Assembly: GCA_027382625.1 (NCBI GenBank)
Contig: JAJKFJ010021011.1
Coordinates: 62,001 to 126,000 of the forward strand
Direction: 5' to 3'
DNA from: Tetmemena sp. SeJ-2015
Lineage: Eukaryota; Ciliophora; Spirotrichea; Sporadotrichida; Oxytrichidae
DNA: 64,000 nt
In this document: piece after piece, positions 1 through 64,000 of the stretch
Numbering within the stretch: position 1 is the first letter of the stretch
Layout of the letters: every line of letters begins with the position of its first letter
Position numbers and translations under genes: made by a program
The notes under the pieces: model-generated
Told to the model about the DNA's origin: nothing
What the model saw: the letters and a program-made list of their open reading frames with translations, nothing else
Database searches by the model: none

Positions 1-787
1 CCCAAAGTGAGTATTAGTCCTAAAACTTTAAAGCTTCCTAAATGAAGTGACCTTCGATTTGAGAACTAATGAATTTATAAAAATTCTTTTAGAGTAGTAT
101 TATCTATTTTTAAAATAAAATCACAGCTTCCATAAATCTCAGAGGCTTCAACCTAGAGCACTAATTCAAATGGAGATAGTTTAAAAAGCGATGACCATTC
201 AAAGTTCAAGGGATGGGGAGATATGAATCTCTTCAGCAACGACGAAGAAAAGGATATTTATCCTTTGAAAGAAGATGAAAGCATCAAATAACTTTACTTG
301 TCACTTGGCTTGAATTTTTCAATGTCAGGAAATGATAAGCCCATACTTCCGTTTAGATTGCCTTAATCACAGCTCTCTAAGCAAGGACAAAAATATTTTT
401 TGTTCTTCTTATTTAGAGCAAGGAACCAATATGGAAAATGTCTAAGGTTTACATAAAAGCGACTCTAATAGCGAGAAATTATGCTCTACTAGCAGCTAAA
501 AGACCTGCTGCTGCAAGGAGGAGTCAGAGTCTGAAAAGTTCTCTTCCTTCGACGATGATGAGGATATCTTTCGTGATATTCAAAGAGGCATTGACTTCAG
601 CGATCCATTCCTTTTATTCTTTTTCGAATGATAATGATGATGACATGATGTGCTTCAGATAGCTCATAGTCCCATTATAAACTCAGCTTAGAATCGCAAG
701 AGGCAGAGACAATTAGATGACTCTATTCTCTTGTACGAGGCTGCTTAATTAAGAAAGGCTCTAATTAATTTTGAACAGTCACTATGA
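1..787 (+). CDS. Unknown acidic Ser-rich protein, 5' end cut by window edge
   Basis: With TAA/TAG read as Gln, several open blocks follow each other. One from about 76 to 420 includes NLFSNDEEKDIYPLKEDES. One from 431 to about 630 is acidic and rich in Ser and Cys (KEESESEKFSSFDDDEDIF). The last, 659-787, ends RQRQLDDSILLYEAAQ... and stops at TGA 785-787. The frame changes between blocks, and acceptor-like sequences lie near 92, 421 and 658 (ttttag, atttag, ttcag), so introns or IESs separate them; their 5' limits were not resolved. No family was recognised. The composition (acidic, low complexity) suggests a disordered protein. The gene begins outside the window. Confidence 0.45.
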
Positions 788-945
788 ATACTTACCTATA
801 TTTAGCTTAATTAAGAAACTGTAAACTTCCACCAATCTATCCATTAATCCACCTTACTTGCACTATATAAACTCTAATGAGAGTGAAATTTATAATCAAT
901 TTAAAAACTCACACTTTTCATTTACATCTTCGACTCTCGTTTTCA

Positions 946-2381
946 ATGAAGCAAGCAAAAAAGCAGCAACAGAAGGAAGTTGTTCAAGAAGAACTCAACA
1001 CTCAGTCAAGTGATCACCTAGATGACGACATGGACAGCACTCCTTGCTACAACCAAATCGACAAACTAGAGACGATGGGTATCAACAGCGCAGATATTCA
1101 GAAGCTCAAGTAAGGTGGTCTCTGCACAGTACTTGCTGTCCTCATGTGGTAAGACTCTCTCGCTTAAGCTTAATGGATGTATAGCACTAAGAAGGAGATG
1201 CTGAACATCAAGGGCATCACAGAGCAGAAGGCGGAGAAGATCTACGAAGCTGCCAACAAGATTGAGAGCATGGGATATGTCAACGGCATGGCCATTCTCG
1301 AGAAGAGAAAGAAGATCAAGAAAATCTCCACAGGATCATCTCAGTTTGATGCTCTGCTTTGTAAGTTTGAATCGAAACTTGGGTTATGTCAGATGGCAAA
1401 GTTGTAAAATACTCTATTCTCAATCTCCAAAGGATCATAATCATTGAACTTGATATGTAGAGGGAGGCATCGAGAGTCAAAGTTTGACTGAAGCTTTTGG
1501 AGAATTCAGAACTGGCAAGACTCAGCTCTCTCACACATTGTGCGTCACTGCTCAGCTCCCTCGCTCTTAAGGAGGTGGTGAGGGTAAAGTGCTCTACATC
1601 GACACTGAGAATACTTTGTAAGTCCTATTTATAATTGATGGTTGGGTTGATGATGGTCCCTGCTAGAGTTCAATGTCAAGCTAGAGACTAAATAAAAATC
1701 ATTAAAAAAGATCCAATGCTTGCTCTTCTGCAAACTTAATCTTCCCAATTTGATATTGTAAAGCTTACTGAGGCAAGTCCCTTGAGACTGGCCACATTAA
1801 TACTGTGTCTCACTCTTTTATAGTCGCCCTGAGCGCATCAAGCAGATCGCCAAGCGGTTCCAACTTGATTCATTAAAAAAATTTGTTTGTTAAAATAGAT
1901 CCTGAAGAGGTGCTAGGGAACATCATGGTAGGAAGAGCATTTCACAGTTGACTCTATGATTACTCTGATCATCCAAGCTGCAGGAGCAATGATCGAGGAT
2001 CAGTACTCACTTGATGATTGTCGACTTCAATCATGGCGCCCTTTCAGAGTGGACTACTCTGGAAGAGGAGAACTTTCTGAGAGACAGCAAGTACTTGGGA
2101 AGGTCCTCAACAAGCTCCAGAAGATCTCCGAGCAGTTCAACATCGCTGTCTTCATGACTAACTAAGTTATGGCTGACCCAGGAGCAGGAATGACCTATGC
2201 TGTCGACCCAAAGAAGCCGATTGGAGGAAACATCCTTGCCCACGCCTCCACTACGAGACTTTATCTCAGAAAGGGCAAGGGAGAGTAGAGGGTCTGTAAG
2301 ATCTTTGACTCTCCATCTATCGGAGAGGGAGAATGCATCTTTCAGATCAGTGAAGGTGGTTTGATCGATGCTCAAGAATGA
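946..2381 (+). CDS. DMC1: DMC1/RAD51-family meiotic recombinase
   Basis: RecA-family recombinase that coats single-stranded DNA and drives strand exchange. The start at 946 gives a charged N-tail, then the helix-hairpin-helix region (IDKLETMGI..., [18 protein letters not shown]). The Walker A segment reads GEFRTGKTQ and the next conserved block [16 protein letters not shown]. The C-terminal core has [15 protein letters not shown] and [15 protein letters not shown], then [24 protein letters not shown], shown here in pieces. [13 protein letters not shown] and MADPGA..T favour DMC1 over RAD51. Two introns and two pointer-flanked IESs interrupt it. Between about 1948 and 2045, four apparent single-base insertions are needed to follow the family sequence through Walker B (MIVD-SIMA). 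Either these are long-read errors or the copy is decaying. Stop TGA 2379-2381. The DMC1 assignment is inference; membership of the family is clear. Confidence 0.85.
1144..1176 (+). other. IES in DMC1, pointer ATGT
   Basis: ATGT occurs at 1144-1147 and 1177-1180. Removing 33 bases joins CTVLAVLM to [12 protein letters not shown] in frame, matching the RAD51/DMC1 spacing. Confidence 0.75.
1361..1460 (+). other. Spliceosomal intron in DMC1
   Basis: GTAAGT...ATGTAG. Splicing joins DALL to (TAG=Q)[10 protein letters not shown] in frame, just before Walker A. Confidence 0.75.
1618..1823 (+). other. Spliceosomal intron in DMC1
   Basis: GTAAGTCC...TTTTATAG. Splicing gives [19 protein letters not shown], the expected family continuation. 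Confidence 0.8.
1867..1897 (+). other. IES in DMC1, pointer GAT
   Basis: GAT at 1867-1869 and 1898-1900. Excision restores [18 protein letters not shown] in frame and removes an in-frame stop. Confidence 0.7.
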
Positions 2382-2514
2382 AGAGTTCTCGCTTTATCCT
2401 GCTTCTTTTCTTTTGTAATTATAGCTATGAGCAACCCCATTTATAACTTAATCTTTTGAAGATTATTGTTTATACTTTCTATAAAGATTGTAGACAAAAT
2501 TAAAAAAGCCAACA

Positions 2515-4142
2515 TGCTGATTGGCAACATCAGAGCCATCGTTAATTTTAATGTTAATTCTCTGAGGTTGAGGAACGTTTAAGAGGTTATAATTATTCTC
2601 AGGAGCTGACATTTGAGATTCTTGGGTGCCTTCATCACCTCCTTCAGTGTTTTCTCCAGCCCCAAAGAATTCATTTTCGAAGGCTTGTTCAAGCTTTTAC
2701 TTTTTCTATTTTTCCTTCTTCTCATTTTAAGCGAGGTTTAAATTATTTGCCCCGTTGGTTTTATCCTTGAGGCCAGCTTGAATTTTCTCCCACCCTTCTT
2801 TCATAGCTATCTTCTTCATCTCTTTCTCAAAGACTTGCATGTCTCTCTTTCCTTGTTCTTTGGAGAGGTGCATCTCTTCCTCTTTCTTTAGCGGCCTTTT
2901 CTTACTGAGCTTTCTAGTTCTCAAGTTAAGCTTTTTAAATGTTCCTCTTTGTTGCTTCTTGCTTTGCCATGTCGTAAGCGCATTTCTCCAACTCATCCTA
3001 GAAAGCCTAATCTTTGAATTCATGCTTTTGAACCAGGGCCGTATGAAAGCGAGTATTAGAATAATCCAGTTAGCCCTTTTAAATGAGAGTTGAAGTGCCG
3101 TGTGAAGTCATTTTACTGATTTACTGGATACCTGAGAGTATGCTCTGCTACTCAGATTGCATCTTGCTCCTGCTGTATTCGTTTTCACGGTGCTTTTAAG
3201 CTTAAGTGTGAGCCAACTCACTCTCCTGCAAAGCCACAAGTTTCTTTCTTTCTATCTACTTAATCTATTCCTCTATTTCTTTCTTCTCTTGCTGAAGTTG
3301 TCTCTCTTTTTCAAGTGCTTGCTTGCCCCTTACCTTCTTGTTCTTTTCATCCCTAATAGCTTTCTCCTTCTTTTCCAGTTCCTCTCTTAATCTCCTTTCC
3401 TCTGCCTCTTCAGCATCACGCATGGCCTTGCCTTGTCTTTCTAGCTCTAGCTGCCTCATCCTCTTCAGCTCTTCTATTTCTTGCTTCTTCCTCTGGTAAT
3501 CTTCAAACTTCAGTCTCTCCTCCTCTTATTGCTTTTCAAGCTGTGATTTCTCCTTAGCCTTTAGCAACTTGAGCTTGGCAGCTTCTTTCTCTTGAGCCCT
3601 CACCTACTTTATCCTTTCAACACGGTTCTTCTCTTGTTGGTCCTTTAAATAGCGGGATTCATCATCTTTGGAGCAGAAGATAATTGCTGAAGAGTTAGCT
3701 GTCTGAACTAGAGCAGATTGATTCACAGAAGTGTTGTTTGAATTTAAGCCTCCCCACTTTTTATCTTGAGAAAAATCATTCGAGTTATTCGGATAGAGAG
3801 GACTTATGTTGCTAAAAAAGCAAGTAAAATAGTATAGAATAAAAATAGAGTTGCTCTAATGCTAAGGGTTAAGGGCGTTTTGATACTATGCATAGTTTTC
3901 CTTTCCTTAAGAAGGTGAAGGAGAACTTAATCCAAATCCATTGCCCTTGAAAAGCGCCGGCTGTTGCCTTGAAATGGATTACTTGCTAAAGTCTGTCCAG
4001 CTAAGAAACCTTGTCCCTAATAAGTTTACTGAAGTCCACTTGCCATAGATTGCTAGCTAAGAGTAAATTCTTTGGTGTTTTAGAATGGGTTTCCTTAATT
4101 TTGGGTATAGGAAAGTCCTTGATTGGTTTGTGAAAGAAGCAT
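2515..4142 (-). CDS. Coiled-coil protein with NPF-containing N-terminus
   Basis: Reads on the minus strand from ATG 4142. The N-terminal ~70 residues are Gln/Gly/Ser/Phe-rich with two NPF tripeptides (GNPFQN, SNPFQG). A frame change near 3955 leads to NISPLYPNNSND...KKWGG. A long Glu/Lys/Arg coiled coil follows (about 3660-2750; LERQGKAMRDAEEAEERRL, KEEEMHLSKEQGKRDMQVF), then an acidic tail with QRINIKINDGSD. NPF motifs typically bind EH domains of endocytic proteins, so a trafficking role is possible but is inference. One or more frame shifts near 3000-3250 and 3950 may be IESs or sequence errors. No in-frame TGA is found where the protein-like sequence fades (~2515), so the true end is not resolved. 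It is convergent with DMC1. Confidence 0.55.
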
Positions 4143-4255
4143 ATTTAAATTTAAACGATTCAATTTATTATTTTCTAATTTTATTTACCCTTATCGAAAT
4201 GACAATACATTATTGATACTTTTACTTTTTAAGAAAACTTATTTAATGCACTTGA

Positions 4256-7200
4256 TCATATAAGTTACTTCTTTTCCTTATTAACGATTTCGAATACCTT
4301 TCCTAATAGCTTTGAAGGCATCTACTCTATAAAACTCTCGCCCATGGTATAATAGCACGTCTTCACTATTTTCTCTATGAGGTTCTTCATCTCTGGGGTT
4401 ATATTTCTGCCCCTGCTTGCGGAGTACTCCTCCATAAGTTTGTTGATAACTGGAAATACATCACTCACTATCTTATTCTACTGGCCATACTTAGCTATTT
4501 AAGGGATCATCTCATTCACCTTCTCAATTAAGTAAAGTTTGGTTCTAGTCCCAACGCTCAGTCCTTATGGACTAGAATGCATCGAGTCTGCAAAAGCTAT
4601 CACGATATCTTGAGGAGGGTAGGCAGCTACCAATTTATTTAGCAGGTTTTCTGCATTTCTCTTGGCTTGAGAATTTGAAGAACCTAGGTAAGGACATAAC
4701 CCAGACACCATTTTCAAAACTTGCACTGTATCTAACTATGATCTGCTTTCTTCAAGCATGTTACTCAATATCTCAGCCTCCTAAAGGTTAACAGACACTT
4801 AAGGAATCCCTTTTTGACTTGGCTAGGAGTAAAGTGACTTCAAGAGGAGTTATTATAGAGTTATTCATCACTTGCAAGAATAGTGGATGCTGCAAGAGTT
4901 GAGGTTTCTTAGTCAGAGAAGCCTCCGCCAAATTGAGAAAGCAAACTTCTTTTGCTCGCCAGTTTACTTCTGCAATAGATTCAAGATGGAGTTTATCTCC
5001 TCTGATGGCTCTGCAGACTTTGAGTTCATCTCTTTGATTGAATATTAAGGCTTATTGATGATTTGATCCTTGCGGGCTATATTTGAAGTTAGCTTGATCT
5101 CATTCATCTGGTTGGGAGATAGATTATGCAGCGACCTGTTACTCTATCTTGACTCAATCTTGCCTTTTATCTAAGGAGGAGAAGAAAAATTTACTTCAGC
5201 ATCTACAAATGCATCATTAGTAGAAGAAGGGATGATTGGCTGAAAGACCTTTCTAAAGTTTTCTCCCTTTGCCTAGGTATAATTCTAATCCAAAGGCTAG
5301 TTTCTCTTTGAAGGACTTCCAAAAGCTTTTTCATTTTAAAAGGAAGCTTGATAAATAAGAAAAACATTGAAAGTTCAGTAACTTAAAATACTTGACTATT
5401 CATTCTCATAGAAGCTCTTAAGAAGTTAGATGAAGAATTGAGGTGCTTTATGGGATTAGGGCTGCCATCCAACTTCACCTTTATCAAGTAAACAAACTTA
5501 AAATCATTGTAATTTTAAAGTATGTCTAACATTTTCCTTTGGTCAAAATCCTTTTAAACATGCTTCCTGATAAGTGTCTGTGACTCTTATCTAGTAAGTG
5601 GTTAATTGTTGACTTCTAATTTAAAATGGCTGCTCTCGTATTCTATCTCACCTCAGGAGAGGAGTCGTTTACGTAAGAACTGAGCACTAAGAAAAGTTTG
5701 TCGCAGTTTTCCTTTGGAGCCTGCACGAGCTTAGATCCCATCTGTGAGATATAGACACTCAGACAGTTTGCAAGTTAGGATCTCACTTTGTCTGACTTGC
5801 TATCGCAGTTCTACAAAATATTCTTGAGCAGCTTATCTTCAGAGATATTCACACAAGTCCTATAAAATGAGTGAGCATATAAATGAGAATGAATTACTCC
5901 TCTAAGGCTCTTCTTGCAGTTTCAGAGATAAATTAATTGGCGTCAGCAGATTTCTTCAAAAGGAGATTTAAAACTTGATCAGAGTCCTGATCTAATTATC
6001 TTGACAGGCATTAGAAAGACTCCTGGATGGCAAGGAGTCCATGTTTACACAAGCTAGATCTAAGAGAGTCCCCTAATTTAATGAGCTTAAGTCATCATCG
6101 AGTGAAGGTTAACAGATTAGAATAGCTCCGGATTATACTTCAAAAGAGCTCTCAACTTGAGGAGTCCTTCATTTTGCTTTTCCCAGTTTTCATCTACAGT
6201 CGTTTAGGATTTTTATTGAATAAATTACTTGATAGGTTTTGTAAGGCTGATTAAACCTCCTTATCGTTAGCATTTTCTACTGGTTTTAGCTCTTCAAAAC
6301 CAGCTATCATATCTAATGTGCTATGGTGAAAAAATAATAATTTCATTATGTGCTCATTCTTAAACTTGACTTGAGTTTTGATAAATCTGAGCCCTGCTTC
6401 TTTAAAGGGGACTGCTTCAGCAAATCCAAAGACTACTACTCGATATCCTAATTATAAAAAACAAATTTTAAATCAATCTTACATCGTAGTTACTTTTACT
6501 TCGGCTGATTTCGTATGGATCTATCACACTATTCTTCTATAGTTGAGGTTCAATTCTTGCATTAGACCTTGATCCTAAAGTTCGCACTCTAGGTTTTAAG
6601 CTGTCCGTTTTCTAAGTCTCTGAGTATGGATTCTGAGATATTGAGGAATGTTTATCGGATTTACCTTTTGGAAGTCTACTCTTATAAGCATTAAAAATAA
6701 ATCTCTCTACTCTGTCTCCAAACTTGTTTGAGTAAAGTTTGGGAGTAAGGTCTGAGTGATCAGCTTCAGAATGAATATTCTAAGAGAAAAACTTTGGTGA
6801 ACTCTCTCTAATTAGATCTTCACTTTTCTTTGAGACTCCAACCACAGGCTTAGTGATCCTATTCCTCAATCCTGTAGATTTTAAAGTTGAAGAGGTAGGG
6901 TTAAAGGACGAAGAGGTTGATTACTGCTCATGCTAATTTTCAAATTGAGACTGGCTAACATCTGTTAGTTTAGTTCTCTCCCCAAATGAGGGAGAGTTAA
7001 ACCGGTTTCCAGACTTAAGTAGTCGCAATTTCTCTGATATTTGAATCGGAGTAGCTTGCCTTGCAACATCCTCAGTCAATTTGTTTTACTGCTTGTTGAT
7101 ACCTCCCGATATAATATTTGAACCTATTCCTTGCAAATTCCTTCTGGATTTAAGATCATCTATTTTAGGCTTTGAGTCTTTGGTTACAAGAAAGTCTTCT

Positions 7201-9706
7201 TGAGCCTCAAACTTTTTCTAAGCATTGATTGCGATACCTCTGTGTTAACTTTATAAATTGTCTGTCTAACGTCTATCCTAATTTAATGGCTCTTTGATGG
7301 CTTGATTATAACTCTAAAAATCAGTTTCACTTATGTTGTCGGTGAAATCCTACCCAAAATATTTCAAACATATCAAAACTGCTTTAAATATTAGTCAGCT
7401 GCAGTAATCTGCCTTTCTCTGGGCTGAAAACGGTTTTAATCAGCTTGCACAAGATGTCTTGACATATTATTGCTCTTTGTGGCATCATTCACAGATCCTT
7501 TTGGCAAATCCATCTTTTTATTGTCTATAGGGAGTCTTCCATCTGAAACTGAGCATACATGATTAGTGGGCAGTGGAAATTCAAGTCTCTCAACATCATC
7601 ATTGATCTTACTCAGAAACGGAATCTGAGAGGTGTCCAGTCTGTCGCAAAACCTATCATAAGAAGGTTTATCATCAGCCAAGCACTCATAAAGCGCTTCA
7701 AGGATCTAAGTCTTGGGCAGTGTAGAGGCAAGTACGGCTAAGGTTTCTTGTGCCAAGTATCTGACTCTTAAGGGCTCTCCTTTATTAGTGAATAGATAAG
7801 CGATTGGCTCCACTAGTTGCATATATAAGTTGTCCTCTCTAAATGGCTAATGAGATTAGAGATCATTCAATTGTGCGCCATCTTGAGTCAATAGAATGGT
7901 AATGATACTCCTGAGTAAGGAGTCCTTGGCATCGTTGCTAATTCTATAGGTCTTAAAAAGATGCAGCAGATTTAGCACCAGAGATTTTGTCTTCATGTGC
8001 TAAACAGATATTTAGTGAAATTTCAAGCGTTACAAAAGAAGCTATAAATAATATTTAAAATTAGATAAATCTTATTGCAAACAAATTTTATAAGAAAAAA
8101 ACTCAAGATATAGATCATATCAATTAAAAGATAGATGGTAGATTTTCCTTTTGATTAATTTTATTTCTCCTTAATTAAGAAATTGTGTTTAATTTATTGA
8201 AAATGTAAAGAAAGTTAAACGAATAGCTGCTCTATCTCTTATCTGACAATTTCCTTAGGGTCATTCATCTTCATGATTAGCGCATGAATCAGTTTAGTCA
8301 GATTAGTCTTCTCAGCTAGCTAAGCATTCTTCATCAAATATTCTAAGAGTGAAGAGTCAAAAGTTTATGATTATAACTTACTGAGGATTCTAATTCCAGA
8401 CAAGACTATCTTCATATTATCATCAGAGATCAGAAACTACTCCACGAAATTAATAAAGGAGGAGCAGTAGTTCATGAATTGCTGCTTCTATTGGATGTTC
8501 ATCTCATAGATGAATTTCTCTAGATTTTCGACCACCCTAAGCTTAATCTTCCAATCACTGTGCTACTAAATATGCTGGATGAACTCCAGTGGCAAACTCC
8601 CAAAGGCAAATAAATTGGAGATCTGAGGGACTTAGTTCTCAAGACTATCTCTTTATCTGGCCTGGAGTTGGTTAATTACTGACTAGTTGATTTCTGAGAC
8701 TTCTTATTAGATGCTCATGATCTCAACTACTTGCTATCTTTGGGTTTGATTGAGTCTAGAGATGATCTCAGGCAAATTATCTTGGAACATTTTCAAAATG
8801 TTTCTTAGAGAGGTAGTTGATTCCACTCTTATAGAATCTACATTATCCCCCTTTGCTCTGATGAGTAAAACTTCCACTACTTTTCTAAATTCAACAGTTT
8901 TATCTACTTGACGCTGCCTTCCATAGGAAATTATTTCAGGCACGTTTTTCACACACTGGTGGCGCAAGTGAGGCTACAAAAAGTTATAAAAATAAATTAC
9001 ATTGAATATCTGTTGAAATAAAATTTTATATTTTTGATTAGATAATTTCATATCCTTTATTTAAAAATAAATATTTTTGCTTCTTCTTCTCAGGCCAAAA
9101 TTGTAAAAAATAAATTATAAATAAACAAAATATAAATCCATTAAAGATTAATGCCGACATATATAAGTTATATTTAATTTTAAAGTTAAGCAGATAAAAA
9201 TATGTTACGTTTTGATTTTCAATTCCATTTTTAAGAATGAGATTGAGAACTGCTTCTATGTTGCCCGTGGACTCTACAAACATCCTGAGACACTTCAGGT
9301 TCTATTCCTTAAGAGATTGATTAGAGGTTTCAAAGAGAGCAATTAAATTTGGGAGAATTTATCCCATGTGAATCTCCAAATCTGGGTCATTCTTGTATAA
9401 ACTTCTCTTTTTAATGAATATTTTATACTTATTACATTTAAATAAGTATATCAACTATTCAAGGATCTTCAGAGTTTCTTCTTGAATAAATTCCTACTCA
9501 CTCGTATTCAGCTATCAATAAATTTTTATGATAAAGCCAAAAATTACATTCTGAACTGGGAGAAGCGCCGCCTTTAAGCCTAAGATAAGTTTCTTCAGAT
9601 TTCCTATCATCACAGAATCTGACTTTCCTATTATTTTTTGCCTGATCTCCTTCAAAGTTTGGAGCCGACTTTCAGGCTTTGATATAAGTGACTGCACTAA
9701 ATCCAT
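4256..9706 (-). CDS. HEAT/TOG-array microtubule-associated protein (TOGARAM/CLASP-like)
   Basis: Very long minus-strand gene, ATG 9706 (MDLVQSLISKPESRLQTL), TGA 4256-4258. Three helical-repeat zones are visible. The first is about 9700-8230, including SLPLEFIQHIQQHSDWKIKL and RVVENLEKFIYEM, a pattern like the first helix pair of TOG domains. It continues at 7996-7450 (RVRYLAQETLAVLA). A Ser/Asn-rich, presumably disordered linker spans about 7400-6300. A C-terminal repeat domain covers about 6300-4256 (AKRNAENLLNKLVAAYPPQD, NKLMEEYSASRGRNITPEM). TOG arrays bind tubulin, and the TOGARAM/crescerin class acts in cilia, which suits a ciliate. A GT-AG intron and one well-defined IES are listed separately; further frame changes at 5.3-6.5 kb probably mark more IESs. 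The family assignment is inference from pattern only; a generic HEAT protein is the alternative. Confidence 0.6.
8006..8220 (-). other. IES in the TOG/HEAT gene, pointer GTTTA
   Basis: TAAAC (GTTTA on the coding strand) at 8001-8005 and 8216-8220. Removing 215 AT-rich bases joins ...EIEQLFV to QHMKTKSLVLNLL in frame, which fuses what otherwise looks like two genes. Confidence 0.7.
8974..9208 (-). other. Spliceosomal intron in the TOG/HEAT gene
   Basis: On the coding strand GTAACAT...TTTTTGTAG, 235 bases and AT-rich. Splicing joins ...NGIENQN to PHLRHQCVKNVPEII in frame. Confidence 0.65.
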
Positions 9707-9794
9707 TTTTGATAAATTATTTCATAGAATCATACTCTTCGAAAATAGAAATTGGAAATCTCATTATCGAAATTTATCACAGGTTTTAATAAAT

Positions 9795-12700
9795 TCACAA
9801 GTATTAAGTTATAGTCAGAAATATTGGTCTTGATTTAATTATAGGTTGTAGAAATGCCTCATTATTGGATTTTGAATTGATGACTGGCTTCTCTAATTCT
9901 ACTTTGATTTAGATTAAGAAGATCCCTTTTTCCTATTTTACTTTGTCCTTACAGACTACCTCTCCGTAGATTAGCTAGCATTACTTTGCATCCTAAGTCC
10001 TAGCGCACTCTTTACTCTTGAGTGCTGTTCTCTATTGTTATTTTGCTGTCCCTTATTTAAGTTCTCCTTATTGCAGTTGAAATAGTTCTTGGCTTGAGGA
10101 GTTGGGCCTTCATCAATCAACTAATTTATTACCTTGCTGTTTTTACTACAAATTTGGAGCAGATCCTTTAATGGAAGCATTTTATTCTGTATTCTTATCA
10201 TCGCTCCTTAGGGAAGCTTATTGCTTTCCACTCGCTCTTTGGATTTATGAGGTGGCTAGCTAATATCAAGAGATTTCTTTTTCTTAGGACGAGGCTTTTA
10301 CTTTATTTGATAGTCTGCATTTGTTTGCTAAGAGGTTATAGACACTTTCCCTCGGTGAAAGTTGTTGCTGATAATAGAAAATTAAAACTAGATATTCTAA
10401 GATAGAGCTTCTCAGCTTGTGATACTCTTGCGCTAGAGATATAGATTTACTAGATTTTCTTTGCGTCTTAGAGCTTTTACCAATACTATTTCCATTCCTA
10501 AAAATGAAGAAAAAAAAATTACTAAAGTTTCCTAATGTTTTGAAGAAGATAGGAATTAGTGAATGACTCTTCGGAGACTTTATTCATTTTCACTTAGTCA
10601 CCTTCATTACTCTTATTCGTTTCTCTCTTAAGCCATTTCTCAAAGGATCTCATAACTTCCTATAATAAAACTCTTGTTGTCTCTTTTTTGTCTGGAGTGC
10701 TTGCATATTTATCAGGAGAGATTTCATTATAGCTCTTCGACTCCTTAACTTTAAGCTTTACTCTTTACTCATTTTGGGATTTATTATTTGCTTAGAATAT
10801 TTTGTTGTTGTCAAGTCTAATGTTCAAACATTAAGAAGGACTTTCACAAGTAATTTAAGAGTTTGCACTTTCATCAATCTCTAATTTTCTCTCACCTTTT
10901 TACTTTCTGTTACTGGCTTGTTTCTTTATGTTTTTCAAGTTTTATTTGATTTTGTGTTCAATCATAGCTTGATTTTTAATTTGGCTTTTACTCTTTTTTA
11001 TTTACTAAATAATCAAAGCTTGTTATCTTGCTTTCTCCTCCTCGCTTAGTTACATGCAGTGTTGCCCATTTGTTTTTTAATTACTATTCTACTACTACTG
11101 CATCAGTTAGTTTTAGAGAAGATTGTTATTGAAACCGCTTTTTGTAAATCTTGAATCAAATTTCTAAGATTGTAGACAGGTAGCAGGAGCAGTAGACTTT
11201 TGGCTAATGGACTCATTTTAGTTTTAGCTAAAGTTTGAGCCTGATGCTTTCAGAGATTTATTGACGTTTGGAGAAGCATTAAAGCCATTAAGCAATTGTT
11301 GATTGTTTGCCATCTTTTGGCTTATAATGCTAAACTTTGAGTTTGATTAATTTTCATCTTAAGTTATTTTTTTCTTCTTTTTTGCGATTTTTTAAGCTAT
11401 CTATTAATTTTAGTTACTATAAAGTTACTCTTCTGTTGCTCTCTAGTTTTTGTGGTTTATATTAGTTGCTGGTTTTTATTTCACAATTTTACCTTCTGAC
11501 TTCGTATAGTCTTAAGAAAGAATGCTGTCTCTGTGCTTTTCATACTGCTCCTAATTTTTAAAATCCTCCATCTCTGAGAGTTCATTAAAGTAGTGTTAAT
11601 TTTCTATATTTTGATCCAGATAGCTCTGTTGATGCTTTTTGCTGATTAACTTCACTGAGTCTGCAAAGTCCTTACTCTCAAATTATAAGATTAAAAAATG
11701 GCACTTATAAATACAAATTGCTCACCTATCATGTCCTAGCCATTTTCCAAATAAGAGGCATCTTTGATTTAAGAGTTCAAGAAGGAAGTGGGAGATCTGA
11801 AACTCTCATCCTCATTTATCCATCTGGGCAAGGCTTGTGGATTATTAGAGGAAGAAATATTTACTTTGCTCTAGCCATCCACCACTCTGTCTGCTTGTGG
11901 TTTAGCTGTAACTACTTGGTTGAGTTTATTTACAATATTAATGGCTGATGAGGGTCGTTAAATGCGCTTTTAATAAGTAAGATCAGTAGCTTGATTGTAA
12001 TTCTAATTCTTGTTATTCACAAACACAGAACTGTCTCTTTAAAAGTAATCTGCTCAATAAAGTATGAAGTCGAAAATGAATCAGTAAAAATAGTTTCCTA
12101 ATAATCTCTATTAGTGGGGATGACTCTTGCTTTTAACTCTCGTGAGGGCACTCTTCTCGAACTCTTATCTCTTCCTCCACTGACGTTTGAGGATTTATCT
12201 CTCCCCTTTACCTGACTAATTTCTTATAGAAAGTTCTTGTACATATTGCTAAATTATAATTTAAAATAACACTAATTATATAAAAATTATTGCGCAATAG
12301 TGTCATTTAAAGAAGATTAAATAAGTCAAGCATGGATTACTATTCCAACACTTCAGGCTTCTATTCTATGACTGCTCATTTGTTTTAGCCGTTGGAGTTT
12401 CTGATTGCCAGATTGGAGGAGATTATAGTCCCAGAGCTTTTCTGTCTGACCTAGTGTTTTTTCGTGATTTTGATGTCCTCAAGTCGAAAAGATTCCATAA
12501 GTGGGTTAGATGAAGGAGAGGAGAAAGATTGCTGTCAATAAAAATCTCTCAATTAAATTCTATAGCAAATGGTGCTGTCTCTAATCTGATCTCTGTTCAC
12601 AGTTAAAATTGGTCTCTCTGCTTCTTCAGTTGCTACCATTCTTCTTCATGCTGTTCTGCTATTGGTTATAGTAATCGCAAACGGGATATTCAAAATTAAA

Positions 12701-12872
12701 TTTTAATCTTCTTTATAACAACATATATGTGATATTTGGAATTCTTCTCCGGCACATGATTATTGTACCCAGTAATGTTGCTCTAGTTATTGATATCTCT
12801 CGGCTTGAGTACAATCTTTTGCTGTTGCTAGTTATTAATGCGATTTCCTCCTGCAATTGCAGTTGTTGCCAT
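9795..12872 (-). CDS. Gln/Lys-rich unknown protein
   Basis: Begins at ATG 12872 (MATTAIAGGNRINNQQQQK) and ends at TGA 9795-9797 after GEVVCKDKVKQEKGIFLIQ...FLTITQYL. Long blocks stay open only with TAA/TAG = Gln: ANNQQLLNGFNASPNVNKSL near 11.3 kb and EEEKARQQALIIQQIKKSKS near 11.0 kb. A charged stretch follows (SPDKYASTPDKKETTRVLL, EVMRSFEKWLKRETN). Gln, Asn, Ser and Lys dominate, so most of the protein is probably disordered, with one short helical charged region. No domain was recognised. Frame changes between blocks (around 12.7, 12.0, 11.4 and 10.5 kb) suggest IESs or introns that were not individually resolved. It is divergent from GST1, with about 230 bp between the starts. Confidence 0.5.
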
Positions 12873-13099
12873 GTTTACTTAACAGATCAGTTTAATTTTA
12901 TTTTAAAACATCATCTACATTTCAATTTTAAAACACATTTTCCAAAGTGACTGATTGCTTGCTAAAATAAAAATAAGATACAAGCACTACCTCTAAATAT
13001 AGACTCACAGATAAGAAATTCATAAATTATAACTATTTTAAAGATATTCATTCACTGTCTATCACAAAGTATAATAAATATTAAACTACAAGAAGTTAG

Positions 13100-13767
13100 A
13101 TGCAAGCACAACAGCAAACAGCAAACAAAGACCCTGAGGTCTACACTCTACATTACTTGAATAGATATGGCAGAGGAGAGCCCATACGGCTGCTGCTAAT
13201 TCATGCGGGAGTCTCCTTCAAGGATAGGTCTACGAATTTAGTGAGTTACCGAATGCTTATGGCTGTGGTAAACTTGAGTATGGGTAGCTGCCAGTTCTAG
13301 AAAGAAATAGTGATGGCAAGTTGTTTTCTCAATCTATATCCATCCTCAGAATGCTTGGGAAGGACTATGGCTATTACCCTAAAGATGCCTACTAGTCTTT
13401 TCTCGTAGACTAGGCCGTGGATGCTTATTCAGATATTCTCAACAATATATTCGGTGGCTACGTGGCATTGCTCTAAGCTCCAAATGAGGAACTTAGAATG
13501 CATTTCTTGAATTAATTCGTGAGTTCCCACTTACCCCGCTTCCTTCAAACTTTTGAGAAGAATATTTCAGAGAAAAGTACTCCAAGCCAGTTCTACATTG
13601 GAGACTCATTGACTATTGCAGACTTTGTTCTGGGCAACATAGCCTACTCTTCTTTCTTAAACGAGGCTAATCCATTCTAGAAGCCTATTCTAGAAGTAGT
13701 GAAGCATGAAGGTCTAAGGGAGCACTTCAAAGCCAGACTAGATACTAGGAGCTCCTTGCCTTTTTGA
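13100..13767 (+). CDS. Glutathione S-transferase paralogue 1 (sigma/alpha-like)
   Basis: GSTs conjugate glutathione to electrophiles or isomerise substrates in the cytosol. MQAQQQTANKDPEVYTLHYLNRYGRGEPIRLLL carries the N-terminal thioredoxin-fold signature with the candidate catalytic Tyr (LHYLNRYGRGEPIR). The GSH-binding loop is EYGQLPVLE, followed by FSQSISILR. The C-terminal helical domain has PRFLQTFEKN and IGDSLTIADFVLGNIAYSS. Length about 215 aa, typical for the family. It ends at TGA 13765-13767. Unlike its neighbours it reads straight through the second and third IES sites. A single frame break near 13240 coincides with the first IES site and can be explained by an 8-base IES (listed). 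First member of a six-gene tandem cluster. Confidence 0.88.
13238..13245 (+). other. Possible 8-base IES in GST1, pointer TTA
   Basis: TTA at 13238-13240 and 13246-13248. Removing 8 bases restores frame (KDRSTNL-PNAYGCGKLEYGQLP). The position matches IES site A of the other paralogues. A one-base sequencing error is the alternative. Confidence 0.4.
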
Positions 13768-14110
13768 ACTTAAGGAAGGATTTAAAACATATATAGTAGG
13801 TGTAATCAATAGGTAAAGATTCACTATTTTATTTCTATTAAGTACACATTATTTGCTTTATAGGCCAGAATTTAATGGAAATAGAAGGTAGGAGAAGTTA
13901 AAATAAAGAGGAGCCAAATCAGTTGCAGTTGTCTTCTCAAGTTTTAAGTCTCAGTGGACTACCCCTTTCTTGTGCTTAAATTAGAGTAAATATTAAATTA
14001 TTAAATTAATTAGATTAGGCTTTAAAAATAATAAAATAAGATCTATAAAGAAGTTCTGTCTATATTGGATGAAGTTATGGTGAATAATAAATTATATACA
14101 AAAGTAGAGG

Positions 14111-14235
14111 CGTTTCAACTACTTGCCAACAAATTTGTCCTTTATCTAAATAATTCCCCTATTTAAACCCACATGAATTAAAGTTTTTATAACTAATAAA
14201 ATCACCGTTGAGTAATAGATTCTCAGATACACATG
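14111..14235 (+). repeat. Duplicated GST upstream region, copy 1
   Basis: Begins CGTTTCAACTACTTGCCAAC and runs to the ATG of GST2. Nearly the same block lies upstream of GST3 at 15578-15700. It includes a shared TATTTAAACCCAC stretch, a possible core promoter element, and marks a recent tandem duplication of gene plus promoter. Confidence 0.8.
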
Positions 14236-15006
14236 AACACATAAGCAAAGTACGTGGTGCACTACCTCAAAGGATATGGAAGAGCTGAACCCATACGATT
14301 CCTCTTAAGTCATGCTGGCATTGAATTCACTGAAGCCTACCATACATTTTTAGATTTTTTAGCTTTCAAAATGTAGAGTGGCTTCATTCATTTGGTGATC
14401 TACCTTAGCTGCAAGCAGAAGGGAAGTTAGAGTTTGGACAAGTTCCCGTCCTCGAAGACAATGGTAAATTTTACGCATAGTCTGGCTCAATTTTGCGTCT
14501 TCTTGGGTAGTGACACGGATACTACCCGTAAGACTTCGACTTGGCCCACCAAGCAGACTCTACAATCGATGCTGTCTAAGATATTTTACCACTAAATTTC
14601 TTTTAAATAAGATATCTTCTACTCTTACTACACATCCACTTTTAATCCAGACGAGAAACAGAGAGCTGAGCTCTTAATTCAGTTCAAGAACGTATCTATA
14701 CATCGCTACTTCTCAGCTTTCGAAAAACGCCTTCTGAACAACAATTCAGGCTTCTTCGTAGGAGATAAAATCACAATTGCTGATTTCTCCATGGGAAGTT
14801 TAAATATTACATATTGTAGTAATCCATCTACAAGTACATTAATTTATAATAGTTTGATCTTCAGTCTTTATATGAATCCAGAGTGCCCAAATCAAAAGAT
14901 TATATTGGAGGAGGCAGAAAAATACCCTAAACTTATGGAATACTCAGAAGGACTCAAACACCACCTTAACAGCAGACTTGCCAACAGATTAATCTCACCT
15001 TGGTGA
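14233..15006 (+). CDS. Glutathione S-transferase paralogue 2
   Basis: MNTQAKYVVHYLKGYGRAEPIRFLLSH holds the GST N-domain signature with the candidate catalytic Tyr. Then come EFGQVPVLEDNGKFYAQSGS (glutathione site) and the C-domain (RYFSAFEKRL, VGDKITIADF), ending NRLISPW and TGA 15004-15006. Three IESs (sites A, B and C) interrupt it and all restore frame when removed at their pointers. One blemish remains: after LRLLG the codons read TAG TGA (TGA 14511-14513) where GST3 has Ser-Arg, giving a premature stop. So the copy is either a young pseudogene or carries a sequence error. It shares a duplicated upstream block with GST3 and is very similar to it. Confidence 0.85.
14345..14388 (+). other. 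IES, GST2 site A, pointer CATTT
   Basis: CATTT at 14345-14349 and 14389-14393. Excision of 44 bases gives YHT-FGDLPQLQAEGKLEFG in frame. Confidence 0.85.
14578..14608 (+). other. IES, GST2 site B, pointer AAGATAT
   Basis: AAGATAT at 14578-14584 and 14609-14615. Excision of 31 bases gives DAVQDIFYSYYTSTFNPDEK in frame. Confidence 0.88.
14797..14850 (+). other. IES, GST2 site C, pointer AGTTT
   Basis: AGTTT at 14797-14801 and 14851-14855. Excision of 54 bases gives SMG-SLIFSLYMNPECPNQ in frame. Confidence 0.85.
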
Positions 15007-15577
15007 TATTAATTTTATTATGAAATTCGAATATATCATCATTTCAGCTTTTATTGGCGCTGTTTTCTTTTTAAGAAATTAATAAATTTAGATAAGATTG
15101 ACAAAAAATTTGTATTTAAAAAAGATAATTAAACTAAAATTAGAGCTAGTAAATTTATATTTGAAAATATAGTCGTTGAGCCTTATTAATAGAATTATTG
15201 AGTTGATGTTGTGGCTATTACTACTGATAAGGGTGACTACATCCATACCTTAGAGTCAAAATGAAACTGAGATAGGATGGATCATGTAGTTATTTTTGAG
15301 TAATTTCGCGTTTGACTCGCATGATTATAAGTACTAATAAAGAAATTAATTATACACAACTTATTTTCACTTTCTTATCATATTATGGGGATTTTACTGC
15401 TAAGACAATAAAGGGCACTTCAAAGCAGATTTAGATACTTTGAGCCTAATAGCTTTAGGATAAAAATATAGAAGTAAATCTTAAGGCAAAATATAAGTTG
15501 CAATATATTTATAAAATCATGAAAATTAAATGCATCTTCAATTAAGGTAAAAAGTAAATCTAATTGAAAAATATAAA

Positions 15578-15700
15578 CGTTTCAACTACTTGCCAACAAA
15601 TTTATCCTGGTATCTAAATAATTTCCTATTTAAACCCACTCGAAGCAAATTTTATATAATTAATAATTTAGTTTGAATAACATAACCTCAGAGACACATG
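15578..15700 (+). repeat. Duplicated GST upstream region, copy 2
   Basis: Second copy of the block found at 14111-14235, leading to the ATG of GST3. It differs by small indels and substitutions. Confidence 0.8.
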
Positions 15701-16443
15701 AACTCAGAGACAAAGTACGTAGTGCACTACATGGAAGGATATGGGAGAGCAGAGCCAATCCGATTGCTTTTAAGCCATGCTGGTATTCAGTACACTGATG
15801 TTTACCACACATTATAAATAGTTATTAGAAACTTTTTTTCATCTGAAGATCTTCCCTAGCTTCGAGCTGAAGGAAAATTTGAGTTTGGGCAAGTGCCTGT
15901 CCTAGAAGACAATGGTAAATTTTACGCACAGTCTAGCTCAATTCTGCGTCTTCTGGGGTCTAGGCATGGCTACTACCCTGATGACTTTTACTTAGCTCAC
16001 TAAGTAGACTCGACTATTGATTCTGTCTATGATTTTGATTTCAATTTCTCATGCTTTTGATAATGACATCTTCTATCACTACTACACGTCAGTGTTTGTC
16101 CCAGACGAGAAACAGCGAGCCGAACTCTTAAGTAATTTCCTGAGTGTTACTGTTCATCGCTACCTCGCAGCTTTCGAAAAACGCCTTGAGAACAACCCAT
16201 CAGGCTTCTTGGTTGGAGATAAAATCTCAATTGCTGATTTCTCCCTGGGAGGTTTGATTTCATATTATAATGATGCAAATGAGTTTTAGTTTGATCTACA
16301 CTCTCTGGATGAACCCAGAGTGCCCTAATCAAAAAGTTATTTTGGAATAGGCTCAGAAGTACCCTAAGCTTATGGAATACTCAGAGGGATTGAAACACCA
16401 TCTCAAAAGCAGACTTGCCAACAGATTTAGTTCATCCTGGTGA
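15698..16443 (+). CDS. Glutathione S-transferase paralogue 3
   Basis: MNSETKYVVHYMEGYGRAEPIRLLLSH, then EFGQVPVLEDNGKFYAQ and LLGSRHGYYPDDFYLAHQVD. The C-domain follows (PDEKQRAELLSNFLSV, AAFEKRLENNPSGFLVGDK, ISIADF) and ends KSRLANRFSSSW, TGA 16441-16443. Three IESs at sites A, B and C restore the uninterrupted GST when removed. Unlike GST2 there is no premature stop, so this copy appears intact. Its high similarity to GST2 in both coding and upstream sequence points to recent duplication, although the IES sequences and pointers of the two genes differ. Confidence 0.9.
15810..15839 (+). other. IES, GST3 site A, pointer CAT
   Basis: CAT at 15810-15812 and 15840-15842. Excision of 30 bases gives YHT-SEDLPQLRAEGKFEFG. 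The insert is itself in frame and free of TGA, so removal is inferred from the paralogues. Confidence 0.7.
16029..16062 (+). other. IES, GST3 site B, pointer ATGA
   Basis: ATGA at 16029-16032 and 16063-16066. Excision of 34 bases gives DSVYDIFYHYYTSVFVPDEK in frame. Confidence 0.85.
16252..16288 (+). other. IES, GST3 site C, pointer GTTTGAT
   Basis: GTTTGAT at 16252-16258 and 16289-16295. Excision of 37 bases gives SLG-GLIYTLWMNPECPNQK in frame. Confidence 0.88.
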
Positions 16444-16781
16444 TATTTATTACCAGAAAAGTAGGTTTATTAATCTTCATTTCAAAATCTACTTTGTAAA
16501 CTACTTTTTTAGCAGCAAATAAGTTTAACTTCAAATAGTTACTTTCTATAATTTATTTGTTGAAATTGGTTTTAAATTAATTGGATTCAACTATTATCCC
16601 ACAATTTTGATTAAAGATATTTAAGCAAACTTCTTAAGCATTTTATAATTAAATAAAAGTTTGTATCAGAGTTATGAGTGAGGAAGCCATAACCAATCAC
16701 TACCTGTATGGCTACGGTAGAGCGGAGAGTCTTAGATTTCTTCAGTCTCATGCCAAAGTCCCTTAAACTGATGCTCTTTAC

Positions 16782-16816
16782 TCCAAACTAATTTTATCAT
16801 GCATTGATTGAATGAG
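16782..16816 (+). other. IES, GST4 site A, pointer TCCA
   Basis: TCCA at 16782-16785 and 16817-16820. Excision of 35 bases gives TDALYS-REEMTDLKASGKL in frame. Confidence 0.85.
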
Positions 16817-17014
16817 TCCAGAGAAGAGATGACAGATCTGAAAGCAAGTGGAAAACTTGAGTTCGGGCAAGTGCCAATGGTTGAGATGAATGGTAAACGC
16901 ATGGCTCAAACTGTCGCCACTATCAGATATCTTTCGAAGAAATTCGGCTACTACTCAGACGATGGCTATGAGGCTTACCATTTTGATCAAACTGCAGACG
17001 CTATCGGAGATGTC

Positions 17015-17428
17015 TTCACTTCAAAAATGTTAAATCTATTCATTCAGACACAAAAGTATTTTCCTTTATTTTTACATCAATTTAAATGGAGAGTGTAATT
17101 AAATTAATTATTCGAATCTCAAGTTTAAAAAATCTCAAAATTTTCTAAGATTTACATAATTTTAGGTCAGATAATTTGTACAATTAGGTTAAATATAAAT
17201 TTACAGTTATGAAAAAAATGATAATTTACTTACCGAATTCAGCCTGATGCTTAATACTTTGAAATCGGCACTTAAAGAATGATTTATTTAAAAACAGATT
17301 ATGAATTTTATCAAATTCTGATTAAGCAAAGCCATCATTTTGACTGGAGAATAAAAGTAAGCGCTATTTGTCAACCTATATGTATTTATTTATATATCAA
17401 ATCTAGTAATAAAATATATACTTTATAT
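17015..17428 (+). other. Enlarged IES, GST4 site B, pointer TTCACT
   Basis: TTCACT at 17015-17020 and 17429-17434. Excision of 414 AT-rich bases gives GDVFTGQFAGTFAPEEVK in frame, matching GST5. It is about ten times longer than the IESs at this site in the paralogues. Confidence 0.8.
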
Positions 17429-17539
17429 TTCACTGGCTAATTCGCTGGTACTTTTGCACCAGAGGAGGTAAAGATGGAGCTCTTTACATAATTATTCTAG
17501 GTTAATTTGAAGAATAATGAAGTTTGAGGCAAGAAGAAA

Positions 17540-20500
17540 ATGGAACAATAGATTGATACTAGGAACGGAACGACTTCATACGTGGTACCTTCCAAGGATG
17601 AGAACATTCTAAAAGATGCAATCTCCCAATGGTGGGGCACCCTGATTCAGAGAGAGGAGTGTGGTACGATAGATGAACTGAAGAGAGGCTTGAAAAGCTT
17701 TGAGAACATAATAAGCATGGGGTATGATCCTGGTGTTTTGTGGAGAGGCTACGAGGAAACACCACAATTTCTGGATGTAATGGAGTATGACGAGGCATTA
17801 CAAAGTTAAGTGCTAGTCAGACACCAGAAGCTTGACAAGAATCTATTTGAGGGATACCTGAGGAACATTTGTGAGAAACCGCTGGTAGTGGGACCCATTA
17901 CCTATGATGTAATTGCGAGGTTGCAAGAACTCTCATATGTATTGGCGGCATTCATAGAATGGCACATGCTAAACAAGTCCTTCTATGCCCCATCAGACAA
18001 GACTCTTGGACTAGTGCAATACTATGTTGAATGGAACATCTTCAAGAAGTGGGGTAGAGGCGAGGCCGCGAGAATGGCAAAGTTAGAAGGTATCATTACA
18101 CAACAGATCGAGAGCGATCCGAAACGGGAACTTGAGGTAGACACCATGCTGGTAATCTGGGGAATCGAGCACATAATCACAATCTTGCCATTCATGGAGA
18201 CATTCCTGATCCCAATGTACCAAATAAACGAGTAGATGCAAACAAAGGACCAGATGGTAGGATGGGCCAGTACACTAGAGAATGCAGACAAGCTTTTCGA
18301 GATATGGACAGATCTGAAATTGGTGAAAGGAATGGTGCCTCCACCCCGCTACAACCTCGCTACTGCGCAGGAGAGAGACCAGAAACCGTCAGAATTCCGA
18401 GCTGAGAAGACGGGACACACTCCACCTCAAGCAGACGGGGGTGAGAGGAGAGACTCCAGAGCACAAGCATAAGCAAAAGATGTGGAAATGAAGGACAAGA
18501 GCGCTCCACAGACAGCCTCAAAGCTAGTAGAGATGGTCGCTAAGCCCCCCAAGGCCTAGGGACCACAGGTACAAACCATAGGTAAGGTAGGGACACCAAC
18601 ATCGACCCACCAGAAGTACGATGATGGCTTCAGGAAAGCGCAGAGAAAACCACTGATTTAAAACAAACTCAATGTCAAGCAAAAAATGATGGTGGACTAA
18701 ACAGAGTGCAAAGCATGGAAAGGAATTGGCCAGGACAAGAAATGTGACTTGATCAAGACGGAGGTCACTGCCTTCTGCCATACACAAAACGCCAAGAGGA
18801 ACTAGATTTACCAGGAGGTGTGGAGTCAGATTCTCAAAAATGTAGACCACAATAAGAGAAACTTCAAGGCCAGAGACACGTGCAGAATGTGGTATGTTGT
18901 CCACTGGGAGAAGTTAAAGGATTACCTAGAGCATCTCTAAATTGAAGAAGTGTTGAGTTTGAAATGGTTCGGTAAAGAAAACATGAAGATTTAAAAGAAA
19001 ATTCCAGCAGATGAAGAGATATGGAATCAGGTTAGCATACAGGCTGAGAGAAATGCGAGTGAACCAAATAGAAAGTTCTTGACCCTATTCAAGAGCTCCC
19101 CATACACACAAGAAGAAATAGAGCATGTGTCCAAGAAAAAGTGGACATGGCAGCTAGAAGACGCATTGGGATACAAACTGAGAATGCTAAATGGACTATA
19201 CCTTATGAACAGTAAGGAAAGGGCAGTATTATTCAGGATAAACAGGCAAAATAAAGTAGAAGCGGAAAGAAGGATTGTGCAAGCAAAGATAGAGCTCAGA
19301 AGTGGAGAGAGAGTAGCGGTCAATCTCTGGCTGAGTGAAAACACGCAGAGGCCGACCACGATAGCAAACCCCCAAAGATACTACACGGAGGCCCAGTCTG
19401 AAAGTGGGTACGGATACTTCATAAAAGGATCTGTACTTAATAGCGAGTGGGAACATTCGGAAGCTATACAAGCAAGTTAAGGACATTGGGAAAACGGGAC
19501 CCTGGAAAAAGCCTTTTAAAACTTTTATTTTAAAGAAACCAAGATTTTGGGAAAAAGGGGGGAAGGGGGTTATCAAAGAAGGAAAAAAAATTATCAGATT
19601 GGGGATCAGAAAAAAAGACGCCTTTGGGAAGGACAAAAAGGCAACCCCATCTTACAAACGAAAAGCCAAAGGGGTAGTGGGCGGGGGCCAAACTAACGTT
19701 AAGAACCCAAACCTAGGAAATTTTGTACAAAATCTCCACATGGGGAAAGAAGCCCCAAAATTAAAATGAGTTTTTACAAATTTTTTTGGTTTCCTTGTAC
19801 CTAGGGCCAACGGAAAAACCTTTTTGAAATAAAAAATTGAAGCACATACGGGGTCATTTAAAAGGATTTACGGGGAAGGGCTTTCCCCTTGAAAAATCCA
19901 GTTTTTAAAATAAAAATGACGAAGATTAAAACGGGGGAAAGAAAATAAAGTTGGCAACCCTTAGAAAAACTAAAACCAATCCCCCAAACAACGGGAATTG
20001 GGTTTGAGACCATCATAAAAATTATTCGGGAAAACCCTAAGAAAGGAAGGAATGGAAAGATGGGTTTAAACTACGAAAAGGGCCCGGGAATTCTTTTTCT
20101 GAAAAAAAAGGGAAAGTTACAGGAATTACTACCCCAAAACCATTTAGGGGTGGGGTACATTTTGGGGTCCTTTCGCGGAAACCCTGACATGGGGAAAATT
20201 TACAGGGTAGGGCGGTTGGCCTTGCAAAGGGGCCAATTCAGACTGAATGCGGAAATAAAAAACTGGAAAAACCCTCCTTTGCATAAGAAGAGAGGGGAGG
20301 GCATTGGAACGGGCCAAGCCCGAGATCCTAAAGTGGTGGTAGGGGGAAAGAGCAGACCTGAAGAAATTTGCCAACAAAAGCAAGGAATACTACTTGGAGC
20401 AATCACTGCCAGTTAAATCCAGATTGAGCAAGATATAGCTGTACATGAACGTGGCGTTGAACTACTGCAGCAAATACTTCCTGAATGATGAGTGGATCAT

Positions 20501-22285
20501 TCAGGATGACAATAATCAAATGAACAAGGGATTTCAGTTTGACGATTCCATGATCTTCCAGAACCAAGAGAGCGGCTTCTCAAGATTAAATAAGGTCAAT
20601 AGACACTAGTACCTGAAGAAAGGGGACGAAGAGGATGTTGTTCACGACGACTATTGGGAGACCCTATCTGACAATGCGACGGATGTGCAATTCAGGAAAG
20701 AAAGGATTAAGAGGAGAACTTACACCACGGATAAGATAGAAGTGGTTAGAAGGGTAGAAGAGGTCAGTGTGATGTACAGAGACAAGTACGAGTCATACCC
20801 AATCAAAGAACTTGAGTACCACTGTAATTTTTGGAAGAAAGGAAAAATTCTATCTATCCTCAGAGATGGGGACTTTGAGAATTTGAGATCTGAGCAGTAC
20901 AAATGCAACTTCATGTCGAAGCAAGCTCTAGACTAAAAAGTGGAAAGTTTTGAGGAGGATAGAAAATTTAGCTTTGTAATGCCTGAGATGTGGGTCAGAG
21001 AAACCATGCCAAAAGAACTGGAAAGGATAAGGAACATAAAGTTAACAGAGGGCGAACTAAAAAAAGAAAAGGCCATCATCCAAGAGGAAGTAGATTAAGA
21101 GGAGGAGCAAGAGGTGGTGGAGAAGCTACACCCGTATGAACTAGAGTTACTGGAGCACTATCAGTAGCTAGGTCTGCAAGAAAGAGCAAACCTCGCCGAA
21201 TCCATACCCAAGAACAGGCTAGGTGTGCCAATGTTCCTGGTAAACGACATACAGTTGTTGTGCACGCAAGAGGGATAGCTAGATGAAAAAGACCCAGAAG
21301 TCCAGTTGGCCATTGAGATCATAAGGAAGATCATGGCCTCAACAGGCGCGAGTAGACTAATTTTCCAGTTTAAGGACAGTATGCACCTGTTCACCAAAAA
21401 CTCCATAGAGAGAGTAGAGAGAAATAAAGAACACGCGAAAACAATGAAAAACCTGACAAAACTGAAGATCATCGAGCAGAATGTGATGAAAATCTTCGCA
21501 AGGCAACTAGCGGTGCACATCGAAACTCTAAAAAATGTGTGGAGAATGAAGACTGCGAAAGAGATGGTGACCCAACACGAGAAGGAGTACAATGACCCGC
21601 ACCCATTGGGCAACCAAGGACTGCAGAAGGCTCAAGAACAGAGGATACAGTAACTGTAAAACAGGATCCAAGTGAAGCATGTGCGCACATACATAATGGA
21701 CTGGGAACTATTTGAGGCGATAGCCACGTACTGGATACTACACTGCAAAACACTCCTGGATTACAAGGAAGCGGAGGAAGCTTGGACTTCGCTAGTAGAG
21801 GAGAGAAAGGAAAAATTTGAGAAATGGTAGATCGCACAGGATAAACTATCTGAACACCACCAATATACCCACCGAATCGGTCACCCTATTGATGAGAGAG
21901 AGTAAGTGAGAAAGTTATAATCAATTTATAGAAAGTGTGTGACCCCTCGAGCAAGGATAACCCCATCTGTACATGCAAAGTACCAACAACTCTCGAAACC
22001 CCAGAAAACCAAGGAAGAAGAGGATACTGAGATTGAGGAATGTAGCAAGAGCAACAAGAGGAGCACGATACAGTAAGAAAAAGTCAAAGCAGTAGGCAAG
22101 AAGCGGATGAGCATCCCCCATGAGTATGAGAAATCAAGCTGGTCTCCATGGAAAACCGCTCGAGGAAGAGGAGTCCACAGCGAGACCCGACTGATGAGCT
22201 AGCAAGGAAGTCAGGTGAGAAATGCAGGACAATTAATCCATTTGATAGCTAAATTGATTATTTGTTTTATTTAATTTTTGAATAA
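17540..22285 (+). CDS. Giant unknown reading frame inserted in GST4 (~1,580 codons)
   Basis: ATG 17540 follows a TGA in the same frame and starts MEQQIDTRNGTTSYVVPS. The frame is open without TGA to 19480 (647 codons), is lost in a poor-quality stretch, then is open again from about 20395 to TGA 22283-22285. It uses TAA, TAG, CAA and CAG for Gln like the host. From N to C: a helical Trp/Glu/Lys-rich domain to about residue 245 (AISQWWGTLIQREECG, YYVEWNIFKKWGRGEAARM), then a low-complexity Pro/Gln/Lys linker (about 270-360; PPPRYNLATAQERDQKP). More charged helical sequence follows (WSQILKNVDHNKRNFKARDT), then an acidic coiled coil near 21.1 kb and a basic tail (KAVGKKRMSIPHEYEKSSW). No transposase, polymerase or protease motif was seen. 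It could be a germline-limited gene, a mobile-element structural protein or a viral remnant. Function unknown. Confidence 0.7.
19490..20390. other. Poor-quality consensus: inflated homopolymers
   Basis: Runs of 3-7 identical bases, especially G and C (for example ggaaaaaggggggaaggggg), replace the normal texture, and the open frame on both sides breaks several times. Stripping runs by eye gives protein-like Lys/Gly-rich text, so coding probably continues through it. It looks like an assembly or base-calling artefact, not biology. Confidence 0.75.
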
Positions 22286-22689
22286 ATGAATGAGCAATTC
22301 CTCTCGGCTACTTTACCAAGATTCTTCTCTGCTTTTGAATAGCGACGGTTTTTCGTTGGAGAGAGAATTACCATACAGACTTTGTGATGGGCATCATGAT
22401 TATTTTAATGAATAGTTGAATTTTTGAGCAGATCTTGGAGGTTGCTATGAAATACCCAAAGCTCATGGCTTATTCAGAGGGTCTCATAGCTCAACTTAAG
22501 GACAGACTTACTACTAGAATGGCCTCTCCATTGTGAAAATTCAATGTCAATTTAATAAATAAATTAATCTTGATAAAAATATATTCGAAAAGCAGCTTCA
22601 ATTTGAATAAACTTTGTTTTAATGGATCTAAAATTTTTAAATTGTCTCAAATTTTAATTTAATTGCAAAATCAGAAAGTTTAAATAATC

Positions 22690-22800
22690 ATTAGAGTTTT
22701 CTTTCCACAAATTTGTGTGGGAGAGATCGCTTCAATTTTAAAAGATATTGAGATCTAATCATATCTCACTGTTGAAGAGAATATGCAGCTAATTTAAAAT
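22690..22800 (+). repeat. Dispersed repeat, degraded copy D
   Basis: Contains AATTTGTGTGGGAGAG and CATATCTCACTGTTGAAGAG, which match the core of the copies at 23.5 and 44.2 kb in the same order but closer together. Confidence 0.5.
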
Positions 22801-23419
22801 GGGATAAATAATAATTTTCAATGATAAAAATTATAGTTGGGGTGATGAAATTAGTCATTTGATGCAGAGTTATTAAAATCTAAAGTTTAATCTAATTAAA
22901 GTTAAAAGAGACATCAATTTATATTGAAGGAAGTAACCCTTAAGGGAAAAGGAAGAGGAAAAATTCTTTAAATTAAAGCGATCAAAATCTGTCAAATTTG
23001 ATAAATAATATACTAAAACTACTTGTTGGCTATTAAGTAATTATACTTGTTGAATTTTGGGATTACCTTAGCAATTAACAATAAATTCTAGAGAAATCAC
23101 GAAAAAATATTTTGACCTAAATGTGAAATAGCAGCTTTAGTGAAAAAGATAAAATTCCTAAACTATTACGCTATCTATCCTCCCTTGCATACATCTGTAT
23201 AAGAGGATAATTCAATTGATAGTGGCTATATAAGTTTATCTTAACACAATTTTTATCGGATAAAGTTCTCATCCTTTTTATTAAATTAAAAATTAGATTG
23301 AGATATTCTATTTGAGATAAAGGAAATAGGTATAAAATTCAAAGAATATGAATTAGACATCACCTTCCTGGAAGGCTTGAGATTGCATGTCTAAGGTTAA
23401 AATTTAGAATGATTATAGT

Positions 23420-23880
23420 ATTATAGCTGAGAATTTAATAAGAAAGAGAATTAAATTAAATATTAAATTAAAATGGAATAAATCAGTGACAGTTGAAGTG
23501 TGTCCAATTTTAATAATTATTAGATCATTCAATTCAGCATAAAATTCTAAGAACTTTCATCCTTGCAACTTTTGTGTGGGAGTGCTCATTAAGTAGTTAT
23601 TAGTGACACAAGTTTAAACGAAAATGATGAAGATGAAGAAGAGTGCGTGCACCATATCTCACTGCTGAGAGGTGCTACGAAGATGATTAAAGAAGAAACT
23701 CATATTAATTTTTGATTCTCTATCGAACAAGCTACAGATCAGGGTGAATCTCTGATTTCAACTGACACGAAGTTGCAACTCTCCATTTATTATTCTAACC
23801 AATCACCGATTTTAATTAAAATATTTACTATAATAAAGAAATTAATTATACACAACTTATTCTCACTTTTTATCATATTT
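23420..23880 (+). repeat. Dispersed ~0.4 kb repeat, copy A
   Basis: Shares with copy B (44.2 kb) the run ATCCTTGCAACTTTTGTGTG and, further on, GAGGTGCTACGAAGATGATT; with copy C (39.8 kb) it shares GACAGTTGAAGTGTG. Its middle encodes EECVHHISLLRGATKMIKEE, nearly identical to the protein read from copy B, with mostly silent differences. The 3' end (TAATAAAGAAATTAATTATA) recurs at 15.33 kb. Confidence 0.75.
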
Positions 23881-24408
23881 CAATACTTAAACATAAAAGA
23901 TTCACTTTAACATAACTTTACAGAATGATAATTCTTACTTTGGTATTTAATATTTTAAATTACTTATAAATTTGAGAGCAATTAATTGCATCATAGAACT
24001 TAAGTATTTAAGTATACTTAGAAGAAAAGTTTTGTTGATTTAAATTTTATGAATTTACAATAAAAGAAAAACAAGCCAATTTTACAGTAATTAAAACTAT
24101 TCACTATATTGATTCTTAAGCAGTCAGTTAATTTTTAATTTTTTAATAGAAAAATTTACTCGAACAAGCCTACTTATTCTTATTCATAAGTTTGTATCGT
24201 AAAAGAGCTTGAACTGTTGCTAGAAATAATCGAGCCCAAAAATCATGATCGTTATTTTATAATTGATGAAGAAAAAATAAATTACAAAAATTTAATTGTA
24301 AATTTCGGATTATCCATCTTATTAGTTTTCAACTTCGTGTAATTAGTGTTATTATATGAGTTAGCCGCTACCTAGCCCGAAAAGCATATCCAAAAATATA
24401 CAAAATCA

Positions 24409-24553
24409 TCAAACTCTGATATCTTCCCTCATTCTCTTTACATTTTTAATGTATTTTTGTTTCTTCTTGTCGGCTTCTCTTCTTTGGGCAGGGATCCTAA
24501 TCATATCGCCAGAAAATTCTGATCGGCTTCGGAACTCTTTAAATTCAAACTAG
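24409..24553 (-). CDS. Isolated C-terminal coding segment, unknown
   Basis: On the minus strand FEFKEFRSRSEFSGDMIRIP continues to a Lys/Arg-rich end (READKKKQKYIKN...REDIRV) and TGA 24409-24411. It is about 45 residues with normal codon texture inside AT-rich DNA, so it may be the last MDS of a gene whose other segments lie elsewhere (hypotrich genes can be scrambled). No family recognised. Confidence 0.4.
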
Positions 24554-24799
24554 AATTATTTAAAAGAAAATCTAGCATTGAACTATCTTACCATACTTTG
24601 TATTAAAGAACTTTATATAAATTGGATTAAAGTTACCCGAGAATAAATTTTAAAATAGAATTTATAACATCTAATAAGCAAAGATTGAATAATAAGAATA
24701 ATTGTAAACCAGTAAATAGATTAAACTTTGACTTATTGACTTTAGATAAAAGGCACTAGCTTTACTGGTATCATAATTAAATATCAATTGCTTAAAGAT

Positions 24800-25557
24800 A
24801 TGAGTTAACAAGCTCCAGCAATAACTATCCACTACATGAAAGGCTACGGTAGAGCAGAGCCTATAAGATTCTTGCTTTCTCATGCTGGGATTCCCTATAC
24901 GGATGCCTACTACACCTATTAAACATTTTCTACAAATTTTCTTAATGTAAATTTAAGTAACTCTATGCTGAGATGGCCGAACTGAATGCCACTGGCAAAC
25001 TAGAGTTCGGGTAAGTGCCTGTTGTTGAGAAAGACGGAAAGTGCATGGCTCAAACTTTCGCCACACTCAGATACCTCGCGAAGGAGTATGGATACTACTC
25101 AGATAACGCCTATGAAGCCTACTTGATTGACTCAACTGCAGATGCTGTCGGAGATGTCTTCATTTAAATGTTAGGATCGTTAGACTCCAATATTGAATTT
25201 TATTTCACAGGCTATTTCATGTCTGCCTTTGCGCCTTAGGAAGCCTAAAAGGAGCTCTTTGATAAGTTTTACCAGTAGACATTACCAAGATTCTTCTCTG
25301 CATTTGAGAAGCGCCTTGAAACTAACTAATCAGGATTTTTCGTAGGAGAGAAATTGACTATGGCTGACTTTATGATGGGCAGCATGATTTTAATGAGTAT
25401 TTTAGTGATCTTCACTCTCTACTTCAACGAGGCATGCCAGGTTCAGCAACCAATCTTGGAGATAGCGAAAGGCTATCCTAAGCTCTTAGCTTATTCTGAG
25501 GGCCTCAAAGAGCACCTCAAAGCAAGACTAAGCGATAGAATTGTCTCCCCTTGGTGA
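24800..25557 (+). CDS. Glutathione S-transferase paralogue 5
   Basis: MSQQAPAITIHYMKGYGRAEPIRFLLSH gives the N-domain with candidate catalytic Tyr, then EFGQVPVVEKDGKCMAQ and LAKEYGYYSDNAYEAYLID. The C-domain (TLPRFFSAFEKRLETNQSGF, VGEKLTMADFMMG) ends RLSDRIVSPW at TGA 25555-25557. All three IES sites are occupied, each with pointers and sequence different from those in GST2 and GST3. It is the closest relative of the split GST4 (shared DVFTG.FM/A and EFGQVPVVE regions). Apparently intact. Confidence 0.9.
24916..24962 (+). other. IES, GST5 site A, pointer CTAT
   Basis: CTAT at 24916-24919 and 24963-24966. Excision of 47 bases gives DAYYTYAEMAELNATGKLEF in frame. Confidence 0.87.
25159..25203 (+). 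other. IES, GST5 site B, pointer TTCA
   Basis: TTCA at 25159-25162 and 25204-25207. Excision of 45 bases gives GDVFTGYFMSAFAPQEAQ in frame. Confidence 0.82.
25385..25405 (+). other. IES, GST5 site C, pointer TGAT
   Basis: TGAT at 25385-25388 and 25406-25409. Excision of only 21 bases gives MMGSMIFTLYFNEACQVQQP, aligning with site C of GST2 and GST3. The insert is in frame, so its removal is inferred from the paralogues. Confidence 0.75.
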
Positions 25558-25992
25558 TGCCACTCCTGTACTCAGTCATTCCCAAAGCTAATTCATAACA
25601 ACTTTTTGATTTCACTAGGATTCTCTCTATAAATTCTCCTGATTTGGCATTGATCTTTGACAAATTAATTCTTAAATTAAGCATAACAGCAAAAATAATA
25701 TAAAATAGAGCAAATTATTGATAGAAAATATTGTTTCTTCTTCTCCTAACTTATTGAGGAAAGCAATTTGAAAATAACGAATACAATTTGGTTAAATCTC
25801 ATTAAGCAAATAACGTTCTCAAAGTTATTTATAAGCGTGATTCGAGAACCTTCTATTCTCGCACTATATAATCTTCATATCTAATCTAATTATAAGTATT
25901 GCATAATCGCATCCTATTAAGATGTTGCATTTATTTCTTATTTGATTTTGTAGAATATTAACTTAAAAAGTCTTGAACCACTACTAAAAGAT
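25558..25992. other. Intergenic, GST5-GST6
   Basis: AT-rich spacer of 435 bp. A GCACTATATAATC element at about 25860 may be the core promoter of GST6. No gene seen. Confidence 0.5.
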
Positions 25993-26678
25993 ATGTCCAC
26001 CTATACCCTTCACTACTTCGGCGGCTACGGAAGAGGAGAGTCCATCCGCATGCTCCTCACACACGCTGGCATCGCATTCGAAGACAAGCAATACAGCTTC
26101 GCCGACATGCCAGAGCTCAAGGCCTCCGGCAAACTCGAATTCGGTCAACTCCCAGTCCTCGAGAAAGACGGCAAGGCCTTCTCTCAGTCAGGAGCCATCA
26201 TCCGCGGCCTCGGAATTCATCTCGGTTACTACCCTGCCGATGCCTACCAAGCCTACCTTGTTGACTCTGCTGTCGACTCTGTCAACGATATCCTTGCTTC
26301 CTTCTAAACTTATCATCATTTAATAACCTTGTGATCCTCAATATGAAAGTATTTTACAAGGGCGCTTTCGCTCCTTCAGAAGAGGCCAAGACTGCAGCCT
26401 TCGCTGACTTGACTTCCAACGTGCTCCCCCGCTTCTTCGGAGCCTTCGAGAAGAGACTGGAAGGTAACACCTCCGGCTTCATCGTGGGAGACAAGATCTC
26501 TGTTGCCGACTTCGTGATTGGAGCCATGGCTTACAGCTCTTTCCTCAACGAGAACTCCCCCTACAAGGACATGCTCCTCCCCATCGTTGCCAACTACCCC
26601 AACTTCTAGAAGTACACCACCGGACTCAGAGAGCACCTCAAGGCCAGACTTGACTCCAGACCCGCTTGCCCCTGGTGA
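25993..26678 (+). CDS. Glutathione S-transferase paralogue 6 (strong codon bias)
   Basis: MSTYTLHYFGGYGRGESIRMLLTHAG is followed by MPELKASGKLEFGQLPVLEK and SQSGAIIRGLG. The C-domain has VLPRFFGAFEKRLEG and IVGDKISVADFVIGAMAYSS and ends SRPACPW at TGA 26676-26678. Codons are unusually C/G-ending (TTC, CTC, GCC, AAG), unlike the other five copies, which suggests high expression. It reads straight through IES sites A and C and has an IES only at site B. It is the cleanest family member and useful as the template for judging IES removal in the others. Confidence 0.93.
26290..26333 (+). other. IES, GST6 site B, pointer ATCCT
   Basis: ATCCT at 26290-26294 and 26334-26338. Excision of 44 bases gives DSVNDILNMKVFYKGAFAPS, which aligns with DILNN in GST1. 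CCTTG is a second possible repeat but gives a poorer alignment. Confidence 0.75.
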
Positions 26679-27069
26679 GCAGACACAGAGCAAGAAAATG
26701 GGCAGCCATCTTCTTTGCATCTGCCATATCTTAATGAATGAGTGAAAATTAAGGATAAGCAAGGAAAGTTAAAATTAAGAGTTCAATATCAATATAAAGT
26801 TATTAAAATAGATTTATTAATCCATTTCAGATTATCCTTCCCATGAGGGGGGGAGGTGAGGAGAATAAAGTTTTACAGGTTGATAAATCGATAAGAAAAT
26901 AGATATTACAATTGTGCTCATCAATAGAAGGTTATTAAGTCTAAGAAACATAAGCTTAGAGGAAATAAGTTCCCCTCTAGCTCAAAGTATACAAGGAATT
27001 TGTTTAATATAGTTGAGTTTAATATGTGAGGTGATCACTATTCATACTTTGTTCTCTTTTATTAGCAGA
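26679..27069. other. Convergent intergenic region
   Basis: AT-rich 391 bp between the ends of GST6 (plus) and PDI-2 (minus), with a short G-rich run near 26846. Nothing else seen. Confidence 0.5.
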
Positions 27070-29047
27070 TCAATCTGATTGGGGAGATAGTCTGACTTCC
27101 TCCAAATGAAGATGCTCTCTGTAAGCTCTTGAATTGTCCTTGAGGAAGCTGAGCCATCCAATAACATTCATTTGTCCATGGAAATCTATAGGTCTCCCTT
27201 ACTTATGTCCCTTCCTGAAGATCTTAACTTGAGGAACTGCAGTGACTTCATGTGAGTCACTCAAAGAGTGCGGTAAGTCATTGTGCTAGACGTCTATTGA
27301 AGCTACAACAAGGTTTCGAACAGTCACTAACTGGTTCCTTCATTATATTCCCAAATAATAAACTTATATTCCCTAGCTAACTCCAAAGTGCGAGGATGGG
27401 CTGGCAGTGCTTTGTAGCATCTGTAGAGTGGAACAGCACAATCACATCTTTGTCATGGTCAATTACTTCTTGCTGAAGAATGGATCCCACTAAGATTTTG
27501 ACTGGGCCTCTATTTTGGCTTGAAGGAACAGGCTTCTAGCTGCGGTGGTGAGGCTTCAAACTCTTCTGTAGGAAGTCTTATACGAACTAGGAGAGTTAAG
27601 AGGCAGCCATCTGGTTGAGGTTCCTTACTTAGTCAAAAGCATATTACTTCAGATTTTGAGCTGGCTCTATCATTCTTATTGCTGGCTGCTAGTCTAGGTT
27701 CAAGTGGAAGTGCTCTGCCAACCTGGACTAAATACCACCCTTACTAGCGTCTGCCAAGATAAAAGACACTTCTTTAAATCGTTCATAATCTCTTATTCAT
27801 TTTGGTTTTATTATAAACTTAGTCCTTGAATTGTGGAGCCACTTCATAAAACATCTTAACATAGTTAGGCTAGTTCTCAGCTCCATATCCAGAGTCTTTT
27901 ATTCAAATAACTCAAAATTGGTTAATGACTTTTCTGAAAAGAATGATGGAGGGCTTGCTGTCTCCAGAGAATACAAGCTCAATGTGGTGTTCTGAGAACT
28001 CAGCCACGGTTTATACCATGCTTGAACTTAGGAAGGGCACTATCAGCTGAGTCTCCCAGCCACCATTGTAAATCACTGGCTTGTTCATGCTCAAGTCAAA
28101 AGCTCTGAACACTACTAACTTTGGCTGATAAGCATAAATATAGACTCTTCATTACCATTTGTATTTAACTTAAAATGCTAAGAAGCGATGTTGTAAAACT
28201 TAGCACAAGCGAGGTCGTTCAAGTGGAAGAAAGAGTAGTGCTTAATTTAAGAATATAAAATTTTTAATGTTAAGTGTGTAAATGCTTTGCAATGGATCGA
28301 TATGTCAAAAGCTCAAGAAACACCTTCTGATATTCATAAGAATGCGACTCTCCAAAGAAAAGTGCAATCAGTTTATTCTCTGAGAAAACATCAAAATATT
28401 TTTATTGATATGGTACTCATGAGATTTTTTCAGGGATTTAACGACAATTGATTTCAGGAGCTACTGCAGAGGCCTTCTTCAAATACCATGCAGTTATATC
28501 CTATTCCAATCTGCCTCCATCATAGTCAAGCATCTCTCCATCCCTATTCATATAAATCTTATTACAATATCAATTACGTTAAACCAGAAGAGCTTAAAGT
28601 GAATAATGCTCTGTGCATATAAACTTACTTGAAGAAGATGAGGGTTGGGTACTTGGTAATTGCAAATCGCTCTGCAATAAACTTTTCAGTACTCGTGTCT
28701 ATTCGAGCTAACACAAAAGCAGAGTTCTAATCCTGTAACTTCTTCGCTGCTTTCTAGTACTCGATTGTGAACTTCCTGCACTCGTAACTACAGCAAAATT
28801 ATTAAGAAAACATGTTTTAGAGAGCTACGATGTTTTATATAATGTAATCTCGCAAATAAGTCAAATAGATGGAGGTCACTGTAGCTTACCATTGTCTCTG
28901 ATCGAAGTATACAAGAATAAAGTCATGAGAGGAGACTTCCTCATCAAAGTTCTCTTGAGTCAACTGTAAAATACTGTCTTAGAATTTGTGCAAGGCCCCA
29001 GAAGTTGATTTCATCAAATTTATGAGAAGTAGAAAAGAAAGCAGCAT
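27070..29047 (-). CDS. PDI-like thioredoxin-fold protein 2, secreted/ER
   Basis: ATG 29047 gives a signal peptide (MLLSFLLLINLMKSTSGA). The first thioredoxin domain, QENFDEEVSSHDFILVYFDQ, has active site QCYECRKF once a 92-base intron is spliced. It continues KFIAERFAITKYPTLIFF, the usual cis-Pro end. A middle region (about 28.56-27.9 kb) has the b/b'-like spacing. The last domain has GPVKILVGSILQQEVIDHDK, then FHSTDATKHCQPI, where the first Cys of CxxC is replaced, then VPQVKIFRKGHKQGRPIDF. Stop TGA 27070-27072. Role: disulphide formation or chaperoning in the secretory pathway. The first domain is likely redox-active and the last probably not. It lies 196 bp downstream of a related gene on the same strand; there is no KDEL-type end (ends SPQSD). 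Confidence 0.78.
28561..28630 (-). other. IES in PDI-2, pointer AAG
   Basis: CTT (AAG on the coding strand) at 28558-28560 and 28628-28630. Excision of 70 bases gives PTLIFFK-IYMNRDGEMLDYDG in frame. It starts with an intron-like (G)TAAGT, but GT-AG splicing would not keep frame. Confidence 0.6.
28798..28889 (-). other. Intron splitting the active-site Cys codon, PDI-2
   Basis: GTAAGC...GCTGTAG on the coding strand, 92 bases. Splicing makes TG|T TAC GAG TGC = CYEC. Confidence 0.8.
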
Positions 29048-29243
29048 TTCTGCTCTCTTCTAGAAATGGCAAAGTGATTTAATGTTCATTAAATTATACA
29101 GATTATAAGCTTATCACAAGTGATATTTTGAATTTAAACGTGATTACCAAATCAGCCAATACAAACCGAGAATTACCTTATTCGATACATAGCTTACAAA
29201 ATATTAAGCAATAAAAAGAATGAAAAGCATCTCAGAAGTAAAT

Positions 29244-31446
29244 TCATAAGTCTTCAATTACGAAATCTTCTGTCTCCTACTCTATATCTTAATTTTAGTT
29301 TAGCAAATCTTCTCCAAGTGCGAAGCCACTAAGTTTTTCTTTCTTGGATTGAATTTCCTCTATTCTTAACTAAGCCTATCTCTGTTATTTGAAGTTATCA
29401 AGCTCTGAAAGTATCCATTTCTTGATGCTGTCTACACCAAATTACTTGTTCTTATAATTGGCATAAGATTTTCCCTCACCTTTGTCTACGTCTTAGTTTT
29501 TGAAATAGAGCCTTATTTATGGAGCACCAGCTCCCTCTCTTCCCAAATGATCGTTCAGATCATCATTCATAATCGTGTAAGCTATCCTATAACCTGTATA
29601 TGAATTCAATTTAATATTAACTATCTGATACTGCTGTAATTCTACTGCAAAAGACACCTGCTTAATCTGTTTTTGTACTTTCAAGCATTTCTCACAAGTC
29701 TACCCAGCAAAGTAACTTCTAGTGTAGAAGAGCAGCACATGACTTTGAGTCTGTAACTTTCTACCAATTATGTCCATGAAGTTCAAGCCTACAACTGGAA
29801 TGAAGAGCCCATCCACTGGATTCTAAAACTCAGAAGAGTGTAAGTAAGAGAGCGTATTCTAGAAAATAGACTCTGAGGAAGCTTGTTGCTCTTCGTCTTA
29901 GGGAGTTTTTGAATTTGATTAATCTGAGTTGCATTCGGAATCACAGTATGAGGAATCAGTATCTAGGTCTGGCCTCTTATTTTCAGGTAAAGGCTCTGAT
30001 TTATAGTAAGGCACAAGTTCGTTATTTAAGAAGGAATCTATCAATCCCTCTAACTCCTTCTTGGAAAGATTAAGAACGTCACCATCATAATTAAAAATTA
30101 GAGTCTATCTGTTTTATGCCTGAAGGATTTATTGTAAAATCATAGAGGTATCTTTTAAAATGATTATCTGAAAATCTTAACTATGGATTAACTCCAGCTT
30201 CTGGTAACAGTCCATAAAAAATAGCGAGTTTAACTTTTGTGTTGCCATCAAAGGAACTCTTTATAAATTTAAGTCTGTCTCCAAATTTTTCAGTCTTTAG
30301 CTCAAACATGAACTGCTCTATTCGAGAGATAGCATCTATAATAGTCTCGTTTTGGTAAAATTCTCTGGTGTTTCTGAAGAATACGATCTGGTTAAAGTTT
30401 TTGTATCCACTACCGTAGAGATAATTTGAGTATTTCTTTTCATATTCTATCACTTCAGGAATAGCTAGCATAGTGAATTAAAAAAAGTTGAAAATTAGAA
30501 AGCTGCTTCTTAAGCCCAGTTGATGACTCCTTCAAAAGTGAAAGGAGTTTCCTCCTTGTACACCTTGAGTCGTGGCTCTGTATTTCTGAGTAATGCAAAA
30601 CCGGGATAGTTATTCAAAGAGACTGGGTGCTTAGCAGCGCAGTCTCTGTCTCTCAGGACTTGATAGTATCTAAACTTGTCTAAATAATTTATAATTAGGT
30701 CAAGAAATGTCATTTTTTTATTAACTTGTCCCACAAAGTGTCATTGATAGATGCGACTCTCATAACTCTCTTAAAAGAGAGGGTGTCATTATCTTGCCCA
30801 AAGTAAACCAAGCCAGGAGTCTCTGAGCTATAATCTTAAATCATCGCCTTGAATTGAGAACACTAAATCTCCTCTACTAAAGGATGCAATCTCTACTTAA
30901 GCCATTTGACTATAGCCTCTGACTCTCTTGCACTTTAATAGGTGAATTTAACATGCTCTCTAGAACTTTAAAACTACAAAAATTGTTTACTTGTAAAAAA
31001 GTATAGTAGGGTAGCTCTTAATTTTCTACTTTTGGGCAAGATATTATTCTTGCAGAGCATTAATTTTTACAAAGGGTATTGGCAACTTCTAACTTTCAAT
31101 GACTTCATTTGCAGCTAAGAAGTGCGGCATCAATTTTGCACTGTGCTCACTACACACTACATATCTTCATATTAAAATTTAAAAACATCCTTAAAAGATT
31201 ATTAAGTAAGATCTTGACTGAAAGGGTAATTTACCATTAAGGGGCATAGAAAAGAATGAAAGCTGATCCATCAAAGTCATTTATAATTTGATTTAGATTC
31301 TCATCAGTGCCTACATATACCTCTCCCTTTTGCTTTTAAAGCCATGGTCGCTAGTGAGGAAGCTTCTAATCTGCAATTTTCAGGGAATAAGTGCTCATAG
31401 CTATCAATATGAGCAGTAGTCCATGCGAATATACGTTAAGATACAT
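29244..31446 (-). CDS. PDI-like thioredoxin-fold protein 1, secreted/ER
   Basis: ATG 31446 starts a signal peptide (MYLNVYSHGLLLILIAMSTYS). Domain 1, KGEVYVGTDENLNQIINDF then FILFYAPQ, has active site CEHS after intron removal, i.e. CxxS instead of CxxC. It continues QKIKSYPTILFYK. Two b-type domains follow, including SSETPGLVYFGQDNDTLSFK and VSLNNYPGFALLRN. A Ser/Asp-rich acidic loop lies near 29.95 kb. The last domain, GLFIPVVGLNFMDIIG, has FYTRSYFAGQTCEKCLKV, giving a normal CEKC. Stop TGA 29244-29246 after ETEDFVIEDL. At least three IESs and one intron were resolved. The a-b-b'-a' order is that of classical PDIs. The CxxS site usually isomerises or traps mixed disulphides (ERp44-like behaviour is inference). 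Confidence 0.8.
30467..30504 (-). other. IES in PDI-1, pointer AGCT
   Basis: AGCT at 30463-30466 and 30501-30504. Excision of 38 bases gives NWAQEAA-IPEVIEYEKKYS in frame. Confidence 0.8.
30681..30730 (-). other. IES in PDI-1, 8-base pointer GACAAGTT
   Basis: AACTTGTC at 30673-30680 and 30723-30730. Excision of 50 bases gives INDTLWDKFRYYQVLRDRD in frame. Confidence 0.88.
30972..30994 (-). other. Minimal 16-base IES in PDI-1, pointer AGT
   Basis: On the coding strand AGTaaacaatttttgtAGT. Removing 16 bases gives TILFYKFQSSREHVKF in frame. GT-AG splicing of 17 bases would shift the frame. The stated interval includes both repeat copies and is approximate by a few bases. Confidence 0.5.
31150..31234 (-). 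other. Intron splitting the active-site Cys codon, PDI-1
   Basis: GTAAAT...GTGTGTAG on the coding strand, 85 bases. Splicing makes TG|T GAG CAC AGT = CEHS, the same codon position as in PDI-2. Confidence 0.8.
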
Positions 31447-31562
31447 TTTTAAGTTTATAAATTATAAGATCTCAAGAAATAAACTAAACTTAATCATTCA
31501 ATACATAGCTGCTTGTCTTTCAAAAAAAACACTTGTTCAATATCAGCTTGTTCCCTTCACTT

Positions 31563-34500
31563 TCATTCAAGATTATACTACTGTTGTTGCAGAATATAAG
31601 CGAGGTCGTATCTGACGACTGGAGGATTTTCACTTTCCCCGTCTTCATCGATCATGTAGAGAACTCCTGAGTCATAGAAGGCTGGGAAGAGAGAAATCAG
31701 GTCCTTATCTAAATTCTTGACTCTTGAGAACTTTGGCTAAATCACATCAAAGATAAGCACTTGATTAGTCTTGTAGGTTTGAGCTTTTCTCGAGTGCTCC
31801 TTGACACTTCCTCCCAACAGAATTATTTGAGTCTGCGAAATCTTGAAATTCAATTATCAATACCTATACTGATCTCTATTGAATTATTTTGAAGCTGGTG
31901 AGGAAGGATACGGGGGAAGGAAGCTTTATCTTGAGGATATTCCAAGTATTGGTTGCAATTGAGTACTACTCAATGGTGTCAGAACTCTGCGACTGATTTG
32001 ACCCTCCGAACACGTAGATGGTATCAGTGGTCAGAGCGCAAGCTGAGGCGTTCTTTCTAGCCTCACACATATCAGCAAGGGGGTCCCATCTGTTGTCTGC
32101 AATTGAGTAACGCTCGCACTTCTTCAAAATCTTCTCAGTGTAGTTTAGTCCTCCCATCACAAACACGAAAGAGGCATCTATATTTTAAGATAGATTAAAA
32201 CGAATCCCTCATGATAGATGGCGGCAAAGCACCCTCTCTTTGACAGCATAGAGCGCAAGGGATTCTGCACGTACAAATTATCGTAGGAGTTCAAGGGAAC
32301 TTCAGAGATTCATAACTAATATATTAAGATACAAGTAAGAAATAAGATGAGAATACTCTAGGCTGAGAAGGTAGGTTTGTTAGGGATGAAATCATCAAGC
32401 CCTCCAATCACAAGGATGTCTTAGTTAGGGAGATAGATAGTCCTAGAGAAAGCTAGGAAAGGTCTTTCAACCTAGGCATCTACAGCCTGCCAGTAATCGT
32501 TGTCGATATCGTATTCACCTATCTTTTTTGAAAGCCACCTAAGTATCTTGAGCTTCCTACGCATGACCTAGGGAGATTCAAAAAGATTCGACCTGCTAGC
32601 TCTTGGATTTAGGATACTTTAACTTGCTAGAGAGCCTTATCTGTTAGTATTCAAGTCATCCTTAAAAGGTGACCTGCTTTCTAACCCTCTCTACACCATA
32701 CCCTCATTGGCAGCTGTAAAAAGCATATCATCCCTATCATCTTTGTACTCATCTATTTGTGGTTGAGAAGCAGTCTGACCATTCCTTATGCTGCTTTTGA
32801 GCTTGCTGGCCTAAAAGTCTTGATTATTTGCGATATTGGATTTAAGTGTAGCTCTTGGGCTTTGCATCTGCCTTTGAGACTGTTGAGTAAGACTTTGCAT
32901 CATAAGTGAGTTGGAAGTTTTAAAGCCAGGCTAGTTGAAGAAGCCACTTGAGGGAGCAGCTCCAAGAATGTTATGCTTGGTGGGTGATGTCAAGAGTGAG
33001 CCAGTGAGTGCGTTGTGCTACTAATTCTAGTAGTGATGAGTGAGCACCCTGAATTTATTAGCCATGATCTCCAACTCCTTGTCTGTATTAATTTCAAACA
33101 CAGGCAGGAAATCCCTTAAGTGATTAGGATACACAGTTTCAAACTGATCATTTATTGTATAAAATAAGTATAATTAAAGCATCGTTCTGCTTGCTTCTGA
33201 GTGAATTGTATTGATTAAGTAATGAACCTGCAATCTACACCTTTTCTACTATGTTGGCGATCTTGGCTCCTTAGTCAAATTCTCTCTTGATTGCCTGTAC
33301 CTCACTGATGAACTGCTTGTTGACGCTCACTTATTCTTCAAGACGATTAATGTTGCTTTTCACCTTGAAAGTGTCTGGCTCAATAGCTTTCTGATAGTCA
33401 TTTACTGCAGTGCGAAGTCTATCCTCAAGATAGTTATGAAGCTGGTTAATCTTATTCTATTACTCCTAGACGAACTGTTGCTAATCACCATCTATGATCT
33501 GCATCTTATTCTTGTTTTCATTTAGCATGGCCGTCCTTTATCGAAGCAAGTCTAGCATGTTGCACTCCAAATTCATCATAACATCTCTGATCTCGAAGAC
33601 AGTAGCGTTATTAACAATTTCAAATGAATTAAGGAGTATTCGAAATTTCCTTTTAGAGAAAATAATCGGCATGAGCTCATGATTGAGTTTGGTGAGCTCT
33701 GGAATGCACTCAGAGCAAGCTCCTCTCTTAGTAGTCTTATCAAGGAAGGCTATTTCATTCATGATGTGCTAGGGACAAGGATTGACAACTTATCCAGATC
33801 CGATCTGTTGCTGAGGCGCTGAGCCTCCATGCAAAGACTTCAAGGAATAATTTCTCTCTGGGTGAGGTCCTCCTCCCGAAAGAGAGTTGAGCATATTTGA
33901 GCTTCCCTGATGATTGAGAGTCTTTGGTGTGTTAAAGTCCAGGTAAGACTGGATGTTGGGAGACTTTTAGTTATTGGAATTGAGGATAGTTTGTTTATCT
34001 CTTCTATATTCTTGATCAGCTGGATTGAGCACATTGCCGCCCAAGGCCTTAGAAAAGCCGGAAGCTGGTCTCTATGATAGATTCCCTGTGCCTCCCATTC
34101 CTCCTCCAACCCCTCCTATGTTATTAGTCTATCTTTCGAGGAAACTCTGATTAGCGTTGGCCTCATTCCTCGTAAATTGGTTATTGCTTCTTGGAGAGCT
34201 AACTGTGTTTTAATTTCCCTCTCTGTTATTCAAAGAAGTTGGAAGAGTGTAATCTATGTTTATAGGCTAAGTCTGTTGATTTTAAGTTGGAGCTGTTGCT
34301 GCTAAGCTGCCTTGATTTGATCTTCTCACATTACTTTCCTCTATCGACGTGGAGAGATAGTAAGCATTTCTCCATACGTTTCCTTGCTCTGAGGAGATTT
34401 TGTAGCTTAGAAGTTGAGGATTAGCCAGACTCTTTCTTATCTCGACAATGGACTTGAGAGCCTCTTTTCCTGAACCTTAGGCAAAGCGAGACTACTGTGA

Positions 34501-35540
34501 TGAATAGAAGTCTTGCTCTTCGTTTCCATTGTTAGGATTTGACAGTACTTAGCTCTTAAGGCCAGATAGTGAAAAATTTGCAACATCTTATTAATTTCTA
34601 AGATGCGTTAAGGTGATCATTTGTTGAGGCGTATCCTAAGTTGTTTAAAGCTCTCGCCCCTCCCCTTAACTCTTCAATAAAAAGTGTTATCTTATGAAGT
34701 AAATGACAAACTCATTCTTGAAAGCAGAACGAGGTCTAGCAGCACTGTGCCTTATCATAGCTGAGGACTTGGAAGCTCTGATCTTTTAAACTGGTGTGGC
34801 AACTGCTGAAGCTCTTGTCATTCCAGTATTCATGTGAGTGCAGACAGTAGGCTTTGCTCCTGGGCCCATCTTCAGCTTCTAGCTTAAGCAGGCACTGCAA
34901 CTTTGATGGTGATTGTCTCTGTCCACAATATCGAGTAAGCCCTTCTTTTGATAGTCTCTCATGTTTCTCTTCACCATAGCATTTAATAAAATGATACTTC
35001 TTACAATGAAATCATATCTGTATTATTTGATTGACTTCCTGGTCTGAGAGGTCTCTGATAATATCTTTATGATTGAGTGACTGGTTAGTTCTACTGCTGC
35101 TTCTTTCATGATTGCGTTGCTACTGTAAACTGCTAGCCACCATCATTGAGTTGTTCTTGTCTCTCTGAGCTTGATTAAATAAATTTCAATCAATCTTGTA
35201 CTAGAATTTTTTGATTCTTTGACTTCTTGGTTGAGGAAGTCAGGTTAGCCGATAGTTTTCGATTTGGTGTGGGACCTTGAGCAAGTTGATGCAACTTTCC
35301 CACAGATTACGAATGCTTGAAAGTCTGGGCTTTGTTTCCACTTCCCAAAGCGGTGCTCCTTCCGCTTTCAGCCTTTTCATTATAAGGATTATATAGATGA
35401 AAATGATGTGTATATTCAAGGCACTGTTTGCAAATTTGAATGAGTGAGTTAGTGTCTGAGTTAGTTATGACTTGAGCTGGCTAATGATGCAAGTCATCAA
35501 ACGAATTGAAGCAATAGTGGCAGTACAACAGTTTGTCCAT
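31563..35540 (-). CDS. Zinc-binding, B-box-like, coiled-coil and Kelch-repeat protein
   Basis: ATG 35540 begins MDKLLYCHYCFNSF, with a later CKQC pair: an N-terminal Cys zinc site. A long Ser/Asn/Gln-rich region follows (about 35.3-33.8 kb). A B-box-like block reads CPQHIMNEIAFLDKTTKRG then ACSECI, followed by a coiled coil (NKINQLHNYLEDRL, KVKSNINRLEEQVSVNKQF). The C-terminal part is a Kelch propeller: FVMGGLNYTEKILKKCERYS, RWDPLADMCEARKNASACAL, IYVFGGSNQS, IEQYSIATNTWNILK. Stop TGA 31563-31565 after LAYILQQQQYNLE. The B-box/coiled-coil/propeller order resembles TRIM-like scaffolds; no RING was seen, so ligase activity is not claimed. Frame changes in the Kelch part and at about 33.15 and 34.6 kb indicate unresolved IESs or introns. 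Confidence 0.72.
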
Positions 35541-35849
35541 CTTATAAGAAGTTTTTTAAATGAAGTAAGAAAGAAAGTGATATTCTACAACCCTCTTTAA
35601 TTTTATTTTATTTAATTATTCTGCAAGAAGAAGATTATCCCCTTCCTTGAGATTTCTGACTTATATTATGGATTTGTATTGGGAGTATATGTTTTATATC
35701 TCTTAAATACAGTTTATGTATACAGCATTTGCATTTTCTTTACAAAAGAAAGAAGTTTTATTACTACCGCTTAGTAGTTGAAACTAACTTGCTTAAATTA
35801 TCTCTTAAAAATATAATAAAAATAATATCTCATCATAGCTGTGACTGTC

Positions 35850-36503
35850 ATTTTGGAGGCCTCCTCTCCTCCTATCTGTAGTTCTAATTCTTATATTCTC
35901 TTTTATAGTGCTAGCAGGTTCTTTTAGAGCTAGGTCTTTTCAGTTTTTATAGAAGATATCTACTGTGATAACTTGGTGTTTTCTGCCCTCTGTTGAGCAA
36001 GGTTTCTTTTCAACTCCTCCTCAATTCTATATTGGAAAAATAAGATTAAGAACTTAGAAAACCTATTTAGATTTAAGCTAGCAACTTTTAAAAAATAAGT
36101 TACAAAAGTTAAAAATATATTATTGAAACTTACCTATTTGCTTCATTAGTAAGAGCCTTGCGGACTTCTTGCGCTTTCATTCCGAGTACGTTTTCAAGCG
36201 ATTCCTTTTCTGCTCTTAGATTTTAGACTTCTCTCTTGTGAAAAGACACTTCATCGTTTATCGCAGTTATCATTTCCTAACACAAAATATTTATTTACAT
36301 GCTCTAAGAATTTGGAGAATAAGTGACTATTGAGTTAATTTTCATAGACACTTGAATAGCATGAATGGAGAGCAGTCAGTTTATTTTCTTACCTCAAGTC
36401 TAACGAGTGTGCCCTTCAAGCTGTTTGATTTATCACCTCCTCCAACTGAGGAGTAGGCGAACTAGGAATTCATGGACTAATTCATTTTATTACTCTACAT
36501 CAT
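35850..36503 (-). CDS. Small coiled-coil protein
   Basis: ATG 36503 (MMQSNKMNQSMNSQFAYSSV) leads through two clean GT-AG introns to an almost uninterrupted coiled coil: EMITAINDEVSFHKREVQNL, ESLENVLGMKAQEVRKALTN, then LSQQISSIKTEKTQLQKNLL and LQKRIQELQIGGEE. About 145-150 residues. No TGA in frame follows directly after VTAMMR, so the 3' end (~35850) is approximate. The length and all-coil build fit a cytoskeletal or ciliary structural protein, but no family was recognised. Divergent from the kinase gene, sharing a 344 bp AT-rich promoter region. Confidence 0.72.
36027..36133 (-). other. Spliceosomal intron, coiled-coil gene
   Basis: GTAAGT...CAATATAG on the coding strand, 107 bases; joins TNEAN-RIEEELKRNL in frame. 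Confidence 0.85.
36277..36392 (-). other. Spliceosomal intron, coiled-coil gene
   Basis: GTAAGA...GTGTTAG on the coding strand, 116 bases; joins GTLVRLE-EMITAINDEV in frame. Confidence 0.85.
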
Positions 36504-36847
36504 TTTAATATTTTATTTATAATTCATCTACACCAGCACAAACACATTATAAACAAGCTACTTTCTGTCAAAATACACGAAAAGATAACTTAAACAAATA
36601 AAATCATCTTTTATTTCTGCTAATCGATTCATTTAAAATATGTTCTTAACATTTATATTCTATATTTAAGTCTAGAAATAAATTATTCCTTTTGTGGAAG
36701 ATCACGAATAAATAAATAGAGTTAAACATTATTTAAGATGATAGGAATTGTACTCATAAATCCGAGATATGCTAAATAATTAAGGATCAGTTTTCAATCT
36801 ATTCAAGATTAAGCTATGGTATAATTAACAAAATTAAATAAATAATA
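36504..36847. promoter_or_regulatory. Divergent intergenic region
   Basis: 344 bp, strongly AT-rich, between the starts of the coiled-coil gene (minus) and the kinase (plus). It presumably holds both promoters; no specific element could be assigned. Confidence 0.4.
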
Positions 36848-38476
36848 ATGTCTCTAGTGCCCATTAAAACACAAACTCAAAATAAGTTTATTTGTAAGAA
36901 GATTTATAGGATAATTATTAAACTGGATAGAATGATAATTTGGATTTAGAAGGAGAGGAAAATGAAAAAATAAGAAAGAAATACCAACTGAGGTAATTAA
37001 AAGGCGAGGGAAGTGATGGCAAGATATACCTGGGATAGACTTTTATTAGCGTAGCCATCAAAGTTATCCAATTTAGCATAAGTTAATTAGAATAGCAAAT
37101 ATTATGAATGAAGAGCCGAATGCTGAGATGCTTAGGGAAATTGCAATCATGAGAGGCATAGACAATCCCCATGTTAACTAAGTCATCTAGATCTTTAAAG
37201 ACGAACACGGAAAGCTAAATCTTGTACAAAATCTTGCTAAAATGGATCTAAGGAAGTTCATTTATTAAGGATTAAAATAACTTTTATTCCTATTTATTTG
37301 CATTTTAGAGAGAAAAGAGAGGGAATAACCGCTATCTGAAGAGAGATTTGCAGAAATATTTGCATAGTTGAGCATAGGACTACAAGCTCTTCATGAAAGA
37401 GGGGTTATACATGGCGATATCAAACCAGATAACAACTCATTTTTATATTAAAGTTTCTTTTACAGCTTAAATAACATCCTTGTGTTTGAAGAAAAGACTC
37501 ACACATGTGCGGACGATGAAGGATTTGTTTACAAGATCTCTGACTTCGGTAGATCCAAGATCTATGCAGCTGAGGACGAAGATTTCAAAATGGCTGATAA
37601 TGAAGATGATTAAACACTCTTTATATTTCATAATCAAACTTCATCATATTTATTGATATGGGAGGAACTTTATCATATTAAGCTCCAGAGTGAGTAAAGT
37701 TGTCCTGTTAATTGGTTTAGGTAGAAATACAAGGGACAGTCTTCATCAATAAAAGCGGATATTTTTTCATTTGGGAAAAGCATGATGGAGTTGCGGACAA
37801 ATGACTACAATATGAGCCTGGAATTTGATGGTTCAAATTATGTCTTCCACAATCAACAGAATGGCTAACTTGATATCCTCCTTCAATAAATGATGTAAAA
37901 ATTATTTGCTAAAATTAGTACTGATCTAATTGTGATTATAGGTCTGTAAATCCAGATGATAGACCCCTCATAGACGAAATTTTGACAGTCCTCAGAGAGA
38001 CAAAGTCTTATAAAAATTATCAAAAGCTTACTCAGAGATTCCCACCTAAAAAACCCAGAATTCAAATTAGCGAAGAACGAAAATTTAGCACTAACATAGA
38101 AAGATTAAAATATGATTCTGTCTTTTAGGCCAATAAATATGCGTAAAATGGAATTAGGTTATAGAAAAATAAAATGTGTGAGTATTTTAACAAAAATCAA
38201 ATGCGAAGTGGATTATAAATAAAAAGTAATAAATAAATGAAAAAATAATGTCAAGAAATAAAACCAGAGTGCCAAATCAATTTTTAGTCAAGACATCTAC
38301 TAAGCAAATTCTAATCATATGAATTTATGAGTAAAAGTTTAAAAATCAAAAATTATAAATAATTAAGCATACTTAGAGATAGATCTAAATAATATTTTAG
38401 GCAATATAACTCTAGATCGCAAAAGTAAAATCTTAGTTGCATATAGTAATGTCAGGCCAGAATTTTTAATTACTGA
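36848..38476 (+). CDS. Protein kinase with HGD catalytic loop
   Basis: Start ATG 36848 (MSLVPIKTQTQN), joined by IES removal to NDNLDLEGEENEKIRKKYQL. Kinase motifs are in order: Gly loop KGEGSDGKIYLG, VAIKV lysine, helix-C Glu in EMLREIAIM. Then the catalytic loop HGDIKPDNILVFEEK (His-Gly-Asp), KISDFGRSK, activation segment GGTLSYQAPEQ, ADIFSFGKSMMEL, and the C-lobe VNPDDRPLIDEIL. A Gln/Asn/Lys-rich tail runs to TGA 38474-38476. The HGD variant and the TLSYQAPE loop occur in several divergent ciliate kinases; substrate unknown. All catalytic residues (Lys, Glu, Asp, DFG) are present, so it should be active. Four IESs and two introns were resolved; a further interruption near 37265-37310 (after LRKFIY) was not. 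Confidence 0.88.
36881..36930 (+). other. IES in kinase, pointer AAT
   Basis: AAT at 36881-36883 and 36931-36933. Excision of 50 bases links the N-terminus to the kinase frame (TQTQ-NDNLDLEGEE). Confidence 0.6.
37090..37109 (+). other. 20-base IES in kinase, pointer GAA
   Basis: GAA at 37090-37092 and 37110-37112. Excision gives FSISQLEEPNAEMLREIAIM in frame and removes a TGA. Confidence 0.65.
37429..37470 (+). other. IES in kinase catalytic loop, pointer ATAACA
   Basis: ATAACA at 37429-37434 and 37471-37476. Excision of 42 bases restores HGDIKPDNILVF. Confidence 0.9.
37607..37653 (+). other. IES in kinase activation segment, pointer TGAT
   Basis: TGAT at 37607-37610 and 37654-37657. Excision of 47 bases gives DNEDDMGGTLSYQAPE. 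Confidence 0.85.
37690..37720 (+). other. 31-base intron in kinase
   Basis: GTGAGT...GGTTTAG. Splicing gives QAPE-QKYKGQSSSIKADIF in frame. Confidence 0.8.
37895..37941 (+). other. 47-base intron in kinase
   Basis: GTAAAAATT...GATTATAG. Splicing gives LLQQMM-SVNPDDRPLIDEIL. Confidence 0.8.
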
Positions 38477-41345
38477 GGGAGAATCTTAGCTTTTATCTTA
38501 AATAACATCTTTTTAATTCTTACACCATTTTAGAGTGTTTGAGATGAAGAAAAAGGACATAAACTGCTGATGGAGAAGAAGGATTGCTATAATTGCAAAA
38601 ATTAATGATTAAATAAATTCCCTTTTGCTTAAAAATAGTTTTAGCAAATATAGTCAACAAGGAGCGCTTACAGTACTAGCTTTTAGCATAGCAGACTAGA
38701 GCTCAGTCCTCATTAGTCAAGGCTTTAAAGTAGTTAAACTCGTTATTCATTTATGTCCCAAATTATAATTAAAAAATATAGACATATTTCAGTTACATAA
38801 ATGTGCATTTTTATTTCTCGATAACCTAATTCTAATTTGCTTATAACATTCAGAGTTGCCATATATAGCTCCAAGAAAAACGATATCATAGAATCAAATT
38901 TTAGATCGAAGATATATTAAATAAATTTTCTAGAAAATGAATAAAAATAGAAGAAATTCATCTTTAGAATGAAAAAAAGAAACCTTAATAATGGTGAGAT
39001 GAATTAGATTATTAAATAAAAGTCTTAATTTAATAAAAATTATAAATGAAGAATTGTAATTCGCGCATTAAAATTCTGTTATGTCTGTTTTGTCGAAAAA
39101 TTGTTAAATTTTGAAAGAGTCTGTCCTACTACAATTTTATGGAGGGAGAAAATATGTGTGAAGATATTTTGATGTTACCAACACTGAGGCAAGATATTTT
39201 TCAAGTACACAGCCTATTAGCAAATGTTTATCTTTGAAATAATTTTCCAGAAACAAAGTTAGGATTAGAAGTGTCTAGACGACTATCACGATTTTTAAAT
39301 TTATAAGATTATTTTTAACAAACTCATTTTTATTGAATATTCAGCCAATATATATATCACTATCAATGTCATATCAAGAGAGAGGGAGATAAATAGGATC
39401 TTCTTTCTTATTCAATGAGCTTTTACTAAAATGAGTAAGAAATATTTATTCTGCTTTGAATTTAATATTTATATCGATTTCATAAATATGTTTGACAAAA
39501 TAAAGTAAATAAAGTCTTTTTAAATAAAGTGAAATTACTTACAGCAATAATTCTTTTAGAATTTTCAAAACAAAGAAAATGTACTTTCTTGCTTCAATGT
39601 TTTTATTGCTAATTAATTTTGTCTTATTTTTTTATTTGTATATTAAGAAGATAAACATCAATATTAGAAATGATGAGCAAGAACCTATCTAGGGAAAAAT
39701 TGAAGTTAGATTAGTTGCTTAATCATGATGCATAAGAAAAAATTGCCCTCACTTAAACTTACAATATAGCTGATAATTTAATAAAGAATTAAATTAATAA
39801 TTAAATTAATAAATTTAAAAAATTTTGACAGTTGAAGTGTGGGTTTTTGAGTTGAATTTATTACCATTTGATAACCATTAAATTCTAAAAAACATTCATC
39901 TTTGTATCTTTTTCTTTGGAGGAGAGTGGAGTGATTTCCTCAGGCACAAGTTTGTGAACTTGATTAATTTCTTGGTTCGGAGCTTGTAACAACAATATAT
40001 CTTTAAAAATACCTTCTCGTAATGGTGGAAGAACAAACTCTTCTTATAATTTGAAGAGTTATAAAACAAGCTCCATATTGGACTAATTGTATCAAGATTT
40101 AATGGCCAACATTTTAGAACTCTTCATTTATTATTTTAATTTAATTCCGATTTTCATATAAATTTTTAACAGTAATAATTTTTATACATATCGCAATTAT
40201 AAAAATTATATCGCCAGCTTTATGAACATTTCATTTTTTTTCTCAATAGAACAAAACTTATAATTTTAATATTGCTCCTTTCGTATTTTTGTTTTCAAAT
40301 TTCTCATTTAAGAATTTGATGACTCTCATCTACTACAAATAATCTATTTTAATAAGCTTGATTAATTTATTATCCTTTACTTCTTTTTGAGATCTTTTAT
40401 CTTGAAATTTTCGCTTAAATTTATCGCAACCCTATTTAAATTAAATGATAATAGAAAAAATATATTGAAAAATTATTAGGAACTAAGTTCGCTTAATTTT
40501 TCTTTTTGCACCTGATTAAAATTGATAAGTTAATATTTTTTAAATAAAGCTTAATAAATAAAAAAATCTATCTTTATCAAAGTTCGTAATTCTTTGAATT
40601 TTTTTGAGAGAGATATATACATACTTTTAAACTAGAATATTGAAAAATAAAAATGGTCTTAAGTATAAATAGTTTTTTAGTTAAATAAAATTATAGTCTA
40701 TCATTTAAATTTTAACTAAATATAGTGCAAAATGCCCACTCATCATGTCGGATGAAATTCTTTAAAGATTTTAAATTAATTAAATAGTTTTTTTTAAATG
40801 ATAAAGAAGTTTGATTTATATATTTTAACCAAAATTTTTAAGACATTTTTACTCAAATATACAAAATCTTGGATGTAAATCCACTTAATCAGATTTATTA
40901 GCAACAAAAAAGGAAATAAATCAGTGTAATTTGAGATTTTATCACTTTTCCATCACACTTTAGTCTGAAATGAGTAATAATTTAACTCAAGATCAATGTT
41001 TTTTAATTATTTATTTATCAGTATGTTTTTAAAGATAAGATTATAAGAGATTTGTAAATACAAAAAAAATATCACCTTTGTTGCTTTCAATTTTAAATTT
41101 CTTATATAAATCACTCTCAAGAATTATGATTGCATTTTCAATAAATTTTGATTAATCTCTAACTCATTTAATTAAAATGAAATTATTTTGTTGATAATAA
41201 CTTTCTTTAATTAAACATTCCTAAAAAAATGTCCATATTAAGTTTATGAGATATTTTCAGACTTCCTCTAGGAGGAATCTATTCTAAAAAGGACCAAAGA
41301 AAAACCTCTTCATTTCAATTTTAAATTGTTTTTAATATTCATTTA
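38477..41345. other. Gene-poor AT-rich region with one repeat copy
   Basis: Long A/T runs and TGAs in every frame. Weak protein-like stretches occur at 38.66-38.76 and 39.12-39.24 kb, but each meets TGA quickly and cannot be supported. Copy C of the dispersed repeat lies at 39.76-40.17 kb. Confidence 0.55.
39762..40170 (+). repeat. Dispersed repeat, copy C
   Basis: Shares AGCTGATAATTTAATAA, GACAGTTGAAGTGTG and a CTCTTCATTTATTATTTTAA end with copy A, and corresponding spacing. The central coding-like part seen in A and B is degraded. Confidence 0.6.
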
Positions 41346-43520
41346 TAATTTAGAGGAGATAGCCTAAGTGTGGTATAAGATGGGGGTTGTGGCTGTTGAT
41401 TAAAGTGATGAGAGCTAAAGATTCAAAATACTTGAGAATATGCTCGGGCCTTTTGATTATTAAAGCTTAATCGGAAAGTCGTTTCAACAACTTAAGCATA
41501 TTCAAAGAAAATATTTTAGACCAAATTTTAAAAAGGTACAAAAAACAAAACATATATTGAGCTTTCTTTATTTTATATTAATAAGATTTAATACATCATA
41601 TTAAATTCCGTTTGAGAATAAAAAATTATTATTTTTGATAATTTGAAAGAAAAATTATCTTATGATAATTAATACAAGGATTTTGACTTCAGCTAGTCTT
41701 TTGAGGAATCTATAGATTAAACTGGCATATACTATGGCTAGATTTTAGAGAAGAAATTAAAAATTAACATTAACAGAGTTAACCGGAAATTTTAATTAAA
41801 TTAGTAAATAAATAAAAAAGGATTTGAAGGTTGATAGACAAAGTATCACAAATTTAATAATTAAACCATTCGATTGATCGCTCAATTCTCAGAACTTTAT
41901 AAACTGGCAGCTTTTTGCTGGTGCATTCAGTTCTAAGTTATAAGCGAGCAAATTTTTTTTAAAGTTGATTTTTTAATTAAAGTTTATACTTCTTTAATCA
42001 TATCACTCTGCTAAAAAGTATTAAGAAGCTTACTAAAGTAGAAACTTATTTTGATGGTATTAAGCCATTTCTATTGCCATTCTTTCTTTATTATTCTCTG
42101 AAAATATCTTTATTATTTAAATCTAAACTATATTTATGTTTTTAATTAAGTCAAAAATTTATACATGTCTTTGTTTTATATTCTACCTATTTTAATCTTT
42201 AGACTTCATTATAGATTTTACTAATTTCAAACATCTATTATTTTTTATAGATTAAATTGTACTCTTTTTTTATGAATTATTATATATTTATTGTTCCCTA
42301 TCTCGATTAAATTTGCTTCTAAAGTAACTTAAAAAATTCAATTTTTCATCTTTTAAAATTCAAAAAAAAACTTAAGACTTTTTTTAAAAGTCCAAGCAAT
42401 TATATTATAAATAAACGAACTAAAATAACCATTTTTGAGATCTCAACCCAAATTAAAAATTTCATTTTGTTAATTCAAGTTACCCTGTTTAATCTGATGA
42501 AGTATTTAGTGAACACCGTTAAAGAATATTGATTAGCGATATCTATACACAAGTAGAAGCAAGGAAATTCACATTCAACATATCTTCGCTAAGACAACTT
42601 TCTCTCGAACTATCTAAAAGATCAGCAGATTAATTATAAGTTGAACTATTTATGATTTTTTAGGTGAACAATTCGTATCTGTACTGCACTAGAATAGCAG
42701 ACAGCCTACTTAAGAAAAAAATGCTTTAAAAAGCTACTTTTTCTAATTTTTCTTTTAATAATTTTTTAGTTCATTAAGTTTTTTGCAAAGTATATCAGAT
42801 ATTAAATATTAATTAATTATATTTGTATGAAGAAATTTCATGGTATGGGACGATTTGAATACTTTAAAAAAGCAAAAGTTCACGAAGGATTCTTCTGGAA
42901 CGGAGATTTCATTTTCGGAAGGATAATTTAAAACGATTGCACTGTCATCTAAAAACATATCATATTTATTTTCATACTTAATTAAATTTAGTCCAAAAAG
43001 AATAAGTATGTAAATAATATATGCATTTATATGCTATGTTCTATCTATGCATAGGTAAGTAAATTTAAGCTTGTATAAGAGACTATATTAATTATCTAGA
43101 TTCAGAAAAAAGAGATTCATGGGTTGGGGATAATATAAGTTTAGCTAAAAGCAATAATTGTATTTAATAAGTAGCTGAGTTTCAACTGTAAGTTATGGAA
43201 TAAAGATTAGACAAGTAAAGGGTTTTCGAAGAAAATGGCCGGCTCTCTGTCTTGAAAAATTCAAATCTTTTCCTTTTTGCTAAGTTTAAGTAAAATTAGA
43301 ATAGTTCACTCTTACTACTTTTACGTTATCAATTTTAAATTATAATTAGTATAATTATTATCTTATTGTTGAATGAATTGTGAGTAATATTCCAGCTGCA
43401 GAAGGACATATTCAGATACTCAGAGGCTTACTATGATTTAGGAAGGAAAAAGAAATAGTCTTAATAAGATATTTTACTCGTTACCAGAGTAAAACTAGAC
43501 CAATTTACATGATTAAACAT
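41346..43520 (+). CDS. Fragmented MORN-type protein
   Basis: Separated segments keep protein-like sequence on the plus strand. 41380-41535: MGVVAVDQSDESQRFKILEN and LIGKSFQQLKHIQRKYFRP. 41672-41785: YKDFDFSQSFEESIDQTGIY. 42528-42640: DIYTQVEARKFTFNISSLRQ. 42827-42930: FHGMGRFEYFKKAKVHEGFF then WNGDFIFG, and about 43115: RFMGWGQYKFSQ. A last block is near 43.4 kb (DIFRYSEAYYDLGRKKK). The GxGxFEY...HEGFFxNG pattern is that of MORN repeats, which often tether proteins to membranes or the cytoskeleton. AT-rich spacers of 100-700 bp between segments are probably large IESs; their pointers were not resolved. Treating all blocks as one gene is inference. Confidence 0.4.
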
Positions 43521-43899
43521 ATTTTGGAAGATATCACAAAATTCCGATTTGTAAAATTCTTAATTCTTTTCTTAATTTCTTACAAATCTACCGCTGAGTA
43601 AAAAATTATAATAAATTAATTTTAATATATTATTAACTAATACTTAGGTAGTAAAGTCATTTATAGAATGTTGACATTTCGATCCATAAAATTTAAATAA
43701 TTTATTTATTTCAATCCTAAATTATAAAAAAGATATATAATCAGTATACTATTTATTATAAAATTAATTCAGATTTTAATAGACAAAAAAATCTCAAAAA
43801 TTGATCGAAAATTGGTAGGAATAAGCTCTCTTTTAATATCTGCAAATCCTGTTTTTAAAAGTAATTTCTTAATAAAATTATGATAAAAGATAAATTGAT

Positions 43900-44100
43900 T
43901 CGCGGTTAGAATTTCTAAAGAGTCTCAAATGAAGATTCTGAGAATGAAAGTTAAGTCTAAGAATCATCTTATGGGCAAGAGTTTGAGATGATCACTTAAG
44001 AATATTTTAGCTCACATATTTAGATTAATAGATCCCATATTAAAGTGAAGATAAAAATAAGCTAGAATTAGATATTGCTAGTAGGGGGAATAAATTGAGA
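43900..44100 (+). CDS. Acidic coding-like segment
   Basis: Reads VSNEDSENESQVQESSYGQE then FEMITQEYFSSHIQINRS, ending at TGA near 44099. Normal codon texture in AT-rich DNA; no family recognised. It may be an upstream segment of the kinase that follows. Confidence 0.3.
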
Positions 44101-44149
44101 TAAAAGAGGAAAAATCTAAATAGCATGTGTCATCGAAAGTGTTCCCCAT

Positions 44150-44490
44150 TTAAAAAATAATTGGAACCAATTAGATTTTGAGCTCAAATTCTAAAAACTT
44201 TTTTATCCTTGCAACTTTTGTGTGGGAGTGCTCAATACAGAGTTATAAGCGACACAAGTTTCAATGACGAAAATGAAGAGGGTGATGAAGAGTGCGTGAG
44301 TCATATCTCGCTGCTAAGAGGTGCTACGAAGATGATTAAAGAGGAAACTCGTATTAATTTTTAATAAGCTATCGAACAAGCTGCAGATCAGGGACTGAAT
44401 CTGCGATTTGAACTGACACCATTTTACACTTCTCCATTTATTATTTTAACTAATCACCAATTTTAATTAAAATTCCAACTATAAAAAGGC
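44150..44490 (+). repeat. Dispersed repeat, copy B, with open frame
   Basis: Matches copy A over several hundred bases. Its frame LLCGSAQYRVISDTSFNDEN and DEECVSHISLLRGATKMIKE is open through QQAIEQAADQGLNLRFEL, whereas copy A has a TGA after THINF. Confidence 0.75.
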
Positions 44491-44499
44491 AAGTGGCAA

Positions 44500-47400
44500 G
44501 AGTTTGGCCTGCAAAGTACGTAATAGCAATAGTGATGAGGATGAGGAAGAGGAAAAATCTTAATAACACGAAATAAATGTCATCGACATAAGCGAATTCA
44601 ACCCCATTTAAGCCAAACCATAAGTTGAAATAGACTAAATTTTGAGCTCCATGAATTTAAGAAAAGCAGATTTTGAAGAAATTATTCAGGATCACACTTC
44701 CGAAGACGAGGAAGAGAAAGATCAGAGGGATATTGAAAACTTAAGATAGACCAAAATTAGGCTAATGCGAAGTAAAAAACTTAGAGCAAGAATAAATTGG
44801 GCGAAGGTGGATTCGGAGTAGTCACAAAGTCTACTTCTAAAGAAGGAGATCAAATTATAGATATCGCTTATTTAATAATTTGAGTTTAAGTTTAGAATAT
44901 ATTTTAAGCTGTGAAGAGGAGTTTGCATCCAATCGATGGCCCAAAATCTCTTCTCCGCCAATCGATAAATACTCAAGGAAGTTAAAAATGATTGTGTGTT
45001 TATTAATGATATGACCATTCCTTTGTTTGTTTTTTTATTTATAAGGAAATATACTTGCTTGATAGACTTAAGAATCCTCACATCGTAAAGTTAAAAGATA
45101 AGTTTATCCTAGTTAAAAATGCTGTGATCAAGACTATGAAGACAACAGAAGAGTAGAAAATACAAGTGCTGTTGGAATTAAGCAGATAGCAGAAAGAAAA
45201 TGGAACTGCTGCAGTTTTATTACTAATTTAACGAAAATAAGAAAAATCCTGCTAGAAGTTATGGATCGGAAACCTTAGGCAGTCAAAAAAGTATATTTTT
45301 AACTGGAAGATGAATATGTCTTTTCACTAGTTGATCTTGAATCACTGTATATATTTTTAATAAATTTATTTCCTTTCCAATAGAAATAAAAATTTAAATC
45401 ACTACAAATTCAGTAAGTTATTTTTATAAGACCTATTAAATAATCACAGTATTAGAAAAGCTCAAGCTTTGAAAAACTGTCCAGCAAGTAAAGCTCTCAA
45501 GATTCTAAATTGTAAAGCAAGCTCTCCATTTTAGGCAGTTAACTCAGACTAGAAAAGCAGACATGAAGAAGATAAAGAGGGCAGCTAATTTGATGTGGAG
45601 GATATTTTCTTGAATCCAAGAAAACTAGAAAATGTTTTTGTCTATTTATTTTAAGTTAAACATTTGTTAGATGATTCCTATAGTTCCCAAACTCTCCAGA
45701 ATTAAAGCACATTGAATAAATAAAAAGGAGTAGAAAGAGCAGTAGGAATTAAGCAGAAATTAAATTCAAAATGGATCCAATAACTTGATCTTTTGTCTGA
45801 AGACATTTCTGGGAAAAGTTAGGTTGAAGAAGAAAAGGAAAGTTGTGGCTTGCATCCGAATTTAAAATAAGATTTTACATTCCTTGCGGCAGGAGATCTC
45901 AACATTAAACATCTCGGTCTCAGAATCTATTTAAAAATTCAAAAATTATTATTTTGAAAAGTAAATGTTAATGAAAAATATGTGAATTTTTACTTATTAG
46001 AATCATACTTTGTTTATCTGAGCTTTAAAGTATATTTTTACTATATAAATTGGATATATAGTTTCGGAAAGAAAGCCAAAAGTGATTTAAATAGTCATAA
46101 TTATTTCTTACAATATACTGAAATAATAATTTAATTATCAAAGAATGAAGTATTTTATTTAGTTTGTTATTTCTCAGAATATCTAAGATGGCGAGAATCA
46201 AAACTATTTTTAGTATTTAAATCAGCTTAGATAAGACAAAGAATCCGATCTCTATCAAATAATAATTTAATATTACTGATATAAAAATTATATTGAAGGT
46301 ATCAGCTGTTTCTGGCGATGGTAGACTTAGTTTTGAAAGTAAATTTCTACAAGAAACTAGAACCTTTAAATATACAAAGAATTATGATTTTATGAATAAG
46401 TGAATTTAACCAATGAAGGTGCATTCAGAGGAAGTTCAATCTTAGCTAGCATTTTATTATTTTGGATGGACAATATTTAATAATTTAGTTTAAATATTAT
46501 TCGGAAACTATTTTTTTAATCTTATGTATAGCTCTAAACCATTCATGAAGAAAGAATATCAATAAATATCCTGTTGAATAATAACCTTTCCTATCTTTTA
46601 TATAAATAAAAATTAAAATTTCTTCCGAAGTGAGTTTATAGAATAATGAAATAATTTATTAAGGCAAGAGGAAATACACAAAGAGAATGAACTCCCTTGA
46701 ACTCATTAGATAAAAATATACAGTAATTTAATCTAATTTATAATTAAATTAAGGAATTCTTAATAGAATCTACACTTTATTAAGAGTATATAAAATTAAG
46801 GCAAATAAAGTATTTAATTAATTGCTACAGTTTTTCAAGTTGCGGACTCTTAATCTGAGGAGTCTAAAGTTAAAACAGTAAATGAGAATGATCAAGTTCC
46901 CGCCGCTAGATAACAGATTTAAAATGAATTTGGAAGCTTGGAAAAATACTTATAAAATTAAAAGAGTTTATTTATATTAATATAGAAGAAGGAAACTAGG
47001 TATATTATATTTAATTAAATTTATGCTATCTTATCTATCAACATATCTCTTAGTCAATTAATTCAAATTTTAATTAGTGCTAATTTTAAATTGGCTATTT
47101 ATTTTTTCTAAAAGTTTATTGTAAAGGATATTTTGTATTTGATATTTATGATCTATTTATTATTGGAGGAAAGCAATAATGATCCTGCTATTTATAATCT
47201 ATGAGAGGAGTCAAGAATAAATGATAAACAGGCCAAGTGGAGATGAATTGCAAAGATATTCATTCGAATAAATGCATACTCTAAATCATAATTTTGAGCT
47301 AAATATATCAACATACTCTCAAGTGTACTCAGCAAGCTCTCTCTAATTTTTATTTAATTTTAGGTTTAATTTAAAATCAAATATGCATAAAGGCTAAAAA

Positions 47401-48130
47401 TTATTGAAGCAGTGCTCAAAATGACTACTTTAATTAAAGTAAAATTAAAATTAAAAGCAAAGCTCACTAATATATTGAAAATCCATGCTTGCACCCTCAA
47501 GTGCCTGTGATAAATAATCCCAAAGAGTTCATCGGATACTCTCAGGACCTTGCGAATAAAATCTCAACCATTTTGTTCAGAGATATCGAGAGGAGAATAG
47601 ACAACTCACTTAACTTTAATGTAAAAATATCTACATGAATTTAAATGGTTTATAACAAGAGCTGCAAGAAATAGTTACCTAGATTGGCTGCGCTTTGCTT
47701 GTGAACCACTCTCTAGGAATCGTTCATAGGGACATCAAACTTTCTTAATATTTTATTAACTGGGGAATATTCTCTACTTTATGGAAAAATAGAGGAATAA
47801 CTATGACTGTCTGTTTAAAGTCTCTGACTACGGCTCTGCCAAAGTCTCCACTCCTCTAAAGGATTTAGATGAAGAGGATGATCTCTTCCTGGATTTGAAG
47901 GAGTTCAGAGATTTATTCCAAGGGGACGGCGCCTCAATTTTAGCTGGAACTCCTAAGTACTATGCTAGAATTGTTGTAAATATTTGTAGTATATATTTGA
48001 TGCTCCTGAATCTCAGAATAATTTGGAAATTTATTTAGCTATGGTTTCTTAGCTAGCACTCTTCGGGCCTCAAATTAAGTTCACTCTCGATCAGATTAAG
48101 ACACTAAATATATAAGTGAGTGTTATGTTA
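44500..48130 (+). CDS. Divergent protein kinase with long insert (fragmented)
   Basis: An acidic N-terminal block (44.50-44.79 kb; DEDEEEEKSQQHEINVIDIS) precedes a Gly loop KLGEGGFGVVTKSTSKEGDQ. Lys in IFQAVKRSLHP could be the ATP-binding residue, and KEIYLLDRLKNPHIVKLKDK supplies helix C. A Gln/Ser/Lys-rich insert covers about 45.1-45.9 kb. After 1.4 kb of AT-rich DNA, KEFIGYSQDLANKISTILFR leads to QIGCALLVNHSLGIVHRDIK, the HRD loop. Then come FKVSDYGSAK (DYG in place of DFG) and, across an IES, LAGTPKYYAPESQNNLEIY. A one-base frame break follows HRDIKLS. The C-lobe DxW and later motifs were not found. DYG and the missing C-lobe make activity doubtful. An eIF2-alpha-kinase-like split lobe is one possibility, unproven. 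Confidence 0.55.
45960..47400. other. AT-rich gap inside the second kinase
   Basis: No supported coding; poly-A/T and frequent TGA. Either one very large IES or several merged ones. Confidence 0.45.
47962..47999 (+). other. IES in second kinase, pointer ATGCT
   Basis: ATGCT at 47962-47966 and 48000-48004. Excision of 38 bases gives GTPKYYAPESQNN, restoring the APE motif. Confidence 0.8.
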
Positions 48131-48309
48131 TTTTAGATTGGCCAGAGGAAGGTATATATAAATATGAACTCATTAGGACACTCACTCAGTTTAAAGTAAA
48201 TTGAGTGAAAGTATTAAATATGTATTATTAAGTTCATTAGGATTCCATTCAAGATTAAATAATAAGTTATATTACTCTTTAGTATTTGACTATTATATAA
48301 ATTATATTA

Positions 48310-48830
48310 AAGATGGAGAATAAGATCCCCTCTTTCGCAGAGACTGAGATGCAATCACACTTACCTCAAAATAGAGTGAGCAACAAGATTCAGACCAAGC
48401 TCTTGTTCCCCATGGCTTTCTTGGGAAATAAATTTTGGATTTTAAAGCTAAGATAAATAATAAAGTTATTTAAATCTGTTTAACATTTTCTACATCACTA
48501 GTCATCACTTTGCAGATGAGCATTAGCTTCACTACCTCGATCTGATTATTGGCAAAGAATAATTTTGCTAGCTTTTGTTCCAGTACTACATAATAAATTA
48601 TCACTCTAATAAAAAATATATATGTTTACTTCAATATCATCAAGAAAAAGTAACTCAGTGGCCTCCCAGAAAAAATATCTACTAAAATTTATAATGAGCT
48701 ATTTTAAAGAAAGATTTAGAATCAAGTGTGATAGAATATTTAAAGAGGAAGCTGGGAAGCCCAAAAAACTTGAAAGAATTGAGTATGGTGCCTTCCATAA
48801 TATTTTAAAAACTTTTGGTATTATATAAAA
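48310..48830 (+). CDS. Unknown coding-like segments
   Basis: Blocks NKIPSFAETEMQSHLPQNRV (48.32 kb), ADEHQLHYLDLIIGKEQFCQ (48.51 kb) and YFKERFRIKCDRIFKEEAGK (48.69 kb) are protein-like on the plus strand, separated by frame changes. They could be the C-terminal part of the preceding kinase or another gene. No family recognised. Confidence 0.35.
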
Positions 48831-48960
48831 TTAAGATAATTAGAAACTGCTTTTCGTTCTGAAGTTATACTCGAAGAAGATTTCATTGAAATCATATTTT
48901 ATTCTAGATTATAGATCCAAGTTGGTTTGATAAGTGAATAAGATAGGATATTTAAACTAT

Positions 48961-49515
48961 GCTTTAAAAAATACTAAATAATAGGAGCCTTGAAGGTCCT
49001 CTGTGCTGGGAGTGCGGAATAAATCAGTTTGATCAGTTCTATTACAAGGAAGGTCATTTCAGAGGCAACAAGTTGAATGGAGAGACCAGAGTTCTCTGCA
49101 GTAATGGAGATATGTATGTGGGTGAGAGGAAAGAATCTTAATTTATAAATTTTCAATTAATATTTATAAGATGATATGCGCCATGGCTAAGGGATAAGTT
49201 TTTATGGAAACGGTGAGGAATACTACGGCTCTGAAGATAACCACTATAAGAATTGTTTTCAAAGGAGATATTTGTGATATTCTATATAAGGAAGGTCCGG
49301 GAGAGTTATTGCTTTTTTATTTTAAGAGTTCATCTTTAGGGATAGATCAAGATTCAAAGGTGAATGGAACAGAAGGCAAGTTAAACCCGTAGTGGGGACT
49401 CTACACCTCCTCTGATGGATCTCTAAGAGAGTACAGAAGATATCTAAATGGTAATTTTGGACCTTACTTTGAAATAAATTAAAGATAGTTAATAAGTGAT
49501 TATGCTTAAGTATAA
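48961..49515 (+). CDS. Second MORN-type protein
   Basis: MLQKILNNRSLEGPLCWECG then YYKEGHFRGNKLNGETRVLC and SNGDMYVG form a MORN unit. A gtgagagg...ataag interruption (about 49124-49170) is followed by DMRHGQGISFYGNGEEYYGS, a second unit. After another frame change come FKGDICDILYKEGPGELLLF and KLNPQWGLYTSSDGSLREYR. MORN repeats have the pattern YxGxxxxGxxxGxGxxxxxxG seen here. The second interruption was not resolved, so the end is approximate. Membrane or cytoskeletal anchoring is typical for the family. Confidence 0.5.
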
Positions 49516-51979
49516 TTTTTTTAATTATATCCCAATAGGTGAGTTTAATAATGAAATGGTTAATACTTAATCTAACTAAACTCTCATTTTTGTAAAAATA
49601 AAAAAAAAGAAGAGAGTGGAATGAAATGAGAAGGGTAAAAAATAAGTGAAGCTTAACATGCAAGTGTATTATATAATTGACAAAATAATATTTCATTAAG
49701 TTATTACAATTTAATATTTAAATAAGTTAACATTAGAATGCAGCAAATAAAGATCCCATTATCTTTAATTTAATGAAGTTGATTTTTATTTTTGAACTCA
49801 CATTTAAAATCACCTACCTCATAAATGCAGTATTAATGGAATAAAAATCATTAAATGACTCTATAAATAAAAGTAAGTAATGATAATGAAAATAAATTAA
49901 AAAATTAATTTTGAAAGAAGAGACTATGCTGAAGGAGTTATATTTTGAAAAAATAGGAATGGGTGAACTCTTTTACAAATTTAATGATTAAAATTACATC
50001 ACCTACTTCCAAAAATAACAGATGAAATATACCTTGTACTTTAATTTTTAATGATATTTTACGGTATTGAATTCCAATCTATACTTGTGAATCATGTGAT
50101 TTATTGCATAGGATTAATTAACTTTATCCATAATAAAATAAGGCTCTTAAAGTCATAATTATATTAATGAATTGCAAATTAAATGGAAATTAATTTTTCC
50201 TATTTTGATAAATTGATTTAAAAGAAGCAGCAGCGCGAATAAATATTTAGTCATTTAAAAATAAATTATTTAAGTGAATTTTTCTTTCTTTAAACTTATG
50301 CAGTTTTAACTTTAAGTTAATACAAAATAATATTATTGTAGGTCATTTATAAAATTTCATAGTGATAAATTTTAAGAAATTATTTAAGAAATTATTTTTT
50401 TAAAAAGCACGTTAGCATAATAAGTTTCCAATAAGTTTTTAAACTGGAATCATTCCTCAATCAAGTTAGCAATAAAGATAGAAGTTTTTTGAAAATTATT
50501 TTTTGTTTAAAGAAATAAATTTTTATAAAGATAAAAGAATAATAAATTGTTCTACTACGAATAAGTGTTTTATATTAGGACTAAATCCTTTTAGATTAAT
50601 ATATTTTTACCTATCAATAATTTATACTAAAAGTACAAATGTAGTTATTGTATACCTCAAATAATGGTTAATTAGAGCTTTCTCTTTTTTATTAAAATTT
50701 TAAAACTAACAAAAATTTTAAAAGTCAAATAGCATGAGAAAATTAATTTCACAAGTTAAAATTCTATACCTCATATATAAATCTTTCTTTTTGTCAAATT
50801 TTTATTTCTATCTGATTTATTACAAAAAGGCTAACTATAAGGTGAAGAGTAATTAATTAATTAATTAAATAGCACTAATACTCTTTATTCCCACTAGTAT
50901 CCTAATAATCAACGAGCCAGATTTAACAAACAACCACTACTCATTTATGATATTAAAAGAATTGAGTCTTGAAAATAAATATCTAGCATAATTATCCCTG
51001 GAATAGAAGAAGATTAGATAATTAGATAAGACTTTTATCTCTCATTTTCTTTCATGCCTCTGTAGCAAGAGCTGTTTTATTTATCTATTTAAAAAATATT
51101 ATTTTCCTTTTCTTCTTATTACAGTAAAATAAATTTTATTTTCTTTTTTCTTTTGTATCACTATAATTCACAATAATTTAAGAATGGAAAGTGAGGACGA
51201 CAATTAAATATTCTTAGAATTATTTGAACTAATAAATTTTATATTTTGAATCTAATTGATAAACCAGTTAAAAAATCAAATATTTTTAATCATATATTTA
51301 CGTAAAGATAAATTTTAAAAATTATATAAACTCCTTTTCTAAAATTCATTTGGACAATTAATTAAATTTCTCACATCAAGAGTTTGTAAAAAATTATGGC
51401 AAACCCATTTTTTTATTCAAAATTATTTTTTTTTAATTAAAAATTAAATAGAAATTTTGGCTATAATTGCACATATAAAATTAATTTTAAAAATTGAAAC
51501 AACTTAGAGGAATCAGTAACATCCCGCATCAATGTAAGTAAAGAAGAATTAGAATTCCCTTACATATCAATAATCCAAAGCCTTGAAAATTTACGAAAGG
51601 AAAAAAATATTTTCGAAATAAAATAAGATATTTTGCCATCTACAAATTGGAAACCTTCTCATCAAAGAAAATAAAAAATTTAGTTATCTTAAAATAAGTT
51701 TTGCTTGTGAGTTGTGAAATTAGCCCTTGTTTTTGTTTCACCTAAGATTTATAAATTTGATCTCTTTTTTATTCCTTGTTTAAAAAAAAAAATTAATAAA
51801 AAATAATTTTTTTACTTATTAAAATGATTCAATAAATCTTTCCCTTAAAATGTATTTAATTTAATCTAATAATTTAAATACAAATTTTATTAAAAAAAAT
51901 TAATAAATTTTTAAAAAATTTTTTAAATGCGGTGTTTCTTACTTGATAAAATTTTGCCCCTGTTAGATAGAACTTAGAA
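49516..51979. other. Gene-free AT-rich region
   Basis: Extremely AT-rich, low complexity, dense TGA, no conserved motif seen on either strand. Confidence 0.6.
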
Positions 51980-52345
51980 ATGGAAATAGGAAGTCCTGAC
52001 TATTCTTTTAATGATTACCTCCTGTGGTGAGTAGCTTACATTTAGAATTGGGAATAAATGTTTTAACTTTATTTCATTTATATAGACTGATGAAGACATT
52101 TAAAAGTACTTCCAAGAAATTGAATGTACTTCTTCTGTAAAGACATTCTCCCGAACTGATAGAATTGTCAAAAGTTGAAAAATAGGATTACGAAAATTTA
52201 AAAGGAAATAAACCAGTGTAAGTATTCAAGATATTAGATTTGTGACGTCATTTTATCTTTAGATTATCCATTTCAAACCGCAAACGAAGAAACTAAGAGT
52301 GGAAGCAGTTAATTAATATTCAATTCAAAATTAATTTATATTTTA
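51980..52345 (+). CDS. Unknown protein, N-terminal segments
   Basis: ATG 51980 gives MEIGSPDYSFNDYLL. After a pointer-flanked insert comes MKTFKSTSKKLNVLLLQRHS, then PELIELSKVEKQDYENLKGN. A GTAAGT...CTTTAG intron (52218-52262) joins KPV to LSISNRKRRNQEWKQLINIQ. The sequence then fades into AT-rich DNA. Later segments at 53.7, 54.3, 54.9 and 55.5 kb on the same strand may belong to the same gene. No domain recognised. Confidence 0.5.
52022..52086 (+). other. IES with intron-like ends, pointer CTG
   Basis: CTG at 52022-52024 and 52087-52089. Excision of 65 bases gives NDYLLMKTFKST in frame. GTGAGT and TATAG inside it mimic an intron, but splicing there would create a TGA. Confidence 0.6.
52218..52262 (+). 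other. 45-base intron
   Basis: GTAAGTATT...ATCTTTAG; joins GNKPV to LSISNRKRR in frame. Confidence 0.7.
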
Positions 52346-52399
52346 AAGTAATTCGGGGGCTGGCACCTATTAAACTCATTTTGCATTTCATCTTGTTTA

Positions 52400-53730
52400 A
52401 TGACTTTAATTATTTTAAATCAGCAAGAGGAAGAAATCAACAACCATAATGAAATGTACATTTAAAAATAAATAAAATAATTTTAAAAATTGCTAAAAAT
52501 AGAAATATAAAAAGGATTTCGAGAAATCATTATAAAAAGGGTGAAATAGAAGACATTAATTAAAGAATTTGCTTATATTTTACTCTTTTAGATCTCTTTG
52601 AAATTAACTTCCCACTTTCTTAATTTCTCATTTTCCACCTTTTTCTGTTATTAAGTGCTATTAGCAATATTTAAAAGAAGAAATTTAATCCTTCACTAAT
52701 TGATTTATACAAATTCTTAAGTATAAATTTTAAAAAAAATTAATTAAGTATTTTAAATCAAAAATCCAATATAAATATAACTTATTTTATTTAAAAGAAA
52801 ATTCTAGTTAATTTTAAATTTTAGAATTAAGCTTTTGCAAATATTTTTTAAAAAAAATTTTTATGAAATAGTAGTCTGAATTATTACAAGAAAATAGGAA
52901 ATACGAAATAATGCAATCTAGAAGAATTAAAGAGAAATCTTTATATGTGTTGTTTTTAGAATGATATTAAAATGTTTTTGCCTTAATAACTCTTAAAGGT
53001 AAATAAATATGCTTTTTTAATGAGCCAAAGATAAACTAATACCAATAGTTAACAAGCAGGAGCACCTATTAGCGAGGAATTTAAAATAAAAATTTAGAAT
53101 TATAAATGAAAATTAATTTAATCTCCTTTTAGAATATATTTTTGTCAGATTTATTACTTCCCTCTTTTAGATAAAATAATTGATTAAGAAATTTATAATT
53201 CTTATTAAAGATTAATTTATTAGAAAGTATATGAATTAAATTTTTCAATGAAAATATTGTCTCATTATTGTGCATTTATATTTAAATTCTAAGTAAAGAT
53301 CTCATATTGACTTTGATTTGCTGTTGAATGACTTGTATAAAGTCTACATTTTTTCTAATTTGCTTATGATTTTATATTTCATTCTTCCTTATATTGACCT
53401 ATTTTGATTTTAAAATTTCTTCTCTTCTAAGCTAGCAAGCTAACTAAAAATATCAATTAAAATTCATCATAATTTAATCAAAATGGAATCTCAAAAATTA
53501 TAGTGGCTAGTTAAAGCTCTCTGGGGTTAATCCTTAAAAGCTCCAAAATGTAAAAATAAGGCACAAATATACTAGAGAATTTAATACAGAATCGTCGATA
53601 TTTTTCTTTGAAATTGAAGCTGTTTTAGTCCTTGTTGGCTATTCTTTAATTAATTAGGGTTTTTTAAATTTTAATATCTCTAAATTTAAAAGTGGAACCT
53701 AAAGCTCTAAAGCAGCAATAGCAATAGCAA
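52400..53730. other. AT-rich spacer between coding segments
   Basis: No supported gene; possibly a large IES between the segments at 52.3 and 53.7 kb. Confidence 0.4.
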
Positions 53731-53734
53731 CAAA

Positions 53735-54066
53735 AAAGACTCTCTTAGGAGAAGCCTAGCTAACATTTTTGAGAATGTCAAGGCCAAGATTTAAGAAAGG
53801 AGGGCAACCAACAAAACCAAAAAGATACAAGCTATTTTGGGCATCAACGAAAATACTAAACAATTGAACACTTTTGACTTATCAGAGCCATTGAGATAGT
53901 TAAGACCAAAAATAACTTTCACCAACTATAACATTCAAAAGGATTCTACTCTCCAACTCAAAAATAAAAAGAAGACTTAAAAAGAAAAGGAATAGCAACT
54001 AAAGGTAGAAAGAGTGAGGGGTTTTTACGAAAATCTACATATTGGTTGTCCCACCATTAAAAATTA
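53735..54066 (+). CDS. Unknown Lys/Gln-rich coding segment
   Basis: Open on the plus strand: SLANIFENVKAKIQERRATN, KTKKIQAILGINENTKQLNT, FDLSEPLRQLRPKITFTNYN, then KKKTQKEKEQQLKVERVRGF and YENLHIGCPTIKN. Ninety-plus residues with balanced codons flanked by A/T-only DNA on both sides, as expected for an MDS. No family recognised. Confidence 0.5.
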
Positions 54067-54334
54067 ATTTAAAGTATATTTAATCAGCCAAATAATATAT
54101 ATCACTTTTTTAAGAGTTGACCTTGAATTCAAGTTTTGGGTAAACCTTTAAACAAACCCAAAATCTCAAATATAATACTTGTTTTTTACTTAACATTTAA
54201 ACTTATTTTAAAGATGTCATGAGAAGATAATTTAGTTTGGAATTATTAATTCTATAAATATTAATTAAAACATTTAATACCAAATATTTTATTACTTACT
54301 TTTTCAAAATTAATTTTCATTAAAAAAATTGAAG

Positions 54335-54505
54335 AACTTTCAAACTCTCTAGGTTAAAATGTGAACTCGATTACCAGATGTGACAAAATTCTCAAACATC
54401 TTTCTAAAAATTCAATCTTCTAATATATTTATTTCGACTAGAAATTCCTCAAATAGTGGTCTTGTAACCTCAGACTCGGATAGTAACAACACCAGCCAAG
54501 TTTTT
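54335..54505 (+). CDS. Unknown coding segment
   Basis: Reads SNSLGQNVNSITRCDKILKH, LSKNSIFQYIYFDQKFLKQW, SCNLRLGQQQHQPS. Coding texture, uses TAA/TAG as Gln, flanked by AT-rich DNA. Possibly the next MDS after the segment at 53.7-54.1 kb. Confidence 0.45.
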
Positions 54506-54924
54506 TTTATAATTAAATAAATAATTTTTTCGTTTGATAAAAATAAAGAAGCAAATAAATTAATAAGAAAATAAATTATCTTCATATTAAAATTTTTTGT
54601 ATATCAAAAATGTAGCTCTTGAGTTATATATGAAAGTAACTTTTAAATGGAAAAAAATTATTATTTAAATAAGAAAAAAAAAATTATTTTTCAAATTAAA
54701 AGATAGCCAAATTTTTATCTTTAAAGGAGTTATATTTTTTATTTTTAAAATTTCCATTTGAAAAACAGTAAATAAACTTTTTTTAACAAAAACTTAGATT
54801 GATTTTAAAATCCAAATTTAATAATCCCTTACATGTAGGTTAAATTTTGTTTTAAATAAAGTTAGAAATAAACCGAATTGATAAAGTCGCTCTTTAGTTA
54901 GATAACATTATTTTCCTTAATTAA

Positions 54925-55125
54925 ATTCTTCAGCTTGGCAAAACACACAAAGCTGATATTATAAGTAAGCCAGGCTAACTTAAAAGGATTCGTCTCAATA
55001 TGTAAAGACATCAAGCTATAGAAAGCACTTTATGAATGATTACAAACGAATGAAATAAAAAGGCAGACTGTAAAACTATTAAAGCTTACACCCAGTAGAT
55101 CTTACTCTCAATTTTTTGTTTATTA
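54925..55125 (+). CDS. Unknown coding segment
   Basis: Protein-like text KGFVSICKDIKLQKALYE, then after a TGA/frame break LQTNEIKRQTVKLLKLTPSR. Another frame (LGKTHKADIISKPGQLKRIR) is also open, so the correct frame is uncertain. Confidence 0.3.
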
Positions 55126-55509
55126 ATTAAAACTTTTCATTTTAAAAATAACTTTCTCTTTTACCTTCCTAAAAATAAATTAGCAAGAAAAATCAATCAG
55201 TAGTTTATCATATGCAAATATTTTAAGTACATTTTATAGCCCCCCCTTCCCTCTGGTTATGATTATCATATTTAAGAAGAAAGCTTAAAAAAGAGGTATC
55301 TCTTACAAAAACCAAAATTAATAGGAAACTCCTAGTTTCTTAGATGCATCTCAAGGTTTAAACTAGGAAATTACAATAAATTTAAAGTTTTAGTATGTTC
55401 ATAGTAAGCGAAAATACTTTAAATTGAGAGATTATATAAATTTATTAAGCAATATATACATTCAATATAGTTGTTTTAATCTTTAATTTTATTAAACAAA
55501 TGGAATGAA

Positions 55510-56107
55510 ATGCTCTAGCGCAAAATCAATATCACTCTATTAAACTATGATGAGCTTAGAAGTATCTCTTTGAATAATAATACTCACAAAGTAAAGTGTG
55601 AACTTACTGTACGCGTAAGTAGAGTGGTAAATTAGAACAAGGGATTTGATATCTTTAAAACTTGTGACTCTAAATCAAAAGTAGCCTTGTTCTAATAATA
55701 GAAACAACAAAAGTCTTGGAGAATAAGTTGCTTGAAGGAAACAAACCAATTTTGAAAATTTTCTGGAAAATAACTATAGAGTCTAATCAAGCAAAGCTGA
55801 TAGACCTCAAAGTCGAAGAAAATTTACTATTCTTCCTTTGAGTCTGCTAATAGTTTCTAGAATCAAACCAATAATTTATTTTATGGTTTAAAACACACAA
55901 CTAAAATTCCCCCTCCATGATCAAAGGTATTGTCAAACACTGATAAATAACCTTGTAACGGGACTTTCTTAATTGAGAGTAAGAGAAGCAATTCAAGTAG
56001 AGTATATTTTGTTCTCAGTCGAGATTAAATTATTTTGTCAATCAACGAAGTATGCTATTTAAATCTGATAACAGCGGAATTAATAGCAAATTTTAATTAT
56101 CTTTGAG
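55510..56107 (+). CDS. Unknown Ser/Asn-rich coding segments
   Basis: MLQRKINITLLNYDELRSIS, KVKCELTVRVSRVVNQNKGF and DIFKTCDSKSKVALFQQQ run to about 55750. After a frame change, KIYYSSFESANSFQNQTNNL and FYGLKHTTKIPPP continue. The frame crosses one TGA (near 55918), then SKVLSNTDKQPCNGTFLIES and YFVLSRDQIILSINEVCYLN run to TGA at 56105-56107. The TGA in the middle may reflect a missed IES, an error or decay. No family recognised. Confidence 0.45.
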
Positions 56108-56419
56108 GTATCATAATTTTTCTGTAATTAGACTCTTTAAAGTTCAGTTTTAGTTGATAATTTATTAAAAATTTATTTGTTAGAGTTCTCAAAATAGTGA
56201 GAATTAAATTTTCAATTTTTCCCTTCTCTGCACAAGGTCTACTGCCAAAATCAAAATTAATATTAAATAATAATTAATTTTAAATTAGAAATAAAGTATT
56301 GAATTCGTTGGGGAACCTTATATTACCTCCCCCAATTTTACAAATTTAGAGATCTCATATAAGTATTAGAGTGTAACTTAATAAATTAAAATTTTAAATT
56401 ACTGACCTTCTAATCATTA

Positions 56420-56642
56420 CTTAATTGGAAAGAAGTATTAGAGAAATTGGATCACGAATGATATCACTATCCAAAAAAGTATTCCCATCACAACATTCGC
56501 TGTATCCTATATTTAATCCAACTCCGCTTATTCTATTGCACTCTATGATCAGTTTCTCTCCTATGATAATTAGATGTCTTAGCTTAAAAGGCTGTTTGGG
56601 TGAAGCATGAAGACTATCCTGGAAGGTGGATTCAAGCACCAC
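56420..56642 (-). CDS. Coding segment, inverted paralogue 1
   Basis: On the minus strand: ESTFQDSLHASPKQPFKLRH, LIIIGEKLIIECNRISGVGL, NIGYSECCDGNTF. It aligns with the plus-strand segment at 56.71-57.0 kb (PKQPFKLRHLII / PKKPLRLKHLII, GLN.G.SE.DDG). Confidence 0.4.
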
Positions 56643-56710
56643 TGAGATCCGCCCTCACTTAACCTCTTGCAGGTTTCTGCTCATCTATTGTCACATTTCC
56701 TTCCTAAAAA

Positions 56711-57000
56711 ATGGTTCACTCTCGATTCTCTGACGGCCCTAATAGTAGAGACGTTATTCAAGAGACACACACAAAGAAGACACACCGCCTACGCTTATCC
56801 AAAAGATTGGAACCCCTTTACCTCCATATCCAGAATAGTCCTCCTGAATTACCAAAGAAGCCACTAAGACTTAAACATCTAATTATAAGACAGAGGCAGA
56901 GCAAAGGGTAAGAGATGGACGGAGATGGTTTAAACAAGGGATAAAGTGAATTCGATGATGGTCCTGTTCGTGGGGATGGATATATTTTCTGATCAGAATC
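56711..57000 (+). CDS. Coding segment, inverted paralogue 2
   Basis: MVHSRFSDGPNSRDVIQETH, KRLEPLYLHIQNSPPELPKK, PLRLKHLIIRQRQSKGQEMD, GDGLNKGQSEFDDGPVRGDG. It is similar at the protein level to the minus-strand segment at 56.42-56.64 kb, giving an imperfect inverted repeat with a short spacer. No family recognised. Confidence 0.45.
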
Positions 57001-58880
57001 TCTCATACTCTTTTCCACCTGAGCATTTATTAGAAAGTATATTTTTTTAAATTAAAAGGTACTTTTTAAATTCAAAAGAAAAATTTTTAAAAATTCTTAA
57101 AAGCAAGGTTTTAAAGCCCCCAAAAACGAATTAATTCCTTTATTTATAAAATGGCAATAAAATATAAATATGCAATATATCTTTCATTATTTCTTAATTC
57201 CTTCAATATTACATTCGCACCCATAAGTGGCAAATTATGATAAACACTCTCTTCTTCATTCATAATCTTTGAATTACTAGTTGCGAATGCCCTTTTTATC
57301 GCTTTAAAATGTTTTGCCCAAATTTTAATTGTAAGGATTTAAGTTCTTAAACCCCAAAATTTTTAAAAACTGAATAAAACAAATCATATTTTTTTAAACC
57401 CCCCCTTTTTTTTTAATTTTTTCAATAGCCCTATGTTTATATTTTTTGGAAAACCCTTTTAAATTTAAGCCAAATAACCCTTATATTTCTGGGAGTCTTT
57501 ACTTTTTAAAATTTTTTATTTTTTTTTTTTAAAAAATTTTCAATTTATAATTGCATTTCGCTAAAAAAATGTTTAAATAAATCTAATTTGGAAAAAAACT
57601 TTTTTTTAATTTTTTTTTTAAAAATTAAAAAATTTACCTTTTAGAACATTCCCCCTAATTAAATTGTATTTTTTTTTAAATTTGATAGCATAATTTAATT
57701 CTTCAATGGTTGAACGCATAATTTTGTTGCATTGAGAAATCAATTTTACTCAGTCTGGAATTATAAGTCATTGAGTTTATTATTTTATTTATTTTTGGGG
57801 TAGGGGAACAGAAATGCTCAGCCCATAATTTTTACATAAGAACTTCTTAAAAATAGATGTGAAAGCTCAAAAATTAAAAAATAAAAAAGATTTCGGCTTT
57901 TGAAATTTAATTGAGGGTCATAATTAAGATTTGGTCTTTTATTAACTTGATCTGTTATTATTTATTAAGTTCACTTCTTTATTAACTTCATCATGCCTCG
58001 GTTGCTTCTATTTAATATAGATTATGCATTCAGATAGTAATCTTAAAAAAGAGTCTTTATTTTTAGAAACATCAAAGGATTTAAGTATCTAGCTTAGATA
58101 CAGTTCATTTTCACTTCGATATCTTTATTTGAGTTGGGATTGCTATAAGTGTGATATATAAAATATTTACATTTATAGCAATGTACTGCCAATCATAATT
58201 AATCCATTTAATAAACAAATAACAGAAATACAGAACGATAGATTCATAGGATATAAACTCTTAATCAAAAGCACTTATAAATAATGTAAAAACTTAAATT
58301 TTAGCCAAGGAAATTAAAAATGCCAAAATTTATTTTTTGTTGCAATTTAAGCTGATTTTTTGCTTTATTGTAATATTGATCATAAAAAGAATGGGTTTTC
58401 ATTTCTGTCACCCTACCTCCAGCCCATATTTTAGCATATCTATCCTTTTTTAATCATCAAGTGAAAAAGAAGAATGACCAATAGAACTTTTTGAAAAATG
58501 CCTATTTATAGAGAGAAAAGCAGTTTGTAGTGTGATTAAGTAATCAATTATTCATTCTTTATTGTAATTGTCTTAGAAGATTTAATTTATTCTATTTATG
58601 CATTTTAAAATACCATTGAAAAAGATGTTTAAGTTAAATATCAAAGAAATTGAATTAGAGCAGATAATAAATGCTTTTTGCAACTTTTACTTTTATTATA
58701 CTTATATATTCATTCCGCAGTAAAAAATATGATGATTTAAACTTTGAGTTGAATTATTATATCTTTATTCTAAAGTTAAAATTTGTCTTAATGTGTATTT
58801 GTTTATAGATAGAATTAATTAGAAAGTAACTAAAAAAAATTTTAAAAAAAGAAGGATTAATTTAGATTAAATGACCTCGT
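57001..58880. other. Gene-free AT-rich region, partly poor consensus
   Basis: 57.1-57.7 kb has inflated homopolymers (cccccctttttttttt, runs of t/a). The rest is AT-rich with no supported gene. Confidence 0.5.
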
Positions 58881-59005
58881 TAGAGGAGTGATGGGGTTGC
58901 ATGAGTTGGGTCCCAAAACCCCAAGCCGAGAACATCATGATAAACTTTGAACCAGTCAGAGCAAATGGCATAGACTTCAACAGGGTTGAAAAAAAGAGAA
59001 AACAT
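58881..59005 (+). CDS. Short coding remnant near the inverted-repeat element
   Basis: Reads WGCMSWVPKPQAENIMINFE then PVRANGIDFNRVEKKRKH and TGA. GC content and codon texture differ sharply from the flanking AT-rich DNA and resemble the helicase gene nearby. Poor consensus follows directly. It may be part of a second gene of the same element or of a neighbouring copy. Function unknown. Confidence 0.35.
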
Positions 59006-59737
59006 TGAGGAAGTCGGTGCAAGGAACTCTACTTTTTAAGGATAAAATTTTAGTAGAGTTTTAAAAGAAAATCGGGGGTAAGGGGCTATAAAATAAAGGG
59101 GGGAGGGGGGGGGTTTGAGGATCCGGGGGCCTTTGGCCCAAAGGTCGGGAATTAGAATAATTTAAATTTGGGGCCCAATTCACGAAATCATAAAAAATTT
59201 TAAAAATTTACGCAATTAAAAATAATAATCCAAAAAACCCCTATCCGAAAATCCTATAATTCATTTTAATTTGACATCCGAAAAAGATAAAAAATTTTTC
59301 CCGAAACCAAAAAATTTAACATGGGAAACTGAAATGGGGGGAAAGAAAAGGGGGGGAATGGATCGATAGAAGGGGCTTCCCGCCGGGGGTGGTGGGGAAA
59401 AGTCAAAAGGGGCCCCATCATCAAAAATAAAATGTAAGACCTCCATTTACCGAATTTGAAAAATTTCAGTTAAAAGTATAAATAATCAGAAATTTTTAAA
59501 AAAAAAAGTTTAATAATTAATAAGGGGTTGGGGGTTATTTTAATTTTTCCCTTTTTTTTTATGATTGACGATTTTCTTTTTAAAATTCTTTTACTAAAGT
59601 AAAATAATCAAGAAGTTATCCAACCCGAAAAACCCCCGGGGGCTATATTTTTGAATAATAAATAATTATAAAGTTAAATTTACTAACCCCCCAATCCCCA
59701 ATATTTGAAGGAAAGGGTTAAAAATCTTTTATTATTG
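59006..59737. other. Poor-quality consensus, possible degraded coding
   Basis: Repeated G/C homopolymer runs (gggaggggggggg near 59100) make the reading frame unreliable. No gene can be supported. Confidence 0.5.
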
Positions 59738-60168
59738 GTAGTAATAGCATTGGAAATTTTGCGAATTTTTTTTTTAATACAAGTACGTTGACTGGCGGTT
59801 GCCTCTAAAAATGATCATTTTCCTGCTTGGCTACTCAAATTTCGTGGCAGTTGACTTTTTTTGGGGGTTCAAATCTCTGTGAACTATATTTTAAAAAAAA
59901 CCGGTATTCAATTTTAAAAATACACTATAATTAAATTTATCAAGCGCCATTTAAAATCATTTGATAATGGGCTAATGGGGGCTAAATCGACTAATTGACT
60001 AAAAAAGACCCCCAAATTTGTAAGAATCTAGAGTTTAGATTTTTGATTGCTAAGAAAAATTTTTGGTTTGACTAGTTTACGAAAAATAAGGCGTAAAAAA
60101 TTAAATCAATTAGGGGGCCGGGTTTTTGGGGCAAGAAAAAATGGAATTAATTTATTAGTGCGTGAATT
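59738..60168 (+). repeat. Left arm of terminal inverted repeat
   Basis: Pairs with 61705-62150. Matched landmarks are TACAAGTAC..TTGACTGG at the outer part, AATTTGTAAGAATCT in the middle, GACTAGTT, and the 26-base inner end starting GGAATTAATTTATTAGTGCG. Confidence 0.75.
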
Positions 60169-60229
60169 TTAAAATTTTAAACTTTAAAAAATAACTTATA
60201 AGCTTAAATTTGCAAATTTTACGCTCTGC

Positions 60230-61618
60230 TTTTTATCCAAAAGAATCAGACAAAATGCCCTTCATCCACTTTGTCAAAATCCCAAAGGGGTTAGTTTCCG
60301 CAAGCTCTTTTTGTCTTGGCCACCTTGGCCATGGGAAAGGCCCTTTTCCCAGATCAATTTTTACCCCAAAATATTATGCCAGCTCATCTGCGGCAAACGG
60401 GAATTTTTTGGCTACGTTCCTGCGGGGCCTGCCCCCTTTTCACAAATTTTTACCCCGGGGCCCGGAATTTCTCCTCGATCTAACTCATCCATTTTCTTCA
60501 GTGGCGTCTTATTTGATGTCACCATAACAGAGCAGTTCAAGTATCTTTTATCTGCGTCTCCATGCTTCACATTGACCACAAACCCTTTCCCCTCAAGGAA
60601 TCTCTTCATCTTCGCTAACCCTTTGTGTCCGAAGAAGACAGGAGAGTTCACTTCATCCAGGATGACCAAAGTAGGGGGTAAGTCAGTCTTTCTCTGATCT
60701 AAAGCAAAGCTTTCGGCAACTTCCTCCAATATTTTAGACGAGAAGATTTTTGCCATCAGGCCTGCCAAAGTACTTTTACCGGTGCCGTTTTCTCCATGCA
60801 GCCAAATACAAATTAATTTATGAATTGCTCTTTTTGGCGATCACATCATTCATAGCGTCTAGAGCCTCCTGCAGCTTGTACTCCTGTTGAACAATTTCAG
60901 CCGAAATCGAGCTGCCTTATTTATCTTTGCCAAGACTAATCTCATTCTCTCTAGATAGGGGAAAAAGCTCCTTGATGTGAGACAGGTTTTTTCTCTGGTA
61001 TCGCGCCCGCGTTCCTGTAGAGCTTGAATAAGGTCTCCAGCTTTTTCTTTCGATCCGTGAGCATCTCGCACATCACAGCATTGTCTTAGTTCTGATTGAA
61101 GAGATCCTGGAAGCTCTGCACTTTGCCTGATCTGATGAGCTCGATCACCTTCTAGACGACTGGGTCTCCCTCCTTCAGCTCTTCATCAAGCTTCACTCTT
61201 CCCGGAATACTTTGCTCAGTGGGGCTGATTTTGAGGGCCTCTAGCAATCTTTGGAGCGATCCTGTGTAAATGCTGACGGGCCTGTTTTATTTTATGGCCT
61301 GGGTGAGATTGCTCCGTCTGATCGCCTTTGATTCCAAGCCGGACTTGTCCAGGAACTGTTTGCCGCAGTAATTGGGGTTATTGAAGTACTGCTTGTTGCG
61401 GCCAAATGTGTTCGCCCGAAGGAATATTGCCATATACTGCGCCTAGTCCTTCTGGGTCTCAAAGACGGACACCTCCTCAACGTCAGGAAATCTCTTCTGC
61501 AAGTCCCGCTCCACCTTGGCGGCCTGATCTCCTGAAATGCCTACGGTGAGTGCCAAGAAGAATGCTTTCCGCATAAATGAGCTGCCTTTGTCTTCCCCAA
61601 AGAAGAGTTGCGCGATTC
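60230..61618 (-). CDS. Rep-like protein with superfamily-3 helicase domain
   Basis: Minus strand; earliest supported residues near 61618, internal Met at 61574. N-terminal ~210 residues include FFLALTV, QYMAIFLRAN and NPNYCGKQF. Their order resembles HUH-endonuclease motifs I, II and III of rolling-circle Reps, but the two His of motif II are absent (Gln-Tyr-Met). The helicase domain has Walker A GENGTGKST (about 60769-60796), Walker B VILDEVN (about 60650) and motif C VMVTSNKTP (about 60510-60533), the SF3 set. TAG and TAA occur as Gln codons, so the gene is adapted to or tolerates the host code. Frame changes occur near 60995, 60830 and 60435; the last lies in poor consensus. SF3 helicases unwind DNA during replication of viruses and plasmids. 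The helicase call is firm, the nuclease tentative. Confidence 0.72.
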
Positions 61619-61704
61619 CCTTGGGTTTTAAAAATTAAAAAAAGTTTAATCAAAAAGGGGTATTCTTTTAAGATATCTCTAAATATTCAACCTGGGTTAA
61701 GTTT

Positions 61705-62150
61705 AATTCACGCACTAATAAATTAATTCCATTTCCCTTTTGCCCAAAAAAAGGACCCCAATTGGGCTAAATTTTTTCGCCCCTTTTTTTATCGAACTAG
61801 TCTACCAATGTCTTAGGGAATCCCAAATCTTTAAAATCTCAGATTCTTACAAATTAGTCCCCTTTTCAATTGTCGATTTTGTCCATTAGTCCATTAGTCA
61901 AATGAAATTTTTAAAAAGGGGCTTGATAAAATTTAATTATTGTGTACTTTTAATTTAATACCCCGGGGTTTTAAATTTAAAAATGGGTTTACCCGAGATT
62001 TGAAACCAGAAAAGTCAAATGCCCGCATTTGGGGTAGCCACAGCAAAAGGGAAAAATAAACATGTAGAGGCCCAAACCCCCAGTCAAAAGTACTTGTAAA
62101 TTTAAAAAAAAAAATTTGCCCCAAATCAATGCGATACTACAATAAATTTA
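61705..62150 (-). repeat. Right arm of terminal inverted repeat
   Basis: Inverted copy of 59738-60168. It holds a direct tandem repeat of CCATTAGT at 61883-61898, mirrored by spaced CTAATG/CTAATT units in the left arm (about 59966-60000). Confidence 0.75.
61883..61898 (+). repeat. Tandem octamer (iteron-like)
   Basis: CCATTAGT occurs twice in a row; related units recur in the left arm. Short iterated motifs near an origin are the usual binding sites of Rep proteins, so an origin function is suggested by context only. Confidence 0.4.
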
Positions 62151-63305
62151 AAATTTTTTTTAATTTATGAGATGTGGAGCCCCTTTTTTGGTATTATTTA
62201 TCAAAATAAAAATATTATAATGCCTATAAATTTAGATTATATAGTGATTTTAAAAAAACCCTATTTACCAAAATCAAAAAATTTGAGAAAAAGTTTTTTT
62301 TTAAAATTTTTTAAAAAAATCCCATCAAAATGAAGTAGCATGAGCTCTCTTTTAACAAAGTCGGAAGCTATAGAGAGCTGCTTCTAATTGATATTAATAA
62401 ATCATTCGTTCTATATTTTTATCAAAAATAAATTACTCGTCTTATTTATCTTAAATATCCCTGAGTATGTTTAAAATTAATATTTAATCTACTTGATAAG
62501 CTTATCAAAAAAATATTCTACTTTATCTTTTATTTATTTTAAAAATATTTTTATATTAAATTGCAAAAATTATTTTTGGTTTAAAACTTTAAAATTTTAA
62601 TTAAAAATAGCTTTAAATTCTATTTAACATTTTAAAATTGAAATTTGATTTTTGATAGAATTTAAATAAAAAATATTATAAAAGCATTATATCCCCAAAA
62701 TCAGATTATTTTTAATGAATTATATATAAAAAAAATTAACTTTAATTTTACTAAGGGAAACAAAATTTTTTTTCTATTTTATAATAAAAATAAAATTCTT
62801 CTTTTAGATAAATTTAAGTGATATAAACCTAACTTCGCTAGTTGATCCTCTTCGTTCTAATGTGATAGATCACTCCAAATATACATAGAATATTTCTAGC
62901 ACTCTCTAGTTATCTAATGCTTAATTCATTCACTTCAAGTTCCTATACTATCTCTTCATAACCTAATTCCTATCTCATCATCTCACTATTCTAGAGATTC
63001 ATATAAACTATTTATGAATCAACTAAATTGAACTTTAGGAGACATTAAAATTTTCTTAATATAAAGTATAGTTGTCTTTAAAATCTTTAGCTATCTCTAA
63101 CTAGGTCAGAGGGTAGATCACGACAGAATTAAAGCTCAATAAGGCTTGTAAGTTCTGTCTGCTCTGTTACTCGGACCTTGTTTTTGCTCGCTCTTAATTT
63201 GCCCGAATTCACTCTTGATTTAAGAAGAAACCGAATTCTACTGCTTTTCTTGCGAGCTTCTACTTGCTGGTCTGTCTTTTCCGAACTCAAAATTTTCAAA
63301 GTATA
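62151..63305. other. Non-coding AT-rich region
   Basis: 62.15-62.8 kb is almost pure A/T. 62.8-63.1 kb has a protein-like minus frame, but it contains at least five TGA codons, so it is not supported as a gene. Confidence 0.5.
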
Positions 63306-64000
63306 TCATTCTAAAAGGCTTGATTTGAAATTTTCTCCACTGCCTAGAACATATCTTCTAGGCTGATCCTGTGACTCTGATTAGTCAAGAATATTCGAGA
63401 CCTCTGCTTTGTCTTATAAATTCTAAGCCTTCTTGCTTTGCTGATATTACTAAGAAGACTCAATATTTTGGGAGGGAGGTCTCTTCTATTTATGTTGGTG
63501 ATTATGATGACTTTGGTTGCTTTGGAAATTCTGGGGATATGGATATTACTACTGCTACTACTACTATGACATCATATTTTGACCATGGTGGTGGGTTGGG
63601 GCGCCAAAGGGATTGTACTTGCTCACGTATGTCTGCGACTGATTAGACTGTTGAACTTGCTAGTTCGCAAACTTTTCTCATCATACAAACTATGAAAGAT
63701 AAGAATGCAAGTGCAAAAATATTCTCTGGATTGATCGGTTGAGAATTATCTTTTCTCTACTCTTTAATTTATTGAGATGTTCAATTCTAGATCGCTCTTG
63801 AGATTGAAACTCAAATCATCCTAAGGCTATTGTGAGAGAAATTGATGCTCAAAATATCTATATTGAAAAAAATAAGTATAATAAGGAGTCTTCAGAGATG
63901 CAGAACTGTTTTAAGATTTTTCAATGGCAACATTTTCTGTTGAAACTCCCGACTTATTAATAGCATCGCTACTAAGTGCAAAATTCAACTCAACTGGTAA
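63306..64000 (-). CDS. Gln/Asn/His-rich protein, 5' part outside the window
   Basis: Minus strand, entering at the right edge: LPVELNFALSSDAINKSGVS, YFEHQFLSQQPQDDLSFNLK, SDLELNISINQRVEKRQFST. A frame change near 63.66-63.73 kb (probably an IES) leads to QVQQSNQSQTYVSKYNPFGA, then THHHGQNMMS and seven Gln written mostly as TAG. The end is QSESQDQPRRYVLGSGENFK and SSLLE, TGA 63306-63308. Low-complexity prion-like composition; possibly an RNA-binding or phase-separating protein (inference only). The TAG-encoded poly-Gln is direct evidence of the reassigned code. Confidence 0.65.

Follow-up and report, generated by a model that had tools for sequence, protein, structure and literature searches.

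A TA-bounded inverted-repeat element with a single SF3 helicase gene in a spirotrich ciliate genome

The window, by which we mean the whole 64,000-nucleotide stretch of DNA analysed here, corresponds to C2090:62001-126000 in a genome of 146 Mb and 5213 contigs. The C4A4 telomere pattern has 67 matches in this genome, nine of them at the first base of a contig, and a search of the genome for a run of CCCMAA repeats found none. Genes are read with table 6, in which in-frame TAA and TAG encode glutamine and TGA is the stop. The C4A4 telomeres together with this code indicate a spirotrich ciliate host.

An element of 2412 bp lies at positions 59733..62144 (no strand assigned) and aligns over its full length with another copy, the L003 element, at 85.2% identity in 2438 columns. 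It is bounded by two terminal inverted arms identified by self-comparison, the left at 59733..60168 (+ strand; 78% to the L003 arm) and the right at 61697..62144 (− strand; 76%). The comparison pairs 59720-60168 with 61705-62158 in inverted orientation, over 486 columns with 72.8% identity and an E value of 7e-55, and a 26-base inner arm end is identical on both sides of the gene. This arrangement of two inverted arms around one gene, described in an earlier sequence-only reading, is therefore confirmed. The right end has a clean TA; the left TA (59730-59733) is noisy, and the end sequence is a noisy form of TATTGTAGTATCAG, referred to below as cap B. The box at which caps are exchanged, placed at 59842..59848 (+), reads TCGTGGC here and TGCGTGGC in clean copies.

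The enclosed gene is on the − strand and is open in two pieces. The first (60942..61649) aligns at 95% with the L003 protein over its residues 29-233 and, on the predicted fold of that protein, holds the N-terminal ferredoxin-like domain and the oligomerisation domain. The second (60274..60840) is identified by Pfam and by the L003 fold as a superfamily 3 (SF3) helicase domain, and contains Walker A (GENGTGKS, 60772..60795), Walker B (LVILDEV, 60649..60669) and motif C (VMVTSNK, 60508..60528), all read from the − strand sequence. Its Pfam matches are DUF5906 (E 2.3e-9), which we take to be an SF3-type family, and RNA_helicase PF00910 (1.6e-4), both above the cut-off.

We note that the window copy is the poorest of 22 elements compared: its arms differ by 26-27%, as against 0-3.2% in 18 of the 22. 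Homopolymer-like noise pervades both its flanks and its arms, probably as a result of poor polishing. Elsewhere in the window are two adjoining long open frames on the + strand (17528-19837 and 20247-22286; 770 and 680 amino acids with table 6), which are Lys/Glu-rich, lie in a stretch of 43% G+C, have no Pfam match, and are possibly another mobile element. There are also matches to a glutathione S-transferase (24523-25554, +) and a protein kinase (37017-37982, +).

The element belongs to a family of more than a hundred copies or fragments in this one ciliate genome. The helicase piece gave at least 152 matches in its own genome (150 of 277 candidates scored, with some copies counted as two pieces), and a distant family member used as query gave at least 94 (90 of 338 candidates scored). 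We read 48 loci, L001-L048, with the window copy as L001; L002 and L003 seem to be the same element assembled twice. All 46 loci from L003 to L048 yielded a usable helicase stretch. An inverted repeat of at least 60 nt surrounds the helicase gene in 40 of the 48, which include 39 loci besides the window copy. Of the remaining eight, five (L002, L004, L019, L027, L028) are cut by a nearby contig end and three (L008, L033, L048) are uncut. The 19 elements measured end to end are 2058-2400 bp long, and in the elements read the only gene between the arms is the SF3 helicase gene, of approximately 450 codons. At no fewer than 14 of the 48 loci a single frame runs unbroken through both domains, in some cases with an altered tail. 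Two loci show additional symmetry: at L030 a cap A helicase element is enclosed by one more symmetric layer, about 217 nt long (2222-2437 and 4604-4819), as if inserted into the centre of a foldback element, and at L047 (1755-5539) an unrelated 689-nt inverted repeat (95.6%) surrounds the helicase element.

The two arms of an element are 96.8-100% identical in 18 of the 22 elements compared, and lower in four (L001 74%, L022 86%, L039 89%, L040 86%). Among the 21 elements whose arms have any other match, the closest arm is the element's own partner in 16, and an arm of another element in five (L001, L006, L039, L040, L041). In L039 and L040 one arm is good and the other bad, a pattern suggestive of sequence noise, which may affect the window copy as well. 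The identity of the arms may perhaps reflect recent insertion alone.

TA is found at the border of 37 of the 38 ends of 19 elements, counting the right end of L020 after a one-base correction, compared with a background of 10.4% in the flanks. Empty sites were sought by comparing the joined flanks of six elements with the genome, scoring the best 40 of 951 candidates. Element-free copies were among the matches listed for L016, L038 and L023 (the last a site within a repeat, with 38 such copies), and none was found among the best 40 of 951 candidates for L003, L032 and L042. The three empty sites read have a single TA and no element remnant. Insertion is thus precise, with duplication of a TA target. 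The noise of the window copy, and arms there only 73% alike, might suggest an artefact, either a palindrome from a chimeric read or a AAA+ gene of the ordinary cellular kind. The empty sites refute this, and together with the recurrence of the same build at the other loci they rule out the assembly palindrome that had been considered at the outset; furthermore, SF3 folds rank above MCM and Clp in comparisons of the predicted structure. We regard the chance of an artefact as negligible.

The protein is under purifying selection: of 12 pairs compared, the six that are unsaturated give dN/dS of 0.09-0.36. The order of domains predicted for the L003 protein is ferredoxin-like N-terminal, oligomerisation and SF3 helicase. 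Walker A, Walker B and motif C with its Asn are present, Walker B being DE, NE or DD across the 16 aligned rows, and motif C is missing in two rows, in which the frame is broken. DUF5906 matches 15 of the 16 rows and TIGR01613 matches 11, falling far short of the cut-off in the row displayed. The predicted helicase fold appears to be nearest to AAV Rep, papillomavirus E1 and B19 NS1. The motifs and the predicted AAA+ fold with its oligomerisation domain therefore identify the protein as an SF3 helicase, as first proposed from the motifs, a proposal that DUF5906 and PF00910 also support.

The N-terminal domain is less straightforward. It is predicted to be ferredoxin-like (beta-alpha-beta-beta-alpha-beta), with its elements in the right order for a Rep protein, and a Foldseek search with the whole L003 model finds full-length AAV Rep68 as the best match (E 2e-11), but with a TM-score of only 0.36. 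The domain alone has no significant Foldseek match: HMA metal-binding domains rank first, and T-antigen origin-binding domains and WDV Rep are among the non-significant rows (E 0.10-0.17). At the places expected from the predicted topology, His-x-His (residues 61-67) is absent in all 16 rows, and Tyr (residues 104-111) occurs in one row only (L026, residue 109), with one row gapped. The suggestion of a Rep-like N-terminus that has lost its HUH nuclease is supported only in part, by the predicted order of elements and the Rep68 match, and not by comparisons of the domain on its own.

Could the protein nevertheless be a complete transposase of a new kind, in which the N-terminal domain or the helicase ring cuts and joins at TA? 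No other gene was seen in the elements read, and no coding form longer than the helicase elements was found with caps A and B. Lys110, at the place expected for the lysine of the HUH YxxK motif, is kept in 14 of the 15 rows with a letter there, and the retention of Tyr78 (14 of 16 rows) and Tyr84 (13 of 16) means that a tyrosine nuclease of a new kind may exist. The invariant residues of the domain are F79, G86 and G120, with K76 and K110 nearly so, and no acidic, His or Tyr position reaches 90% conservation. TA duplication, moreover, is the characteristic signature of the Tc1/mariner group of DDE enzymes. We consider a complete transposase improbable.

The folds that appear nearest to the protein (parvovirus Rep/NS1 and papillomavirus E1), the inverted terminal repeats and the single replication gene might also suggest parvovirus-like or CRESS-like genomes that were endogenised and then decayed. 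However, none of the 19 elements of 2.06-2.40 kb has a capsid gene, nor has it room for one, each being taken up by its two arms and a single gene some 450 codons long. The borders are TA in the lineages measured, the gene is still open through both domains at 14 or more of the 48 loci, and neither IMG/VR nor the candidates scored from 5.8 billion proteins yielded a relative. The idea of an endogenous ssDNA virus, raised in the sequence-only reading, is therefore not borne out, and we think it very unlikely.

The ends of the elements are of four recurring kinds: A (TATTCTAACAATCAGGG), B (given above), C (TATAGGATGAATAC) and D (TATAGATAGGAATTTAATAG). These caps appear to be exchanged, as segments of about 70-105 nt. 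Over 2191 bp L006 matches L007 at 98% identity, yet their arms have no detectable likeness in the outermost 82 and 102 nt; L031/L032 and L038/L039 differ in the same pattern. In these three pairs the start of the shared sequence defines the cap-exchange box. Of the 27 elements scanned, 12 carry this box in both arms, either exactly or with a single mismatch; in the rest it is weaker or was not found. In L021 the left cap is C and the right cap is A, with inner arms 98% identical. Five cap labels, set by hand with the A variant of L006 and L041 as a separate label, were placed on a tree of 33 helicases, which has long branches and four rows less than half filled; they require 10 changes, where the least possible is 4 and shuffled labels give a mean of 18.1. 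Caps thus partly follow the helicase tree and have switched several times. Thirteen of the 46 loci were left out of the tree: L008, L029, L044, L047 and L048 (no cap seen), L004, L017, L019, L026, L027, L028 and L033 (a single end seen) and L021 (two cap kinds); L025, L037 and L040 were kept with one clear end.

The arms also contain candidate iterons. Each of 23 left arms was compared with 200 random first-order Markov resamples. In eight arms, all of one clade (L006, L007, L031, L032, L034, L035, L036, L042), repeats at multiples of 8 bp with inverted copies reach a level attained by none of the 200 resamples. The signal is weaker in three more (L003, L038 at 9 of 200 and L012 at 3 of 200), and the strict test is negative in 12 of the 23, including 10 of the 11 arms from other clades, a result that counts against an initiator function. 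The iteron sequences differ among lineages (GGAATAAT, GGAATATT, TTGGAACA), as expected for sites that track their binding protein.

Other elements with these ends were located by their caps. Cap B has 32 sites and 10 convergent pairs, all of 2.27-2.47 kb and all with a helicase match. Cap A has 187 sites; among those listed there are 30 pairs, of which seven are MITE-like (0.6-1.34 kb) and 23 are of 2.0-2.7 kb, at least 20 of the latter with a helicase match in searches that scored part of the candidates. Cap D has 98 sites and 29 pairs of 0.86-3.57 kb, at least eight of them with a helicase match among the matches listed. Eleven cap D pairs of 1.89-1.98 kb have no helicase or DDE match among those listed; they lie on C105, C1794, C1880, C1918, C2039, C2123, C2211, C2619, C3239, C3546 and C3547. 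Two pairs of 2759 bp lie on C2042 and C4166. The elements read, which do not include the 11 cap D pairs, yielded no DDE transposase flanked by ends of these kinds. The only DDE match inside a pair (C3095, cap D) shows at 58535 an end peculiar to itself, and is therefore most likely a nested insertion. Since a helicase match is listed for only eight of the 29 cap D pairs, and 11 fall outside the elements read, a transposase-bearing partner may exist. The genome has at least 150 DDE_3 matches (150 of 921 candidates scored). A separate element of Tc1/mariner type, about 2.06 kb long and with TATAGTATAGGATC at its ends, lies at L054 (440-2500), and its protein has at least 78 genome matches (75 of 920 candidates scored). 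At L049 (C3167) a DDE_3 match lies in a bacterial-looking reading frame, possibly contamination.

The DDE_3 matches in the genome, the MITE-like cap A pairs and the TA duplication speak for a non-autonomous cut-and-paste element of Tc1/mariner type, whose SF3 helicase would be a passenger or accessory that helps or protects it without amplifying it. Against this, the helicase is retained under purifying selection, down to 18-28% identity between lineages and across several cap types, and the elements read include no DDE element with these ends. We consider this unlikely, though a serious alternative.

An even chance is what we give to a different reading, that of a TA-targeting spirotrich DNA transposon whose sole gene encodes an SF3 initiator helicase that binds origins and has no known nuclease. 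In this model the N-terminal domain would bind the iterons of each arm and a ring would assemble on the arms, as with AAV Rep and papillomavirus E1, so that the element is opened, unwound and copied. During copying one arm would template the other, which would keep the arms identical and spread a new cap from end to end. The copy would then be joined to TA by a Tc1/mariner-type DDE transposase of another element or of the host, a step in trans that we infer from the TA duplication alone. More tentatively, at somewhat under an even chance, the family may be a new class of transposon, a linear replicating molecule whose two inverted arms each hold an origin and whose caps are swapped between families. 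With similar reserve, part of that proposal is that a single replication module may be served by several integration machineries by means of the swapped caps. The new class suggested by the sequence-only reading gains support from the copy number, the TA duplication, the empty sites, the near-identical arms and the purifying selection.

The element fits no transposon class that we found described. Helitrons and Replitrons have an HUH nuclease with an SF1 helicase or alone, and lack terminal inverted repeats and TA duplication, unlike the element with its SF3 helicase, long inverted repeats and TA duplication. Papillomaviruses and polyomaviruses have circular dsDNA without terminal repeats, and the relation of the N-terminal domain to those of E1 and large T is not significant in Foldseek. 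Polinton-like viruses and virophages carry capsid and polymerase or integrase genes. They share the DUF5906 and TIGR01613 matches through their DUF5906/P4-type helicases. Their length is given as 14-40 kb (PMC12220804). The element resembles AAV Rep68/Rep40 and B19 NS1 in its order of N-terminal, helical oligomerisation and SF3 AAA+ domains and in its inverted terminal repeats, and differs in the absent HUH histidine pair, the lack of a capsid gene and the TA duplication; a hairpin end is not among the features observed. Bidnaviridae are reported to have a stand-alone SF3 helicase without an endonuclease domain and inverted terminal repeats without parvovirus-type hairpins, and so provide a precedent for such a helicase in a terminal-repeat genome (PMC4061559). 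The element shares both features, although bidnaviruses bring a protein-primed PolB and a capsid, and the element has one gene. A precedent for NS1 with inverted terminal repeats inside genomes is given by densovirus insertions in tapeworms (PMC6880638).

The TA duplication is shared with Tc1/mariner elements, whose DDE transposase gene is absent from the elements read (the 11 cap D pairs lying outside that set). TBE and Tec are likewise DNA transposons of spirotrich ciliates, and the TA target is shared with Tec. According to PMC4724952 and PMC9797194, TBE and Tec encode a DDE transposase and two more ORFs; the TBE1 end is 78 bp long and contains telomeric repeats, and the duplication of TBE1 is ANT. 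Unlike TBE as described in PMC4724952, the element has no telomeric C4A4 ends, ANT duplication or three ORFs. No published description of such an element was found among the papers listed in the literature searches, nor any paper linking an SF3 helicase, terminal inverted repeats and a transposon in eukaryotes. We know of no transposon superfamily that relies on an SF3 initiator helicase as its sole gene.

If the initiator model is true, the family would bridge transposons and small DNA viruses of the parvovirus and papillomavirus kind as a living intermediate, and the origin of viral initiators and terminal repeats would become testable. The exchange of caps between diverged helicases, at both ends together, would trace the end-to-end copying of inverted repeats. 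Ciliate transposases take part in germline DNA cutting during development, and a TA-ended element without its own transposase in a ciliate raises the question of whether it uses these germline-cutting transposases.
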